A stretch of 57,676 nt of DNA from the NCBI GenBank assembly GCA_021372575.1, contig JAJFUE010000061.1, positions 1-57,676 on the forward strand, in the 5' to 3' direction. The stretch is from a bacterium (GTDB lineage Bacteria > Sumerlaeota > Sumerlaeia > MVZB01). The translations under genes and the position numbers were made by a program. The notes beneath the pieces are model-generated. The model was given only the letters and a program-made list of their open reading frames with translations. It made no database searches and was not told where the DNA came from. This document shows, piece after piece, positions 1 to 57,676 of this stretch (position 1 is the first letter of the stretch; each line of letters begins with the position of its first letter).

Positions 1-30
1 GGTCCCTCGCACACGCTCGGGCTACTGCAT
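1..30 (+). repeat. Dispersed repeat family A, copy 1
   Basis: The core ACGCTCGGGCTACTGCAT, preceded by TCCCTCGC, recurs at 10881-10909, 10921-10941 (partial), 16203-16230 (diverged end), 28423-28451 and 32756-32784, always in the same orientation and always intergenic. This copy starts at the window edge, so its left part may be cut off. Function unknown. Confidence 0.85.
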
Positions 31-46
31 GAATGCACAATCCCCC

Positions 47-75
47 TTGACGTGGGTGTCCCCATTATGCATACT
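47..75 (+). promoter_or_regulatory. Candidate sigma-70-type promoter
   Basis: TTGACG at 47-52 and CATACT at 70-75 are separated by 17 nt. The -35 matches consensus at 5/6 and the -10 at 4/6. It would start a transcript near position 82, directly ahead of the structured leader and about 265 nt before the first gene. Assigned by eye only. Confidence 0.4.
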
Positions 76-89
76 TGGCTCACGCGGAA

Positions 90-270
90 AGGAGGTGGTC
101 CAATGTCCATACATAGTACCAGCGAGGTGGCTGAGACGTAAGTAGCCTCTTTTCGAGAATGCGGCTTGGGATCTTACGGAGAGGTGAAACCGTTAATCCC
201 ATCAGTCCACCGAATTTTGAACAACGCCCGCGGGTTGAGCCGCCAAGGACTCCCGCGGGCGTTTCATATT
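90..270 (+). ncRNA. Candidate structured leader RNA or small RNA
   Basis: Between the candidate promoter and the first gene lies a stretch with nested complementarity. GGTGG (94-98) pairs with CCACC (207-211) as a closing helix. CGTAAG (137-142) pairs with CTTACG (173-178) around AGCC/GGCT (144-147/163-166) and a small CTC/GAG tip. It ends in an intrinsic terminator. The layout of aptamer-like domain followed by terminator and then a gene suits a riboswitch or attenuator, or a free small RNA. I do not recognise a known class. An alternative reading is a tiny ORF (67-141, 24 codons) containing an internal AUG at 103 that follows an unusually perfect Shine-Dalgarno stretch, AAAGGAGGTGGTCC. Confidence 0.35.
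223..270 (+). terminator. Intrinsic terminator in the leader of the first gene
   Basis: AACGCCCGCGGG (223-234) is perfectly complementary to CCCGCGGGCGTT (252-263), a 12-bp stem with a 17-nt loop. It is followed by a T-rich tract (TTTCATATTTTT). It sits about 75 nt ahead of the gene starting at 346, so it either ends an upstream small RNA or acts as an attenuator. Confidence 0.7.
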
Positions 271-345
271 TTTCGTTGAATGCGCCGCGCGCCAATCCCA
301 CAATGAGAGATCGTTATCGGAAGTTTTTCGAGCCGGATATCTCAG

Positions 346-2607
346 ATGAATCAGTTGGCCCTCGCATGGGATCTCGCGCGTTATGCCCGTCGCGCCGCGT
401 TGGTTGCGATTCTCGTTTTTTCATCCGTCGCTTTCGCCGAGACGCAGGCCGAGGCCGGCGGCGAAGGCCGCGCCAGTGATGACGCCCTGCGCAAGATCAG
501 GATTCTCGAGAAACTGCTCGAACAAGAAAACCCGACCGAGCTTCCGGCCGAGGTCCTGGACGAGACGGCGGTCGAGCAGCTCGAGCCGCCGGGCGTCACG
601 TCGATCCTGCCCGATCCGGGCGACGACGAAGTGAGCGTGACGCTGGACGCGATCCGCGTGACGTTCGACCAGGACATGGACACGAGCCACTCGTGGGTCG
701 GCGAAGGGCCCGATTTCCCGCCGCTGCGCAAGGGCCAGCGGCCGCGCTGGATCGACTTGCGCACGTGCATTTATCCGGCCGAGCTCAAGCCGGGCAAGTT
801 TTACCGGATGCAGATCAATTCGAAGACGGAGCATGGGTTCCGTTCGAAAAGAGGCCAGATCGACGCCGAGCCGGTTCCGATCTGGTTCGTCACGCAAGGG
901 GCGGATCTCGAGACCGCGCGGCGGGGCCTGAGGCCGCAGGTCGCGCGCATGGAACCCGACTCCGGCGACGGCGAAGTCGATCCCGCGACGAGCGAATTGC
1001 GCGTCACGTTCAATGTGCCGATGGGGAACGGCAGCGCTTTTGTCGGCGCCGGAGAACACTACCCTGAGAGCCCGGATGGCGAACAGCCGCACTGGTCGGC
1101 CGACCACCGCACGTGCATCCTGCCGGTGCGGCTGGAGGGCGACTGGGAGTATCAGCTCGCATTGAACGGCAACGGCCGAAGCGATTTCCAGAGCGCGGCC
1201 GGCGTGCCGCTGGATCCGATCTTCTGGACGTTCCAGACAAAGAAGGCGCTGGCCGCCGCGGGCGCGACCAGTTCGACGCTTTCGATTTCGGTCGATCCGC
1301 GCGTCGAGCTCATCAGCATCATCTTCCGGCTGGCGGGCAATCCCGAATACAACCGCGGTGCGGTGGCGTCGTATAACGACGACGTCGAGCGGTGGTTCGG
1401 CGGCCGCAAGCAACACGCGGCGGTGAAGCTGGCAGGCAAACTGCGCAACAGTTACGGCGTCGGCTTCGACGCGCCGATGAGCCTTGCGATCCGCATGCCG
1501 CAGGCGATGAGCGACCTCGCCGGCGACGCGCCGTGGCGGATCGACGCCGAGGGGATCGACGCGCGTTGGCAGCCGGCGGAACTCAAGGAATTCTGCGAGC
1601 AGGCGCGGTTGTTCGCGCAGGCGAGCCGGTTCGACAAGTTCTTCGCCGACCATGCGGACTTTTACAAGGAGGCGTGCGACGAGGCGCGGCGCGTCATCGA
1701 ACGCGACGTGAGGCTGGACTGGTTCGACAAGTTTTTCGGCGCGCGGCCGGGGGCGGACTTCCGGATCGCGATCGCGCCGTTGACCGGCGGCGGCAACTAC
1801 GGGCCGAGCCGCCGCGTCGGCAAGCGCGAGGAGATGTACTGCATTTTGGGGGTCTGGTTCACCGATCGCTACGGCGGGCCGGCGTTCAGCCGCGAGGCTT
1901 CCGGCGTCGTCGCGCACGAGTTCAACCATTCGTATTCGAATCCGGTCGTGTTCAGGCACATGAACGAGCTGCGCTCGGCGGGCGTGGTTTTGTTCAAGCC
2001 GGTCGCGGCCAGGATGCGGCGGCAGGCTTACGGGCATTGGGAGACGATGATGATCGAGTCGCTCGTGCGCGCGGCGCAGGTGCGTTACGTGCGCGAGGTG
2101 CGCGGGCCGTTCTGGGGCCAGCAGGCGCTCAAGGAGGAAGTCAGCCGCGGCTTCACGTGGACGCCGGGGCTGGTCGATTTGTTTGACGAATACCAGAAAG
2201 ACCGCGCGAAATACCCGACGCTCGAAAGTTTCTTCCCGCGCGTGGTCGAGTTTTTCAATGAATACAGCAAAAAGACGCCGGACAAGACCAAGCCGATGGT
2301 TGTGGAGCTGATTCCCGCCGACGGCGCGAACAACGTGGACCCGGCGATGACCGAATTGCGCGTGACGTTCGACCGGCCGATGGGCCCCGGTGTGTCATGG
2401 GTCGGCGGCGGGCCGAGTTTTCCGGAGATTCCCGCGGGCGCGAAACCGGGATGGAGCGCCGACCGCAAGACCTGCGCGCTGCCGGTGAAGCTCAAACCCG
2501 GCACCGATTACGTTCTCAACCTGAACAGCTTTTTATTTAAAAATTTTCAGGATTCCAAAGGCGTGCCCCTCGAACCGGTCGAATGGAAATTCAGGACGAA
2601 GGAATGA
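346..2607 (+). CDS. Secreted DUF4932 metallopeptidase-like protein with three Ig-like domains
   Basis: This 753-aa exported protein begins with a signal peptide (basic ARYARR, then a hydrophobic run ending VAFA at about residue 31). Three similar SbsA/Big_5-type Ig-like modules follow the pattern of a P.DG...V.....LRVTFD.PM opening, a WSAD/WIDLRTC middle and a W/WFxT close. Two lie before the catalytic region (about 85-190 and 200-300) and one after it (about 655-753). The middle (about 310-640) resembles DUF4932 and carries HEFNH at residues 524-528, a zinc-metallopeptidase HExxH signature, with E at 566 region (HWETMMIESL) downstream. Likely periplasmic or cell-surface hydrolase; substrate unknown. 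No strong Shine-Dalgarno precedes the ATG, and a structured leader lies upstream. The gene call is secure; peptidase activity is inferred. Confidence 0.85.
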   Translation: MNQLALAWDLARYARRAALVAILVFSSVAFAETQAEAGGEGRASDDALRKIRILEKLLEQENPTELPAEVLDETAVEQLEPPGVTSILPDPGDDEVSVTLDAIRVTFDQDMDTSHSWVGEGPDFPPLRKGQRPRWIDLRTCIYPAELKPGKFYRMQINSKTEHGFRSKRGQIDAEPVPIWFVTQGADLETARRGLRPQVARMEPDSGDGEVDPATSELRVTFNVPMGNGSAFVGAGEHYPESPDGEQPHWSADHRTCILPVRLEGDWEYQLALNGNGRSDFQSAAGVPLDPIFWTFQTKKALAAAGATSSTLSISVDPRVELISIIFRLAGNPEYNRGAVASYNDDVERWFGGRKQHAAVKLAGKLRNSYGVGFDAPMSLAIRMPQAMSDLAGDAPWRIDAEGIDARWQPAELKEFCEQARLFAQASRFDKFFADHADFYKEACDEARRVIERDVRLDWFDKFFGARPGADFRIAIAPLTGGGNYGPSRRVGKREEMYCILGVWFTDRYGGPAFSREASGVVAHEFNHSYSNPVVFRHMNELRSAGVVLFKPVAARMRRQAYGHWETMMIESLVRAAQVRYVREVRGPFWGQQALKEEVSRGFTWTPGLVDLFDEYQKDRAKYPTLESFFPRVVEFFNEYSKKTPDKTKPMVVELIPADGANNVDPAMTELRVTFDRPMGPGVSWVGGGPSFPEIPAGAKPGWSADRKTCALPVKLKPGTDYVLNLNSFLFKNFQDSKGVPLEPVEWKFRTKE

Positions 2608-2640
2608 GGGAGCTTGGGCATGTTACGGAAATGGTTCGGC

Positions 2641-2764
2641 CGTCCCTCCGGGACTTGTGTTTTTATTGGGATTTTCCCCGCCACTGTCGTGGCGGGCTGA
2701 AAGCGGTCGTCCCTGCGGGACTTTTTCAACACCCTGTTCGTTTCGTGTATTTCGTGACCTGCAT
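2641..2764. repeat. Intergenic hairpins and repeat C copy between convergent genes
   Basis: The short gap between two converging genes holds two copies of a small palindrome of the form GTCCCTNCGGGAC (2642-2654 and 2709-2721), a perfect 8-bp hairpin CCCGCCAC/GTGGCGGG (2677-2684/2689-2696), and a family C copy (TTTCGTGTATTTCGTGACCT, from about 2741) that abuts the gpx stop codon. The hairpin may end transcription from either side, though no clean T-tract follows it. Confidence 0.6.
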
Positions 2765-3256
2765 TTATTTCTTCTTTAGCTCCGCCTCGATCGCACTGAC
2801 CAGTTCCTTGTCTTCCGGCGTGGTATTTGAGCCGTAACGGGCGGCGATTTTGCCGGTGCGGTCGATGAGGAACTTGTTGAAATTCCAGCTGATCGCGCCG
2901 CCGAAGGGGTGGTCGGCTTTTTTGTTCGTCAGATAGGCGTAGAGCGGGTGCTGGTCCTTGCCGCGCACGCTGATCTTGGAGAACATCGGGAACGTGACGT
3001 TGTATTTCGTCGAGCAGAACGCCTTGATTTCGGCGTCGGTGCCGGGCTCCTGGTGCATGAAATTGTTGGCGGGGAAGCCGAGGATGACGAACCCGCGATC
3101 CTTGTAGGTTTCGTAGAGTTTTTCGAGGCCGGCATATTGTTTGGTGAAGCCGCATTTGCTGGCGACGTTGACGACGAGGGCGACGTTGCCCTTGAATTCG
3201 CCGAGGTTCACGTCGCGACCGTCGATGTTTTTCATCGTGAAATCGTAGATCGACAT
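2765..3256 (-). CDS. gpx: Glutathione peroxidase family protein (thioredoxin-dependent type)
   Basis: This 163-aa protein reduces hydrogen or lipid peroxides using thiols. Peroxidatic Cys35 lies in SKCGFT, the Trp/Asn of the active site are W124-N125 in SWNFNKF, and a probable resolving Cys81 sits in CSTKYNVTFPMF. The Gln-containing loop, usually FPCNQF, reads FPANNF here, so the usual Gln65 is Asn, a variant I believe occurs in some bacterial GPx subfamilies. The start at 3256 is chosen because AGGAG lies just upstream and the family alignment begins there; the same frame stays open far upstream without GPx homology. Monocistronic by appearance. No signal peptide, so cytoplasmic. Confidence 0.93.
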   Translation of the reverse strand: MSIYDFTMKNIDGRDVNLGEFKGNVALVVNVASKCGFTKQYAGLEKLYETYKDRGFVILGFPANNFMHQEPGTDAEIKAFCSTKYNVTFPMFSKISVRGKDQHPLYAYLTNKKADHPFGGAISWNFNKFLIDRTGKIAARYGSNTTPEDKELVSAIEAELKKK

Positions 3257-3321
3257 GATGGGGTGCTCCTGTGAATTTTTTGCGCTCGCATGATTATAGC
3301 AAACGGCGCATTTCGGGGCGG

Positions 3322-4149
3322 TCACATTTCGATCTGCGGGAAAATCGCCTGTTCGATGCGCTCGGCGTAGGCGCGCGCGATGCGGTATTTGAGCCACCAG
3401 AAGGGGACCGTCATCGGCAAGGTCATCATCACGAGAGTCATCGTGCTTGGCCCGCCTCGGTTTCCCGAAGCTTCGGACCACGACGCGCAAAGCCCGATGT
3501 AGATCACCATCAGCCAGAACACGAACAGGGCGTAAATAAAGACGAGCATGACCTGGCGGCGCAGCGCGGTGATGCGCGAGTCGGTCGATACATACAACGC
3601 CGCCTGCACCCAGTGCGTCATGTAGAGGGTCAGGATCGCATTCATGCCGACGAGCGCATAGCCAAACAGGAAATAACCGCATGCCGGGAAGAAAAGCAGG
3701 TGCGCAAACATCAATCCGGCCATGAACAAGGCGATAAAAACGGCAGGCGTCCAGATCCTTTTCGCGCCGATCAACTGGCAGATTTCGATCGGGCGCAGTT
3801 CGGACATCACCATGTCGCACAGCCGGCGCCGGCGCGTTGCCGGCGAAGCCAGCCAGCCCAGCTTGAGGCCGTACAGCAGGCAAGCCCCCTCGAGCGTAAT
3901 CCAGCCCATCACCAGGTTGAATGCGAACGTCTCCTCGATCTGGTCGTCGCGCGGGCCGCGCAACCAGTACATGCGGTAGAGCCACCAGATCGGAATGAGC
4001 GCCGTCATTGCGGCGACGAGGATTTCGTACTTCCTGCGCGGTTTTGTCCGCACAAGCTCGAGGATCGGGGAGGCATTGCGCGTGAAGAAGATGTCGCGCG
4101 GGCGGATCGGGTGGCGGAGCGGCTTGAGGTCGATGTCGGGTTCGGCCAT
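3322..4149 (-). CDS. Multi-pass membrane protein of unknown function
   Basis: This 275-aa protein has about five hydrophobic segments (near residues 45-60, 80-100, 133-155, 160-180, 200-225, and a weaker one near 240-255) and a basic cytoplasmic-looking N-terminus. The stretch MVMSELRPIEICQLIGAKR before a membrane segment faintly recalls ABC-2-type permeases, where a 'TPLS..E...GK' segment precedes a helix, but this is too weak for a call. It begins 1 bp after the stop of the neighbouring membrane/SLT-like gene, so the two are almost certainly co-transcribed. No ATP-binding partner is adjacent. Confidence 0.8.
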   Translation of the reverse strand: MAEPDIDLKPLRHPIRPRDIFFTRNASPILELVRTKPRRKYEILVAAMTALIPIWWLYRMYWLRGPRDDQIEETFAFNLVMGWITLEGACLLYGLKLGWLASPATRRRRLCDMVMSELRPIEICQLIGAKRIWTPAVFIALFMAGLMFAHLLFFPACGYFLFGYALVGMNAILTLYMTHWVQAALYVSTDSRITALRRQVMLVFIYALFVFWLMVIYIGLCASWSEASGNRGGPSTMTLVMMTLPMTVPFWWLKYRIARAYAERIEQAIFPQIEM

Positions 4150-4150
4150 G

Positions 4151-5383
4151 TCACTTGCCCTCCAGTGCGCGGCGGCAGTCGGGCGATTCCATGAACTTTT
4201 TCACGCGCAGGCCGAAGTCGTTCGGTTTGGGATCGGCCTTGGGATGCGAATGGTCGCGGCCGATATTAAAGAGCGTCGCGAGGATTTCAGGCCGATGGTC
4301 GATGGGGAATTCGGCGCGCCGCCACTGGTGGCGGAAGTCCACAATGATCATTGTGGCGATTTCAAGATTGCCTGTCAGTGTTAGCAAATCGCGTTCATGC
4401 CCTTCGCGGTTCGCGAGTGACTCGCATTGCGACGGCCTGATCTGGCACAGGCCGATCCTGCCGTCGAAATTTTTTGCATCGCCGAATTCGTTGTAAATCG
4501 AGCGCTTGCGGTTGATCGCGAGGCCGAAGCGGTCCATGAAGTCGCCCGTCCAGCGCGAGCGTTCGCGCGTCTGCGAGACGTAGATGATCCCGGCAAGCAG
4601 GTTGGGATCGAGTTTGGCCGAGCGTGCGGCTTCGGTGATGTGCGCGCGGTTTTGACGGATGAGCTCGAGCGCCTGGCGGTGCGAGACGCGCGGCAGGCCC
4701 AGCCACCACGGCGCAAATATGAGCGTAAACACGGCGGTGGATGTCGCCCAGCGCATGGCGCGTTGCCGTGCCGTGATGATCGGCGCGGGGAACCGGCTCG
4801 CCTCGGAAAACGCCAGGCCATAAACGAGCGTCGCGCCGAGAAAGTGCGATTGCGGGTAAACGATCGCCATTAAATATTCGGCGATCATAACGCTGCCGAA
4901 CGGCCATCGGCCTGCGAGCGACAGCGGATAGGATTTGACCGTCCAGAAATGAAACCACAGGCACAGGGCGAACGCCGTGCCGGCGAAGATGCGGTCGATG
5001 AGGCCGCCGAAACGGATGCGGTCGCCGTTGCGCGCGGCGCGGATCACGTGCGTCGCCAGCCACACCATGCACATCACGCCGAGCGCGATCGTCCAGCGGC
5101 TGTTTGTGTTGGACCCGAGCTTCCATGCCGCAAGCTCGTTGCGCAGCCGCACCGTCAGGAAATAAAACGCGGGCAGCGCGATGCCGTAGAGCGCCGCGCA
5201 ATAATAATGGAGCATCGTGTGGGTCGGCGTGGTCGGGCGCAGGTCGAAGTGTTTGTCGCGCAGCTGGGCGAGGCGGTGGCAGAAAAACACGACCAGCACC
5301 GGGTAGTTCAGCCAGCCGTAACCGAAAAACACAACCCCGGCGACCGACCAGACGTTGACGACGTATTCCGCGAACTTATCCAT
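4151..5383 (-). CDS. Membrane protein with C-terminal lysozyme-like (SLT/DUF1402-like) domain
   Basis: The protein has 410 aa. The first roughly 240 residues contain six or so membrane segments. The C-terminal part reads LDPNLLAGIIYVSQTRER, then IGLCQIRPSQ, then ILATLFNIGRD, matching the order of lysozyme-like transglycosylase motifs (opening helix with catalytic Glu, GxxQI, and an A.xYNxG-type motif). At the place where a catalytic Glu would be expected (YVEQT in relatives, from memory) it has Ser (YVSQT), so activity may be lost or another Glu may be used. It overlaps the upstream glycosyltransferase gene by 8 bp and abuts the next gene, making a three-gene envelope operon. The function is inferred from the pattern only. 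Confidence 0.65.
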   Translation of the reverse strand: MDKFAEYVVNVWSVAGVVFFGYGWLNYPVLVVFFCHRLAQLRDKHFDLRPTTPTHTMLHYYCAALYGIALPAFYFLTVRLRNELAAWKLGSNTNSRWTIALGVMCMVWLATHVIRAARNGDRIRFGGLIDRIFAGTAFALCLWFHFWTVKSYPLSLAGRWPFGSVMIAEYLMAIVYPQSHFLGATLVYGLAFSEASRFPAPIITARQRAMRWATSTAVFTLIFAPWWLGLPRVSHRQALELIRQNRAHITEAARSAKLDPNLLAGIIYVSQTRERSRWTGDFMDRFGLAINRKRSIYNEFGDAKNFDGRIGLCQIRPSQCESLANREGHERDLLTLTGNLEIATMIIVDFRHQWRRAEFPIDHRPEILATLFNIGRDHSHPKADPKPNDFGLRVKKFMESPDCRRALEGK

Positions 5384-7901
5384 TTCGGCCGCCGATTCGC
5401 GTCGATCTGAATTCGAACGGGCTCAGCGCAAGGCCGATGATGAGCGCCAGCGCGAGCGCGATGTCGCCGCGGCGCATGGGCGGGTACCCTTTGACTTCGG
5501 CGAGGTTGAAAACGATTTTGGGCGGTTTCGCGGAGGGGCGCTTTGGCTGCCTGGCCTCGATGCGGATCGCGTCGAAGCCGCGGCGGTCGAGCCGAAATTT
5601 TTGGACGAACGGCTTAGTCCGCGGCGCATTTTCCATGCGCGCGACGGTTTTCCATTTTCCATTTCGATGGACGCGGACGCGGTATTTTTCGCAATCGAGC
5701 TTGATCCACGATAGCTCGAGCCAGCCGGCGGCGATCGGTGATTTCCAGTCGAGCTCGATCCACGGGTTTGGCTCGCTGCCCGCCGACCAGCCCGTGTTCA
5801 GCTTGCCGTCGAGCACGCGCCACGCGGTTTCGGTGGTCGCCTGCGAGCTCGTCCGAATCGCGGACGGCGGGTTTTTGGCGAAGAAGGCGTTCGGCGCCGG
5901 GCGCGGCGTTGCGCGCTGATAAAGCAGGTAACGGCGGGTTCCGTGCACGGCCTCGCGGACGAGGCGGTAAGCGGGATTTCCGACAAGCGCCGACTGATAC
6001 GGTTCGAGGGCGTTCGCGGAGTCGGCGACGAGGTCGGGCTGGAAGGCAGTGAGCTGCCCGGTCGTGATGAGCAGCGTGTGCCGGACGCGGTTGCGCATGC
6101 CTTCGCCGTAGAGGACCAGCGAGAAACGCCCAAACGAGCGCGCCAGCACGGTCCCGGGCGGCGCGGCGTTGATCGCGTCCTCAAATCCGGGCAGGGTGAG
6201 TTCCGGGCGGGCGTGGTCGGTCTCGAGCCAGTAACGCTCGGCGATGAGCTCGGCGGTGAAGTAGGAATTCACAAGCAGGGTCGCGAGGAACAGAACGCCC
6301 ATGGCGCGGCGGCAGACGGGCGGGCCGATGCTCATCAGCCCGGCCGCGGATGCGATCATGATGCCGAACACGAACAGGTTGTAGCGCGGCTCGCGGGCGG
6401 TCAACGCCGCCCACGTGACCCAGCCAAGGAGCATGATCAAAAAACAAAACGCGTGGGCGGCGGCGAGGGGCGTGTTTTTTTTGCGATTTCGAATCGCGAA
6501 AAAAAGCGGGATGAAGGGAATCATATACATGAACGCGGCGAGGGTGCCGCCCCAGGACTGGCTCCAGCGGAACTTTTCGACGAACGGGTAATACCACCAC
6601 TGGCGCGGCGCGCTGACGAACTCGGCTTCCTTGTCGGCGCGGAACGCCTGCGCGGGCTCGCCCTTGAAGATGACCTGGCCGGCGACGCTCACCTGGAAGG
6701 GGTAGAGCGGGTTATCGTGCAGCGTGCAGTTGCGGCAGAACCAGAACGCGGACGGCAGCAGCGCCAGCAGCATCAGGACCGCGCCGCGTATGAGAATCGC
6801 GCGCGCGGCGGGCTCGTTCATGCGCCGCACGACGATCCACGCGGCCCAGGCCGCGAACACGGGCGCGAAAAAGATGGCGTTGTATTTCGTTCCGATCGCG
6901 CAACCATAAACGAGGGATGAAAGCGACAGCCACATGCGCGGCCGTGGCGGCTCGCCGGCGTGCGCTTCCATCAGGAAGCATGCCGTGAGCAGCAGCAGCA
7001 TCGCCAGGAAGATGTCGTTGCCGATGACGAGCACCTGGTTGATCGTGACCGGCAGCAGGAAGAACGCGCTGCCGGCAAGCCACGCCGCCCATGCGTCGAA
7101 CCGCAGAAGGCGGCAGATGCGGGCGACGGCGAGCGAGCCGATGGCGGCGGAGATCAACTGCATCGCCGTGAGCGCCGCGAACGCCCGCGCGCAGATAAAA
7201 TAATAAAGCAACGCCTCGGCGTTGGACGGGTAATGGAACGCGTAATGCGGTGCGAAGTTGGCAGACAGGCGCCAGTCGCGCCACATGAGCGCGGTCGGCA
7301 GGTGATACCAGAGGCCGTCGTAGCCGCGATAGGACTGCTGGGTCGCGGCGGCGACGAGGAGCGCCATCGCGGCGAAAAGCATCAGGCCCGCGCCGCCGAG
7401 CGTGATGCCGATGAATGAGGGGCGCGGTGTTTGGGGCTGAATCGGCGCGGCCGGTTTTGGGAAGAGAAGCTTTGCGACCAGCAGCGCCGCAAGCAGGATG
7501 AGCAGCAGATTGTAAGGGCTCAGGCATGGCAGATTGGCGTAAAGGCTGATGAACGCGAGCAGATGAAACGGCAGAAGAAGCGCGAGGACGATCAGCGAAG
7601 CGAACGCGAGAAAGCGCGGCAGCGGATCGGCGATGCGAAGGTGGTCAACGATGCGGCGCGTGAGGATCCAGGCGACGATGAAGACGCCATACGCCAGCGC
7701 GGAGTCGTAAAGCCGGCCCTCGCGAATGTCGTTGAACAATTGAATGACGGTGTAAACGACCCACTCCGGCGAGATGCCGCCGAACTGGGGCTGAAGGTGG
7801 CGGATGTAGATCAGAAGGAGAGCGGTTGGCAGCGAAAGAAAAAGAACAAGCAGGGCCGCGGGGACAAGGGACCGGAAGCTGTTCTTCTGTTCCGCGGGCA
7901 T
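5376..7901 (-). CDS. GT39/ArnT-like integral membrane glycosyltransferase with discoidin-like tail
   Basis: This approximately 841-aa membrane protein has a dozen or more hydrophobic segments. Its first periplasmic loop carries YRGYDGLWYHLPTALMW and FHYPSNAEAL, resembling the D/E-containing loop of PMT/ArnT-type (GT-C) enzymes that take a sugar from a polyprenyl phosphate. Around residues 690-815 a beta-rich module (AWRVLDGKLNTGW, WIELDW, FDAIRIEA) resembles an F5/8 type C (discoidin) carbohydrate-binding domain, followed by a last membrane helix. The start at 7901 is preferred because GAAGAGG lies 5-11 nt upstream; an ATG at 7940 is possible. It heads the operon with the SLT-like and membrane proteins. 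It may glycosylate an envelope polymer or protein. Confidence 0.75.
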   Translation of the reverse strand: MPAEQKNSFRSLVPAALLVLFLSLPTALLLIYIRHLQPQFGGISPEWVVYTVIQLFNDIREGRLYDSALAYGVFIVAWILTRRIVDHLRIADPLPRFLAFASLIVLALLLPFHLLAFISLYANLPCLSPYNLLLILLAALLVAKLLFPKPAAPIQPQTPRPSFIGITLGGAGLMLFAAMALLVAAATQQSYRGYDGLWYHLPTALMWRDWRLSANFAPHYAFHYPSNAEALLYYFICARAFAALTAMQLISAAIGSLAVARICRLLRFDAWAAWLAGSAFFLLPVTINQVLVIGNDIFLAMLLLLTACFLMEAHAGEPPRPRMWLSLSSLVYGCAIGTKYNAIFFAPVFAAWAAWIVVRRMNEPAARAILIRGAVLMLLALLPSAFWFCRNCTLHDNPLYPFQVSVAGQVIFKGEPAQAFRADKEAEFVSAPRQWWYYPFVEKFRWSQSWGGTLAAFMYMIPFIPLFFAIRNRKKNTPLAAAHAFCFLIMLLGWVTWAALTAREPRYNLFVFGIMIASAAGLMSIGPPVCRRAMGVLFLATLLVNSYFTAELIAERYWLETDHARPELTLPGFEDAINAAPPGTVLARSFGRFSLVLYGEGMRNRVRHTLLITTGQLTAFQPDLVADSANALEPYQSALVGNPAYRLVREAVHGTRRYLLYQRATPRPAPNAFFAKNPPSAIRTSSQATTETAWRVLDGKLNTGWSAGSEPNPWIELDWKSPIAAGWLELSWIKLDCEKYRVRVHRNGKWKTVARMENAPRTKPFVQKFRLDRRGFDAIRIEARQPKRPSAKPPKIVFNLAEVKGYPPMRRGDIALALALIIGLALSPFEFRSTRIGGRNG

Positions 7902-8083
7902 CGGGGCCTCTTCGGGCGCAAACCTTCGGGTTCGCGCCATGGTCACCGAACAGTAACCCAGGGGCGGAATTCTGTCAATTTGCGGAAGGCGGCAGGCCGG
8001 CGATGGGCGGTTCGATGACGATGACGCCGCAAGTAAAAAATCCCGGATAGACTTAGCGCGGTCGAGCCGCAACCAAAAGACAA

Positions 8084-8190
8084 AATGCAGGTCACGAAAT
8101 TCACGAAATATTCACGAAAGCCACGAAAAGGAAAACCATGTTTGTCGCAGAGAAGCAGAGTTTGGCAAAGAAGCAGAGAAAAACAGGAGG
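8084..8190 (+). repeat. Composite dispersed repeat C+D
   Basis: CAGGTCACGAAATTCACGAA-type units (8088-8128) are followed by CAGAGAAGCAGAG-type units (8148-8190). The same order, C then D, occurs at 14578-14670 and 31622-31698; separate C pieces occur at 2741, 32107-32162 and about 51290; a D piece lies near 50550-50590. No coding sense is visible. Confidence 0.8.
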
Positions 8191-8223
8191 TAACAGAGAA
8201 AACGGAGAATGATTTGATTCAAA

Positions 8224-8439
8224 TTATTTCCCGCCCTCGTCCGGGACGTATTCCAGTAGGTCGCCGGGGGAACAGTTCAGGGCCTTGCAGATGACGTTGA
8301 GCGTCGAGAAGCGGATCGCCCGGGCGTTGTTGGTTTTGAGCACCGACAGGTTGTTGAGCGCGATACCGGTCTTTTCCGAAAGCTCGGTCAGTTTCATGCG
8401 GTTGTCGAGGAGGAGGTAGTCGAGACGGACGCGAATCAT
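8224..8439 (-). CDS. Small XRE-family (Cro/CI-type) transcriptional regulator
   Basis: A 71-aa protein that is essentially one helix-turn-helix domain: MKLTELSEKTGIALNNLSVLK followed by STLNVICKALNCSPGDLLEY. This is the YozG/HTH_26 type. It starts with ATG and a strong GGGGAGG 5-6 nt ahead, which lies at the tail of the preceding membrane protein gene 12 bp away, so the two are co-transcribed. In many bacteria such one-domain regulators sit next to DUF2975-type membrane proteins; here too the partner is a membrane protein of the right size. Probably an autoregulator; target unknown. Confidence 0.88.
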   Translation of the reverse strand: MIRVRLDYLLLDNRMKLTELSEKTGIALNNLSVLKTNNARAIRFSTLNVICKALNCSPGDLLEYVPDEGGK

Positions 8440-8451
8440 GATGGGCCTCCC

Positions 8452-8982
8452 CTATATCAGCGTTTTCGAATCGCGGATGGCGGAGAGCACGCGGCGCAGC
8501 CCTTGGGCCAGGCCGACGGCGATCAGGATCTGGGCGATCGGCAGTAACAGGTTCGGGCTGATCACAAACCCGATCGCGCGCAGGCCGTCCCAAATATCGT
8601 TAAAATGCGTATAGACCATGGGCATGTTGGTCAGCATCTCGACGATCCTGAGGAGATAAACCGCTGCGGCCAGGTAAAGGACCTTGTCCCCGTGGACCAG
8701 GAGCAGCCCCAGCCGGGCGTCCGGCTTGATCAGGTACTGCAGAAAGGCGCCGACGACCAGCGCGATGAGGCCCGGCAGCAGGGCGGCGGTGAATGGTTGA
8801 ATCAACGCGCCCGGGAAAAACGGGCTCTGCGCAAATACTTCCGGATGGTAAATCCTGGCGAACACATTACCAAAGAAAAACAGGATCCCGAAAAAGACCA
8901 GCATCCAGCCGGTGAACCGGGCCAGGGCGCAGTAGGTCGATAGCCAGCGCTCGTTATCGCGGATGATTTGGTTCCATTCCAT
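8452..8982 (-). CDS. Four-helix membrane protein, DUF2975-like, partner of the XRE regulator
   Basis: A 176-aa protein with four clear hydrophobic spans (about 25-45, 65-90, 98-115, 145-165) and short basic ends. Size, topology and its position directly before a YozG-type regulator fit the DUF2975 family, but I see no diagnostic motif, so the family name is inferred from context. The start at 8982 (MEWNQ) is chosen because GGAGG lies 8 nt upstream; an in-frame ATG nine codons further up is less well placed. The pair may form a membrane-linked sensing unit. Confidence 0.75.
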   Translation of the reverse strand: MEWNQIIRDNERWLSTYCALARFTGWMLVFFGILFFFGNVFARIYHPEVFAQSPFFPGALIQPFTAALLPGLIALVVGAFLQYLIKPDARLGLLLVHGDKVLYLAAAVYLLRIVEMLTNMPMVYTHFNDIWDGLRAIGFVISPNLLLPIAQILIAVGLAQGLRRVLSAIRDSKTLI

Positions 8983-9076
8983 GATTTGGTTTCCTCCTGA
9001 GTCTTTCATCGGAAACAGGTAAGGATTACATGTATATCATGGAATGGTCAATGATGATCTTTTAAGTCTTGAATGT

Positions 9077-9799
9077 TTATAGATGCCGCGTTTGGATCGG
9101 AGTTTGGTCCCACGTTCGGCCTTCCAACAACCTTCCGGCGCGCTTTTTATGGAAACCACCCCATTGCTTAAAGAAAAAGGGAACATTTTTGCGAATGCAT
9201 AGATCCCGGATTTCGATGACCCACGACTTCTCTATAGGTCTTGAACCGGGTCCTGATTCTCCACCCACGATGACCCAGTCGATGCCTTCCAGATTGATTT
9301 TGTGAATCGGCCCAAGAAGCGGTTCAAGCGATAGAAACTTGATATGGGCATGCGAATGACGAAGCAGCTCGATTCTTTTGGTGTATTGTTGATTTTCAAC
9401 GCTAACACCCATCCATATGTGCGGACGCCATGGCAATTTTGGGTCTAAGGCAACTAGCCGATCCGGGCGCTTGGTGAGAATTTGGTAGGTGTGCCAGTCG
9501 GCCTGATTCATTGCTTCAAAAATTTCGAGGATGAAGTCCTCTTGCACATCTTCATGAAACAAATCGCTCATTGAATTCACAAATACGATTTGTGGCTTTT
9601 TCCAACGCAAGGGTGTTTCAAGCATTTGCGGTTGTGCCGTTGGATTGAACCCGTTTCTATACGATGGTTGTCCCATCGCATGAAGTCGCCGTGCCATCCG
9701 CTCGGCATAGCAATGCTTGCACCCAGGGCTGATCTTCGAACAACCCGTCACCGGATTCCAAGTTGATTCTGTCCATTCGATAGAGGATTTAGTTGCCAT
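9077..9799 (-). CDS. DUF5131 / phage Gp37-Gp68 family protein
   Basis: This 240-aa protein opens with [19 protein letters not shown] and then [13 protein letters not shown], the three-cysteine cluster typical of DUF5131 proteins, which resemble radical SAM enzymes. Later motifs include [41 protein letters not shown] and [14 protein letters not shown], all family hallmarks, ending with FFFKQWGG. It is full length. It overlaps the upstream tcmP gene by 11 bp, so translation is coupled. The DNA is clearly AT-richer than the flanking genes, pointing to acquisition. Biochemical role unknown; the family is common in phages and islands. Confidence 0.92.
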
Positions 9800-10664
9800 A
9801 TGAGGTTCTTATCTGCTCATCCATGATTTTCTGGTATTTCTTAAAAATCGCCTTGGCGATCGTCTCGCCTGTCGCATTATTTGAAGCAAAGAAGAGGTAA
9901 TACACAACCGCGTTTTTGCTGTTCCTCATCGGCAGCGGATTCGGAACGAATTTAAATCCAGCGATTTTATTGAGCCTCTTGCGAAATGCTTGGGCCACGG
10001 CGTCATTGCTTTCTTTCTCGGCCATTTCAAATTTGAACATGTCTATTTCCTTGCGATAAGCGGCTTCCTTCCAACTCTCATCTCCCCAAAATTTATTCAT
10101 TCTGGCACGTTGTTCATCATCCACGGCGCCGGTGTCCCGTCGCAATACGTTTCGATTCATATCCTGTATCGGGAAATTCAAAAATATTTCAATGACCTTT
10201 GATCTTCCTGCGATTTCCATGATTTTCCAATCGAGATGCAGTCCGTATGGATCAAGAAAACACAATGCTCGCTGGTAGTTTTCGTAACGAATTTGCGGAA
10301 AAATATCTTGGATGAGGTGAGTATTGCAATCACCGTTAAAAATTTTGACATCCATTCGATTACCAATGGCATCACGCAAATAGTCTGTTTTCTCGGAATC
10401 TGAATCGATAAAGAAGTAACCCGTAAAAGGCGGTTCAACGCTCAAGGCATTGAGCGGGCTTCCCTTTACTTGTTCCCCGGTATTTCTCGAGATATGAATG
10501 CCGGCCCCTGAAAACGCATCGATGTAGTAATGTCTAAATTCACGGCCCTGTTTTTTCTGGGCATGTAAGATCGTGGAATACTCTTTCGAGTAATCCTGCA
10601 AAATCCTCAATTTGTCTTCGGACCAGAAACCGATTTCATCAAATCTGAATGGCAGATCCGGCAT
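9789..10664 (-). CDS. tcmP: Three-Cys-motif partner protein TcmP
   Basis: This 291-aa protein matches the TcmP family, named for genes beside the three-cysteine (DUF5131) proteins. It begins [14 protein letters not shown], has [10 protein letters not shown] (about 47-56), reminiscent of a methyltransferase glycine loop, FFIDSDSEK, and a later [12 protein letters not shown] resembling a DPPY-like motif, suggesting a Rossmann methyltransferase-like fold. No function has been firmly assigned. It overlaps the DUF5131 gene by 11 bp, forming a two-gene cassette. One 60-nt stretch (10141-10200) has only 20 G/C, far below the neighbours. The gap upstream carries repeats but no regulator. Confidence 0.9.
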
Positions 10665-10816
10665 TGTTTGAAATCTTTCCGCCTGGATTTAACACCTCAT
10701 CTCAAACAGACGTTGTCGCACAACTGAATGGGTTGTGTCCATTAAAATATTCGTTATTTCTTCGCCTTGTGTGTTGGCGGTAAAAGTGCCGGCCCCATAT
10801 TTTCTTACAGCAATAT

Positions 10817-10834
10817 GCCGATCGGGAGATCGGC
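10817..10834. repeat. Dispersed palindromic repeat family B, copy 1
   Basis: GCCGATCGGGAGATCGGC forms a 7-bp stem with GGGA loop and is followed by GTTCCC. Identical copies lie at 21611-21628 and 32043-32060. It lies in the 315-bp gap 10665-10979, which otherwise holds two family A copies and no gene. Confidence 0.85.
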
Positions 10835-10880
10835 GTTCCCGGGCTCCGGTGTCGTATTGGATCAGAGCATTTGGAAGGTA

Positions 10881-10941
10881 ATCCCTCGCTTACGCTCGGG
10901 CTACTGCATAAGGCGGTGCCGTTACGCTCGGGCTACTGCAT
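10881..10941 (+). repeat. Dispersed repeat family A, tandem full and partial copies
   Basis: A full copy (10881-10909) and, 11 bp later, a partial copy sharing TTACGCTCGGGCTACTGCAT (10922-10941). This is the only tandem pair in the window. Confidence 0.85.
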
Positions 10942-10979
10942 CAACATCCCAGAGTCGGGTCATAGACCCGACCTACCAA

Positions 10980-12208
10980 TCAGACGAACATCTTGTTTTC
11001 GGCGAGGCAGGCGCAGAGGCGGGCGTAGATCGCGTGGAGTTTTTCTCGGTTGATGGGGGGCTCGAGGGCGTTCAGGATGCGGCGGGCGAGCGGGCCCTCG
11101 TTGATGATGGTTTCGATCGGCTTGTAGAGCTCGGCGGGTTCTTCGCCGGTTTCGAGGGCTTCGGTCAAAAGATGCGCCCAGAGCTCGCCGGCGGTGGCGT
11201 CGCCGTCTTCGTAGCCGAACATCTCGAGGTATTTCTGGTTGCGGATGGGGGCGCGGTCGCCGTGCGTGACGGCCGAGAGGAATATCTCCTCGAGCGGCGC
11301 GATCGGCCACGCCTCCTGGGATGCGAGGTCGCTCCACTTTTCCGCAACCAGCGACTTGAGCGTGCGCACCACGAGCGCCGCGATGGCGATGTCGGCCGCC
11401 GGGCACTCCTGGATGTCGATGACGCGGATCTCGATCGTGTCGCGCTGGAAGCGGGCGATCGCGCCGCGCGAGTTGAGCCACTCGTGGCGCAGGATCTGGT
11501 CGGGGTCGTGCGGCGCGATGTCGCGGTAGAGCAGGCCGAGCAGCTCGCGCTGGTAGGCCTGGCGCGTGAAGACCGGCTCGGGGATGACGCGCCCGGTGAG
11601 CGACGGGACCTTTTTCTGGTTGGTGCGATAGACCTCGAGGCGGTTGTCGAGCGCGCCGGCGATGCGGCTTTCGATGATGGGCGAACTGGCGGCCAGCGCC
11701 GGCAGGATCGGCAGGACGAGCCGGATGGCGGCGTGCAGGCGCGCGAATTCGTCGTCGCCGCTGAACGGGAGATTGAGGTGCATGCTCTGGAGGTTGGACC
11801 AGCCGTGGCCGCGGCAGTCGAAGATGCGGTCGTAGGCGCGGTAGATCGGCGAGTTGTCGTGGGGCCAGATTTTGGCCTCGCTGTGCGGGTCCATCCACGG
11901 GTGCATGGCGGTCGGCATGAGGCACGCGCCCATCGGCTCGAGGAGCTCGTTGAGCGTTTGCACGTCGCCGCTGAACAGGGCGGGGAGCACGTCGAACTTC
12001 GCGGCGGGGCCGTTGGTCTTGAGCTCGATGACGTGCAGGATGAGCTCGTTGGACCATGCCAGCTCGCCGACTTCGGCCTCGCCCGAGTAGTCGCCGCTGA
12101 CCTTAAAGAGCAACTGGTCGGCGACGGGGGCGACATCGAGCGTCGCGCGATCGACGATCATGTATTCGAGCTCGACGCCGAGCCCCTGGAACAGGTGCAG
12201 TCCGCGCG

Positions 12209-12212
<4 letters not shown>
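10980..12212 (-). CDS. GCS2-family carboxylate-amine ligase (YbdK-like)
   Basis: This 410-aa enzyme belongs to the glutamate-cysteine ligase 2 fold: an early GVELEYMIVD stretch (residues 12-21; the first acidic residues bind ATP/Mg), NELILHVIELKTN, HPWMDP and a middle SMHLNLPFSGDDEFARL are typical. It would couple ATP hydrolysis to formation of an amide or gamma-glutamyl bond. It begins with GTG overlapping the stop of the ATP-grasp gene (GTGA, 12209-12212), so the two are translationally coupled. Together with the RLAN-ATP-grasp protein and the C39-like peptidase it forms a three-gene operon. The amino-acid substrates cannot be read from sequence. It is unlikely to be the housekeeping glutathione enzyme given this setting. 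Confidence 0.85.
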
Positions 12213-13684
<1,472 letters not shown>

Positions 13685-13692
13685 AAACTGGG

Positions 13693-14409
13693 CTACCTTT
13701 TCAAGCCCGGCTGGATAATCAGCAGATTCGCGTCGTTCGTCAACACACCTAAAAGAATCGCACAGACGAGCCGGCTGATGTCAACTTCGTAATACTGGGT
13801 GTCGGAAACGGGATTGGGGTGCATGGGGTCGGCCACAAGCACCGTTTTTTTCGTTCTGTTGTAGCCGCACAGGACGACGAAGTGCCCGGAGGGCTTGCCG
13901 CGGATGTCGTCGTAATCGTCGTCGGGCCCGAACTCGCGCATCGTGTGATACAGGTAGGTCGCGGAGAGGCCGGCCAGGATCGGGATGTCGCGGTTGAGGT
14001 AATGGCGGATGAGGTTGCCGGTGAGGTCCTCGAAGCGGACCTCGCCGCCGAGGGTGAGGTACTCGAGCAGGGCCTTGGTGGCGGCGTGGAGGCGGTGGCC
14101 GGTCTTGGTCTCGGCCTGGGCGCGCAGCTTCAGGGCGAGCATCTTGGTGTCGTGCTTGCCGTCGAACCAGGAGGGGTCAAAAACCTGCAGGTCGTAGGTG
14201 TAAAGCCGCGCGCGGTAGCCGCGGCGGATCGCCTGGGAACCGAGATAGACGGCGAGCGTGCCGCCCTTTTCGAGCCGGCTGGTGTTGGCGATCACATCGT
14301 CGAGTGGCAGCTCGTCGCCGAAGTAGTTGAACACGGCATGCAGGCAGGTCGGCCCGCAGGTGGTGTCGTCAGGCTGGGGAAGAATGGCCAGGTGGAGCAG
14401 GGTTTCCAT
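13693..14409 (-). CDS. C39-like cysteine peptidase family protein
   Basis: This 238-aa protein has a complete papain-like set: Gln12 and Cys18 in LPQPDDTTCGPTCL, His176 in SGHFVVLCGYN and Asp194 in LVADPMHP. It lacks the ABC-transporter parts of true bacteriocin C39 exporters and has no signal peptide, so it should act in the cytoplasm on a small or nascent product. The start at 14409 is chosen because the conserved family start follows directly; the frame remains open upstream into repeat DNA. First gene of the operon with the RLAN-ATP-grasp and GCS2 ligases, 8 bp before the next. It might process, transfer or remove what the ligases add; which one cannot be told. Confidence 0.85.
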   Translation of the reverse strand: METLLHLAILPQPDDTTCGPTCLHAVFNYFGDELPLDDVIANTSRLEKGGTLAVYLGSQAIRRGYRARLYTYDLQVFDPSWFDGKHDTKMLALKLRAQAETKTGHRLHAATKALLEYLTLGGEVRFEDLTGNLIRHYLNRDIPILAGLSATYLYHTMREFGPDDDYDDIRGKPSGHFVVLCGYNRTKKTVLVADPMHPNPVSDTQYYEVDISRLVCAILLGVLTNDANLLIIQPGLKR

Positions 14410-14577
14410 GGGCAACCAAACGGCGGCCCAAGGCTGAGGGCACCACCGTCGGTCAAAGTATGCCAGAAACGGATCAAAAGGTCCAGAACCGACCCCGGCG
14501 GCGGGCGATTGCCCTCGATCCTTCGTGAAATTGAACCACGAAGATTCGGCGCGGCAGAACCGCAACCCAAAATCCCG

Positions 14578-14670
14578 GATAAACACGAAAACCACGAAAA
14601 TAAACACGAAAATTCACGAAATGCAGGATTTTTGCCGCAGAAACGCAGAGCGGGGCAGAGAAACAGAGAA
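14578..14670 (+). repeat. Composite dispersed repeat C+D in a 447-bp gap
   Basis: Repeated CACGAAA units (14584-14620) followed by GCAGAAACGCAGAG-type units (14635-14670). The gap 14410-14856 between the amidoligase operon and the mrr gene holds this element and no gene; a TTGACA at 14740-14745 has no convincing -10 at normal spacing. Confidence 0.8.
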
Positions 14671-14856
14671 TCCGATCGGCTCCGACGAGCAAGTTGAAAC
14701 TTGAACTTCTGGCTGAGATTCCGGTCTCTCGGTAGCGTATTGACAACGTATGCGTACGATCCCAAGGTAGTCCATTTATCTTTTAACCAAGAGTGTTTTT
14801 GTATTGCATTTTCATTTATTTCGCTTGTTCAATTCAGACAAGAAGGAGAACATGCC

Positions 14857-15774
14857 ATGGCTATTCCTGATTACGAATCACTGATGCTCCCACTTCTTCG
14901 AATTGCATCAGCAGCTAAAGGCAACGAAGTCTCGATGTTAGATGCGATCGAACAACTTGCCTCCGAGTACAAGCTTTCGGATGAAGAAAGAAAGGAACTT
15001 CTTCCCAGTGGAGGGACTTTCAAATTTTCTTCAAGGGCAAGTTGGGCAAGAACATATTTACAGAAAGCGGGTTTGTTGGAAGCGACACGACGAGGCCATT
15101 TTAAAATTACAGTACGTGGTGATGATGTAATCAAAGGAAAAACGTCAAGGATAGACAACAAATTCCTTTCCCAGTATCCAGAATTCATTGATTTTGCGGG
15201 CAAGAAAAAAAGCACAAAAAAGGAAAATGGTTCCCCTTCAATTTCGGAGACTCCAATTGAATCAATTGCAAACCATTACGAACAGATTCGGGAAACTCTT
15301 GCCCTGGAACTTCTTGAAAAGGTCAAAAGAAGTTCTCCTCAGTTCTTTGAACGGCTTGTCATTATTCTTCTTGTTAGAATGGGATATGGAGGTTCCCTGA
15401 AAGATGCGGGGCAGGCAATCGGAAAATCGGGTGATGGAGGAATCGACGGTGTAATCAGGGAAGACAAGCTTGGACTCAATAACATTTATATTCAGGCGAA
15501 GCGTTGGACGGATAAAACTGTCGGCAGTCCCGATATCGATCAATTTGCCGGAGCACTGTCGAAACGAAAAGCTACTAAGGGCATATTTATTACGACATCC
15601 TCGTTCACAAAGGATGCTCTTCTTTCCGTTCGAGATTACTCATCTCGGATTATCTTAATTGATGGCGTCACCTTGGCAAATTACATGATTGACTACAACA
15701 CTGGTGTTTCAACAGGATCAGTATATGAAATCAAAAAAATTGATTCTGATTTCTTTGAGGATGCGGGGGATTAA
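14857..15774 (+). CDS. mrr: Mrr-type restriction endonuclease (type IV-like)
   Basis: A 305-aa protein with an N-terminal winged-helix Mrr_N-like region (about 5-95) and a C-terminal Mrr_cat nuclease domain (about 155-295). Catalytic elements visible are FFERL (E166), GDGGIDGVI (D197) and IYIQAKRW (Q213, K215), the D...QxK variant of the PD-(D/E)xK fold. Mrr proteins cleave methylated foreign DNA. The start at 14857 follows AAGGAG with 9-nt spacing; the longer open frame upstream is repeat-derived. The DNA is AT-richer than its neighbours (26 of 60 G/C in 15541-15600), and no methyltransferase is next to it, so it fits an acquired stand-alone type IV enzyme. Confidence 0.93.
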   Translation: MAIPDYESLMLPLLRIASAAKGNEVSMLDAIEQLASEYKLSDEERKELLPSGGTFKFSSRASWARTYLQKAGLLEATRRGHFKITVRGDDVIKGKTSRIDNKFLSQYPEFIDFAGKKKSTKKENGSPSISETPIESIANHYEQIRETLALELLEKVKRSSPQFFERLVIILLVRMGYGGSLKDAGQAIGKSGDGGIDGVIREDKLGLNNIYIQAKRWTDKTVGSPDIDQFAGALSKRKATKGIFITTSSFTKDALLSVRDYSSRIILIDGVTLANYMIDYNTGVSTGSVYEIKKIDSDFFEDAGD

Positions 15775-15783
15775 TCCGAAGAT

Positions 15784-16104
15784 TCAGGCGGCTTCATAGA
15801 TCGTCCTGCCGTATTTGTGTGCGGGGTAGGCGATGCCGCCGATGACGTTTTTGCTTTCCTCGTAAGCTTCGGTGGCCATGAGCACGACATCGAACGCGAA
15901 CTGAATCCCGCGAAGCGAGCGCGTGATCGTCAGCCATTCAGCGCGATCGCTCGGTTTTTCCGTCTTGAGAATCAGAAGATCAATGTCGCTGTCGGGCGAC
16001 ATGGTCCCCGTCGCGGCCGACCCGAACAAAATAATTCGATCCGGCTGCGTGACGCTTAAGATGCAGCGAACGATTTCGTTGATCGTTTTCTGATCGATTC
16101 CCAT
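15784..16104 (-). CDS. Minimal nucleotidyltransferase (MNT) domain protein
   Basis: A 106-aa protein of the MNT fold with IILFGSAATGTMSPDSDIDLLIL: G28-S29 and the paired acidic residues D40 and D42. MNT proteins often act as antitoxins that modify a neighbouring HEPN toxin, but neither side here has a HEPN-like gene (the other side is mrr, convergent, 9 bp away). GGAG lies 7 nt before the ATG at 16104; a start five codons further up is possible. Either an orphan relic of a toxin-antitoxin pair or a gene with a distant partner. Confidence 0.85.
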   Translation of the reverse strand: MGIDQKTINEIVRCILSVTQPDRIILFGSAATGTMSPDSDIDLLILKTEKPSDRAEWLTITRSLRGIQFAFDVVLMATEAYEESKNVIGGIAYPAHKYGRTIYEAA

Positions 16105-16202
16105 ATCTCGCTCCAACATGAACACGATATTTATTTTAACGATTTGGCCATTTCGTTCAAGCAACAAAGCGAATTGCGCGTGCGTAACAGCCCGGGCGCG
16201 CG

Positions 16203-16230
16203 GGTCCCTCGCTGACGCTCGGACAATGCG
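16203..16230 (+). repeat. Dispersed repeat family A, diverged copy
   Basis: GGTCCCTCGCTGACGCTCGG matches family A, but the usual GCTACTGCAT end is replaced by ACAATGCG. It lies between two minus-strand genes, just downstream of the beta-propeller gene's stop. Confidence 0.75.
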
Positions 16231-16238
16231 TTAAACAG

Positions 16239-18338
16239 CTACTTGTATTGCATCCAGTGGCGGGAAGCATTGGGCAGCGTGAACATGGCGAAATTGGGGC
16301 GGTCGTAGCCGTTCACGGTGTGGAATCCGCCGCCGGCATAGAGGTTTGAGCCTTGGATCCCCACGGCGCTGGTTCCACCGTCGAAATGAATATCCGCAAG
16401 CGTTTCTCCCGTCACGGCCAGCAAGAATACATTATATATATTGGTCACACCCAACAGGGATCCCGAGACAGCCATCGATGACATCCCGTAAAGCGGGTAA
16501 TAGTCGGTAGCCGTTGGGAACCCATAGATGAAGCTGCCGGTTGCGGCGTCCACGCCGGTCAGGCCCGAGTATTTCATGTGGCCGATGTTGATGAACTGGC
16601 CGCCGACAAAGAGGGTAGAACCGGAGAGCGCCACGCAGTTCACATTGTTGTCCGTTGACAATAACCATTTGGTCTGGCCCGTCGTGTGATTCATCGACAA
16701 CACGCCCCAGTCGCAGCCGGCGAAGACGCCCGAGCTGTCGGCCGCCAACGAATACACCCTGTTGACCAGGTCGTGGTTCCATGCCGTCGCCTGACCGGAT
16801 GCGGCGGCGAGCGCGGCGAGGTGAAGTCGCGGCTGGCCGCCCGCGTTATTGAAATACCCGCCGATATAGACCGTCGAGCCGGAAACGGCGATCGCATTGA
16901 CTGGCTGATCGGCCGACGGATCCCAGTCGAGGGCCTCGCCGGTCGATATATCCACCGCGCCGATGTTCTTGCGCGCCTTGCCTCCAATTTGGGTAAAGTA
17001 GCCGCCGAGATAGAGGCGCGATCCGGAAAGCGCCATCGCCCACACCCCGCCGTCGATATCCGACACCCAGGCTGTTGGCCGGCAGGTGGCGGGAACGAGG
17101 GCCGCAAGCCCGACCCGCCGGACGCCATCGACCATAAGTTGGCGTCCGCCTATATACATGGTGGAACCGGCGACCGCCAACGTCAGAATGGATCCGGATG
17201 GATCGCATTGAATCGGGGTCGTGGCGGTGGTCGCGGAATCGATCTGGACGATCCCTGGGTGGCATTCGCCCCCGATTTTGCGGAAATATCCCCCGGCATA
17301 GACTTTCGAACCAACAACCGTGATAGCCCAAACGGAATTGTCGGCGCCAGGGTTCCAGTCTTGCACGACATTGGACGTGGCACTCACGGCGGCAAGCATG
17401 TTGTGCGTGAGCCCGTTGACTTTTGTGAACCCGCCGCCGACAAAGAGCGTCGAGCCGGAGATAGCCAGGGCATAAACAACATCGTCGTAATTTTCGCCGC
17501 CGATGGCGGGCAGATCGTAGGCCCGGGTTGGCTGGGTCAGGTTGAAAGCCGCGAGATTTCCGCCGGCGAACCTGCCGCCCGCATAAAGCGTCGATCCCGA
17601 CACAAGCAAAACTCTCACGGCGGGATAGCCGCCAGTCGATGGCGCACTGATGGAAGGGCTCCAATCGGTGATGGCTCCGGACGCCAGGTCGAACGAGGCG
17701 AGCTGGGTGCGCGATGTGCCGCTGAGCGATGTGAACTCGCCGCCGACGTAGAGCGTGCTGCTCGTCGCCGCCAGCGCATATACTGTTTGATTCGGGTTGG
17801 GGGCCCAGGGAAGGAGGGCTCCGCTCGAGGCATTCAGGCTTGCAAGATTCTGGCGCATTTCGCCGTTGACATACGTCATTTGGCCTCCGATGTACAGCGT
17901 CGATCCGGCGAGGACCATCGCATATACGGAAGAAGCGGTATTCGTATTCCAGGCCGGATCGACCGTGCCGTCGGCCAGGATGTGGGCGAGATTGGTGCGT
18001 ACATAAGTCCCGACCTGATCAAACGAGCCGCCAAGGAACCAGCCGCCCGAGCCATCGGGGATGCATGTGTTTACGATGCCGTTGACTTTGGGGAAGACCG
18101 CGAGGTGGTCGCCGGTGGCGAGGTCGAGCGGGACCGCGCCGCCGGAAAAATCCGGGCCGATATGCGTGAAGTCCCCTGCGATGTAGATGGCGTTCGGCGT
18201 AGGCAGGATCCTGTAAACAGGCCCATTGACGACCCAGGCGTCGGGATTGAATGTCTGCGCCAGGGCGGCAGATGCCATGAACACGCCCAGAAGCAACACA
18301 TTCGCGCCGCCACGCAGCAAAACCAGGATTCTGCCCAT
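16239..18338 (-). CDS. Secreted beta-propeller repeat protein (delta-60/DUF5122-like)
   Basis: This 699-aa exported protein has a signal peptide (MGRILVLLRGG... ending ASAALAQ) followed by about 12-14 repeats of roughly 45-50 aa built around SGSTLYIGGxF, then N/G..R..LA.(L/V)DA.SG....W.P. These resemble DUF5122/delta-60 repeats, which fold as blades of a propeller. No catalytic motif is seen, so a binding or structural role outside the cell is likely. AAAGGAG lies 7 nt before the ATG at 18338; the frame is open further upstream without signal-peptide sense. It stands alone on the minus strand, divergent from the EF-hand-rich gene. Confidence 0.8.
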   Translation of the reverse strand: MGRILVLLRGGANVLLLGVFMASAALAQTFNPDAWVVNGPVYRILPTPNAIYIAGDFTHIGPDFSGGAVPLDLATGDHLAVFPKVNGIVNTCIPDGSGGWFLGGSFDQVGTYVRTNLAHILADGTVDPAWNTNTASSVYAMVLAGSTLYIGGQMTYVNGEMRQNLASLNASSGALLPWAPNPNQTVYALAATSSTLYVGGEFTSLSGTSRTQLASFDLASGAITDWSPSISAPSTGGYPAVRVLLVSGSTLYAGGRFAGGNLAAFNLTQPTRAYDLPAIGGENYDDVVYALAISGSTLFVGGGFTKVNGLTHNMLAAVSATSNVVQDWNPGADNSVWAITVVGSKVYAGGYFRKIGGECHPGIVQIDSATTATTPIQCDPSGSILTLAVAGSTMYIGGRQLMVDGVRRVGLAALVPATCRPTAWVSDIDGGVWAMALSGSRLYLGGYFTQIGGKARKNIGAVDISTGEALDWDPSADQPVNAIAVSGSTVYIGGYFNNAGGQPRLHLAALAAASGQATAWNHDLVNRVYSLAADSSGVFAGCDWGVLSMNHTTGQTKWLLSTDNNVNCVALSGSTLFVGGQFINIGHMKYSGLTGVDAATGSFIYGFPTATDYYPLYGMSSMAVSGSLLGVTNIYNVFLLAVTGETLADIHFDGGTSAVGIQGSNLYAGGGFHTVNGYDRPNFAMFTLPNASRHWMQYK

Positions 18339-18577
18339 GATTGGCTCCTTTGCTATTCGCCTTGTTCGCCGCGCCGCCCAAGCCGCAAATGCCGATGTGC
18401 ATATCGTACCGGAAATATACTGCAAACATTCTTTATTGCAAATGAAGATGTTGATTGGTTGATGGGCTCCGCGCCGCTTCATGCGCGGGCTGACCGCCTT
18501 GCAGGCATGCTTTTTTATTGTCGATGCGGTGTTTGGCCAGCATAGTTAGTGTTCCAATGTTGATGGAGGACGGCATC

Positions 18578-20407
18578 ATGCGTTTGTTTTCCCGCTGGCG
18601 GATCACGGTTGCCATATTCATGTTGGGCGTCATTCCCGCGGCGGCGGCGAAGCCCGCGCCATGGTGGCAGGCCGAGACCGCGATGGGGACGAACGGGACG
18701 CTGCGGCTTGATACGAAACCTTGGTGGGAGCGCGCCACGGCGCTCAAGGCCGGCGAGCAGTTTTCTTTGGCCGCGACCAAAACCGGCGGCATGATGCTCG
18801 TCCGCAAGGAACAAGCCGTCAATCCCGCCCACGGCCAAATGATCGTGTGGATCCTCGACGACGATGGCGACATGGACGCGAACAACCCCAGGCTCGACAC
18901 CGACAGCGACTGCTATGTCGTCGATTACAACGGCGACGGCACGGTCGATCGCATGGTCGATTATATTGATAACAACCACGACAACATTCAGGACGAGATG
19001 GAGATTCGCTTTTTCCGCGACAGCCAACTCCGTTACGCCTGGTTCGCGTTCGACCTCGACGGCGACGGCCACACATGGTACATGCGCGATTACGAAGTCT
19101 CGGGACTATTTCCGTTTTTCCGCAGCGATCCGTATGGCAACAACCTGTTTTTCCTGAACAAGTTCAACCCGATCGACAAAACGTGGATTCCGTTCTCGGA
19201 GTGCCCGTTCGCGTTCCATGACAACGATGGCGATGGGCAGTCGGAGGTTGTCGCGCGATTCAGCGCCGTGCCGCGCAGTTTCATGAAGCAAAACGGCAAT
19301 CCCGATTACGCCAATCGTTACCAGTATATGTACGGGCCGTTCACGGACGAGATGCGCGACATGGGCGTCGTGAACCTGCGCTACAGCTTCGACATCGACG
19401 GCTTGAGCGATGCCAAACACCCGCTTCACTACGAGATGGGCTTCAACATGGTCGGCGACCTGCCGTATCATTTCCGGGGCATGGCGCATCCGAACGCACT
19501 GCGGCGCGAGCCGCAAACCGCGAATGTCGCGCCGTTTGACCAGACCAAAAAGATCAGCGAGACCTATCCCGCCGACGAGACCGGCTTCTCGTTCATGGAA
19601 TTCGAGGACGGTGCGATCCAGATCGGCGATCCGGCGGGAGACGAAGCCGGCGACCGGCGTTGGGAAGGCGTGTTCTGGATGTGGAACCGCCGCCTCATGC
19701 ACAACACCGGCGGGCCGACGCAGTTCTGGAACATCCGGCGCGAGTGGTCGAACAGGCCGGCGACGCGGCGCGAGGTGTATTACAGCCCGGTCGATCGGCG
19801 GCTGCATTTAAAAGGCGCGAGTGAGGGTTGGATCAGGATCGGCAAGATCGCGGACGACGCCGAGATCGGCGAAGTTCACATGTATGACGCCGATCGCGAC
19901 GGGTATTTCGATCGATGGGAATATTTTGAAACGGGAAAGGCGTTGCCGGTGCGCGTCGATCGGGTGACGGGCGCGAAGAATATCGATTTCGGCGACAACT
20001 GGGCGGCGATGCGGAAGTTTTATACGGAAAAGGCGCTGCCGGAGGCGCTGCGGCTCGATCAGGCGATCATGGATGCGGTCGCGGTGGCGGGGGCGGAATA
20101 CGCGACGCCGGTTGCGGAGAATTTGAAGAAGGCGCTCGAGCGCGAGCTCAGCCCGACCGAACGCAGGTATATATTGGATTTGATTCGCGAGAACGCATAC
20201 CGGCACTGGCGCGAGGTTTCGCTGGCGGCGCAGGAAAAGATCCTCAACACGCCGGCGAAGCCCGATCATTCCTACAGCGAAACCAACGTGGCGACGGCGA
20301 AGGCGTGGCTCGCGTTCCAGATGCTCGCCGTGATCGACGATTTATACGCGCAGGGCAAATTCGCCGAGGTGGCCGAGGGGATCAAGAAGTTGAAGGCGAC
20401 GAAATAG
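18578..20407 (+). CDS. Secreted protein rich in EF-hand-like calcium motifs
   Basis: This 609-aa protein has a signal peptide (MRLFSRWRITVAIFM..., cleavage near AAAA-KP) and several aspartate-rich loops of DxDxDG type: DDDGDMDANNP, DYNGDGTVD, DLDGDGHT, DNDGDGQSE and DADRDGYFD, as in dockerin/thrombospondin-3-like calcium sites. Between them are long aromatic-rich stretches (WEGVFWMWNRRLMHNTGGP) that I do not recognise. GGAGG lies 9 nt before the ATG at 18578. Followed 26 bp later by an LVIVD-repeat gene and then two lyase-like paralogues on the same strand, so it probably belongs to an exported carbohydrate- or surface-related set. Function unknown. Confidence 0.8.
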   Translation: MRLFSRWRITVAIFMLGVIPAAAAKPAPWWQAETAMGTNGTLRLDTKPWWERATALKAGEQFSLAATKTGGMMLVRKEQAVNPAHGQMIVWILDDDGDMDANNPRLDTDSDCYVVDYNGDGTVDRMVDYIDNNHDNIQDEMEIRFFRDSQLRYAWFAFDLDGDGHTWYMRDYEVSGLFPFFRSDPYGNNLFFLNKFNPIDKTWIPFSECPFAFHDNDGDGQSEVVARFSAVPRSFMKQNGNPDYANRYQYMYGPFTDEMRDMGVVNLRYSFDIDGLSDAKHPLHYEMGFNMVGDLPYHFRGMAHPNALRREPQTANVAPFDQTKKISETYPADETGFSFMEFEDGAIQIGDPAGDEAGDRRWEGVFWMWNRRLMHNTGGPTQFWNIRREWSNRPATRREVYYSPVDRRLHLKGASEGWIRIGKIADDAEIGEVHMYDADRDGYFDRWEYFETGKALPVRVDRVTGAKNIDFGDNWAAMRKFYTEKALPEALRLDQAIMDAVAVAGAEYATPVAENLKKALERELSPTERRYILDLIRENAYRHWREVSLAAQEKILNTPAKPDHSYSETNVATAKAWLAFQMLAVIDDLYAQGKFAEVAEGIKKLKATK

Positions 20408-20433
20408 CCGGTTGCTGCGATGAAATATCGGGG

Positions 20434-21546
20434 ATGAAAATGAAAAGCAGATTCTTTGCGCTCATGTTTGCCGGCGTTTTGTTCACGTCCTTGGCGGCGG
20501 GGAAAGATGTTTCCGCGTCGATCGGCGGTGAAATCGTCGGGGCGGCGACGCACGGCAATTATATTTACGCGGCGCAGCGCGATACGATTCATGTGCTTGA
20601 TGCGAGCGACCGCAAACACATTCGCATTGTTGGAAGCTTTACGGATAAAAATGCGCGCATCGAGAGAATCATCCTCAGGTGGCCCGCGATCTTTTACGTG
20701 AAACACGAGTACGGAAGCTATTATTCCGGGCTGGGATGCGTGGACGTGACCAGCGCTTCGGCTCCAAGGCAATTGGAGCTGATCGAGTCATACAATGCGA
20801 AGAATTTCGATGTGACCACAAGCGGGCCGATGTTGTTGATTCTTTCGCGTTTTGTGCATGAGTTTGATATTTCGAATCCCTTGAAGCCGAAACGAATCAA
20901 ATCGCTCGATTTAGAGGAAACGGATTTCGAGCGGGTGAAGAAAGCCTACGCACCAGAGCCGCCCGTTTCATTAACGCACGAGGCCCTGTATTCGGGACGC
21001 GTTCACAACGTGAAGGTGATCGGAAAGATTGCATACGTTTTGGACGATGAACCCGGACTCAAGACGATCGACATTTCGGATCCCGCGCACCCGATATACC
21101 TCGGCCTGGCGAAAGATTCGGAAACAATCAAGAGGCAATTGGAGCCCAAAAAACCGATTCCCCAAAGCGGCGTTGCGTGGAGAGGATACAGGATTTGCAT
21201 TGTCACCAATGGCGAACAACACAGCCTCATCATTGAGAAACCATCGAATGCTACGTCGGAAACAATCGCCACGCTCAAGGAATGGACCGGATACGGCGGC
21301 GGGTGCGACAATCTCGACGAATGTTGGACGTCTGGCGACTGGTTGTTCGTTTTCGGGGATGAGCGCGATACCGGGGGTCATCACAATTATTTGGAGATCT
21401 ACAACTTGAAGAACCCGCAGAAGCCGGTCGAGTATAAGGCATTGCAGGGGTTCGATGGTTCTCCCGAGCAGGTTGAGATCAACGGGAATCTCGCTTTTAT
21501 CGCCGAAGGCAAAAACGGATTAAGCATCAGGAGCATCGTTCCATGA
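20434..21546 (+). CDS. Secreted LVIVD-repeat protein
   Basis: A 370-aa exported protein: signal peptide MKMKSRFFALMFAGVLFTSLAAG, then repeats with the LVIVD pattern (YAAQRDTIHVLDASD, GCVDVTSASAPRQL, HEFDISNPLKPKRI, LKTIDISDPAHPIYLG, LEIYNLKNPQKPVEY). LVIVD repeats form beta-propellers on bacterial surfaces. There are two close ATGs (20434 and 20440). It starts 26 bp after the EF-hand-rich gene, so the two are likely co-transcribed. No enzymatic motif seen. Confidence 0.85.
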   Translation: MKMKSRFFALMFAGVLFTSLAAGKDVSASIGGEIVGAATHGNYIYAAQRDTIHVLDASDRKHIRIVGSFTDKNARIERIILRWPAIFYVKHEYGSYYSGLGCVDVTSASAPRQLELIESYNAKNFDVTTSGPMLLILSRFVHEFDISNPLKPKRIKSLDLEETDFERVKKAYAPEPPVSLTHEALYSGRVHNVKVIGKIAYVLDDEPGLKTIDISDPAHPIYLGLAKDSETIKRQLEPKKPIPQSGVAWRGYRICIVTNGEQHSLIIEKPSNATSETIATLKEWTGYGGGCDNLDECWTSGDWLFVFGDERDTGGHHNYLEIYNLKNPQKPVEYKALQGFDGSPEQVEINGNLAFIAEGKNGLSIRSIVP

Positions 21547-21610
21547 TCGAACCGCTTCGCGGTTCCTGAATGCTTGGATTCGGTGGGGGAATAACAATCG
21601 TTTGGGCATG

Positions 21611-21628
21611 GCCGATCGGGAGATCGGC
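21611..21628. repeat. Dispersed palindromic repeat family B, copy 2
   Basis: Identical GCCGATCGGGAGATCGGC palindrome followed by GTTCCC, in the 183-bp gap between the LVIVD gene and the first lyase-like gene. Confidence 0.85.
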
Positions 21629-21729
21629 GTTCCCAGGCCTCGGGCGATCGGTGGTTGCCAGTAAGGAATGGTGCTTTCGGGCGTTGGGGTGAGTAGCGGT
21701 TTTGCTCAAAACATAGCGGGGGGATCGAC

Positions 21730-24561
21730 ATGAGGCGGCTTGGGGGTTGGCTGGTTGCGGTGGCGATCTTTGCGGCGGCGATGCGGCCGGTGCCGGCCAT
21801 GACCGAAAAGCAGCTCATGGACACCTACCTTGCGACGGTCGAGGAGGCCGTCGATGTTTTTGAGCCGCTGTGGGTCGAGGGGGACGTTCCGGGCGCGGGG
21901 CATTTCGATTTCCAGGGCTACAACAACTGGCAGGGCAAGGGCTACGCCGCGCTCGTCACGACGCCCGGCAATGGGCAGATCATTTTTTGTTACGCGCTGC
22001 TGCTGAACGAAACCGACAAGAAGACATTCGGAAAAATGAACGTGCCGCGCGAGACGCTGCGCGAGCACACGCTCAAGGCGATCCGCTGGATCGTGATGAC
22101 GAGCGGCTATGTGCCGGGCCATGTGAAATACCCGATTCCAAATTTGGGCGCGGGCTCGATGAAGGACGGCGGGTTTGCGCGGCGGCTCAATCAGTCGTAT
22201 GACTCGCACGGGTGGTTCACGCTCGGCGCGGCGATGCTGTGGAAGGAGATCGACCAGGACACGAAGGACAAGATGGAGTTTTTGTTCAAGGGCATGGCCG
22301 AGCAGACGCGCGAGCCCGGGTATTGGGGGACGTTTTCCGGCGGGCACCCCGACCGCGTGAAGCAGAACGAGTCGAGCACGATCGGCGCGGCGTGGCTCCT
22401 CAAGAGCGCCGAGGACATGGTCAAATACCGCGAAATCATCGAGGGCAACGCGATCTCGGCGGTCGGCACCGAGCACGATTTCGCTTCGAGCGCGATCGTC
22501 GCCGGCCGGCCGATGAACCAGTGGGCGATGGACTGGAACCTGTATCCCGATTACTCGAGCGACCACCACTGGTGGGCGCAGATCTGGTATGGCTGCGACG
22601 AGGTGTTCGAGGGCTACTGCTTCCTCGAGACGATGGCGCGCGTGACGAAGACGAAGGTGCCCGAGGCGATCACGTGGCCGGACAACGGCTACAAGGGCGT
22701 GGCGGCGTGGGCGCGCGCGCTGGTGACGCCGGAGGGCGAACCGGCCTCGGTGCACGGCATGGAATACGACTCGTATTACGGCGCGGGGTTGCTGCCGTTC
22801 GCGTACGGCGCGACGGTCGGGAAGGACCCGGTCTCGGCGGCGCTCGAGCAGCAGGCCGCGGTTTTGCTGCGCAAGCACACGCAGGCCGTGCGGCAATACG
22901 ACCATCACCGCGACTCGTGGGCCAAGGCGGCGTCGGCCTACCTGCTTCATAAATACGAAGGCCCGGGCGCCGAGGCGATGCCGCTGCCCGAGGCGATGGC
23001 CGCGCTGCGCGGCACGTGGCATTACAAGTGGCAGAACAACCTCCTGCAGCGCACCGGCGACAAGTTCGTGTCGTTCTCGTGGGGGTCGATGCTGCAACAG
23101 GGCGCGCGCGACGACATGCGTTACCCGCGCGGGTGGGTCATCCCGGCGCGCGGGTGGAAGACCGGCGTCGAGCCGCTCGTCTATATGCACCAGGAGACGC
23201 TGCTCGGGAAGATGACGGTCAAGGGAGAGGGAGGCAAGCCGGTGCGGTTCGGCGAGCCGATCACGGTCTATCGCGAGCAGCGCGATGATCAGGTGTTTAA
23301 CACGACCGGCGAGGCGGCCGACGGCTGGCTTGCGCGGCGCGGCGCGTTTCATTCGTTTGAACAGGGTCCGGCCGTGTGGCTCCTTTCGGTCGAGGCGCTC
23401 AAGGGGGCGAACTACGACTGGACCGGCATGCCGATCCATTTTTACGCGCGGCCGGGCGTCACCGAAACGCGCACCTATAGCGATGCGCAGGGAAGCGCGG
23501 CGCTCGAGACAACGGCCACGCGCACGTCGTCGTGGTGGTCGGTCGGCGACCGGCTGGGCATCGCGACGCTCGGGCTGGGCGACCATGTGGACATCCACCG
23601 CGAACCGGGGCTCAACTGGGCGCGGACCAATGAATATAAGGACAAAGTCGATGTTGTGAGTGTCGGCGGGTTCAAGGCGAAGCCGCTCAAGACCGGCGAA
23701 AACCTGGTCGATGCTTCGGTCGTGATCTACCCCGACGCGAAGGCCGACCAGATCAAGGCCGCGCAGGCCCGGCTCGAAAAAGAAGGCAAGCTGGCGCTGC
23801 CCGAGGGCTGGCGCGGCGTTGTGGCGCCGGACGCGATCCGGCCCGGCGTGCGGCACCTGGCGCTGACGCGGCTGCACGGGGTGGCGGGCATTGCGACGCT
23901 CAGGCTGTCGTTCGAGGAAGGCGCGCCGGTGCTTGGCATCCCGGCCGTCATTGAAGAAAAAACGGCGCACGTGAACGTGGCGCTCGATGCGATGCATTCG
24001 CTCAGCGAGTCGTTCGACCTTTATATTAATTCCAGCGACGACGTGAACGCCTACCGGGTTGCGCTCGGGCGGTGGCGCATCGAGCCGGTCGATGAGTCCG
24101 CGGTCAAGCTCGAGCTGCGCTGGCCGGAGCCGATGAGCGGCGTGAGCGGTCGCTGGGTTCCGGACAAGGGCACGCCCGAAGATCTTGATCTGGGCAAGGC
24201 TGAACAAGGCGTGTCGCTCAAGATCAATGGCGCGGGCACGCTCGAGCTCAAGGGCGGGCGGTACGAGGACAAGGTTGCGCCGGCGGTTGAGATCACGAAC
24301 TACAACAACCGCGAGGACGGCCGCGTGACGCTGACCGTGACGGCAAACGACCGCAGCGGGATCGCGTCGGTCGAGCTCGTGTGCGACGGCAAGCCGGTGC
24401 AAAAACTGGCCGCGCTGCCGTGGGAATTCACGTATTTCCCCGGCGAAGGCCTGCACACGTGGCAAGCCGTCGCGACCGACAAGGCCGGCAACAAACGCGA
24501 GTCGGTCAAGCGCACGTTCGAAGTCAAGATCGCCGACATCGGGATGAACACCGGACAGTAA
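21730..24561 (+). CDS. Large secreted polysaccharide-lyase-like protein, paralogue 1
   Basis: 943 aa with a signal peptide (MRRLGGWLVAVAIFAAAMRP, cleavage near VPA-MT). The helical N-terminal half (about 25-430; SDHHWWAQIWYG, ASVHGMEYDSYYG, RGTWHYKWQNN) suggests an alpha/alpha barrel as in heparinase II/III- or PL8-type lyases, the next 350 residues look beta-sandwich (SWWSVGDRLGIATLGLGD), and the last 90 residues are an Ig-like module (DRSGIASVELVCDG, PGEGLHTWQAVATDKAGNKR). No lyase family can be named with certainty. A closely similar gene lies at 25457-28285, so they are tandem duplicates split by hdeD on the other strand. Probably periplasmic or extracellular glycan processing. Confidence 0.75.
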   Translation: MRRLGGWLVAVAIFAAAMRPVPAMTEKQLMDTYLATVEEAVDVFEPLWVEGDVPGAGHFDFQGYNNWQGKGYAALVTTPGNGQIIFCYALLLNETDKKTFGKMNVPRETLREHTLKAIRWIVMTSGYVPGHVKYPIPNLGAGSMKDGGFARRLNQSYDSHGWFTLGAAMLWKEIDQDTKDKMEFLFKGMAEQTREPGYWGTFSGGHPDRVKQNESSTIGAAWLLKSAEDMVKYREIIEGNAISAVGTEHDFASSAIVAGRPMNQWAMDWNLYPDYSSDHHWWAQIWYGCDEVFEGYCFLETMARVTKTKVPEAITWPDNGYKGVAAWARALVTPEGEPASVHGMEYDSYYGAGLLPFAYGATVGKDPVSAALEQQAAVLLRKHTQAVRQYDHHRDSWAKAASAYLLHKYEGPGAEAMPLPEAMAALRGTWHYKWQNNLLQRTGDKFVSFSWGSMLQQGARDDMRYPRGWVIPARGWKTGVEPLVYMHQETLLGKMTVKGEGGKPVRFGEPITVYREQRDDQVFNTTGEAADGWLARRGAFHSFEQGPAVWLLSVEALKGANYDWTGMPIHFYARPGVTETRTYSDAQGSAALETTATRTSSWWSVGDRLGIATLGLGDHVDIHREPGLNWARTNEYKDKVDVVSVGGFKAKPLKTGENLVDASVVIYPDAKADQIKAAQARLEKEGKLALPEGWRGVVAPDAIRPGVRHLALTRLHGVAGIATLRLSFEEGAPVLGIPAVIEEKTAHVNVALDAMHSLSESFDLYINSSDDVNAYRVALGRWRIEPVDESAVKLELRWPEPMSGVSGRWVPDKGTPEDLDLGKAEQGVSLKINGAGTLELKGGRYEDKVAPAVEITNYNNREDGRVTLTVTANDRSGIASVELVCDGKPVQKLAALPWEFTYFPGEGLHTWQAVATDKAGNKRESVKRTFEVKIADIGMNTGQ

Positions 24562-24570
24562 TTTCAACGT

Positions 24571-24640
24571 TCGTAGTCCCGCGTTCACGCGGAATGATCG
24601 CTTCGGTGCGGTATGTTCCGCCTGAAGGCGGGACTGCGAA
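24571..24640. repeat. Long imperfect inverted repeat between convergent genes
   Basis: TCGTAGTCCCGC (24571-24582) pairs with GCGGGACTGCGA (24628-24639), and the arms extend inward (GCGGAA at 24589-24594 against TTCCGC at 24616-24621), giving about 24-nt arms with three mismatches. It separates converging genes and may act as a two-way terminator, or be a mobile palindromic unit. Confidence 0.7.
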
Positions 24641-24647
24641 CCAATCC

Positions 24648-25226
24648 TTACGTTCCCATGGCGGGCCTGGGCGGGGCCGTCGTGACGCGCTTGACGAAGC
24701 TGCGCATCTTGAACGCCAGACTGGTCGTTATGATCCCCGATACGATGGCATAAACCCCGATCAGCCACAGAATGGCAAGCGCCCCCGCGCCCGGCCTGCC
24801 CATCAGGAACATCCCGAACAGGACGGAGACGAGGCCGCCGAGCATCATCCAGAACTCGCCTTCGATCTCCCTGCGGAGCCGGATCGCGGCCACGATCTGA
24901 AGGATGCCCGTGGCGATGGCCCAGATCGCGATGTAGAACAGGATGACGAGCGCCGTCAAACCGGGATTGCCGACCGTCAGGACGCCCACGAGCATTCCCG
25001 CGAGGCCCGTCAGAAGCATTACCCACCAGTGCTCGTGTTCGTGACGCCCTTCGAATGCGTGGAACACGTTTCCGGCACCATCGACGAACACGTAGGCGGC
25101 GAAGAGAAGGATCAGTGATGCAAGCGAGATCCCCGGATAGGCGAGGACGATCAGTCCAAAGACGATCGCGAGAATGCCGCGCAGCATGATGATCCACCAA
25201 TAGCGGGAAAGAAGATTTGCAAACAT
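24648..25226 (-). CDS. hdeD: HdeD-family (DUF308) membrane protein
   Basis: A 192-aa protein with six short hydrophobic helices in three pairs. WWIIMLRGILAIVFGLIVL and the repeated (F/L)xGxxxL patterns are typical of HdeD, an inner-membrane protein linked to acid resistance in Escherichia coli, although in other bacteria its role is uncertain. GGAGG lies 7 nt before the ATG. It points against both flanking lyase-like paralogues and sits between them, so it was probably inserted into, or trapped by, the duplication. Confidence 0.9.
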   Translation of the reverse strand: MFANLLSRYWWIIMLRGILAIVFGLIVLAYPGISLASLILLFAAYVFVDGAGNVFHAFEGRHEHEHWWVMLLTGLAGMLVGVLTVGNPGLTALVILFYIAIWAIATGILQIVAAIRLRREIEGEFWMMLGGLVSVLFGMFLMGRPGAGALAILWLIGVYAIVSGIITTSLAFKMRSFVKRVTTAPPRPAMGT

Positions 25227-25456
25227 CGTTTGCCTCCTTATCTTGCCCTTTCCAGCAGGTGCATGGTTGTAACCGATACCTTAATCATAAATGAAGAGGC
25301 GCAAAAAACAGAAAGTGTATTCACGGCAAACTGAGGGCTCGCGAGTAAGGTGGCGGTCCTCGGGGCGTTATTTTGAATAGTGGTCAGACTCTAAAATTTG
25401 TATCTTGGGGCCGGAAAGAACAGAAACACATTTAAACCGTGGCAAAGGAATCAACC

Positions 25457-28285
25457 ATGAAACGTCTTGGGGCACGCGGGCTTATTTTCGGCTTGATGGT
25501 TTTTGCCGGCTTCATTAAATCGGCCGCGGCGATGACCGAGCGCGAGCTCATGGATTACTATCTCGGGACGGTCGAGTCGGCGGTCGATATTTTTGAGCCG
25601 CTGTGGGTCGAAGGGGACGTGCCGGGGGCGGGACACTTCGATTTTCAGTCGTATCAAAACTGGACCAACCAGGGCTATGTGGCGCTCATCACGACGCCCG
25701 GCAACGGCGAGCTGATCTTTTGCTACGCGACGCTGCTCACGCAGACCGATAAGCAGTTCTTCGGCAAGAACAAGGTGCCGCGCGCGGTGATCCGCGACCA
25801 TGCGATGAAGGCGATCCGCTGGATCGTGATGACGAGCGGGCACGTGCCGGGGCACGTCAGGTTCCCGATCCCGGGGCTTTCTCCGGCTTACATCAAGGAC
25901 GGCGGCTACGCGCGCAAGATCGACCAGCCGCACGACTCGATGGGGTGGTTCACGGTCGGCGCGGCGATGCTGTGGGCCGAGATCGACCCGGCCCTCAAGG
26001 ACAAAATGGAATACATGTTCAAGGGCAATGCGCAGCAGGAGCGGCAGCCCGGCGGGTGGCGGCTCGGGCAGGCCGGCTACCAGGATCGCGTGAAGAAGAA
26101 CATGTCGATCACGATGGGGGCGGCGTGGCTGTTGAAGGACCCCAAGGAAATGGCGAGGTATCGCGAGATCATCACGGGCAACATCCTTTCGCTGCCGGGG
26201 ACGAAGCACGATTTCGCGGCAAAGACGATCGCCGCCGGCAAGCCGATCAAAGACTGGGCGATGGACTGGAACCTGTACGAGGACTATTCGAGCGACCATC
26301 ACCGCTGGGCGCAGATCTGGTACGGCAGCGACGCGATGTTCGAGGGGCGCTCGTTCATTGAATTCATGTCGCGGTTCATGGGCACGCCGGTGCCGCAGAC
26401 CGCGACGTGGCCGGGCAACGGATTCAAGGGCGTGCTCGGGTGGGATAAGGCGATCGTGACGCCCGAGGGCGAGCCGGCCTCGGTGCACGGCATGGAATAC
26501 GATTCGTATTACGGCTCGGGGCTGCTGGCGTTCGCGTTCGGCGCGACGGTCGGGAAGGACCCGGTCGCGGCGGCGCTCGAGGAGCAGGCCGCGATCATGC
26601 ACCGGCGCAACGCGCTCGCCATAGGGCAGTATGATTATCACCGCAACGCGTGGGCGAAGGCCGCGGCCGCTTACCTGTGGCACAAGTTTGAAGGCCCGCG
26701 CGCCGAGCCGCTGCCGCTGCCCGAGGCGATGGCGGCGATGCGCGGGACGTGGCATTACAAATGGCAGAACGCGCTCGTGCAGCGCACCGACGACAAGTTC
26801 GTCTCGTTCTCGTGGGGCGCGATGCTTCAGCGCAAGGGCGAGGAAGATTACCACTATCCGCGCGGGTGGGTCTTCCCGGCGCGCGGCTGGCAGACGGGGG
26901 TCGAGCCGCTTGTTTATATGCACCCGCAGAGTTTGTTCGGCAGGATGACGGCGAAGGTCGGCGGCACAACGGCGACGCTGGGGCAGGCGGACGTGCTCTA
27001 CAACGAGTGGCGCGACGACCAGTCGTTCAGCTCGACCGGCGAGGCGGCGGACAAATACCTGGCGCGGCGCGGCGCGTTTCATGCGTTCGAGCGCGGGCCG
27101 GCGGTGTGGCTTCTCTCCGTCGAGGCGCTTCAGCCCGTCCGGATCGACTGGACGGGCATGCCATTGCACTTCTACGCGCGCGACGGGGTGACGACGCCCA
27201 GAACCTACACGGACGCGCAGGGGAGCGTCCCGCTCGAGCAGCCGACAAACCGGAAGTCGGCATGGTGGTCGGTTGGCGACCGGCTGGGGATCACGACGCT
27301 CGGGCTGGGAGACAACATCACGATCCGGCGCATCCCGGGCCAGAACTGGGCACGCAAGCCCGGCTACCGCGACTGCGTCGATGTCGTCGCGATCGGCGGG
27401 ATGGAAGCGAGGCCGTATGGCACCGGTCAGAGCATCGACTCGGCCGTCGTGATCTATCCGGACGCGAAGGCGGAGCAGATCGCGGCGGCGCAGGCGGCGC
27501 TGCAAAAAGAAGGAAAAATGAAACTGCCGGCGGGCTGGGCCGGCGTGGTTGCACCGGACGCGATCCGGCCCGGGATTCGGCATCTGGCACTGTCGCGGCT
27601 CAACGGCAAAGCCGAGTTCGCGAACCTGAATCTGTCGTTCGATGAGGGCGCGCCGGTCCTTGGCGTTCCGACGGATGTTAACGGCAACAAGGCCCACGTA
27701 AATGCGGTGCTCGCGCCGATGCGTTCGCTGACCGAGTCGTTCGACCTGTATTTGAATGCCGATGGGGACGTGACGGCGCGACGGGTGGGGCTTGGCAAAT
27801 GGCGCATCGAGCCGAACGAGAAAGGTTCGGTGAAGCTCAAGCTCAACTGGCCCGATTCGCTGGAGGGCGTGACGGGGCGCTGGATCCAGGACGGCAGGCG
27901 GCCGGTGGCGCTCGATCTGGGCAAGGGCAAGGTGTCGCTCAAGATCGCCGGGCCGGGCGTGATCGAGCTCACGGGCGGAAGGTACGAGGACAAGGTCGCG
28001 CCGGCGGTCGAAATCGTAGGGCTCGAGAACCGCGAGGACGGCCGGATGAAGATCACGGCCCAAGCGGCTGACCGCAGCCGGATCGCGAGCGTGGAGCTGT
28101 GGTGCGACGGCGAACCGGTGGCGACGCGAAACGGCGCGCCGTGGGAATTCGTGCATTTCCCCGGAGAGGGCTTGCACACGTGGCAGGCGATCGCGACCGA
28201 TGGGGCGGGGAACAAACGCGAGTCGTTCAAGCGGACGGTCGAAGTCAAAATCGAGCGCCCGCCAATGCAGATTCCGAATTTTTGA
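25457..28285 (+). CDS. Large secreted polysaccharide-lyase-like protein, paralogue 2
   Basis: 942 aa from the ATG at 25457 (AAGGA 8 nt upstream), with signal peptide MKRLGARGLIFGLMVFAG. The whole length matches paralogue 1: for example VEGDVPGAGHFDFQ, TTPGNGELIFCYATLLTQTD, the DYSSDHHRWAQIWYG region, SVHGMEYDSYYG, SWGAMLQ, WWSVGDRLGITTLGLGDN and the terminal Ig-like module PGEGLHTWQAIATDGAGNK. Conserved His, Asp and Tyr residues shared by both copies are the best guesses for catalytic sites. Differences scattered along the sequence indicate an old duplication. Function inferred as for paralogue 1. Confidence 0.75.
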   Translation: MKRLGARGLIFGLMVFAGFIKSAAAMTERELMDYYLGTVESAVDIFEPLWVEGDVPGAGHFDFQSYQNWTNQGYVALITTPGNGELIFCYATLLTQTDKQFFGKNKVPRAVIRDHAMKAIRWIVMTSGHVPGHVRFPIPGLSPAYIKDGGYARKIDQPHDSMGWFTVGAAMLWAEIDPALKDKMEYMFKGNAQQERQPGGWRLGQAGYQDRVKKNMSITMGAAWLLKDPKEMARYREIITGNILSLPGTKHDFAAKTIAAGKPIKDWAMDWNLYEDYSSDHHRWAQIWYGSDAMFEGRSFIEFMSRFMGTPVPQTATWPGNGFKGVLGWDKAIVTPEGEPASVHGMEYDSYYGSGLLAFAFGATVGKDPVAAALEEQAAIMHRRNALAIGQYDYHRNAWAKAAAAYLWHKFEGPRAEPLPLPEAMAAMRGTWHYKWQNALVQRTDDKFVSFSWGAMLQRKGEEDYHYPRGWVFPARGWQTGVEPLVYMHPQSLFGRMTAKVGGTTATLGQADVLYNEWRDDQSFSSTGEAADKYLARRGAFHAFERGPAVWLLSVEALQPVRIDWTGMPLHFYARDGVTTPRTYTDAQGSVPLEQPTNRKSAWWSVGDRLGITTLGLGDNITIRRIPGQNWARKPGYRDCVDVVAIGGMEARPYGTGQSIDSAVVIYPDAKAEQIAAAQAALQKEGKMKLPAGWAGVVAPDAIRPGIRHLALSRLNGKAEFANLNLSFDEGAPVLGVPTDVNGNKAHVNAVLAPMRSLTESFDLYLNADGDVTARRVGLGKWRIEPNEKGSVKLKLNWPDSLEGVTGRWIQDGRRPVALDLGKGKVSLKIAGPGVIELTGGRYEDKVAPAVEIVGLENREDGRMKITAQAADRSRIASVELWCDGEPVATRNGAPWEFVHFPGEGLHTWQAIATDGAGNKRESFKRTVEVKIERPPMQIPNF

Positions 28286-28288
28286 GAG

Positions 28289-28475
28289 ATGAGAACCACG
28301 GAATACACGGAAAACACGGAAAGAATCAGGGAGCCGAACAGCGGGCGAGTGCTGGCCGGGCAAACTAAAGTTTGAACTCCGAACAGGAATTCCGACGCCG
28401 AAATCGAATAGGTAATCGAGTTGTCCCTCGCTTACGCTCGGGCTACTGCATCCATGTCGCTTCGAGCCGAAGCGA
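28289..28475. repeat. Repeat-filled gap: ACACGGAAA units, family A copy and a hairpin
   Basis: After the lyase stop come CCACGGAATACACGGAAAAC-type units (28293-28322), then a family A copy (28423-28451), then a perfect 8-bp hairpin TCGCTTCG/CGAAGCGA (28457-28464/28468-28475) just downstream of the minus-strand glycosyltransferase. No gene is seen in 28286-28486. Confidence 0.75.
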
Positions 28476-28486
28476 GCTACTGACAA

Positions 28487-29284
28487 TTACTGTTCGTCGA
28501 GCATCGAGCCGGTGAGGCGGCGCCAGCGGAAGATGATGATGTCGCGGATCATGCGCGGGGCGTCGCGCCAGAGCGAGACCTTCGAGGCCGCGCTGTTGAG
28601 CCACGTGACGGGATGCTCGAGGACGTTGAAGCCGAGGAATTGCGCGAGCATGAGGATCTCGACGTCGAACGCCCAGCCGTTGGAGCGCTGGCGGGCGAAA
28701 ATCTCCTCGGCGGCCTGGTCGCGGAACAGCTTGAAGCCGCATTGGGTGTCGTGAAACGGCAGGCCGGAGATCGGCTGCACGATCATGTTGAACAGGCGGC
28801 CGGACAGCTCGCGCCACCACGGCTGGCGCACGACGAGGTGCGACTGCGACAGCGCGCGCGAGCCGATCACGATGTCGCACTCCTGGCTCTGGATGAGGCC
28901 CACCATCGGGCCGAGCTCCTCGATCGGCGTGGAGAGGTCGGCGTCGCTGAACAGGCGGAAGCGGCCGTTGGCGGCGAGCATGCCGCGGCGCACGGCGGCG
29001 CCCTTGCCCATGTTGTGCGGCGCGCGAATCACCCGGCATTGCGGAAAGTCTTTCTCCACCATCTCGGGTGTGCCGTCGGCCGAGCCGTCGTCGGCGACGA
29101 TGATTTCCCACGCGTCATATTCGGACTCGAGGTAGGCGATGGTCTTTTCGAGCGTCGCGGGCAGCCGCATCTTTTCGTTGTAGGCGGGGAAGACGACCGA
29201 GACGACCGGCACGTCGCCGATTTCGGCGCGGTGCTCGATGCCGAGCGTTTCCACCTGCGGCTGCATGACGGCGCATTCGGTCAT
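28487..29284 (-). CDS. Dolichyl-phosphate glucosyltransferase-like GT2 enzyme
   Basis: A 265-aa GT-A glycosyltransferase: VVSVVFPAYNEKMRLPATL, WEIIVADDGSADGTPEMV, HNMGKGAAVRRGM, LFSDADLSTPIEEL (DAD metal site), IVIGSRAL and HDTQCGFKLFRD are diagnostic of the polyprenyl-phosphate beta-glucosyltransferase branch of GT2. It would move glucose from UDP-glucose to a lipid phosphate. No membrane helix, so it binds the inner face of the membrane. The start is at 29284 because its ATGA overlaps the galE stop. With galE directly upstream, the operon supplies and uses UDP-hexoses, perhaps for the GT39-type enzymes in the window. Confidence 0.9.
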   Translation of the reverse strand: MTECAVMQPQVETLGIEHRAEIGDVPVVSVVFPAYNEKMRLPATLEKTIAYLESEYDAWEIIVADDGSADGTPEMVEKDFPQCRVIRAPHNMGKGAAVRRGMLAANGRFRLFSDADLSTPIEELGPMVGLIQSQECDIVIGSRALSQSHLVVRQPWWRELSGRLFNMIVQPISGLPFHDTQCGFKLFRDQAAEEIFARQRSNGWAFDVEILMLAQFLGFNVLEHPVTWLNSAASKVSLWRDAPRMIRDIIIFRWRRLTGSMLDEQ

Positions 29285-30267
29285 GTGCGGTCTCCGTAGC
29301 CGTGCGGGTGCGCGTGGTGCCAGCGCCATGCGGACTCGACGATCGACTCGAGGTCGGCAAATTTCGGCTGCCAGCCGAGGATGCGGCGCGCGGCCTCGGA
29401 CGAGGCGACGAGGGTCGAGGGATCGCCGGCGCGGCGGGGTGCCTCGACGGCCGGGATCGCGTGGCCGGTGACGCGGCGCGCCGCGGCGATGACCTCCGCG
29501 ACGCTGTAGCCGGCGCCGTTGCCGAGGTTGAGCTGCAGGCTGGCGCCGCCGCTTCTCAGGTGATCGAGCGCGCGCAGGTGCGCGTCGGCGAGGTCGGCGA
29601 TGTGAATGTAGTCGCGGACGCAGGTGCCGTCGGGCGTCGGCCAGTCGGTGCCGAAAATGGACATGGATTTGCGCTGGCCAAGGGCGACCTGAAGCGCGAT
29701 CGGGATGAGGTGCGTCTCGGGGGTGTGGTCCTCGCCGCGGTCGATGGCGCCGCCGCTGGCGTTGAAGTAACGCAGCGCGACGTGACGCACGCCGTGCGCG
29801 ACCAGGAACGCCGCGAGGATCTGCTCGCTGAAATACTTGGACTGGCCGTAGGGGGACTGCGGGTTCTTGGGGTGGTCCTCGGTGATCGGGTTGGACTGCG
29901 GCTCGCCATAGACAGCCGCCGTCGAGGAGAACACGATCTTATCGACGCCGGCCTGGCGCATGGCCTCGACGAGCCGCAGCGTGTTGGCCGTGTTGTTGTG
30001 GAAATAGGAATACGGCTTCTGGACGGACTCGGGGACGGAGGTCAGGGCGGCGAAATGGATGACGGCGTCGATCGAATGCGTCTCGAAAATCCCGGCCAGG
30101 TCGGCATCGGCCAGCTCGGCGACGATCAGGCTGGCCTCGGGCGGCACGGCGGCGCGGTGGCCCGCCGAGAGGTTGTCGAGCACGACGACGCGTTCGCCGC
30201 GCGCCAGCAGCGCCGCGACGGTGAAACTTCCAATATAACCTGCTCCGCCAGTGACCAGAACCGTCAT
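29281..30267 (-). CDS. galE: UDP-glucose 4-epimerase
   Basis: A 328-aa short-chain dehydrogenase/reductase-type epimerase. It has the NAD-binding GGAGYIGS at residues 7-14, FSSTAAVYG with the catalytic Ser/Thr (114-116) and Y140-GQS-K144. Later hallmarks are ALRYFNASGA-like RYFNASGG, GTDWPTPDGTCVRDYIHIADLA and LNLGNGAGYSV. It interconverts UDP-glucose and UDP-galactose. The start at 30267 gives the expected N-terminus; AAAGGA lies 12 nt upstream. Placed 16 bp after rbfA and overlapping the GT2 gene by 4 bp: one minus-strand operon. Confidence 0.95.
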   Translation of the reverse strand: MTVLVTGGAGYIGSFTVAALLARGERVVVLDNLSAGHRAAVPPEASLIVAELADADLAGIFETHSIDAVIHFAALTSVPESVQKPYSYFHNNTANTLRLVEAMRQAGVDKIVFSSTAAVYGEPQSNPITEDHPKNPQSPYGQSKYFSEQILAAFLVAHGVRHVALRYFNASGGAIDRGEDHTPETHLIPIALQVALGQRKSMSIFGTDWPTPDGTCVRDYIHIADLADAHLRALDHLRSGGASLQLNLGNGAGYSVAEVIAAARRVTGHAIPAVEAPRRAGDPSTLVASSEAARRILGWQPKFADLESIVESAWRWHHAHPHGYGDRT

Positions 30268-30283
30268 GACTACCGGATTCCTT

Positions 30284-30718
30284 TCATGAATTCTCGTCGG
30301 GATTTTCGCCGGACGATTCGCCGGGTTCGGGGGCCGCATCCGGGTGAGCGGCCTCGTATTCCTCGCGCTCGCGGCGGATCTCGTGGAACAGCTCCTCGAG
30401 ATCGGCGGCATGGTGCGTGGCGTCCGTATAGACAAAGCGCAAATGCGGGTGACGCTTGAGGCGCACGCGCTTGGCCAGCAGCGTGCGGATGTAGCCGGCT
30501 GAGCGGTTCAGCTCCTTGATCGTGCGCTTGATCGTCTCGTCATCCTCGTCACTCAGGAAGGTCACAATCACGGTGGCGTCGCTCAGGTCGCTCGAGACCT
30601 TGACGTGGGCCACGGTGATGAAGCGCGGGATGTCGGGGTTGCGCAGGTCGCGGTCCAGAATCTGACCCAGCTCCTGCTGGATCATTTTTTGGACGCGTTC
30701 CATTCGTGAATGCAGCAT
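30284..30718 (-). CDS. rbfA: Ribosome-binding factor A
   Basis: A 144-aa KH-fold protein helping late maturation of the 30S subunit. MERVQKMIQQELGQILDRDLRNP, FITVAHVKVSSDLSDATVIVTFL and LLAKRVRLKRHPHLRFVYT are typical. The C-terminus is extended by an acidic tail (DAAPEPGESSGENPDENS). The start is 30718, or five codons later at 30703; neither has a clear Shine-Dalgarno. The upstream frame runs through repeat F and is not part of the gene. It is first in a run with galE and GT2 rather than beside infB/truB, its usual partners, which are not in the window. Confidence 0.93.
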   Translation of the reverse strand: MLHSRMERVQKMIQQELGQILDRDLRNPDIPRFITVAHVKVSSDLSDATVIVTFLSDEDDETIKRTIKELNRSAGYIRTLLAKRVRLKRHPHLRFVYTDATHHAADLEELFHEIRREREEYEAAHPDAAPEPGESSGENPDENS

Positions 30719-30728
30719 AAACAAACCA

Positions 30729-30758
30729 GTCCTGAGTGCTGAGTCCTGAGTGCTGAGA
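30729..30758. repeat. Dispersed repeat family F, copy 1
   Basis: Direct repeats of CCTGAGTGCTGAGT (core CTGAGTCCTGAGTGCTGAG). Related copies lie at 35535-35570 and, inside a coding region, at 36431-36468. Confidence 0.85.
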
Positions 30759-30887
30759 CGAAGCGGCCCAAACGGCGCCAGCCTTGAATCCGCCTTGCTC
30801 AAATAGCATAGCAAGGATCGAAGGGGCAAAACAATTCAAAGCGAACGTGAATGAATTTGCGTTTGAGATGGGGGATACGGAAAATTG

Positions 30888-30987
30888 AATGATGAATGCG
30901 GAATGATGAATGATGAATACGGAGAGGCCCGGCACGACAGCGTGGGCACGGCCGTCATTCATCACTCATCATTCATCACTCATCATT
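30888..30987. repeat. REPIN-like inverted repeat family E, copy 1
   Basis: The left arm 30888-30922 (AATGATGAATGCGGAATGA...) and right arm 30952-30987 (CCGTCATTCATCACTCATCA...) are inverted near-complements around a 29-nt GC-rich centre, so the transcript would fold as a long hairpin. A second element with the same arms but an unrelated centre lies at 39164-39258. It sits in the divergent gap between rbfA and the UlaG-like gene. Confidence 0.8.
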
Positions 30988-31006
30988 GATCGCAAGGAGG
31001 GGCAAC

Positions 31007-31621
31007 ATGGCCAACATCCGGTGGCTGGGGCACGCGAGTTTTCTGATCCAGGACGGGATCACCATTTATATCGATCCGTGGAAACTCAAAAGCAAGGAAC
31101 CCAAGGCGGACCTCGTGCTCGTTTCGCACAGCCATTACGATCATTTTTCCGCGCCGGACATCGAGAAGATCAGCGGCAACACGACGCGCGTCATCGGGGC
31201 GGCCGATCTTCAGGGCAAGGTCAGGGGCAACTTCGAGCCGGCGCGGCCGGGGCAGACGTTCACGATCGGCGAGGTCACGGTGCGCACCGTGCCGGCTTAC
31301 AACACGAACAAGAAATTCCACCCGCGCGAAAACGGCTGGCTCGGGTTCCTGATCGACATCGGCGGCGAGACGATCTATTACTCCGGCGACAGCGACGCCA
31401 CGCCGGAAATGGGGCAACTGGGCAAGGTCGATGTCGCGCTGCTGCCGGTCGGCGGGACCTACACGATGACCGCCGACGAAGCAGCCAAGGCCGTCAACGA
31501 AAAGATCAAGCCCAAGACGGTGATTCCGTATCACTGGGGTGACATCGTGGGGTCCGAGGCGGACGCGAAGAAGTTCGCCGAGGCATGCCAATGCAAGACG
31601 GATTTGCAGAGGCCGTATTGA
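31007..31621 (+). CDS. UlaG-like metal-dependent hydrolase (UPF0173 type)
   Basis: A 204-aa metallo-beta-lactamase fold protein. It begins MANIRWLGHASFLI, has the metal site SHSHYDHFS (H41, H43, D45, H46), YYSGDSDATPEM for the second metal, PVGGTYTM and IPYHWGD. UPF0173 members are compact hydrolases of unknown substrate related to UlaG (ascorbate lactonase). GGAGG lies 7 nt before the ATG at 31007, choosing this over an upstream start at 30986. Cytoplasmic; stands alone, followed directly by a composite repeat. Confidence 0.92.
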   Translation: MANIRWLGHASFLIQDGITIYIDPWKLKSKEPKADLVLVSHSHYDHFSAPDIEKISGNTTRVIGAADLQGKVRGNFEPARPGQTFTIGEVTVRTVPAYNTNKKFHPRENGWLGFLIDIGGETIYYSGDSDATPEMGQLGKVDVALLPVGGTYTMTADEAAKAVNEKIKPKTVIPYHWGDIVGSEADAKKFAEACQCKTDLQRPY

Positions 31622-31698
31622 AAAAATGCAGGTCACGAAATTCACGAAAATGTTTTTGTCGCAGAGGCGCAGAGGTGAGCAGAGGATGCAGAGAGGAA
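31622..31698 (+). repeat. Composite dispersed repeat C+D directly after a stop codon
   Basis: CAGGTCACGAAATTCACGAA at 31629-31648 begins six bases after the UlaG-like stop, followed by TCGCAGAGGCGCAGAG (31658-31673) and further CAGAGG units that run into the ribosome-binding region of the next gene. Confidence 0.85.
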
Positions 31699-31703
31699 TC
31701 ATG

Positions 31704-32036
31704 ATGTGGAAGCCGAGCGAGTTGGGAGAAATTGTCGCCGAGCGGGAGTTCATATTTCGACCGCGTCAAGGCGAGGCCAAAAAGATCGTGTTACGCATCG
31801 GGCGCCCCGTGAAGGGACCGGAAGCAGATGGCCCGTTCTGGTGCCCGTATCAATTGGATGGGCTATTCAATTCCGAGATTCAGGCAACTGCCGGTGAGGA
31901 TTCGATGCAGGCACTTTGCCTGACTCTCGAAGGCGCCAACAAGTTGCTGATGGAACTGGCGAAAAAATGGAACGGGAAATTTGAGGTTTTCGGGTCCGAC
32001 AAGCTGCCGCCGATTTTTAATTGGCATGAAGAATAG
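31704..32036 (+). CDS. Small DUF6968-like protein
   Basis: A 110-aa protein, MWKPSELGEIVAEREF at its start. The pattern of an early E..F.FRP.QGE, then RIGRPVKGP, FWCPYQLDGL, the AGEDSMQALCLTLEGA helix and a final LPPIF resembles DUF6968, a small family of unknown role found scattered in bacteria. Its ribosome-binding sequence (GAGAGGA, 6 nt before the ATG at 31704) is formed by the end of the D repeat. An ATG one codon earlier is also usable. No partner gene is evident. Confidence 0.75.
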   Translation: MWKPSELGEIVAEREFIFRPRQGEAKKIVLRIGRPVKGPEADGPFWCPYQLDGLFNSEIQATAGEDSMQALCLTLEGANKLLMELAKKWNGKFEVFGSDKLPPIFNWHEE

Positions 32037-32042
32037 AATGCG

Positions 32043-32060
32043 GCCGATCGGGAGATCGGC
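32043..32060. repeat. Dispersed palindromic repeat family B, copy 3
   Basis: Identical GCCGATCGGGAGATCGGC followed by GTTTCC, starting 6 bases after the stop of the DUF6968-like gene. Confidence 0.85.
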
Positions 32061-32106
32061 GTTTCCACTCCTCACCGACGAAGAAACCCGACTCGATGGC
32101 CGGGCT

Positions 32107-32162
32107 CTTTTTCGTGTCTTTCGTGTGAGTTTTCGTGAATTTCGTGACCTGAATTTATTTCA
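32107..32162 (-). repeat. Dispersed repeat family C, reverse copy abutting a stop codon
   Basis: On the minus strand it reads AATTCAGGTCACGAAATTCA then further CACGAAA units, starting 1-2 bases after the stop of the GNAT gene. The gpx and UlaG-like genes have the same repeat at their 3' ends. Confidence 0.8.
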
Positions 32163-32684
32163 GCTTTTTGTTTTTCGCGGCCGTTTTTCGGCTTTGACCT
32201 TCGTGTCGGACTCGCGGCGCAGCAGGCCGCGGTAGATGCCGGGCTCGGAGCCTTCGATCGGGAACGCACCGACGGTTTTGGAATAGAACTCGGCCGGGCC
32301 AACGCCGCCGATCACCGCGTAGGCGTAGCCCCCGTCCTTCATTGCCTGCAGGCATTTCCAGAGGAGGATGCGGCCGATGCCGCTGCCGCGCTCGGATTGC
32401 AGGACGCCCGTCGGGCCGAAGAAGTTCTTGCAGGTGGAATCATAGCAGGCGAAGCCGACGAGCTTGCCGTGCTTGATCGCGATGAAGCACGAGATCGGCG
32501 CGCGCGCGAACGAGACGTCGCATTCGCTCGACCAGCCGAGGCTGAAGTGGCCGCGCACCCAGTCGATGACCTGGTATTTTTCGGGCGCGAGCGGCCGGCG
32601 GACGATGGTTCCGGCGGCCTCGAGATCCGCGGCTTCCTTGGAATAATCGGGCAGGTCGTAAAGGCGAACAAGCATGTCGAACAT
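32160..32684 (-). CDS. GNAT-family N-acetyltransferase
   Basis: A 174-aa protein. The acetyl-CoA loop is GPTGVLQSERGSGIGRILLW (Q/RxxGxG/A type), preceded by IAIKHGKLVGFACYD and followed by GYAYAVIGGVGPAEFY. Substrate unknown. The start at 32684 follows GAGGAG with 10-nt spacing; MFDMLVRL is also possible from the ATG three codons later. The very long frame upstream of it crosses repeats A and G and is not coding. The C-terminus is lysine/arginine-rich (KVKAEKRPRKTKS). Confidence 0.88.
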   Translation of the reverse strand: MFDMLVRLYDLPDYSKEAADLEAAGTIVRRPLAPEKYQVIDWVRGHFSLGWSSECDVSFARAPISCFIAIKHGKLVGFACYDSTCKNFFGPTGVLQSERGSGIGRILLWKCLQAMKDGGYAYAVIGGVGPAEFYSKTVGAFPIEGSEPGIYRGLLRRESDTKVKAEKRPRKTKS

Positions 32685-32717
32685 AGCTATGAACTCCTCG
32701 GATTCTGTGTTCCCAAT

Positions 32718-32877
32718 CGTGCTCGTGCTCGTAATCGAAAACCGCGCAATAGGCAGTCCCTCGCTCACGCTCGGGCTACTGCATGGAACGGGCGCGAACC
32801 GGCTGCGCAACGAGGCGCGCCAGACCAATCGATGCGGATTATATTCGATTACGATTACGATTACGAGCACGAGCACG
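32718..32877. repeat. Inverted-repeat element with perfect 20-bp ends (family G) around a family A copy
   Basis: CGTGCTCGTGCTCGTAATCG (32718-32737) and its exact reverse complement (32858-32877) flank 120 bp containing a family A copy (32756-32784). It lies between the GNAT start and the stop of the TPR gene. Related G motifs occur at 44699-44718 and 50306-50324. The element has the look of a small non-autonomous palindromic unit but no target duplication was recognised. Confidence 0.85.
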
Positions 32878-32891
32878 AAAATGCACGGATT

Positions 32892-35480
32892 TCACGACGA
32901 CAGGCGCTCCAGCCGGTGGACGACGTCCTCGTAGGACGCGTCGATAAGGAACAGTTTTTTGTAAAAGCGGACGGCGACGTGGGGGCGCTTGTTGCGTTCC
33001 ATCTGGCGCGCGAGCTGATAGAACAGTTCCTTCACGCCGGGCTCGGCGTCGGCCAGCTCGCGCGACAGCTCGATCGGCTCGAGCACTTCCTGCGCGAGGT
33101 CGAACAGGCCGCGCTCGATGAGCGAGCCGGCCATGCGGATCATCGCGATCTTGGCGAGGTCGTCCTGCTCGGCGGCGCGCTGGTAGTGCGTGATCGCCTT
33201 TTCGAATTCGCTGCGTTCGCGGTGCAGCTCGGCTTTCTCCATGTGCTGCTCCGGCGTGAGCGGCCGGGTTCTGGCCATTTCCTCGAGTTCGCCGAGGCGG
33301 TATTCCTGCCATTTTTTCGTGATCTGGCGCATGACTTTCTTCAGGCGGTCCTCGTCGGGGTTGGCCTCGATTGCCTGCTGCAGGATTTCGTTCGCGTCCT
33401 TGTAACGGCCGCCCTCCTGCAGGATCTCGAGGAGCATCAGGATGAAGCCGACCTCGTGGCGGAAATGCTCGTACAGCGGCAGGCCGACGTTGATCGCGTC
33501 GTCGATGCGGCCCGCGTGCCACGCGGCCTCGATCCACAGCGCCTTGTCCTCGGGCTCGAGCAGGCTCCCCTTGCTCGTGAGGAGCGGGTCGAGCGCGTCG
33601 AGAACGCCCTGCCAGTCCTGGCGCGCGCGCTGGGCAATGGCCATTTCGAGGCGCGCCTCGATGTGGCTCGGGACGCGCGAGATGATCTTGCGGCAGCCTT
33701 CGATCATGACCTTGGGCGGATCGAGCGACTGCTCGGCCATCTTGCGATACAGTTCGAGCAGGTCGTCGAAGCGCTGCTGCTGGTAGAGGAGGTCGCCGAG
33801 GTAGTCGCGCAGGCGGAAGTTGCGCTTGGAGCGCTCGATGCCGCGCTGGATGAGCGTTTCGATCTGCGGGGTGAGCTCGGGGTGCTGTTCGCGGAGCTGA
33901 TCGCAGGCGTCGAGCGCCTTGTCGATCCACTCCTCCATGCCGAGCATTTCATCGATGAGGTTGAGGCGTTGCTCGCCGCTGATTTCGTCGGCCTCGCTCA
34001 TTTCCTTGGTCATGCGGGTGAGCGCCTGATGGCGGCGGATGTTCTCGATCTCGCCGCGAACGTATTCGACGGAGCCGCGGCCCTCCTCGGGGGCAAGCTC
34101 CTCGGCGATGGCCAGCTCGCTCTCGGCCTCGTCGATCTTGTGCGAAGCCAGCAGGACGCGCGCGAGGCGGTAGTGGCCGCGCCATTCCTCGGGGAGCAGG
34201 TCGATCATGTTGCGCAGGACGTCGGCGGCCTCGTCGTATTCCTCGCTGTCGCTCAGCATCTGGGCGAACGTCAGGTAGCTTTCGGGGTCGGCGTCACCCT
34301 CGCTGGTCAGGCGGCGGAAGTGATCGCGCGCCTTGTCGGGCTGCTTGCGCTCCATGTAGTAGTTGGCGAGGTGGCGCGCCAGGTAGAGGCGGTGGGGATC
34401 CTCAAGGAGCGCCTTTTCGAGCAGCTTCGCGCCCTCCTCGCGGACCGGCTCGATGGGGTTCTCGATCATGAGCAGGCCAAGGTTGACGCGAATCTCCCCG
34501 GAATTGGGCATGAGCTCGAGCAAATCCTGGTAGAGTTTGATCGCCTGGCGGTGCGGCGGGCCTTCACGCGCAGCCATGCGCTGGAGTTGGTCGATCGCCT
34601 GCGCAACCTCGCCGAGCTTGACCAGCAGGTGCTGGCGCAGGATGAGCAGGTTGAGGTCGAGCTTCATCTCGCCGCTTTCGATCAGGCCCAGCGCCTCGCG
34701 GTCGCGGCCGAGCGCAAGGTAATCGTCCATGATGCGCCGCGTGAGGCCGGCCTGGCTGCCGGGGCGCAGGACGCGCAGCAGCTCCAGGCACTCCAGCGCG
34801 CGCGGCTGGTTGCCCTGAACGCGGTACGCCTGCTCGAGCGCCTGCAGCAATTCCTCGTCTTTGCGGTAGTCCTCGGGCTTGAGCCGCTCGATCATGGAGA
34901 TGGCTTTTTCCGGCTCGTTCTCGATCACGAACAGCAGGCCGCACAACCGAAGCAAATGCGGCTCCCCGGGCCGCAGCCGCAGGTCCGAGCCCAGGCAGCG
35001 GATCGCCAGGTGAAACATCTCGTGATCCCAGGCGAACAGGCCGACGCGGTAAAGCGCCATCGCAACGGTCCGCTCGATGATGAGCAGGAGGAGCGGCACG
35101 CCCAGCACCAGCGCCGGCACGCCGATCATCGAGATCGTCGATATGGACTTCGCCTCCGCGTAATCCCACGAGATCAGGATCGACGCCACGAACACCATCG
35201 GCGCCATGTGGTTGATGAACACGGCCAGCAGCGACCGGTGGTTCCATGCCGGGTTCAGGCGCGTAAAATAAAGGCGGATCCAGAGCGCAAGCATCACGAG
35301 GGCGCTGATGGCGATATAAAGAATCGAGCGCCAGGTCGGGTTGCCGAGGTAACGGGTCAGAATGTCGAGCTGGGCATATTCCACGGCCGAAGCGACCGGT
35401 TGCGACGCCAGCAGCAGCGCCAACAACAGGGTGCCCAGCGACGGCAGAAGGTATGTTTGTTTCGGCGAATGGGTAATCAC
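32892..35480 (-). CDS. Membrane-anchored tetratricopeptide-repeat protein
   Basis: 862 aa, starting with GTG. The first about 145 residues hold four or so hydrophobic segments (near 12-30, 52-70, 85-103, 118-140). The rest is helical repeats of TPR type, e.g. AISMIERLKPEDYRKDEELL, ARHLANYYMERKQPDKARDH, YLTFAQMLSDSEEYDEAADV, DANEILQQAIEANPDEDRL, KAITHYQRAAEQDDLA. TPR arrays bind partner proteins, so this is likely an inner-membrane scaffold with a large cytoplasmic or periplasmic arm. Two glycosyltransferase genes follow upstream on the same strand, suggesting a link to envelope polymer assembly. Confidence 0.88.
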   Translation of the reverse strand: MITHSPKQTYLLPSLGTLLLALLLASQPVASAVEYAQLDILTRYLGNPTWRSILYIAISALVMLALWIRLYFTRLNPAWNHRSLLAVFINHMAPMVFVASILISWDYAEAKSISTISMIGVPALVLGVPLLLLIIERTVAMALYRVGLFAWDHEMFHLAIRCLGSDLRLRPGEPHLLRLCGLLFVIENEPEKAISMIERLKPEDYRKDEELLQALEQAYRVQGNQPRALECLELLRVLRPGSQAGLTRRIMDDYLALGRDREALGLIESGEMKLDLNLLILRQHLLVKLGEVAQAIDQLQRMAAREGPPHRQAIKLYQDLLELMPNSGEIRVNLGLLMIENPIEPVREEGAKLLEKALLEDPHRLYLARHLANYYMERKQPDKARDHFRRLTSEGDADPESYLTFAQMLSDSEEYDEAADVLRNMIDLLPEEWRGHYRLARVLLASHKIDEAESELAIAEELAPEEGRGSVEYVRGEIENIRRHQALTRMTKEMSEADEISGEQRLNLIDEMLGMEEWIDKALDACDQLREQHPELTPQIETLIQRGIERSKRNFRLRDYLGDLLYQQQRFDDLLELYRKMAEQSLDPPKVMIEGCRKIISRVPSHIEARLEMAIAQRARQDWQGVLDALDPLLTSKGSLLEPEDKALWIEAAWHAGRIDDAINVGLPLYEHFRHEVGFILMLLEILQEGGRYKDANEILQQAIEANPDEDRLKKVMRQITKKWQEYRLGELEEMARTRPLTPEQHMEKAELHRERSEFEKAITHYQRAAEQDDLAKIAMIRMAGSLIERGLFDLAQEVLEPIELSRELADAEPGVKELFYQLARQMERNKRPHVAVRFYKKLFLIDASYEDVVHRLERLSS

Positions 35481-35534
35481 AGGCTGATTATGTGGAATAT
35501 GGAATCAATCGCCAAGTGAAAAGTAATGGCTAAG

Positions 35535-35570
35535 TCATGAGTTTTGAGTGCTGAGTCCCGAGTTGTGGGA
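35535..35570. repeat. Dispersed repeat family F, copy 2
   Basis: ATGAGTTTTGAGTGCTGAGT and CCCGAGT units in the 135-bp gap between two minus-strand genes. Confidence 0.75.
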
Positions 35571-35615
35571 AGGCCGCCGCCAAAACGGACGAAAAGGTCG
35601 AAATGGACCGGTCTT

Positions 35616-36629
35616 TTAATGTTTTTCTTTCCTTAATAGATCGAGCGATTGCCGCTTGAGGGCGGCGAGGCGGGAGGCGGTGGGGCCGAATTGACGCTCG
35701 AACTGATGGAACAGCCGGCGGGAGGCGGCGACTTGGGCGACCGCGCGGCCGGCGCCGGTGAGCGCCGCGATCGGGGTTTTGAGGTAACGCGGAAGCCAGT
35801 ATTGCAGCTCGCCGCGCATCGCGTAAGGGACCTCGCGGGCGATCATCGACCACGGCTGGTTGCGCAGCGGCAGGAGCCAGTGGTTGGCGAAGTAGTTGGC
35901 GCGGATCGAGCGGTTGCGCAGGCCCCCCGAGCCGCCGCCGGCGTGCCACGCCAGGGCCTGGCCTTCGATGCCGCACGCCAGCCCGGCGCGCGCGAGCCGC
36001 AGCGCCAGATCGACTTCCTCGTGATAGGCAAAGAACGCGGAAGGAAAGATGTCTTCGGGCGGGATGCTGACGGAGCGGCAGGCCTCGACACGCAGGAGCA
36101 TCGCCGCGCCGGTCACGCCCGGGACGCGGCGGCGAAGGCGGTCGCCGGGACGCGGCGTCCGGCCCATGCGCAGCTCAAACGGGAATCCGGCGCGCGGCCA
36201 CACAAGGCCGGCCGAGTAGATTGGCGCACCGGGATCGGGCGTGTCGCTCCACAGAAGCAGCCCGGAAACCAGCGCCAGCTGCGGATCCTCATCCATCCAG
36301 TCGCAAAGCCGCTCAACGTAATCGGGAGCGAGGACGACGTCCTGGTTGAGCGCCAGGTAGTATTTCGTCTTGCAACGCGCGAGCGCCTGGTTGTGCCCGG
36401 CGCAAAAGCCGAGGTTGCGCGAATTGATGACGAGTCCTGAGTCCTGAGTGCTGAGTCCTGAGTTTTGAAATTCGGCTTGGATGAGTTTAACGGTGTCGTC
36501 GGTCGAGGCGTTGTCGATCCAGATGATGTCGAGCGCTTCAGTCTGGGAAAGAAGCGATCGGACGCACGGGATCGCGGACGGGCCGGCGTTCCACGTGAGC
36601 AGGCCGACGGTGGCGCGCGGGGCGGTCAT
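35616..36629 (-). CDS. Family 2 glycosyltransferase (rhamnosyltransferase-like)
   Basis: A 337-aa GT-A enzyme: VGLLTWNAGPSAIPCVRSLL, IIWIDNASTDDTVKLI, RNLGFCAGHNQALAR, YLALNQDVVLAPDYVE (DxD-like site), GVTGAAMLLRVEACR and FAYHEEVDLALRLARAG (catalytic base EE/ED region). It resembles WbbL/rhamnosyl-type transferases that extend surface glycans. The start is at 36629, overlapping the next GT2 gene's stop by 4 bp. Between VKLIQAEF and LVINSRNLGF the protein carries QNSGLSTQDSGL, encoded by an in-frame copy of dispersed repeat F, replacing the usual short loop. The C-terminus is basic with possible membrane association near 240-280. Confidence 0.9.
   Translation of the reverse strand: MTAPRATVGLLTWNAGPSAIPCVRSLLSQTEALDIIWIDNASTDDTVKLIQAEFQNSGLSTQDSGLVINSRNLGFCAGHNQALARCKTKYYLALNQDVVLAPDYVERLCDWMDEDPQLALVSGLLLWSDTPDPGAPIYSAGLVWPRAGFPFELRMGRTPRPGDRLRRRVPGVTGAAMLLRVEACRSVSIPPEDIFPSAFFAYHEEVDLALRLARAGLACGIEGQALAWHAGGGSGGLRNRSIRANYFANHWLLPLRNQPWSMIAREVPYAMRGELQYWLPRYLKTPIAALTGAGRAVAQVAASRRLFHQFERQFGPTASRLAALKRQSLDLLRKEKH
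36431..36468. repeat. Dispersed repeat family F inside a coding region
   Basis: CGAGTCCTGAGTCCTGAGTG then CTGAGTCCTGAGTT. The reading frame of the glycosyltransferase runs straight through it, adding roughly a dozen residues (QNSGLSTQDSGL) in a surface loop. Confidence 0.9.
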
Positions 36630-37546
36630 GGGCGGTCTCCGGCGTGGAGGTCGCGCCAGGCTTCGGCGACGCCGGCGAGGCGCTGCGACCAGACCATGCG
36701 CTCGTAGAGCCACCGGGTGACGATGCTCCCCGGCGCAATCTTGTCGAACATCGCGACGAGTCGATCGCCGATGGCGGTGCGCCACGCCGGCGCCGGCCTG
36801 AGCCTCGACGGATCGGACCAGAACTTCATCGCGGCGACGGCGCCGGGCGCATCGAAATACCATTTCTCGGCGAACACGAGGGCGGTGCGGCCCATCTCAC
36901 GCTCGCGGCGCCACAGGTCGGCGCGGCTCATCTGCGGGTGCTCGTGCGTGGCGAGGGCGTCGGGGTCGAACACGATGCGGCCGCCGGCGCGCTCGAAGCG
37001 CAGGCCGAGGTCGAGGTCCTCCCAGCCATAGCAGGTGTAGCGGGCGTCGAAGCCGCCGAGCTCGTTGAACACGTCGCGGCCCATCGAGAGGTTGCCCGTC
37101 GCGAAATGGATCCAGCCGGCGTTGGCCGGGTTGTTGATGTCGTTTTGCGGGTTGGGCTCGGCCCAGTGGCGGAACGGCGGCGAGCCTTGCAGCTTTTCCC
37201 ACGGATAGCGGCCGACGACGGCGATGAGCGGATCGTCGATGCGGTGGCGCGCGATGCAGCCGCCGCGCACGAAGACGTCGTCGCCAAGGAACAGGATGCG
37301 TTCGCCTTTGGCCTCGGCGACGCCGCGGTTGCGCGCGGCCGAGCGCCCGCCGTGCTCGATGCGCACCCACTTGATCGGCAGCCGCTCGCTCCAGATGCGC
37401 TTGAGCGGCGCCAGCTCCATGCGCCCGCCGTCATCGACGATGATGAGCTCGAGCGGCTCCGCATCTTTCTGGCGATGGATCGCCTCGAGGCAAAGTCCCA
37501 ACCGGTCCGGCCGTTCGTAGGTGTTGATCACAATCGAAAGCAACAT
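36626..37546 (-). CDS. Family 2 glycosyltransferase
   Basis: A 306-aa GT-A enzyme: MLLSIVINTYERPDRLGLCL, LELIIVDDGGRMELAPL, HGGRSAARNRGVAEAKGERI, LFLGDDVFV (DD metal site), FATGNLSMGRDVFNELGGFD and YGWEDLDLGLRFERAGG (ED catalytic base), typical of chondroitin/galactosyl-type GT2 members. The start is at 37546, where the family N-terminus begins. Its stop overlaps the start of the next GT2 gene, so both are made together, probably adding successive sugars to one surface polymer. Confidence 0.9.
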   Translation of the reverse strand: MLLSIVINTYERPDRLGLCLEAIHRQKDAEPLELIIVDDGGRMELAPLKRIWSERLPIKWVRIEHGGRSAARNRGVAEAKGERILFLGDDVFVRGGCIARHRIDDPLIAVVGRYPWEKLQGSPPFRHWAEPNPQNDINNPANAGWIHFATGNLSMGRDVFNELGGFDARYTCYGWEDLDLGLRFERAGGRIVFDPDALATHEHPQMSRADLWRREREMGRTALVFAEKWYFDAPGAVAAMKFWSDPSRLRPAPAWRTAIGDRLVAMFDKIAPGSIVTRWLYERMVWSQRLAGVAEAWRDLHAGDRP

Positions 37547-37805
37547 GGGCCCATCTTGCCCGGCGGGGCGCGGGGCGTCAATGAGGACTCGAGGAATACT
37601 TACAAACCATTTGCGGTAAATGTATGAACAACCAGGATGCATGGGTGTTAGAAAAGAGAATCATGGGAAGAATGGGAATGTTGGGAGGAATGAGATGAAT
37701 GAGAAAGATCAACATGACGGCATGGCTTCGCACCCGCCGTTATGCGTGTCGTTCATGCCATCCTTGATGGCGATGGGCTGAGCGCCAAGCACATCCATTC
37801 ACGCG

Positions 37806-38032
37806 TCGCGCGATATCGCGTATTTTTTTTAACTATAGATATGAGTCGGCTGAGAGCCTGGGAACAAACAGGATCGTCCCGTTCGAGCCGCTCTGGGTTG
37901 GATGATCACGCGGATTCACCCATCAAATGCCGGGCTATGCCCCTGAAAACTGCTGCCGAATTTCTGCCCAAAAGCTGGGAAAACAAGGCATAAAGAAACC
38001 TCCGAGGGCTTACCGTCCCCGGAGGTTTTTTT
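37806..38032 (+). ncRNA. Candidate small RNA in a 514-bp gene-free gap
   Basis: The gap 37547-38060 has a palindrome CGCGATATCGCG followed by a run of eight T (37809-37830), then TATAGAT (37834-37840, -10-like but with no good -35), then about 190 nt with small hairpins (CCTG/CAGG, TGGGT/ACCCA, GGGC/GCCC) ending in a strong intrinsic terminator. A 50-codon ORF from 37841 has no ribosome-binding site and odd composition. A small noncoding RNA fits better, but I recognise no known class. Confidence 0.3.
37997..38032 (+). terminator. Strong intrinsic terminator
   Basis: AACCTCCG (37997-38004) with GGG pairs to CCC and CGGAGGTT (38020-38027), an 11-bp stem with one bulge, followed by a run of T to 38032. 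AAAG on the left makes it usable for the opposite strand, where it would follow tRNA-Val. Confidence 0.85.
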
Positions 38033-38060
38033 GTGAAACACTGACTTTTCGAGACTTAAA

Positions 38061-38137
38061 TGGTGGGTAGTACAGGACTCGAACCTGTGACCTCTGGCAT
38101 GTGAGGCCAGCGCTCTAACCGGCTGAGCTAACTACCC
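38061..38137 (-). tRNA. tRNA-Val (anticodon CAC), CCA encoded
   Basis: On the minus strand: acceptor GGGTAGT pairs with ACTACCC followed by discriminator A and genomic CCA; D arm GCTC/GAGC; anticodon stem CTGGC/GCCAG with loop CTCACAT giving anticodon CAC (valine, GUG); variable loop AGGTC; T arm ACAGG/CCTGT with loop TTCGAGT. All stems are intact. A terminator lies immediately downstream. Confidence 0.97.
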
Positions 38138-38200
38138 ACGGCCGGAAAATCATCATAGCAGGCTGCGGGGCTGAGTCAAGAAGTAGGTCGTGGGTTTCGG

Positions 38201-38665
38201 TTAATCCTCTTTTTGAGCCTCATCATTTGCAATTTCACCAGGCTCCCGGGTCGGTTTCCTGAAAAGAGGCTTGATCGTGTAAATGGCCAGAATTAAAGGA
38301 ATAATGGCAAAAACAAAAATACCCAATCCATTTCTCGTGCCATCTTCGAATTGGGCCAGAATCAATCCGGCACCCACGAATACTGAAACCGCGAATAAAA
38401 AGGGCGACATGCATCCGATGGAAAGCTTTTTGAGTTCGTGTCGTCGGGCTCGGGTAACGGAGCAATAAGCCACTACAATTCCATAAGAAAATGGAATCAT
38501 GCCATGCGCGATCAATCCTGCAACATTGGTCGCGAATTTAAATTCTGGATTTCTTGGGCTTATCAGCGAAATCGCGGCCGCGGCCATCATTAATCCGCCA
38601 AAGACAAAACAGGCCAGGCCGCTCAGAAAGAGAAAGCCAAGCATGACCCATTTCAAAATTTTCAT
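38201..38665 (-). CDS. Small four-helix membrane protein, unknown
   Basis: 154 aa from the ATG at 38665 (GGAG 6-8 nt upstream) with four hydrophobic spans: WVMLGFLFLSGLACFVFGG, the VAGLIAHGMIPFSYGIVV region, FLFAVSVFVGAGLIL and IFVFAIIPLILAIY. The C-terminus is charged (TREPGEIANDEAQKED). No recognised motif or family. It follows the tRNA on the same strand and is divergent from the CPEC coiled-coil gene. Confidence 0.75.
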   Translation of the reverse strand: MKILKWVMLGFLFLSGLACFVFGGLMMAAAAISLISPRNPEFKFATNVAGLIAHGMIPFSYGIVVAYCSVTRARRHELKKLSIGCMSPFLFAVSVFVGAGLILAQFEDGTRNGLGIFVFAIIPLILAIYTIKPLFRKPTREPGEIANDEAQKED

Positions 38666-38850
38666 TTTAGTCTCCACGCGCGCTTCGAACTTCCCGTTTT
38701 TACCATCTGGTTCCAACGACGACAAGCGGCTATCAAATAAGCGAGGAAAGCGGCCCACTTCCCACTTTCATCAGAAGGGGGGGACTGGTTAAATGGATTC
38801 AATGGGGGCCGGCTGTGGCCGGCGCCGAAGTTTCTTCCGCGAGGGTCGCC

Positions 38851-39159
38851 ATGAACGACGAATTCATCGAAATCGCCTGCCCCGAGTGCAAGACGATCCT
38901 GATCGTCCGCCGCAAGGACGGCAAGCTCATGGAGGTCCGCAAGCCGATCCTGGAGGACTCCACCGGCGACCGCTTCGAGGACGCCTTCCGCAAGGTCAAG
39001 GGCGCCAAGAGCGAGATCGAGAAGAAGGTCGAGGCCGCCAAGGAACGCGAAAAGTCCAAAATGGACCGCCTCAACCAGCTGTTCAAGGAAGGCCTCGAGC
39101 AGGCCCAAAAAGAAGGCCCCATCACCAAGAAGCCGGGCAGCGAGATGGACCTCGACTGA
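38851..39159 (+). CDS. Small protein with CPxC motif and coiled-coil tail
   Basis: 102 aa starting MNDEFIEIACPECKTILIVRRKDG: a CPEC half of a zinc-ribbon-like knuckle, then from about residue 35 a highly charged Lys/Glu-rich helix (GAKSEIEKKVEAAKEREKSK) predicted as coiled coil. Only one cysteine pair is present, so metal binding would need dimerisation. GAGGG precedes the ATG at 38851. Function unknown. A family E inverted repeat begins 5 bases after its stop codon. Confidence 0.75.
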   Translation: MNDEFIEIACPECKTILIVRRKDGKLMEVRKPILEDSTGDRFEDAFRKVKGAKSEIEKKVEAAKEREKSKMDRLNQLFKEGLEQAQKEGPITKKPGSEMDLD

Positions 39160-39163
39160 TTTT

Positions 39164-39258
39164 AATGATGAATGCGGAATGAAGAATGATGAATAACCGC
39201 CCGCCTGCGGCTTGCGGTATTTGTCTTTTTCATCATTCATCATTCCGCATTCATCATT
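39164..39258. repeat. REPIN-like inverted repeat family E, copy 2
   Basis: The left arm 39164-39194 (AATGATGAATGCGGAATGAA...) is complementary to right arm 39231-39258 (ending CGCATTCATCATT). The 36-nt centre is unrelated to that of copy 1 (30888-30987), while the arms share ATGATGAATGCGGAATGA. Confidence 0.85.
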
Positions 39259-39266
39259 CCCTTCCA

Positions 39267-39294
39267 TTGACACTTCCTCGCATCGGGATATATC
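39267..39294 (+). promoter_or_regulatory. Candidate promoter of the pseudopilin operon
   Basis: A perfect TTGACA (39267-39272) and TATATC (39289-39294; 4/6) are separated by 16 nt. It lies about 100 nt ahead of the first pseudopilin gene, with no gene between. Confidence 0.5.
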
Positions 39295-39394
39295 CTCACC
39301 TTCGGGGTGGCTTTGGCCTTCAATTGGCTGAGGTTAAAAGCTATGATCATCCCAAGGTCGCTCCGGCGACGAACCGGTTGGGCGGTAAGCGGAC

Positions 39395-40045
39395 GTGTAT
39401 CAACTCGGCATTGAGCATCATCGGCGGCGTGGATTCACCGCCTTGGAAGTAACGGCTGCCGTCCTGATTATTCTGATCCTTGCGGCGGTCGGAATGGCAG
39501 GCGTCAAGCTGATCGGCCACCGCGACCGCGTCGATGAAAGCGCGCGCCGGCTCGTGCATGCCTTTTCCGTCGCCCGCGCCATGGCCATCGGCAACAACAC
39601 CACCTACACCGTCCGCATCGACTCGACCCACCGCAATTTCTGGCTCGATGAAACCAGCGTCACTGGCGAGACCATCGCCGCCAAGGTGATCCGGCCCGAG
39701 CTGTTCGAGCAGAACGTCATCATCGACAAGTTCATTTACGGCCCGATCACGGTCAATTTCGAGGAGGTGCGGCCGGTCCGCTTCTTTGCCGACGGCAGCA
39801 GCGACGACGTCACGATCCAGATGCGCAACAATTTCGACTCGGCCTCGAACCCGGCCAATATCGACACGATCCGCGTCTATGGCCCGACCGGCCAGTGCAA
39901 GCTGTTCCTGAACGAACGGCGCGAGCCCTCGGCGAGCGCGGTGCAGCTCACGCAGAAGACAACCGTTTCGCAAAAGGCCACGACTTCGCAGAAGACCGCG
40001 GTTACGCGGAAGACCACCGTTACGCGGAAGAGCACAGCCCGATGA
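39395..40045 (+). CDS. GspH/FimT-like pseudopilin with a repetitive basic tail
   Basis: 216 aa, apparently starting with GTG. It has a type III (prepilin) signal RRRGFTALEV: cleavage after G13 leaves Phe1 and Glu5, followed by a hydrophobic helix AAVLIILILAAVGMAGV. The globular part has the GspH pattern SARRLVHAFSVARAMAI. Residues from about 186 are five 6-residue repeats (QKTTVS, QKATTS, QKTAVT, RKTTVT, RKSTAR) encoded by five tandem 18-bp units, absent from usual GspH. Its stop overlaps the next start (ATGA). First of four minor pseudopilin-type genes that prime assembly of a type II secretion pseudopilus or a related system. Confidence 0.85.
   Translation: MYQLGIEHHRRRGFTALEVTAAVLIILILAAVGMAGVKLIGHRDRVDESARRLVHAFSVARAMAIGNNTTYTVRIDSTHRNFWLDETSVTGETIAAKVIRPELFEQNVIIDKFIYGPITVNFEEVRPVRFFADGSSDDVTIQMRNNFDSASNPANIDTIRVYGPTGQCKLFLNERREPSASAVQLTQKTTVSQKATTSQKTAVTRKTTVTRKSTAR
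39951..40040 (+). repeat. Tandem 18-bp repeat in the pseudopilin gene
   Basis: Five units beginning CGCAGAAGAC or CGCGGAAGA at 39951, 39969, 39987, 40005 and 40023, each 18 bp, in frame at the 3' end of the GspH-like gene. Copy-number change would lengthen or shorten the tail without shifting frame. Confidence 0.9.
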
Positions 40046-40479
40046 TCCGCCGCCAACCCACTCCCTTGCGCGGTTTTACGCTGGTTGAAGTCCTGGTGGC
40101 CCTGGCGATCATGGCCGCCGGCGTGCTGGTCATCGCGACCGTGTTCCCGAAGACGCTCGAGGCCAGCGACGCCGCCCAGACGCTGACGATCGCCGCGGGC
40201 CTTGCGCAGATGAAGGCCGAGGAAATCCGGCGCGACAACGACCAGGACGGCCAGATGATCGACCAGATCAAGGTCCGCACGACCCCGACCGACCCGATCG
40301 CGTTCCCGCGCCAGCCCAACCTCACCTACTCGTTCAGCGGGCGGTCGCTGATCTACACCGACCCGACCGATCCGCGGGGCGCCCCCGGCGTGCCGCGCGT
40401 GATCATCCGTTATGCCGCCGAGTTCCGCAAAAGCCAGGACGTGATCTATGAGCTGCGCTTCGACCAGACCAATCACTAA
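40042..40479 (+). CDS. GspI/PilV-like pseudopilin
   Basis: 145 aa with prepilin signal PLRGFTLVEVLVALAIM (cleavage after G11, Glu5 present) and the AAGVLVIATVFPKTLEASDAA continuation typical of GspI/PilV; LAQMKAEEIRRD is a match to the GspI 'A...AE...' helix. It starts in the stop of the GspH-like gene and overlaps the GspJ-like gene by 32 bp. Inner-membrane protein incorporated near the pseudopilus tip. Confidence 0.88.
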   Translation: MIRRQPTPLRGFTLVEVLVALAIMAAGVLVIATVFPKTLEASDAAQTLTIAAGLAQMKAEEIRRDNDQDGQMIDQIKVRTTPTDPIAFPRQPNLTYSFSGRSLIYTDPTDPRGAPGVPRVIIRYAAEFRKSQDVIYELRFDQTNH

Positions 40480-41407
40480 CCCGCGCCGCCACGGCTTTTC
40501 GCTCGTCGAGCTGCTGATCGCGATGACGATCGCGCTGGTTTTCCTGTCCGGCATTTTCATGACGTATTTCCAGATCATGCGCACGCGGGATGAAGCCGAA
40601 CGCCGCCTCGACGCCATGCGCAACGGCCGCGCCGCGATCACGACCCTCAGCATGGAACTGAAGGCGCTCAACCGCGACTACAACCCCGGCATCGACGACA
40701 TCCTGCTTGTGGCCCGCCGCGACATTCTCGACCACGGCGACCGCATCGACAACGACGGCGACGGAACCATCGACGAGGAGATCGTGGACGGCCTCGACGA
40801 CGACCTGACCTCCGGCACGGTCCTGACCAACGACCGCCACGCCCTGCTCGGGACGGTTCGCGAGCGCCCGATGTACGTCGGCCGCACCGACCTGGACGAT
40901 GCGGGCGTCGATGAGGACATCAAGTTCGGCCAGTCGCTGATGACGTTCCGCATCTTCCCGACCACGCCCTCGCCCTCGCTGATCAGCAAAACCATCACCT
41001 ACGCCATCGCGAACTACGACGGCCAGGCCAACGTGCTCGTCCGCCAGACGATCATCGAGCGCGCCGTCGGCGAGCCCGACGTCACCGTCGCCCCGCTCGC
41101 GTTCGGCGTCCTGGGCTTCGACGTGCTATACTGGAATCCGAACGAAGCGCCGGCAAACCAGTATTGGGTCGATCGCTGGGACTCGAGCGCAGCCGACCCG
41201 GCGCACCCGGCCTCATCGACCCCCGCGGCGCTCTTCCCGCCGCTGGGACTGCCGGCCGGCATTTACGTGAGGCTGACGCTCATGGCCGATCGTCACGGTG
41301 ACCGGGCAGTGGCCAACAACCAGCCCGTCCAGACGATCAGCATGGAAACCATCATCAACATCGAACAGACCATTGGAGACGCGCGTTACCCCAGGCCCAG
41401 CCTATGA
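40448..41407 (+). CDS. GspJ-like pseudopilin
   Basis: 319 aa with prepilin signal RRHGFSLVELLIAMTIALVF (cleavage after G16, Glu5 present). It is larger than usual GspJ (about 200 aa), with an EF-hand-like loop DRIDNDGDGTIDEE near residue 100. The downstream region matches GspJ in order only. Overlaps both neighbours (32 bp before, 4 bp after), so tightly coupled. The extra length may reflect a specialised tip. Confidence 0.82.
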   Translation: MSCASTRPITNPRRHGFSLVELLIAMTIALVFLSGIFMTYFQIMRTRDEAERRLDAMRNGRAAITTLSMELKALNRDYNPGIDDILLVARRDILDHGDRIDNDGDGTIDEEIVDGLDDDLTSGTVLTNDRHALLGTVRERPMYVGRTDLDDAGVDEDIKFGQSLMTFRIFPTTPSPSLISKTITYAIANYDGQANVLVRQTIIERAVGEPDVTVAPLAFGVLGFDVLYWNPNEAPANQYWVDRWDSSAADPAHPASSTPAALFPPLGLPAGIYVRLTLMADRHGDRAVANNQPVQTISMETIINIEQTIGDARYPRPSL

Positions 41408-44055
41408 AGACTCGATACACACCGACCAATCGCAGCCGCGGGGCGGTCCTCATCATCGTGGTCGCCCTGCTGGGCGTTCTCGCGCTGGTGCTCGTGACGC
41501 TCAGCTATGGCTCGCGTGTTGATTACCTGGCCGCGCGCAACTGGGCCAATTCGGTACAGTCGCGCATGGCCGCCGTTTCCGAGCTCCCGGCGTTTCAGTC
41601 CATGAACGGCGCCGCGAATGGAATCACGCTCATGTCGGCCGGCGACGACATCGTCGTAAGCGCCGACGGCTCGCGCCAGCTCAATCCCGTGCCGCTGCAG
41701 CTTCTGCCGCTGCGCGCCGACAGCCGCGCGGCGACAAGCCTCGCCAGCGCCGCCAGCCGCTCCAACCAGCTCGCCGACGTGACCGTCTCCGACACCTCCG
41801 CCAAGCTCAACATCAACGCCGTCGTTCCCGTCGTGGTCGATGAGGCCTCCTGGAAATTCCAGGATTCCGCCGCCACGGCGAAGCAGGAGCTCCCGATCGG
41901 ATTCATCGGCGAATCCGAGCTCGCGCGCCTCATCTCCGGCGTGATGGATGCCGAGGGCATTACCGGCGTCGATCCGCAGACGCTCGCCCACGCCATCGCG
42001 CTCCACCGCTACGGCAAGGACGGCAAGCCGGGCTTTGCCGGCGAGGACGACAACAACAACGCCAAATCGGCCCTGAGCAGCACCGGCACGATCGGCACCG
42101 GCATCCGCGCCGACCGCCTCGACAACGACCGCGACGGCAAGATCGACAACAAGGAAGAATCACTCGAAACCGACGGCATCGACAACAATTACAACGGCCA
42201 CGTCGATGAAGCCGGCGAGGGGACCGACGATCCGGCCGAGTGCCTCGGCGACCCGCGCCTCGAGCCCAACGGCGACGACACCCCCTACACCGCGCTTGGC
42301 GAACTGATGGCCATCCCCGGCATGACGGCCCGGCTCTACGCCGCGCTCGCGCCGCACCTGACCGTGCTTTCGACCGGCTACGCGGCGTTCCAGCTGCCGG
42401 CCCAGAGCAGCGACCTGCCGGTCATGGGCTGGCCGCAGCTCGACCCGAACACCGCCCCGCCCGAGCTCATCTACGCGAGCCTGAAGAAGCGCTTCCCGAA
42501 CGCCGCCCCGGATACGATCGGCCAGTTCACGGCCAACCTCGTCGATCGCCGCGACAAGGACAGCGTCCCGTGCGAGATCGAGCTCGACGGCGCCAAGTAT
42601 CGCGGCCAGGAAGTCACCCCTTACATCAACGAGATCTGCACGGCGAATTACGGCGTGCGCCTGAAAAAGAACCCGCGCCACGGCCAGTACGTCGAGATCA
42701 TCAACCCGTATGCCAAGGCGAAGATCGACGTCGATGGCTGGACGATTGCGGGCGCCGGCGGCGAAATCGCCCTCTCCGGCAAAATCCAGCCCGGCGGCTA
42801 CATCGTCATCACCGACGATTACAACGACCAGAACGACAAGGGCCGCGGCTCGACCCCGGACAGCTTCTTCGCCAACTTCGGCGTCGTCTCGAGCGGCCCC
42901 GACGAGGTGATCATCGAAAACCGGGACCTGGACCTGATGGCCGGCAACGGGCACCTGGAGCTCAAGGACTCCAAGGGCGACGTCATCGACACCTTCGATT
43001 TCGATCCGCAGGTCCGCACCGGCGTTACGCTTTCGTTCCAGAAGACCGACCCCCGGCTCAACGTCACGCGCACCGCCGCGCCGACGCCGCTGCGCCCCAA
43101 CTCCGGCTCCGACGACGACGGCATCAACTCCGACAAGGCCAAGCTTGCGTTGCAGACGCTCGAGCAGACCGCCAACAAGCCGATCAACAACCCGATCGAC
43201 GCCATGCTCATCAGCACGGCGCACGTCGCGACGGTCGAGAAGGCCGACTCCACGGAACTGCAGGATTTCAAGTGGCAGCTCCCGGAACTCAACGCGTCCA
43301 GTTCCCGCCAGCTCGACACGCGGCTCGTCGATTGCTTCCTGCCGAACGTCGCCATGCCGCTGAAGAACAAGACCAAAATCGTCACGCTCACGTCCGACGA
43401 GACCGACTCGAACCAAAGCATCCGCGAGCTCACCGTGCCGAACGCCGCGGTGATCAGCGGCCGCGTCAACATCAACACCGCCCCGCTCGGTGTGCTCGCC
43501 GCGCTTCCGGGCATGTCGAACGCGCTGCTCATGGCCATCCGCGACGTCCGCGCCGGCAACACCGGCTCCGGCCAATCGACCCTCACGCTCGACACGCGCG
43601 ACCGCTCATACTGGCGCGAGATCGACCCTAAAAACGGCGCATGCTGGGCGAACCTCTCCGACCTGATCACGGACAAGCAGGTCTGGGGCGACACGGCGTT
43701 CTACGACCGGCTCGCGCAGGTTTATGCGTTCGCGCCGCTCATCGGCACGCACTCGCTGACGATGATGTCGGTGGCGACGACGAAGGTTGCCTCGGCCGGC
43801 GAAACGAAAAATGCGAATGCGAAGAAGAGCGACCTTGCGCGGCGCGAGAACATCACGCGCGCCGAACGCCTGCTGGCCGCCGATCGCGGCGTGATCGAGA
43901 CGGTGCACTTCGCGTTCGTCGGCTCGGCGGCCGACGCGGCCGGAGATCCCGACGCGCGAACGGCGACGACGCTCACCCAGGCCCGCGGCAAGCTGCTCTA
44001 TCCGCCCAACCGTCTCGCCGCGGCCATGGGCCGCACCGTCAGGAAAACCCAGTAG
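41404..44055 (+). CDS. GspK-like pseudopilin with lamin-tail-like insertion
   Basis: 883 aa, about 2.5 times a usual GspK. Prepilin-like N-terminus SRGAVLIIVVALLGVLAL without Glu5, as in GspK, which caps the pseudopilus. Calcium-type loops (DNDRDGKIDNKEE, DGIDNNYNGHVDE) precede a GspK-like region (TALGELMAIPGM, LDPNTAPPELI). Residues about 405-540 (GQYVEIINPYAKAKIDVDGW, GEIALSGKIQPGGYIVITDD, DEVIIENRDLDLM) look like a lamin-tail domain, a beta-sandwich also found in bacterial surface proteins. Another helix-hairpin-helix-like NINTAPLGVLAALPGM comes near residue 690. Last of four overlapping pseudopilin genes; no GspD/E/F/G in the window. Confidence 0.82.
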   Translation: MKTRYTPTNRSRGAVLIIVVALLGVLALVLVTLSYGSRVDYLAARNWANSVQSRMAAVSELPAFQSMNGAANGITLMSAGDDIVVSADGSRQLNPVPLQLLPLRADSRAATSLASAASRSNQLADVTVSDTSAKLNINAVVPVVVDEASWKFQDSAATAKQELPIGFIGESELARLISGVMDAEGITGVDPQTLAHAIALHRYGKDGKPGFAGEDDNNNAKSALSSTGTIGTGIRADRLDNDRDGKIDNKEESLETDGIDNNYNGHVDEAGEGTDDPAECLGDPRLEPNGDDTPYTALGELMAIPGMTARLYAALAPHLTVLSTGYAAFQLPAQSSDLPVMGWPQLDPNTAPPELIYASLKKRFPNAAPDTIGQFTANLVDRRDKDSVPCEIELDGAKYRGQEVTPYINEICTANYGVRLKKNPRHGQYVEIINPYAKAKIDVDGWTIAGAGGEIALSGKIQPGGYIVITDDYNDQNDKGRGSTPDSFFANFGVVSSGPDEVIIENRDLDLMAGNGHLELKDSKGDVIDTFDFDPQVRTGVTLSFQKTDPRLNVTRTAAPTPLRPNSGSDDDGINSDKAKLALQTLEQTANKPINNPIDAMLISTAHVATVEKADSTELQDFKWQLPELNASSSRQLDTRLVDCFLPNVAMPLKNKTKIVTLTSDETDSNQSIRELTVPNAAVISGRVNINTAPLGVLAALPGMSNALLMAIRDVRAGNTGSGQSTLTLDTRDRSYWREIDPKNGACWANLSDLITDKQVWGDTAFYDRLAQVYAFAPLIGTHSLTMMSVATTKVASAGETKNANAKKSDLARRENITRAERLLAADRGVIETVHFAFVGSAADAAGDPDARTATTLTQARGKLLYPPNRLAAAMGRTVRKTQ

Positions 44056-44216
44056 CCCAACCAACCGTCAATCGCAATACATGGCTGTACTCGTGTTGTC
44101 GGGTAGGCCGGGGGCATCTACACCCCGGCCCGCTGCGAAGGCGTCCCGGCCAGCGCCGCCACTGCACGAGCAGCCTTGTCGAAACCGCAGAAGCGAGGGC
44201 GAATTGCCGGCAATCC

Positions 44217-44243
44217 CCTAACCTGGCACAGCCAGAACCAAAC
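44217..44243 (-). repeat. Dispersed repeat family H, partial copy, in a 797-bp gap
   Basis: Matches the reverse complement of GGTTCTGGCTATGCCAGGT. The gap 44056-44852 also has an 8-bp hairpin GGCCGGGG/CCCCGGCC (44106-44113/44123-44130) after the GspK-like gene and a full G+H copy at 44672-44718. Several short ORFs cross the repeats; none looks like a gene. Confidence 0.75.
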
Positions 44244-44671
44244 TTTTTCAATCCGTCGGGCCATTTTGGGCCATACGAATTGGTTCTGTCGCCCCTTGCC
44301 GGGGCTGGGTGAACGAATGAGAGCCTCTTGCAAAAAGGGGGAAAGCCGGTCGCCCACCACTCCCCACTCTCTCGAGAATTCAGCAATAACCGCGTTAACC
44401 GCCTGATTGGCGAATGGATTCAAACGTAAACACATGCGAAACGGTGCCCGGGGGAACAGCGTTTAAATCCCCGCCTTAGCGCAGGCGAGAAAAGTATTCC
44501 GGCAATGAACCTGATTCGAATGGTTCCCGGTTTAGCGAGCCGGCGATTGGATCGATTACTCGGGAATGGCTGAGATTGAATGTAAAATGCGCACAAATTT
44601 TCATGGCCATGATCGGAGAAATAGATCGTCGGCTGAAGCCGACTGACTACATGCCCGGTCTTTGGTGAAAC

Positions 44672-44718
44672 GATTTGGTTCTGGCTATGCCAGGTCAGGA
44701 TGACGAGCACGAGAACGA
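44672..44718 (+). repeat. Composite dispersed repeat H+G
   Basis: GATTTGGTTCTGGCTATGCC then AGGTCAGGATGACGAGCACG. The same composite, reverse-complemented, occurs at 50306-50353 immediately after the efflux pump gene; H alone is partly palindromic (TGGC.../GCCA). Confidence 0.85.
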
Positions 44719-44852
44719 GAGAGAACGCGGGGAGCACGCATATTCGCGGGAGTCGATGCGAATTTCCTTTTTATCCATCGTCAAGAGATGCATTTTGTGG
44801 ATAGATGGCGTAGTGTGCGCGCAGGGATTACCCGTCCGGGGAGGGTTCGCCG

Positions 44853-46223
44853 ATGCTTGGGAAATTGCTCCAGCCAGAGCTTGAAGAGCTGCTCCACAAG
44901 GGCGAATACGCCACGTTGCGCGAGACCCTTCAGGATATGGACCCCCCCGACGTGGTCGAGATGATCGAGGAGCTGCCTTCGACCGAGACGGCACTGCTGT
45001 TCCGCATCCTGCCGCGCACGCTCGCCGCCGATGTTTTCGAATACCTGCCGCTGGAAGACCAGGACGAGTTGCTCAAGGCGATGGGGCAGGAACAGATCGC
45101 CAGCCTGCTCAACGAGATGGACCCTGACGACCGCACGGCGCTGCTCGAGGAGCTGCCGGCCGAGGTCACGCGCCGCCTGCTGGCGCTCCTTTCGCCCGAG
45201 GAGCTCCTGGTGGCCAAGCAGCTGCTCGGCTACCCGGAGGAATCGATCGGCCGCCGCATGACGACCGATTACGTCTCGATCAGCCCGGACTGGACATGCG
45301 ATCGCGTGCTGGCCCACATCCGCGCGCACGGCAAGGACAGCGAGACGATCAACGTGCTGTATATCGTCGATGCGAAGAATCACCTGATCGACGACATCCG
45401 GCTGCGCGAGATCCTGCTGGCCCCGCCCGAGCGCATTGTCCGGGATCTCATGGACCACACGTTTGTGTCGTTGCGGGCAACGGACGACCAGGAGACGGCC
45501 GTCACGATGTTCAAGAAATACGACCGGGTCGTGCTGCCGGTGATCGACTCCGGGGGGGTGCTGGTCGGCATCGTGACCGTCGATGACGTCCTGGACGTGG
45601 CCGAAGAGGAGGCGACGGAAGATATCCACAAATTGGGCGGCTTGGAGGCCCTCGACCTGCCGTATTTTTCGACGCACCTGGGCACGATGATCCGCAAGCG
45701 GGCGGGCTGGCTCGTGCTGCTGTTTTTGGGCGAGCTGCTCACGGCGACGGCGATGGGGTTCTTCGAGAAGGAGATCGAGAAGATGGTCGTGCTGGCGCTG
45801 TTCGTGCCGCTCATCATCTCCAGCGGCGGCAACAGCGGCTCGCAGGCGGCCTCGCTGATCATCCGCGCGCTGGCGCTGGGCGAAGTCACGCTTGCCGACT
45901 GGTGGCGCGTCGTGCACCGGGAGGTCCTGACCGGGCTGGCCCTCGGTGCGATCCTCGGGGCGGTCGGTTTCCTGCGCATATCGATCTGGTCGGCGTTCAG
46001 CACGATTTACGGCGCGCACTGGCTGATGGTCGCGTTCACGATCTGGTTCGCGCTGATCGGGGTGGTGCTGTGGGGGACGCTGGCGGGGTCGCTGCTGCCG
46101 CTGATCATGAAGCGCGTCGGGGCGGACCCGGCGACGTCGTCGGCGCCGTTCGTGGCGACGCTCGTCGATGTCACGGGGCTCGTGATCTACTTCTCGATCG
46201 CTTCGGTCACGTTAATGCGTTGA
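44853..46223 (+). CDS. mgtE: Magnesium transporter MgtE
   Basis: 456 aa. The N-terminal helical domain (about 1-130; DMDPPDVVEMIEELP, LPLEDQDELLKAMG, LLNEMDPDDRTALLEELP) precedes two CBS domains (about 135-255; SIGRRMTTDYVSI, IVDAKNHLIDDI, MDHTFVSL, LPVIDSGGVLVGIVTVDDVLDV), and the C-terminal five-helix channel has FVPLIISSGGNSGSQAASL, its signature. The channel opens when intracellular Mg is low. GGGGAGGG lies 7 nt before the ATG. No M-box riboswitch is seen upstream. It runs convergent to the CorA-like gene, and the two coding regions overlap by 12 bp at their 3' ends. Confidence 0.96.
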   Translation: MLGKLLQPELEELLHKGEYATLRETLQDMDPPDVVEMIEELPSTETALLFRILPRTLAADVFEYLPLEDQDELLKAMGQEQIASLLNEMDPDDRTALLEELPAEVTRRLLALLSPEELLVAKQLLGYPEESIGRRMTTDYVSISPDWTCDRVLAHIRAHGKDSETINVLYIVDAKNHLIDDIRLREILLAPPERIVRDLMDHTFVSLRATDDQETAVTMFKKYDRVVLPVIDSGGVLVGIVTVDDVLDVAEEEATEDIHKLGGLEALDLPYFSTHLGTMIRKRAGWLVLLFLGELLTATAMGFFEKEIEKMVVLALFVPLIISSGGNSGSQAASLIIRALALGEVTLADWWRVVHREVLTGLALGAILGAVGFLRISIWSAFSTIYGAHWLMVAFTIWFALIGVVLWGTLAGSLLPLIMKRVGADPATSSAPFVATLVDVTGLVIYFSIASVTLMR

Positions 46224-47189
46224 TGCGGGGGGGTGCTGGGTTCTCTCGATACGTTGCTGGCCGGATATCTGGCGGTGCAGGAAGACCCATGTGGCCCAGC
46301 CGAGTCCCGCCATGGCGAGCATGAACAGGAAATAGGCGATTCTCCAGTCCAGGCCCTGTGTCATCATTGAATATTCGGACATGCCGCCGACGCTGGCGAG
46401 AAGATTGAGCGGCATGAACACGACGTTGATCAGCGTGAGGTTTTTCAGCAACACGTTCATGTTGTTGTTCACGATCGAGCCGCGGGCGTCCATCATGCCC
46501 GACAGGACCGACGAGTAAATTTCGGCCTGCTTGGAGCACTGCTGGTTGTCAATGATGATGTCGTCGAGCAGCTCGATGCCGTCCTGCGACAGCGTGATTT
46601 TGCGCGTCTCGCTCGCCGACTTGAGTTTCGAGAGCACGGCGCTGTTGCTTTCGATGGCGTCCAGGTAATAGATGAGCGTTTCGCTCAGGCTGAACATTTG
46701 CAGCAGATAGACGTTTTCCTGCGAGTAGTTCAGTTTTTTCTGGATGTCGGCCGAGATCTGCTTGACCCCCTTGAGGTGGCCGACGAAGTGGTGCACGGTC
46801 TGCAGCAGGACGCGCAGGACGACGTCGTGAAGCGATGAGAGCTTCTGGAGCTGCTTGCCTTCGAACAGGCTGGCGGGCTCGTCGGTGATGAAAACCAGCT
46901 TGTCCGCGCGCAGCAGGACGCCGATCGAGGCCATGCCGAACGAAAGCTGGCCGGTGAACGTGAAAGTCTTGGGCTTTTTCCAGACGATAAACAAGTGGGC
47001 GTTCGAGAACTCGACGCGTGCGATTTCGTCGGCGTCGAGCGAGGAATCGACCATGTGGGCATCGACGTCGTAGAGCTCGTCGAGTTCCTTGCGTTCGTTG
47101 GCGTCGGGGCTGGCATAAACAATGATGTTGCCCTGGCCGGCTTCGACCTGGGTCAACCGCTGATCCCGGATGTCCATGTATGTCTTCAT
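46212..47189 (-). CDS. CorA-family divalent cation transporter with altered signature
   Basis: 325 aa with a cytoplasmic alpha/beta domain (1-235) and two C-terminal helices (about 255-275 and 285-310). The order DVVLRVLLQTVHHFVGHLK, SLSETLIYYLDAIESNSAVL, MMDARGSIVNNNMNVLLKNL then the first membrane helix is CorA-like. The selectivity motif, normally GMN, reads GGMSEYSMM here (GMS), so ion choice may differ or it may be a Zn/Ni-type or regulatory variant. The start at 47189 has GGGAG 5 nt upstream. Its gene faces mgtE, an arrangement that may let each transcript interfere with the other. Confidence 0.85.
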   Translation of the reverse strand: MKTYMDIRDQRLTQVEAGQGNIIVYASPDANERKELDELYDVDAHMVDSSLDADEIARVEFSNAHLFIVWKKPKTFTFTGQLSFGMASIGVLLRADKLVFITDEPASLFEGKQLQKLSSLHDVVLRVLLQTVHHFVGHLKGVKQISADIQKKLNYSQENVYLLQMFSLSETLIYYLDAIESNSAVLSKLKSASETRKITLSQDGIELLDDIIIDNQQCSKQAEIYSSVLSGMMDARGSIVNNNMNVLLKNLTLINVVFMPLNLLASVGGMSEYSMMTQGLDWRIAYFLFMLAMAGLGWATWVFLHRQISGQQRIERTQHPPASTH

Positions 47190-47353
47190 GCGCGCGCTCC
47201 CGAGCTGGGTTGCCACAACCGCACGAATTTAACAGCGATCCCCTTCCGATGCCACCCCCAAGTCGCGGCGCCCCCAAATGAAGATGCGCGAAATGGACCG
47301 GACTGGTTATACTGAAATAGTTCCCATGTGCTCGATCATGCGTGAAAATCGGA

Positions 47354-48706
47354 ATGAGTATGGCCGCCGCGAACGATCATCAGGCGCATGCGCCCGCCGG
47401 GCGGGTAACGGAAGCCCGCCGCCGCAAAATGAAGGCATTCCTCGGCGTTGTCGCGGCCGCGGCGATCGCACTGTTCCTGTATTACTGGCTTCATGCCCGC
47501 TTTTACGTTTCGACCGACGATGCGTTCATCGACGGCCGCATCGTTTCGATCAGCCCGCGGGTGGCCGGCCACGTCAGCCGGCTTCTGGTCAATGACAACG
47601 ACATGGTCACGTCCGGCCAGTTGATGGTTGTGCTCGATCCGCGCGATTTCCAGGCGCGGGTCGATCTGCAGCAGGCCGCGCTGGAAGCCGCCGAGGCCAG
47701 GGCCAAGGCCGCCGAAATCCAGTTGTCCTTGACCGGCGTGACGAGTCCCGCCGGCGAGCAGCAGGCCAGCTGGGGCCTGCGCCAGACCGAGTCCGTCGTT
47801 GCCGCCGCCGAGCAGGCTTATGCCGCCGCGCTCAAGGCGGTTGCGCAGGCGCAGGCCGATCTCGACAAGAACCTTGCCGCGGCCGAAAGCAGCAAGGCGC
47901 AGGTCGATGCCTCCAGCGCCGAGGCCGTCAAGGACAAGCGCGACCTGGAACGCAACATCGCGCTGCGCAAAAGCGGGACCATTTCGCAGCAGGAGTTCGA
48001 TGTCATCGAAACGCGGTCCAGGGCGGCGAATGCGCTGCTGCGGGCCGCCGAGCGCCGCTACCAGCAGGATCAGGCCAACGCACGCGCGTCCGAGGCGGCG
48101 CTGGCGGCGGCGCGGGAACAGGCCAAGGCCGCCCAGAGCCAGATCGGCGTGGCCAGGGCCCAGGTCGGCCAGGCGCAGGGCAAGCTGACCGCCGCCGCCA
48201 CGGTCGAGCAGGCGCTGGCGCTCAACCGGGCGCAGCTCGCCCAGGCCCGCGCCGAAGCCGCGCAGGCCCGCGCGGCCCTCGAACAGGCGCGGCTCGATCT
48301 TTCCTACACCGGGATCCGCGCGCCGCGCGCCGGCCGCATTACCAAGCGCGGCATCGAGGCCGGCGCCTACGTGCAGGTCGGTCAGCCGCTCTTTGCCCTC
48401 GTAGCCGACGAGATGTGGGTCACGGCCAACTTCAAGGAGACCCAGCTCGCGCACATGAAGGCGGGCCAGCCGGTGACGATCGAAATCGACGCGTTCCCCC
48501 GCCTCGAGCTCCGGGGCCGCGTCGATAGCATCCAGTCGGGCACCGGCGCGCGGTTCAGCCTGCTGCCGCCGGAGAACGCGACCGGCAACTTCGTCAAGAT
48601 CGTCCAGCGCGTGCCGGTCAAGATCGAGTTCGACAACGTTTCCAGCCCGCTCAAGCTGGGGCTTGCCCCCGGCATGTCGGTCATCCCCGAGGTCAGGGTC
48701 AGATGA
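47354..48706 (+). CDS. EmrA/HlyD-type membrane fusion protein
   Basis: About 450 aa: a short cytoplasmic tail, one membrane helix (AFLGVVAAAAIALFLYYWL), then the biotinyl-lipoyl half-motif YVSTDDAFIDGRIVSISPRV, a long alanine/glutamine-rich coiled-coil hairpin (about 90-300) and the returning half LSYTGIRAPRAGRITKRGIE, with the beta-barrel domain (MWVTANFKETQLAHMKAGQ). This links an inner-membrane exporter to an outer-membrane channel. Starts possible at 47342 (GTG), 47354 or 47360; none has a strong Shine-Dalgarno. Overlaps the DHA2 gene by 4 bp. No TolC gene or regulator is adjacent. Confidence 0.93.
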   Translation: MSMAAANDHQAHAPAGRVTEARRRKMKAFLGVVAAAAIALFLYYWLHARFYVSTDDAFIDGRIVSISPRVAGHVSRLLVNDNDMVTSGQLMVVLDPRDFQARVDLQQAALEAAEARAKAAEIQLSLTGVTSPAGEQQASWGLRQTESVVAAAEQAYAAALKAVAQAQADLDKNLAAAESSKAQVDASSAEAVKDKRDLERNIALRKSGTISQQEFDVIETRSRAANALLRAAERRYQQDQANARASEAALAAAREQAKAAQSQIGVARAQVGQAQGKLTAAATVEQALALNRAQLAQARAEAAQARAALEQARLDLSYTGIRAPRAGRITKRGIEAGAYVQVGQPLFALVADEMWVTANFKETQLAHMKAGQPVTIEIDAFPRLELRGRVDSIQSGTGARFSLLPPENATGNFVKIVQRVPVKIEFDNVSSPLKLGLAPGMSVIPEVRVR

Positions 48707-50283
48707 GTGCCGAAGGGGCGAGCGCCCCGGTGGCAGGCGAGCATTGGGCGCCCGGCGTCAACCCGTTCATCATCGCGATGACGGTGATGCTGGCGACGTT
48801 CATGGAGGTACTCGACACGAGCGTCGCCAACGTGGCGTTGCCGCACATCGCCGGCAGCCTGTCGGCCGGCGTCGATGAAAGCACATGGGTCCTGACGTCG
48901 TATCTGGTCTCCAACGCGATCGTGTTGCCGCTGTCGGGCTGGTTCGGCATGATCTTCGGCCGCAAGCGGTTTTACATGACGTGCGTGGTGCTGTTCACGA
49001 TCAGCTCGGCGCTGTGCGGGCTGGCGCCGAACCTGCCGACGCTGATTTTCTTTCGCGTCCTGCAGGGCGTCGGCGGCGGGGCGCTGCAGCCGATCTCGCA
49101 GGCGATCCTCGTCGATAGCTTCCCGCGCAGCAAGCAGGGCATGGCGATGGCGGTCTATGGCATGGGCGTCGTGTTCGCGCCGATCATCGGGCCGACGCTG
49201 GGCGGCTGGATCACGGACAATTTCAGCTGGCGCTGGATCTTCCTGATCAACATCCCGATCGGCATCACGTCGATCATGCTGACGTCGATCCTCGTCGAGG
49301 ACCCGCCGCACCTGATCCGCAAGCGCCTGCGCGACGTCCACATCGATTATATCGGCCTCGGCCTGCTGAGCGTCGGCCTCGGGTTCCTCGAGGTGATGCT
49401 CGACAAGGGCGAGCGCGAAGACTGGTTCTCCTCCGACCTGATCCGCGCCGCGGCCGTGATCGCGGCCGTCGCGCTGGTGGCCTTCGTCTGGTGGGAACTG
49501 CACCACCCGGAGCCCGTCGTCGAGCTGCGCCTGCTCAAGAACCGCCGCTTCTCGACCGCGATGTTCACGATGTTCATGCTGGGGGCGGTGCTTTACAGCA
49601 GCACGATGCTGCTGCCGCTGCTGCTTCAAACGCTGCTCGGCTATACCGCGATGCTCAGCGGCATGGTGCTGTCGCCCGGCGGGCTGGGGGTGGCGATGCT
49701 CATGCCGCTCGTCGGCTACCTCATCGGCCGCACCCAGGCCCGGTTCCTGATTGCGTTCGGCCTGGGGCTGTGCTCGTTCGGCCTCTACTGGATGTCGCAA
49801 TTCAACATGGAGATAAGTTTCTGGAACGCGGTGCATGCGCGCGTCGTGCAGTCACTGGGGCTGGCGTTTCTGTTCGTCCCGATCAACACGGTCGCGTTCA
49901 ATGTCGTCGCGCGCCGCCGCATCAACCAGGCATCCGGCCTGATCAACCTCGCGCGCAACATCGGCGGCTCGACCGGCATCGCGCTCGTCACGACATTCCT
50001 CGCGCAACGCATGCAGGTTCATCAGCACACGCTGGTCGAACACCTGACCCCTTACGACCAGAGCTTCCGGATCGCGCTCGGCAACCTCACGCACGCGCTC
50101 ATGCAGCAGGGCGACCCATCGATCCTCGCCACGCAGAAAGCCTACGGCATGATCTACGGCACCATGAGCCAGCAAGCCTCGATGCTCGCGTTCAACGATT
50201 GTTTCCGCATCCTCGCGATCCTGTTCGCGCTCATGATCCCGCTGGCCCTCACGATGACCACCCCGAAGCACGAGGAACACTAG
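48703..50283 (+). CDS. EmrB/QacA-type (DHA2) multidrug exporter
   Basis: 526 aa, 14 membrane helices, major facilitator superfamily. Motifs: MEVLDTSVANVALPHIAGSL in helix 1 (the D and N..LP pattern of DHA2), SGWFGMIFGRKRFYM (motif A), FRVLQGVGGGALQPIS, GPTLGGWITDNFSWRWIFLINI (motif C). With the fusion protein it forms a tripartite proton-driven pump for hydrophobic drugs or fatty acids. The start overlaps the upstream stop (ATGA). A composite H+G repeat follows 22 bp after its stop. Confidence 0.95.
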   Translation: MSAEGASAPVAGEHWAPGVNPFIIAMTVMLATFMEVLDTSVANVALPHIAGSLSAGVDESTWVLTSYLVSNAIVLPLSGWFGMIFGRKRFYMTCVVLFTISSALCGLAPNLPTLIFFRVLQGVGGGALQPISQAILVDSFPRSKQGMAMAVYGMGVVFAPIIGPTLGGWITDNFSWRWIFLINIPIGITSIMLTSILVEDPPHLIRKRLRDVHIDYIGLGLLSVGLGFLEVMLDKGEREDWFSSDLIRAAAVIAAVALVAFVWWELHHPEPVVELRLLKNRRFSTAMFTMFMLGAVLYSSTMLLPLLLQTLLGYTAMLSGMVLSPGGLGVAMLMPLVGYLIGRTQARFLIAFGLGLCSFGLYWMSQFNMEISFWNAVHARVVQSLGLAFLFVPINTVAFNVVARRRINQASGLINLARNIGGSTGIALVTTFLAQRMQVHQHTLVEHLTPYDQSFRIALGNLTHALMQQGDPSILATQKAYGMIYGTMSQQASMLAFNDCFRILAILFALMIPLALTMTTPKHEEH

Positions 50284-50305
50284 AGCGCTTGTCGATCGTT
50301 GTCCG

Positions 50306-50590
50306 TTCGTGCTCGTGCTCGTCATCCTAACCTGGCAAAGCCAGAACCAAATCAACTTGAGTGCCCTGAGAAAACACCCGGCCCATCGGTTTTAATTCAT
50401 CACGCAAAAACGCAAAAAGGCAAAACCCGCCAAAGATATTTTTGAATTTCCGTTCCTTTTGCGAGTTTCGCGTTTTGGCGCTTTTGCATGGGTCTTTCTT
50501 TCTGCTCCAAACCGGCGTCTCGGTTTTCGGCTTCAGCCCTTGCTCCCTCAAATTCCTCTGTGTCTCTGATTCTCTGTGTCTCTGTGGGGA
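50306..50590 (-). repeat. Repeat-filled 452-bp gap (families H+G, D and an ACGCAAAAAGGCAAAA type)
   Basis: The gap 50284-50735 holds a reverse G+H composite (50306-50353), then inverted ACGCAAAAACGCAAAAAGGC-like and TTTGCGAGTTTCGCGTTTTG-like stretches (50402-50490), then reverse D units (CTCTGTGTCTCTGATTCTCT, about 50557-50590). No gene is supported in the gap. Confidence 0.8.
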
Positions 50591-50735
50591 AAAATTTTGC
50601 ATGCATTCTGCATTCAATTTCACGCCTTACGGCGTAATCGAACCCATCATCGAATCGCCAAACTTGGAACCATCTCGATTGGCGCATTGCCGGAAAACTT
50701 TTGTCACCCACTCTAACCCATAGGACCCATATCCC

Positions 50736-51185
50736 TTATTTTCCTTGCGTCGTCCGCGGTTGAGTCAGGGTTGGCCGGTCCGCCCGGCCGCCGTGGTAGC
50801 CCCGGCCGCGGCCGCCGCCGCCGGGCGCCGACTCGACCGGCACGATCCACGGCAGCGCCGCCATGGCCAGGATGATTAAAGTCAGGATGATGAAGACGAT
50901 CCCGCGCGCCCGTCGCAGCCTCGGGTTTTGCCCGAGCGCCATTGTCCAGATCCAGCGCCAGTGCATGAGCAGGTGGAGCGCGATGAGGCAGACCAGCGCG
51001 ACGGCCAGCCAGAAATGCACGTCGCCCCACTCGTGGCGCGACAGCCCCCATTGAACCGTTCGCAGGCCGCTGCCGGGCGGCAGCGTGAATTTCATCGCCA
51101 GCCCCGTCGCGATCATGCCCATGAGGACGAGCAGGCTGACGCACTCGATCAGGAAGTTGAACACCGACTTGGTGGGCCATTTCAT
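50736..51185 (-). CDS. DUF4405 membrane protein
   Basis: 149 aa with three membrane helices (about 8-30, 58-75, 93-112). Conserved histidines and tryptophans in HEWGDVHFWLAVALVCLIAL and HLLMHWRWIWTM match DUF4405, a cytochrome b-like family that may bind haem; its physiological role is unknown. The C-terminus is low-complexity, glycine/arginine-rich (APGGGGRGRGYHGG). It stands alone on the minus strand, divergent from rpmF. Confidence 0.88.
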   Translation of the reverse strand: MKWPTKSVFNFLIECVSLLVLMGMIATGLAMKFTLPPGSGLRTVQWGLSRHEWGDVHFWLAVALVCLIALHLLMHWRWIWTMALGQNPRLRRARGIVFIILTLIILAMAALPWIVPVESAPGGGGRGRGYHGGRADRPTLTQPRTTQGK

Positions 51186-51327
51186 GGGTCAGGCTCCCGT
51201 GCAGGATCAATCGAATGAATAAATAAGATTTATCCCAAACGAAACCGGCGGGGAAGAAACTTTCAGTCGGCCTTCGCCGAATTCGTCTTTCTTTCGTGCA
51301 TTTCGTGGGTGCGGATTACCTTCGCTA

Positions 51328-51355
51328 TTGACATCCTTCTTCGGATTCCTAAGAT
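51328..51355 (+). promoter_or_regulatory. Candidate rpmF-plsX promoter
   Basis: Perfect TTGACA (51328-51333) and TAAGAT (51350-51355; 4/6) separated by 16 nt, with start expected near 51362, about 146 nt ahead of rpmF. The 322-bp gap 51186-51507 otherwise contains a partial C repeat (about 51290-51308) and a GC-rich leader with no clear gene. Confidence 0.5.
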
Positions 51356-51507
51356 AGGTAGGTTCCGGGTGGCCCCGGTGCGTGGGGGTTTTGCGCGCCT
51401 GCACACCTTCGGCTCCCCCGGTTGGCCCCGCGGCCGTTCCGCGAGGCGTGTTATTCACCGCCGGTTTTTGGCCCACGAAGGCCCGCGCCGGCCAGGAGTT
51501 CAGTTCG

Positions 51508-51693
51508 ATGCCAAACCCAAGAAGGCGGCGCAGCAAGGCCAAGAAGGGCATGAACCGCACCCATAAGAAGCTGGAGATGACGGGCGAGCAGAAGTGCTCC
51601 AATTGCGGCGAACCGACGCAGCCGCATCGCATCTGCCCCAAGTGCGGCTACTACAAAGGCCGGCCGTATAACGCGACCGTGACCAAGGCTTAA
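51508..51693 (+). CDS. rpmF: 50S ribosomal protein L32
   Basis: 61 aa, the usual size. [20 protein letters not shown] is the typical start, and four cysteines in the form CSNC (30, 33) and CPKC (43, 46) form the zinc site. AGGAG lies 9 nt before the ATG; the frame upstream is open but not part of L32. It sits 20 bp before plsX, a classic bacterial pairing, though the usual yceD (DUF177) gene is not upstream. Confidence 0.97.
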
Positions 51694-51713
51694 GGCCCCG
51701 GCCGGAGGCCCAC

Positions 51714-52703
51714 ATGCGGATCGCGCTGGATGCCATGGCTGGGGATTTCGGTCCCGAGCCGCTCGTCAAGGGCGCCATCGAGGCCGTCGAGCAGAGCGAC
51801 CATCATGTCGTGCTGGTCGGCGACGCCGAGGTCCTCGAGAATATCCTTAACCGCGAAAACGCGCTCCATCCGCGCCTGTCCATCTCGCATGCCGACATGG
51901 TCGTGGGCATGGAGGAGGCGCCCAAGGCCTCACTGCGCAAAAAAACCAGTTCGATTTCCGTCGCCGTCGATCTCGTCAAGCGTGGCGAGGCCGACGGTGT
52001 CGTTTCCGCCGGCAACACCGGCGCGACCCTGGCCACCACCGTCCAGAAGTGGCGCTCGCTCGAAGGGGTCTCGCGCCCCACGCTCGCCACGGTCATCCCC
52101 CTGCCCTCCCACCCGGTCGTCCTGCTCGACGTCGGCGCCAACATTGATTGCAAGCCCGTGCACCTTGCCGATTTTGCGGCGATGGGCTCGATCTACGCCC
52201 GCGAAATCATCGGCCGCCGCACCCCGCGAGTTGGCTTGTTGAATATCGGCTCGGAAGAAGGCAAGGGCCACGACCTGGTCCAGTCGGCCTACAAACTGCT
52301 CAGCGACGGCCCCCTCAATTTCATCGGCAACGTCGAGGGCGGCGACATTCTTACTGGCAAGGCCGACGTCGTGGTCTGCGACGGTTTCGTCGGCAACGTC
52401 GTCCTCAAGTTCGCCGAAGGTTTCTTCTCGTTCTTCGGCCATTACGTCCGCACCGAAAGCCGCAAGCACATGCTGACGGCGCTCGGCGGCCAGATGATGT
52501 ATCCGGTCTTCCGCAGCCTGAAGCGCCAGCTCGACGGCAACCAGCTCGGGGGCGCGCCGCTGCTGGGGCTCAACGGCATCTGCATCGTCAGCCACGGGGC
52601 GTCGGGCAAGGACGCGATCAAGAACGCGATCCTGCGCGCGGCCGATTGCGTGCGCCAGGACATCAACGGCAAAATCATCCGCGCCATGCAAGGCGGGCGG
52701 TAA
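51714..52703 (+). CDS. plsX: Phosphate acyltransferase PlsX
   Basis: 329 aa. MRIALDAMAGDFGPEPLVKGAIEAV, DGVVSAGNTGATLATT, VVLLDVGANIDCKPVHL, VGLLNIGSEEGKGHDLV, FIGNVEGGDI, VVCDGFVGNVVLKFAEG and LGLNGICIVSHGASG are all PlsX hallmarks. It makes acyl-phosphate from acyl-ACP for phospholipid synthesis with PlsY, at the inner face of the membrane. Follows rpmF by 20 bp; fabH, often next, is absent here. Confidence 0.97.
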   Translation: MRIALDAMAGDFGPEPLVKGAIEAVEQSDHHVVLVGDAEVLENILNRENALHPRLSISHADMVVGMEEAPKASLRKKTSSISVAVDLVKRGEADGVVSAGNTGATLATTVQKWRSLEGVSRPTLATVIPLPSHPVVLLDVGANIDCKPVHLADFAAMGSIYAREIIGRRTPRVGLLNIGSEEGKGHDLVQSAYKLLSDGPLNFIGNVEGGDILTGKADVVVCDGFVGNVVLKFAEGFFSFFGHYVRTESRKHMLTALGGQMMYPVFRSLKRQLDGNQLGGAPLLGLNGICIVSHGASGKDAIKNAILRAADCVRQDINGKIIRAMQGGR

Positions 52704-52819
52704 TCGTCAATTGAGTTCGCCTTCTGCTGCCATCATTGAAAATTTACTCCCGATTCTGTCTGATTGTTTCGCATTTCGGATTTCAGCCTGATGCGCACTT
52801 TTCCGAAGGATAGCTTTCC

Positions 52820-53224
52820 ATGGAACGCACTTTGGTCCTCATCAAGCCCGACGGCGTCAAGCGCGGCCTCGTCGGCGAAATCATCTCGCGCTTCGAGCGC
52901 AAGGGGCTGCGCATCGCGGCCATGCGCATGCTGAAGGTCACGCGCGAGCTTTCGCGCACGCATTACGCCGAGCACCTCGAGAAGGAATTCTACCCGCGCC
53001 TCGAGGCGTTCATCCTGTCCGGCCCCGTCGTCGCGATGATCATCGAGGGCGACAAGGCCGTCGAGATCGTCCGCCTCATGATGGGATCGACCACGTTCAC
53101 CCAGGCGGCCCCCGGCACGATCCGCGGCGACTTCGCCCTGCACGCCACCGAGAACCTCGTCCACGGCTCCGATTCCCCCGCCAGCGCCGAACGCGAAATC
53201 AAGCTGTGGTTCGGGGAAATGTAA
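52820..53224 (+). CDS. ndk: Nucleoside diphosphate kinase
   Basis: 134 aa: [50 protein letters not shown] and the phosphorylated His115 in ENLVHGSDS. It moves gamma-phosphates between nucleotides. The 116-bp spacer after plsX has no repeat and no strong hairpin, so a separate promoter is possible. The next gene starts 10 bp after its stop but has a different base composition, indicating a later insertion. Confidence 0.97.
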
Positions 53225-53234
53225 TAATCAACAA

Positions 53235-54692
53235 ATGCAGCCAAGCGATTTCAATCCACTCCTTCGGGAACTTGTGTCTATGCCTACGGAGGCGGAGTGG
53301 ATTGAATTTAAACATAATTACGCAGAGCCTAATGAAATAGGAGAGTATATTTCAGCTCTATCCAACAGCGCGGCTATGCACAACAAAAAAGCTGGATATC
53401 TTGTTTGGGGAATAGGTGATAAAAAACACGATATAGTGGGCACAAGTTTTCGCCCTCGATCAACCAAGGTTGGGAATGAGGAAATTGAGAACTGGCTCAG
53501 CCATTCTTTGTTCCCCCGGCTCGATTTTCGTTTTCATGAATTTCATTATGACGGAAAACCTATTGTCTTGCTGGAAATTCCAGCGGCATCACATACTCCA
53601 ATCAGTTTCAAAACGGAACGTTTCATTCGAATTGGCTCATGCAAAACAAGGTTGAGGGAGCATCCGGAAAAAGAACGGACCCTGTGGGCATGTTTTCAGC
53701 GACAACCTTTCGAACGACTTTCTGCGCTTCACCACCTGGACCCCGACGAAATTTTGCGAATGATCGATTATCCATCCGTCTTTGAGTTATTAGGACAGAC
53801 ACTGCCGCCGGCACGAGAAGGAATACTCGAGAGACTTGCCCAAGAAAAATTAATAAAGCCCACAGGAACCGGGCGTTATGACATTACAAACCTCGGAGCG
53901 ATTTTATTCGCGAAAAATCTCGAAACCTGTGGTGGTTTATCACGCAAGTCCATGCGCGTTATTCAATATCGCGGGTCGAATCGGATTCGGACAGTCAAAG
54001 AGAATTCCTGGAGCAAAGGTTACGCCGCATCCTTTGAAGAACTAATGAGATATGTCAATGGCCTGCTGCCAAGCAATGAGGAAATCACTCATGCGTTGCG
54101 ACAGGAAGTCAAAATGTATCCCGAAATCGCCGTCCGGGAACTTGTTGCCAATGCGCTCATCCATCAGGATTTTGAAATTTCCGGTACTGGTCCTATGGTC
54201 GAGATTTTTGACGATCGCATTGAAATCACCAATCCAGGAACCCCCCTCATCAATACATTGAGGTTCATTGATGAACCCCCACGTTCTCGCAACGAAGAAC
54301 TTGCCGCGATGATGAGACGTATCAATATTTGCGAGGAGAGAGGTAGTGGTATTGATAAAGTCATCGATAGTGTCGAGGGTTGTCAATTGCCCGCGCCCGA
54401 TTTTCAGGTTTCATCGAACCACACGAAAGCGATTCTCTACGCGGCTAAAAAGTTCAATGATATGGATTCGTCGGATCGCCAGCGCGCCTGTTATCAGCAT
54501 GCCTGCCTATGTTGGGTTTCGAATGCTTTAATGACTAATACGTCTTTGCGCAAGCGGTTTGGCATTGAAAAAAGAAACTACGCAATTGCCTCAAGGATCA
54601 TTGCGGAAACTATAAAAATGGGGCTAATCAAACTGGCAGAGTCATCGAGCAAATCCAAACGGGATGCGAAGTATATTCCATTTTGGCTATAG
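53235..54692 (+). CDS. AlbA_2 (Schlafen-like) / HATPase_c_4 protein, RecG-like regulator family
   Basis: 485 aa. The N-terminal EWIEFKHN...ISALSNSAAMHNKKAGYLVWG is the AlbA_2 DNA-binding (Schlafen-like) domain (about 15-150). The central AVRELVANALIHQDFEISGTG, VEIFDDRIEITNPG and NICEERGSGIDKVI are the N and G boxes of a GHKL-type ATPase (HATPase_c_4, about 280-400). A winged-helix-like C-terminus follows. Often called an ATP-dependent DNA helicase-related or transcriptional regulator, it lacks helicase motifs. AT-rich compared with its neighbours, 10 bp behind ndk, no partner. Related proteins occur in defence islands; its action is unknown. Confidence 0.85.
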   Translation: MQPSDFNPLLRELVSMPTEAEWIEFKHNYAEPNEIGEYISALSNSAAMHNKKAGYLVWGIGDKKHDIVGTSFRPRSTKVGNEEIENWLSHSLFPRLDFRFHEFHYDGKPIVLLEIPAASHTPISFKTERFIRIGSCKTRLREHPEKERTLWACFQRQPFERLSALHHLDPDEILRMIDYPSVFELLGQTLPPAREGILERLAQEKLIKPTGTGRYDITNLGAILFAKNLETCGGLSRKSMRVIQYRGSNRIRTVKENSWSKGYAASFEELMRYVNGLLPSNEEITHALRQEVKMYPEIAVRELVANALIHQDFEISGTGPMVEIFDDRIEITNPGTPLINTLRFIDEPPRSRNEELAAMMRRINICEERGSGIDKVIDSVEGCQLPAPDFQVSSNHTKAILYAAKKFNDMDSSDRQRACYQHACLCWVSNALMTNTSLRKRFGIEKRNYAIASRIIAETIKMGLIKLAESSSKSKRDAKYIPFWL

Positions 54693-54826
54693 AGGCGATG
54701 CGTCTCTTATGTGTATCTATCGTCTATATGATGTATATGATGTATACGGGCGTGTATATCCGCCGCGGGATGCGTGCTGGATACATAAGTCCTTTATTTG
54801 CAAAGACGTGCCATCGTTGCGTGTAT

Positions 54827-54854
54827 GTGATGGGTGTGTGATGGGTGTGTGATG
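54827..54854 (+). repeat. Tandem 11-bp repeat over a start codon
   Basis: GTGATGGGTGT occurs twice in tandem (54827-54837, 54838-54848), then GTGATG, which includes the start codon of the following gene at 54852. Just upstream, TATATGATG-type units repeat near 54724-54741. Unit gain or loss would shift alternative upstream starts. Confidence 0.85.
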
Positions 54855-55775
54855 AAACCTGATTCCGGACATTATCGTTGCTCCGTGATCATCTGTTCGC
54901 TCAACGGTGAGCGCGTCCTGCCGGCGTGCCTGTCTTCGCTTTCCGCAAGCGTGGGCATCGACTTCGAAATCATCGTCGTCGATAACGGCTCGTCCGATTC
55001 CACGCCCGAGCTTGTCCGGCGCGATTTCCCGCACGCGCGCCTGCTTCAGACCGGGCGCAACCTGGGCTTTGCCGGCGGCAACAACGTCGGCATGCAGGCC
55101 GCCCGCGGCGAGATCCTCCTGCTCTTGAACGACGATACCGAAGTCCCGCCCGACTGCCTCGCCAACCTGTGCGCGCCATTCGATGCCGACCCGCATATCG
55201 GCGCCGCGGGCTGCAAGCTGTTTTATCCGGACCGCAAAACGATCCAGCACGCCGGCGGCATCATTTACCCCAATGGCAACACGCTGCACCTCGGCGCGCG
55301 GCAGCCGGACGAAGGCCAGTGGGACACGCCCGGCCAACGCGATTACGTCACCGGCGCGGCCCTTGCGCTCCGCCGCGCCGCGCTCGAGGATGTCGGCCTG
55401 CTCGACCCGGCGTTCTTCCCGATCTATTTTGAAGAGGTCGATCTGCAGCGCCGCATGGCGCGCGCGGGGTGGAAGATCTGGTATGAGCCGAAGGCGTGGC
55501 TCATTCACCACGAGTCCCAAACCCAGGGCGCCGGCAGCCCGAAGTTCGTCTATAACTACACGTTCAACCGGCTGCGGTTCGTCGCGCTCAACGGGTTCCC
55601 CAAGGGCCGCCTCGCCGCCCTGCGCACCGAGCTGCCGTGGCTTGTCGATTTCACGCGCAAGCGGCGGCTCGCGCCGATTTTGCGCGCATATTGGAACGCA
55701 CTTAGGAATTTAAGGTCGTGGCGCGCCGATCGCGTGCGGCGCTCGACCATCCCGCGCCTCGGGCAAAAATCATAA
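54852..55775 (+). CDS. Family 2 glycosyltransferase
   Basis: 307 aa: SVIICSLNGERVLPACLSSL, FEIIVVDNGSSDSTPELVRR, GRNLGFAGGNNVGMQAARGE, LLNDDTEVPP (metal site), YVTGAALALRRAAL and FPIYFEEVDLQRRMARAGW (catalytic acid region). It resembles the rhamnosyltransferase-type enzyme at 35616. It starts within a tandem repeat; the usual Shine-Dalgarno is replaced by GGGTGTGTG. The C-terminus (RLAALRTELPWLVDFTRKRR) is basic. Likely surface glycan synthesis. Confidence 0.9.
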   Translation: MKPDSGHYRCSVIICSLNGERVLPACLSSLSASVGIDFEIIVVDNGSSDSTPELVRRDFPHARLLQTGRNLGFAGGNNVGMQAARGEILLLLNDDTEVPPDCLANLCAPFDADPHIGAAGCKLFYPDRKTIQHAGGIIYPNGNTLHLGARQPDEGQWDTPGQRDYVTGAALALRRAALEDVGLLDPAFFPIYFEEVDLQRRMARAGWKIWYEPKAWLIHHESQTQGAGSPKFVYNYTFNRLRFVALNGFPKGRLAALRTELPWLVDFTRKRRLAPILRAYWNALRNLRSWRADRVRRSTIPRLGQKS

Positions 55776-55826
55776 CGAACAAATTATTTTCGTGCTTTTC
55801 GCGGATCGCGCGGCTACAAATTCCAC

Positions 55827-56225
55827 ATGGGCTTCGTTATCGTCGCGATCCAGGCGTTTCTCATCGGGTTTGCGTATTGGGCGCTGCTCGGCAAATACAT
55901 CCCTGCCCGGCGGCCGTCATACGTGCGCTGCGTGATCGGCGCGGCGCTGCTCGGCGTCTGGAGCTATGCCGTCATGTATCTGTTCGTCGGCTTGCAATAC
56001 GCCTCGCGCCAGCCGCTCGCCGCCGGCAACCCGATCATCGGCCTGTTTGTCGGCAACCTGACCGTCGCGCTCTACATCCTCGCGGTGTGGCTGATCGGCG
56101 CGTATTACTTCATGCGCAACGTGTTCGAGATGCACCGCGGCCACGGCGCGCTGCTTATCATTTATCTCGTCATCAGCGGCGTGATCCAGGTCATCTGGAG
56201 TGCGGTCGCCCATTATTTAAAATAA
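55827..56225 (+). CDS. Small four-helix membrane protein, unknown
   Basis: 132 aa with four hydrophobic segments (2-22, 35-55, 70-95, 108-128) and little else. No motif recognised. It starts 51 bp after the GT2 stop on the same strand and ends 31 bp before the stop of the convergent TPR gene. Function unknown. Confidence 0.7.
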   Translation: MGFVIVAIQAFLIGFAYWALLGKYIPARRPSYVRCVIGAALLGVWSYAVMYLFVGLQYASRQPLAAGNPIIGLFVGNLTVALYILAVWLIGAYYFMRNVFEMHRGHGALLIIYLVISGVIQVIWSAVAHYLK

Positions 56226-56256
56226 AAAATATTTGATATCACATGCGGCCGGCGAT

Positions 56257-57676
56257 TCATTGGGCGGCAAGATACGGCTTGCCCTGTTTGTAGAACGGCA
56301 GCATGAGCTCGATTTTGCGCTGCGACTCGGTCGCGCCGGTTTTCCTGGCCAGATCGAGGGCGCGCAGCGCGGTGTCCACGGCCTCGCGGGTGCGGCCGTT
56401 TGCCGACTGCGCGGCGGCCAGCGCGTTCAGGAATTCGGGATCGAAGTTCGACGACATCGCGACGTAGCGCATCCCGAGGTCGAGAGCCTCCTTCGGATTG
56501 CGAAGGTTCGGATCGGGCGAGATCGTCAGGAGCCACATGAGCTGGCCATAAACGTTTCGGTTGATGCAGCCGCCGTTGATTGCGTCGCGGTAAAGCCGGA
56601 TGGTATCGGCCGTTTTGCCCAGGCGCGTCATGACGCGGCCGAGGGCGTAAATCGTTTCGCTGTTTTTGGGCGCGTACTGATGCGCTTTTGAGAACAAGAA
56701 CTCGGCCGCCAGGAATTGGTTGCGACGCCACTCGCCCACGCCCAGGTTGTAGTAGGCCAGCTGAGACTCGGGCGTGAGGTCGATGGCGCGGCCGAAGAAA
56801 GCCTTTTCGTTGCGATAAATTGCCGAGTGGTGCCAGGTAAGGGACGCAAGCAGGCAGACGAGCGCCGCCGCGAGCGCGCAGCCGATCGCCTTGCGCCGCT
56901 CGATCCAGCTCCCGATCAGGGCGCCGACGCCGGCCAGCGGGGCGATGCTCGCCATGAATTGGTAGCGGTCGGCGACCGGCGACTCGTTCAGAAAGCCAAA
57001 ATAAATGATGCCGAGCGTCGGGCCGAGCATCACCGCATACCACAGCCAGCACGCAAGGGGGCCGCGGCCGATCCGGTTGCGCGCGCGCCACAAGATGAAT
57101 GTCATGAGCAGAATCAGCGCGAGCGGAATCCAATCGCCAGGATTCGTCGCGCTGCGGGTAAACTGCGGGTAAATCGGACTTAACCCGACCGGGCAGACGA
57201 ATTTGGCGAGGTAGAATCCGAACGCCATGCCGGACTGGACAAGGCGGTCGGGGAACGAAGGGACGTGCATTTCGACGCCGAAGCGATTGAGCGCGACGAC
57301 ATGCATGTCGGCGAGCGCCATCGCAAACGTGATCGCGGCGAGGACTGCAAGGCCGATCGCGTCGCGGCGCGTGAAGCGGCCCTGGCGATACCAGACCAGG
57401 ACCGCGAGCCCGAACGGGAGCATCGTCGGGGTCGATTTGGCCAGCATCGCGGGCACGATTGCGAACACGGCGGCCGCGAGCCATTTCCACCCTCCCCGGT
57501 CCTCGTGATTCAGAAACATCTCGACCGCGACGAGGCACAGCAGCGTTGCAATCAGATCCTTGATGCTGATGATCCATGCGGCGACTTCGGCGTGGACGGG
57601 ATGGACCGCAAACAGCGCGGCGCCGATCCACGCGCCCGGCAGTCCAAGCCGCCGCATGAGCCGCCAGATCTGAATC
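56257..57676 (-). CDS. TMTC-like membrane TPR protein (5' end cut by window)
   Basis: At least 472 residues; the frame continues past the right edge (IQIWRL before the first in-window Met). The stretch ALFAVHPVHAEVAAWIISIK is the HPVH.E.VAWI signature of TMTC/O-mannosyl-transferase-like multi-pass proteins, followed by about eight membrane helices, then YRNEKAFFGRAIDL and TPR helices (LAYYNLGVGEWRRNQFLAAEF; AEFLFSKAHQYAPKNSETIY in the next repeat). Such proteins may glycosylate periplasmic proteins. Catalytic acidic residues near the N-terminus lie outside the window. Convergent with the small membrane protein gene. Confidence 0.85.
   Translation of the reverse strand, partial: IQIWRLMRRLGLPGAWIGAALFAVHPVHAEVAAWIISIKDLIATLLCLVAVEMFLNHEDRGGWKWLAAAVFAIVPAMLAKSTPTMLPFGLAVLVWYRQGRFTRRDAIGLAVLAAITFAMALADMHVVALNRFGVEMHVPSFPDRLVQSGMAFGFYLAKFVCPVGLSPIYPQFTRSATNPGDWIPLALILLMTFILWRARNRIGRGPLACWLWYAVMLGPTLGIIYFGFLNESPVADRYQFMASIAPLAGVGALIGSWIERRKAIGCALAAALVCLLASLTWHHSAIYRNEKAFFGRAIDLTPESQLAYYNLGVGEWRRNQFLAAEFLFSKAHQYAPKNSETIYALGRVMTRLGKTADTIRLYRDAINGGCINRNVYGQLMWLLTISPDPNLRNPKEALDLGMRYVAMSSNFDPEFLNALAAAQSANGRTREAVDTALRALDLARKTGATESQRKIELMLPFYKQGKPYLAAQ

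What the first reader, a model, noticed from the sequence alone, without database searches (positions are those of the whole stretch)
36431..36468. Dispersed repeat F exapted in frame into a glycosyltransferase
A repeat that is intergenic elsewhere (30729, 35535) lies inside the GT2 coding sequence and is read as QNSGLSTQDSGL in a loop between two core strands, leaving all catalytic motifs intact. It shows insertion of a short repeat into a functional gene and gives a clue to how these repeats move.
Basis: seen in the sequence. Interest (0 to 1): 0.6.

Follow-up and report, generated by a model that had tools for sequence, protein, structure and literature searches.

The report
Heptamer repeat read inside a glycosyltransferase
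A short DNA repeat built from a 7-base unit, normally found at the edges of genes, sits inside a sugar-transferring enzyme gene in the one orientation that can be translated and adds seven amino acids to a surface loop; the same repeat, with the same fixed ends, turns up in many unrelated bacterial phyla by a route that nobody has explained.

Summary
'Repeat F' at 36432-36463 is a tandem heptamer array, unit TGAGTSC (S = C or G), antisense to a GT2 glycosyltransferase gene (35616-36629, minus strand). It is read as QNSGLSTQDSG in the loop between helix 46-56 and strand 65-68 (AlphaFold2, mean pLDDT 92.6). Class-level homologues lack it; the net gain is 7 codons (21 nt, three units). It is not a one-off. 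I located 86 such arrays in the host genome; 9 lie inside predicted genes. For two further genes, orthologues lack the insert. Arrays share fixed ends, AGT(SCTGAGT)n with n most often 4, in this genome and in unrelated phyla (Acidobacteria, Chloroflexi, Cyanobacteria and others). They are polarised at gene edges: the AGT end abuts stop codons in sense, or start codons in antisense. This matches published heptamer repeats (GGGNATC, TAACTGA), but TGAGTSC cannot form a G-quadruplex. The sense strand has stops in every frame; the antisense strand is open in every frame and carries AGGA, a Shine-Dalgarno core. I found no target-site duplication, no reverse transcriptase hit in the genome and no REP-transposase linkage, so how the arrays move is unsolved. 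A new member of a known kind, with an unusual cross-phylum module.

The parts
36432..36463 (+). heptamer array gAGTCCTGAGTCCTGAGTGCTGAGTCCTGAGT, i.e. AGT(SCTGAGT)4, antisense to the GT2 gene
36432..36464 (-). the eleven codons QNSGLSTQDSG (residues 56-66) that occupy the loop where homologues usually have four; net +7 codons
   Evidence: alignment; structure
35616..36629 (-). GT2 glycosyltransferase gene (337 aa) that contains the array
30728..30757 (+). perfect four-unit array between genes, antisense, about 24 nt upstream of the likely rbfA start codon
35529..35563 (+). degenerate array between the GT2 gene and the downstream gene, antisense, 48 nt upstream of that gene's predicted start

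Best explanation
The feature is one copy of a dispersed heptamer-repeat module, AGT(SCTGAGT)n, that entered a GT2 gene in the lineage of this genome. It survived because it landed antisense, in frame, in a surface loop. The sense strand (TGAGTSC) has TGA in all three frames within 21 nt, so it can only end an open reading frame. The antisense strand (GSACTCA) has no stop in any frame and encodes a polar heptapeptide (STQDSGL/STQDSAL), so it can be translated when the net length change is a multiple of three; here it is +21 nt, three units. The same coding logic plausibly filters the rest of the genome: sense copies persist right after stop codons; antisense copies persist just before start codons, where they offer AGGA as a Shine-Dalgarno core; a few antisense copies persist inside genes. 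Shown: sequence, frame, orientation, absence in homologues, fixed ends, polarity. Inferred: insertion rather than ancestral presence, selection as the filter, the Shine-Dalgarno role. Unknown: the enzyme or process that copies the module.
For: Loop +7 aa against most of about 30 class-level homologues. Confident structure with the insert in an exposed helix-strand loop. Nine arrays inside predicted genes, all antisense, 8 of the 9 proteins with Pfam hits. Orthologues of an HI0933-like flavoprotein gene (45-58% identity) mostly lack its insert (+14/15 aa), and homologues of a second GT2 lack its insert (+10 to +12). Start phase AGT in 57 of 86 arrays (chi-square p about 1e-39); the same phase dominates in Acidobacteria, Terriglobia, Thermoanaerobaculia, Deltaproteobacteria, Nostoc and viral contigs. 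AGT end within 10 nt of a gene edge in 40 of 72, other end in 1 of 72; replicated in four other lineages. Of 12 antisense arrays 4-9 nt before a start codon, 11 have AGGAC next to the start. None of 60 relatives carries the 20-mer.
Against: No empty site at nucleotide level was found for this gene, and homologues with a complete loop are only about 25-33% identical overall. Net insert lengths in the other genes (+14/15, +10 to +12) are not all exact multiples of seven residues, so clean insertion is not shown. That in-gene arrays are all antisense is forced by the stop codons and is not independent evidence. GGGAATC repeats in Xanthomonas show the same polarity (PMC4692102) although, by my reading, they carry neither stops nor a Shine-Dalgarno core, so coding logic cannot be the whole reason. 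The Shine-Dalgarno count is post hoc (p about 0.02), and in the other genomes the few cases are mixed.
Confidence: 0.75

Rival explanations
1. Local slippage: the array grew in place from a chance TGAGTCC-like seed inside the GT2 gene, as an ordinary simple sequence repeat, without any movement.
For: C/G variant order is not shared between arrays beyond chance (p=0.20), as expected if arrays are not copies of one master; no target-site duplication; net gain is exactly three units; unit number varies.
Against: Slippage does not fix the ends: 57 of 86 arrays begin at AGT, and the same phase dominates in other phyla. The same unit in unrelated phyla but in none of 60 relatives is hard to get from chance seeds. 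Composite hexamer arrays (CGATTA)n(CGAGCA)m keep a fixed order.
Confidence: 0.25
2. A mobile micro-element: a preformed module of about 30 nt is inserted by a transposase or through an RNA intermediate, as proposed for small dispersed repeats of Nostoc or for REPINs.
For: Fixed ends, mode of four units, scattered copies on both strands, patchy distribution; convergent inverted pairs; identical variant order AGTCCTGAGTGGCGAGTGCTGAGTGCTGAG repeated on one viral contig; 13 Y1 transposase hits, the most among 39 class genomes.
Against: No target-site duplication, no RVT_1 hit in this genome, Y1 transposase genes not flanked by arrays, variant order in this genome looks random, and in nine Nostocaceae one array pair stays at the same place.
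Confidence: 0.4
3. Repeat-derived gene-edge signal (Shine-Dalgarno and stop cassette, or a G-quadruplex-like regulator) maintained by selection, with the GT2 copy an accident.
For: Polarity at gene edges; AGGAC next to start codons in 11 of 12 cases; orthologous position kept across nine Nostocaceae.
Against: Most genes lack arrays; a G-quadruplex is excluded for this unit (no GGG on either strand of TGAGTSC); none of 60 relatives has the 20-mer.
Confidence: 0.25

Closest known systems
GGGNATC / GGGGAYT heptamer repeats of Xanthomonas and Nostoc (Rehm et al. 2015, PMC4692102)
   Same: 7-nt unit, mode of four units, mostly intergenic, inverted convergent pairs, same polarity: antisense upstream of starts, sense next to stops
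   Different: Unit TGAGTSC has no G tracts, so the G-quadruplex explanation of four units and polarity cannot apply here; in-frame copies in conserved protein domains
TAACTGA heptamer repeats of Beggiatoaceae, Cyanobacteria and Bacteroidetes (MacGregor 2015, PMC4679880)
   Same: 7-nt unit, few copies per array, patchy cross-phylum spread with no evident mechanism, stops in all frames in one orientation and readable in the other, some copies inside genes
   Different: Other unit; its forward (stop-bearing) strand lies upstream of starts, the opposite of here; in-gene copies there mostly at protein ends, here in loops within or between domains
Rickettsia palindromic elements (reviewed in PMC10969869)
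   Same: Repeats inserted in frame into unrelated functional genes
   Different: About 150 bp palindromes against about 31 bp tandem heptamers
Small dispersed repeats and STRR heptamers of Nostoc (Elhai 2008; Mazel 1990), from memory only
   Same: Very short dispersed repeats, heptamer arrays in cyanobacteria
   Different: Not compared by sequence here; papers not held

Membership tests
Dispersed bacterial heptamer repeats (STRR-like) | tandem 7-nt unit, several copies per array, many arrays per genome | tested here: met
Dispersed bacterial heptamer repeats (STRR-like) | over-represented between genes | tested here: met
   9 of 86 inside predicted genes at 75% coding density
Dispersed bacterial heptamer repeats (STRR-like) | four units preferred; antisense upstream or sense downstream of genes | tested here: met
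   33 of 86 arrays with four units; polarity, replicated in other lineages
G-quadruplex heptamer repeats (GGGNATC) | four G tracts able to form a G-quadruplex | tested here: not met
   no run of three G on either strand of TGAGTSC (sequence)
Simple sequence repeat by slippage | arbitrary ends, no preferred phase | tested here: not met
   57 of 86 begin at AGT
MITE / transposon-derived repeat | target-site duplication | tested here: not met
   observed mean 2.12 against 2.27 permuted
REP / REPIN with RAYT | short palindrome clustered at its tyrosine transposase gene | tested here: not met
   13 Y1 loci, none flanked; nearest arrays 1.1-1.5 kb away
GT2 glycosyltransferase (host gene) | Pfam PF00535 and conserved Asp motifs | tested here: met

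The most novel reading that the evidence does not exclude
A cross-phylum class of about 30-nt tandem modules with fixed ends and fixed polarity at gene edges (TGAGTSC here, with sister families of period 6, 7 and 9 in the same genome) is written into genomes by an unidentified, reverse-transcriptase-independent process, and in this lineage it also lengthens proteins in frame.
Probability: 0.3. Interest if true: 0.8.

Novelty: new member of a known kind. Interest (0 to 1): 0.5.

Why it matters
Heptamer arrays have been reported separately in Xanthomonas, cyanobacteria and Beggiatoaceae, with their polarity and four-unit preference tied to G-quadruplexes in one case. Finding the same polarity and unit number for a unit that cannot form a quadruplex weakens that explanation. 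Fixed ends shared across phyla make the question of how such arrays arise testable with close strain pairs. In-frame copies show a route by which short repeats add loop residues to working enzymes.

Tried and rejected
Target-site duplication: none. Copies of one master element: C/G variant order no more shared than chance in this genome. Reverse transcriptase as agent: no PF00078 hit in this genome (95.6% complete, so not absolute). REP-type transposases: 13 present, but not flanked by arrays. G-quadruplex: excluded by sequence. Empty sites: a Nostoc pair at about 95-97% identity showed no heptamer-array gain or loss in about 12 kb, and one array pair is kept at the same place in nine genomes; plasmid and phage collections gave no usable relatives. 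Gene calls are from my own codon-usage predictor, not a curated annotation.

Full report
What is there. The window lies in a 4.63 Mb draft genome in 214 contigs, about 62% GC in the sampled stretches. The copy at 36432-36463 has period 7 and 4.6 copies. It lies on the plus strand, inside a minus-strand gene of 337 codons (35616-36629) that is a GT2 glycosyltransferase (PF00535, E=7e-17). Ten matches to TGAGTSCTGAGTSCTGAG with up to three mismatches occur in the window against 0.05 expected. A 20-mer of the array occurs 52 times in the genome and its reversed control never.

Effect on the protein. Against about 30 homologues from the same class, the loop after LIQAEF is 11 residues (QNSGLSTQDSG) where the others usually have four (for example FPQLRIV), a net gain of seven codons, 21 nt, three heptamer units. 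AlphaFold2 on an alignment of 23 sequences gives mean pLDDT 92.6; the insert is the loop between helix 46-56 and strand 65-68, with somewhat lower confidence (block mean 83 for residues 61-70). The nearly invariant GT2 positions are kept. The two same-family orthologues (58% and 50% identity) are cut by contig ends before this loop, and their N-terminal halves were not found, so the closest test of precision is not available.

It is not a single case. I located 86 arrays in fetched stretches of this genome. Nine lie inside predicted genes: the window GT2, a second GT2, a membrane protein without a Pfam hit, DsbD, an HI0933-like flavoprotein, a PMT-type membrane protein, a GT1 fusion, a spermidine-synthase-like protein and a DUF2298 protein. 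All nine are antisense, which the code forces: the sense strand has TGA in every frame, the antisense strand has no stop in any. For the HI0933-like gene most of 17 orthologues at 45-58% identity lack the insert (usually +14 or +15 residues; two, including the same-family G002, have other long insertions there). For the second GT2, homologues lack +10 to +12 in most cases, including one at 54%. In four other array-rich lineages none of 150 arrays lies inside a predicted gene, against 9 of 86 here (Fisher p about 9e-5).

Fixed ends and polarity. 57 of 86 arrays begin at AGT, where 12 would be expected, and most end at GAG, GAGT or GAGTS, so the module is AGT(SCTGAGT)n, most often with n=4 (33 of 86). 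The same start phase dominates in Acidobacteria, Terriglobia, Thermoanaerobaculia, Deltaproteobacteria and Nostoc, is the largest class in a Chloroflexi genome, and dominates in viral contigs. The AGT end is within 10 nt of a stop codon of a same-strand gene in 25 of 32 cases, or of a start codon of an opposite-strand gene in 15 of 40; the other end is within 10 nt of a gene edge in 1 of 72. The pattern repeats in four other lineages (combined p about 3e-17). Of twelve antisense arrays 4-9 nt before a start codon, eleven place AGGAC, a Shine-Dalgarno core, next to it; this is post hoc (p about 0.02), and the few cases in other genomes are mixed.

Distribution. None of 60 other genomes, including two of the same family and 36 more of the order or class, has the 20-mer. 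In nine Nostocaceae one convergent array pair is kept at the same place while its units vary, and two close Nostoc genomes show no heptamer-array gain or loss in about 12 kb. So arrays are not hypermobile there.

How it may spread. There is no target-site duplication, no reverse transcriptase hit in this genome, and no array cluster at its 13 Y1 transposase genes. Variant order in this genome is no more shared than chance, which argues against copying from one master, while the fixed ends argue against plain slippage. I leave the agent open and give the mobile-module reading 0.4 and local slippage 0.25.

Comparison with the known. Rehm et al. (PMC4692102) describe GGGNATC heptamers with a four-unit mode, convergent inverted pairs and the same polarity, and suggest G-quadruplexes; TGAGTSC has no run of three G, so a quadruplex cannot be the reason here. 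MacGregor (PMC4679880) describes TAACTGA heptamers with patchy cross-phylum spread and notes that one orientation has stops in all frames while the other can be translated. Rickettsia palindromic elements (PMC10969869) are the precedent for in-frame repeat insertion. The feature is therefore a new member of a known kind. What is added is the unit, the shared fixed ends, the non-quadruplex polarity, and in-frame copies within conserved proteins.

Limits. Counts come from stretches selected by the repeat; gene edges are from a simple codon-usage predictor; the genome is a draft; the best homologues of the window gene with a complete loop are distant.

Noticed in passing
window 32846-32878; L160, L174, L178, L198, L206, L214 and others: A hexamer composite (CGATTA)n(CGAGCA)mCGA with a fixed order of its two blocks; 28 copies in the sampled stretches of this genome. 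A fixed two-block order is hard to get from slippage.
   Followed up: partly
window 30886-30918 with 30955-30985; 39164-39194 with 39229-39259: ATGATGA-type heptamer arrays in inverted pairs (potential hairpins). In the sampled loci the 5' end of this family lay within 12 nt of a same-strand stop codon in 5 of 5 cases.
   Followed up: partly
sampled 478 kb of the genome: Besides TGAGTSC, tandem arrays of period 6 (31), 7 (31) and 9 (19) are common, periods 5, 10, 13 and 14 absent, codon-shuffled control 0.
   Followed up: partly
L180:2286-4454: One membrane-protein gene carries two different heptamer inserts, the TGAGTSC array and a GATTGAC array read as SSIVNRQSSI.
   Followed up: no
IMGVR_UViG_3300005578_000008 (L363, L370, L372, L376, L382): A 40.8 kb viral-collection contig holds dozens of these arrays, some with identical variant order, which suggests copying. 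Whether the contig is truly viral was not checked.
   Followed up: no
host genome G000: 13 Y1_Tnp (PF01797) hits, the most of 39 class genomes, and no RVT_1 hit.
   Followed up: partly
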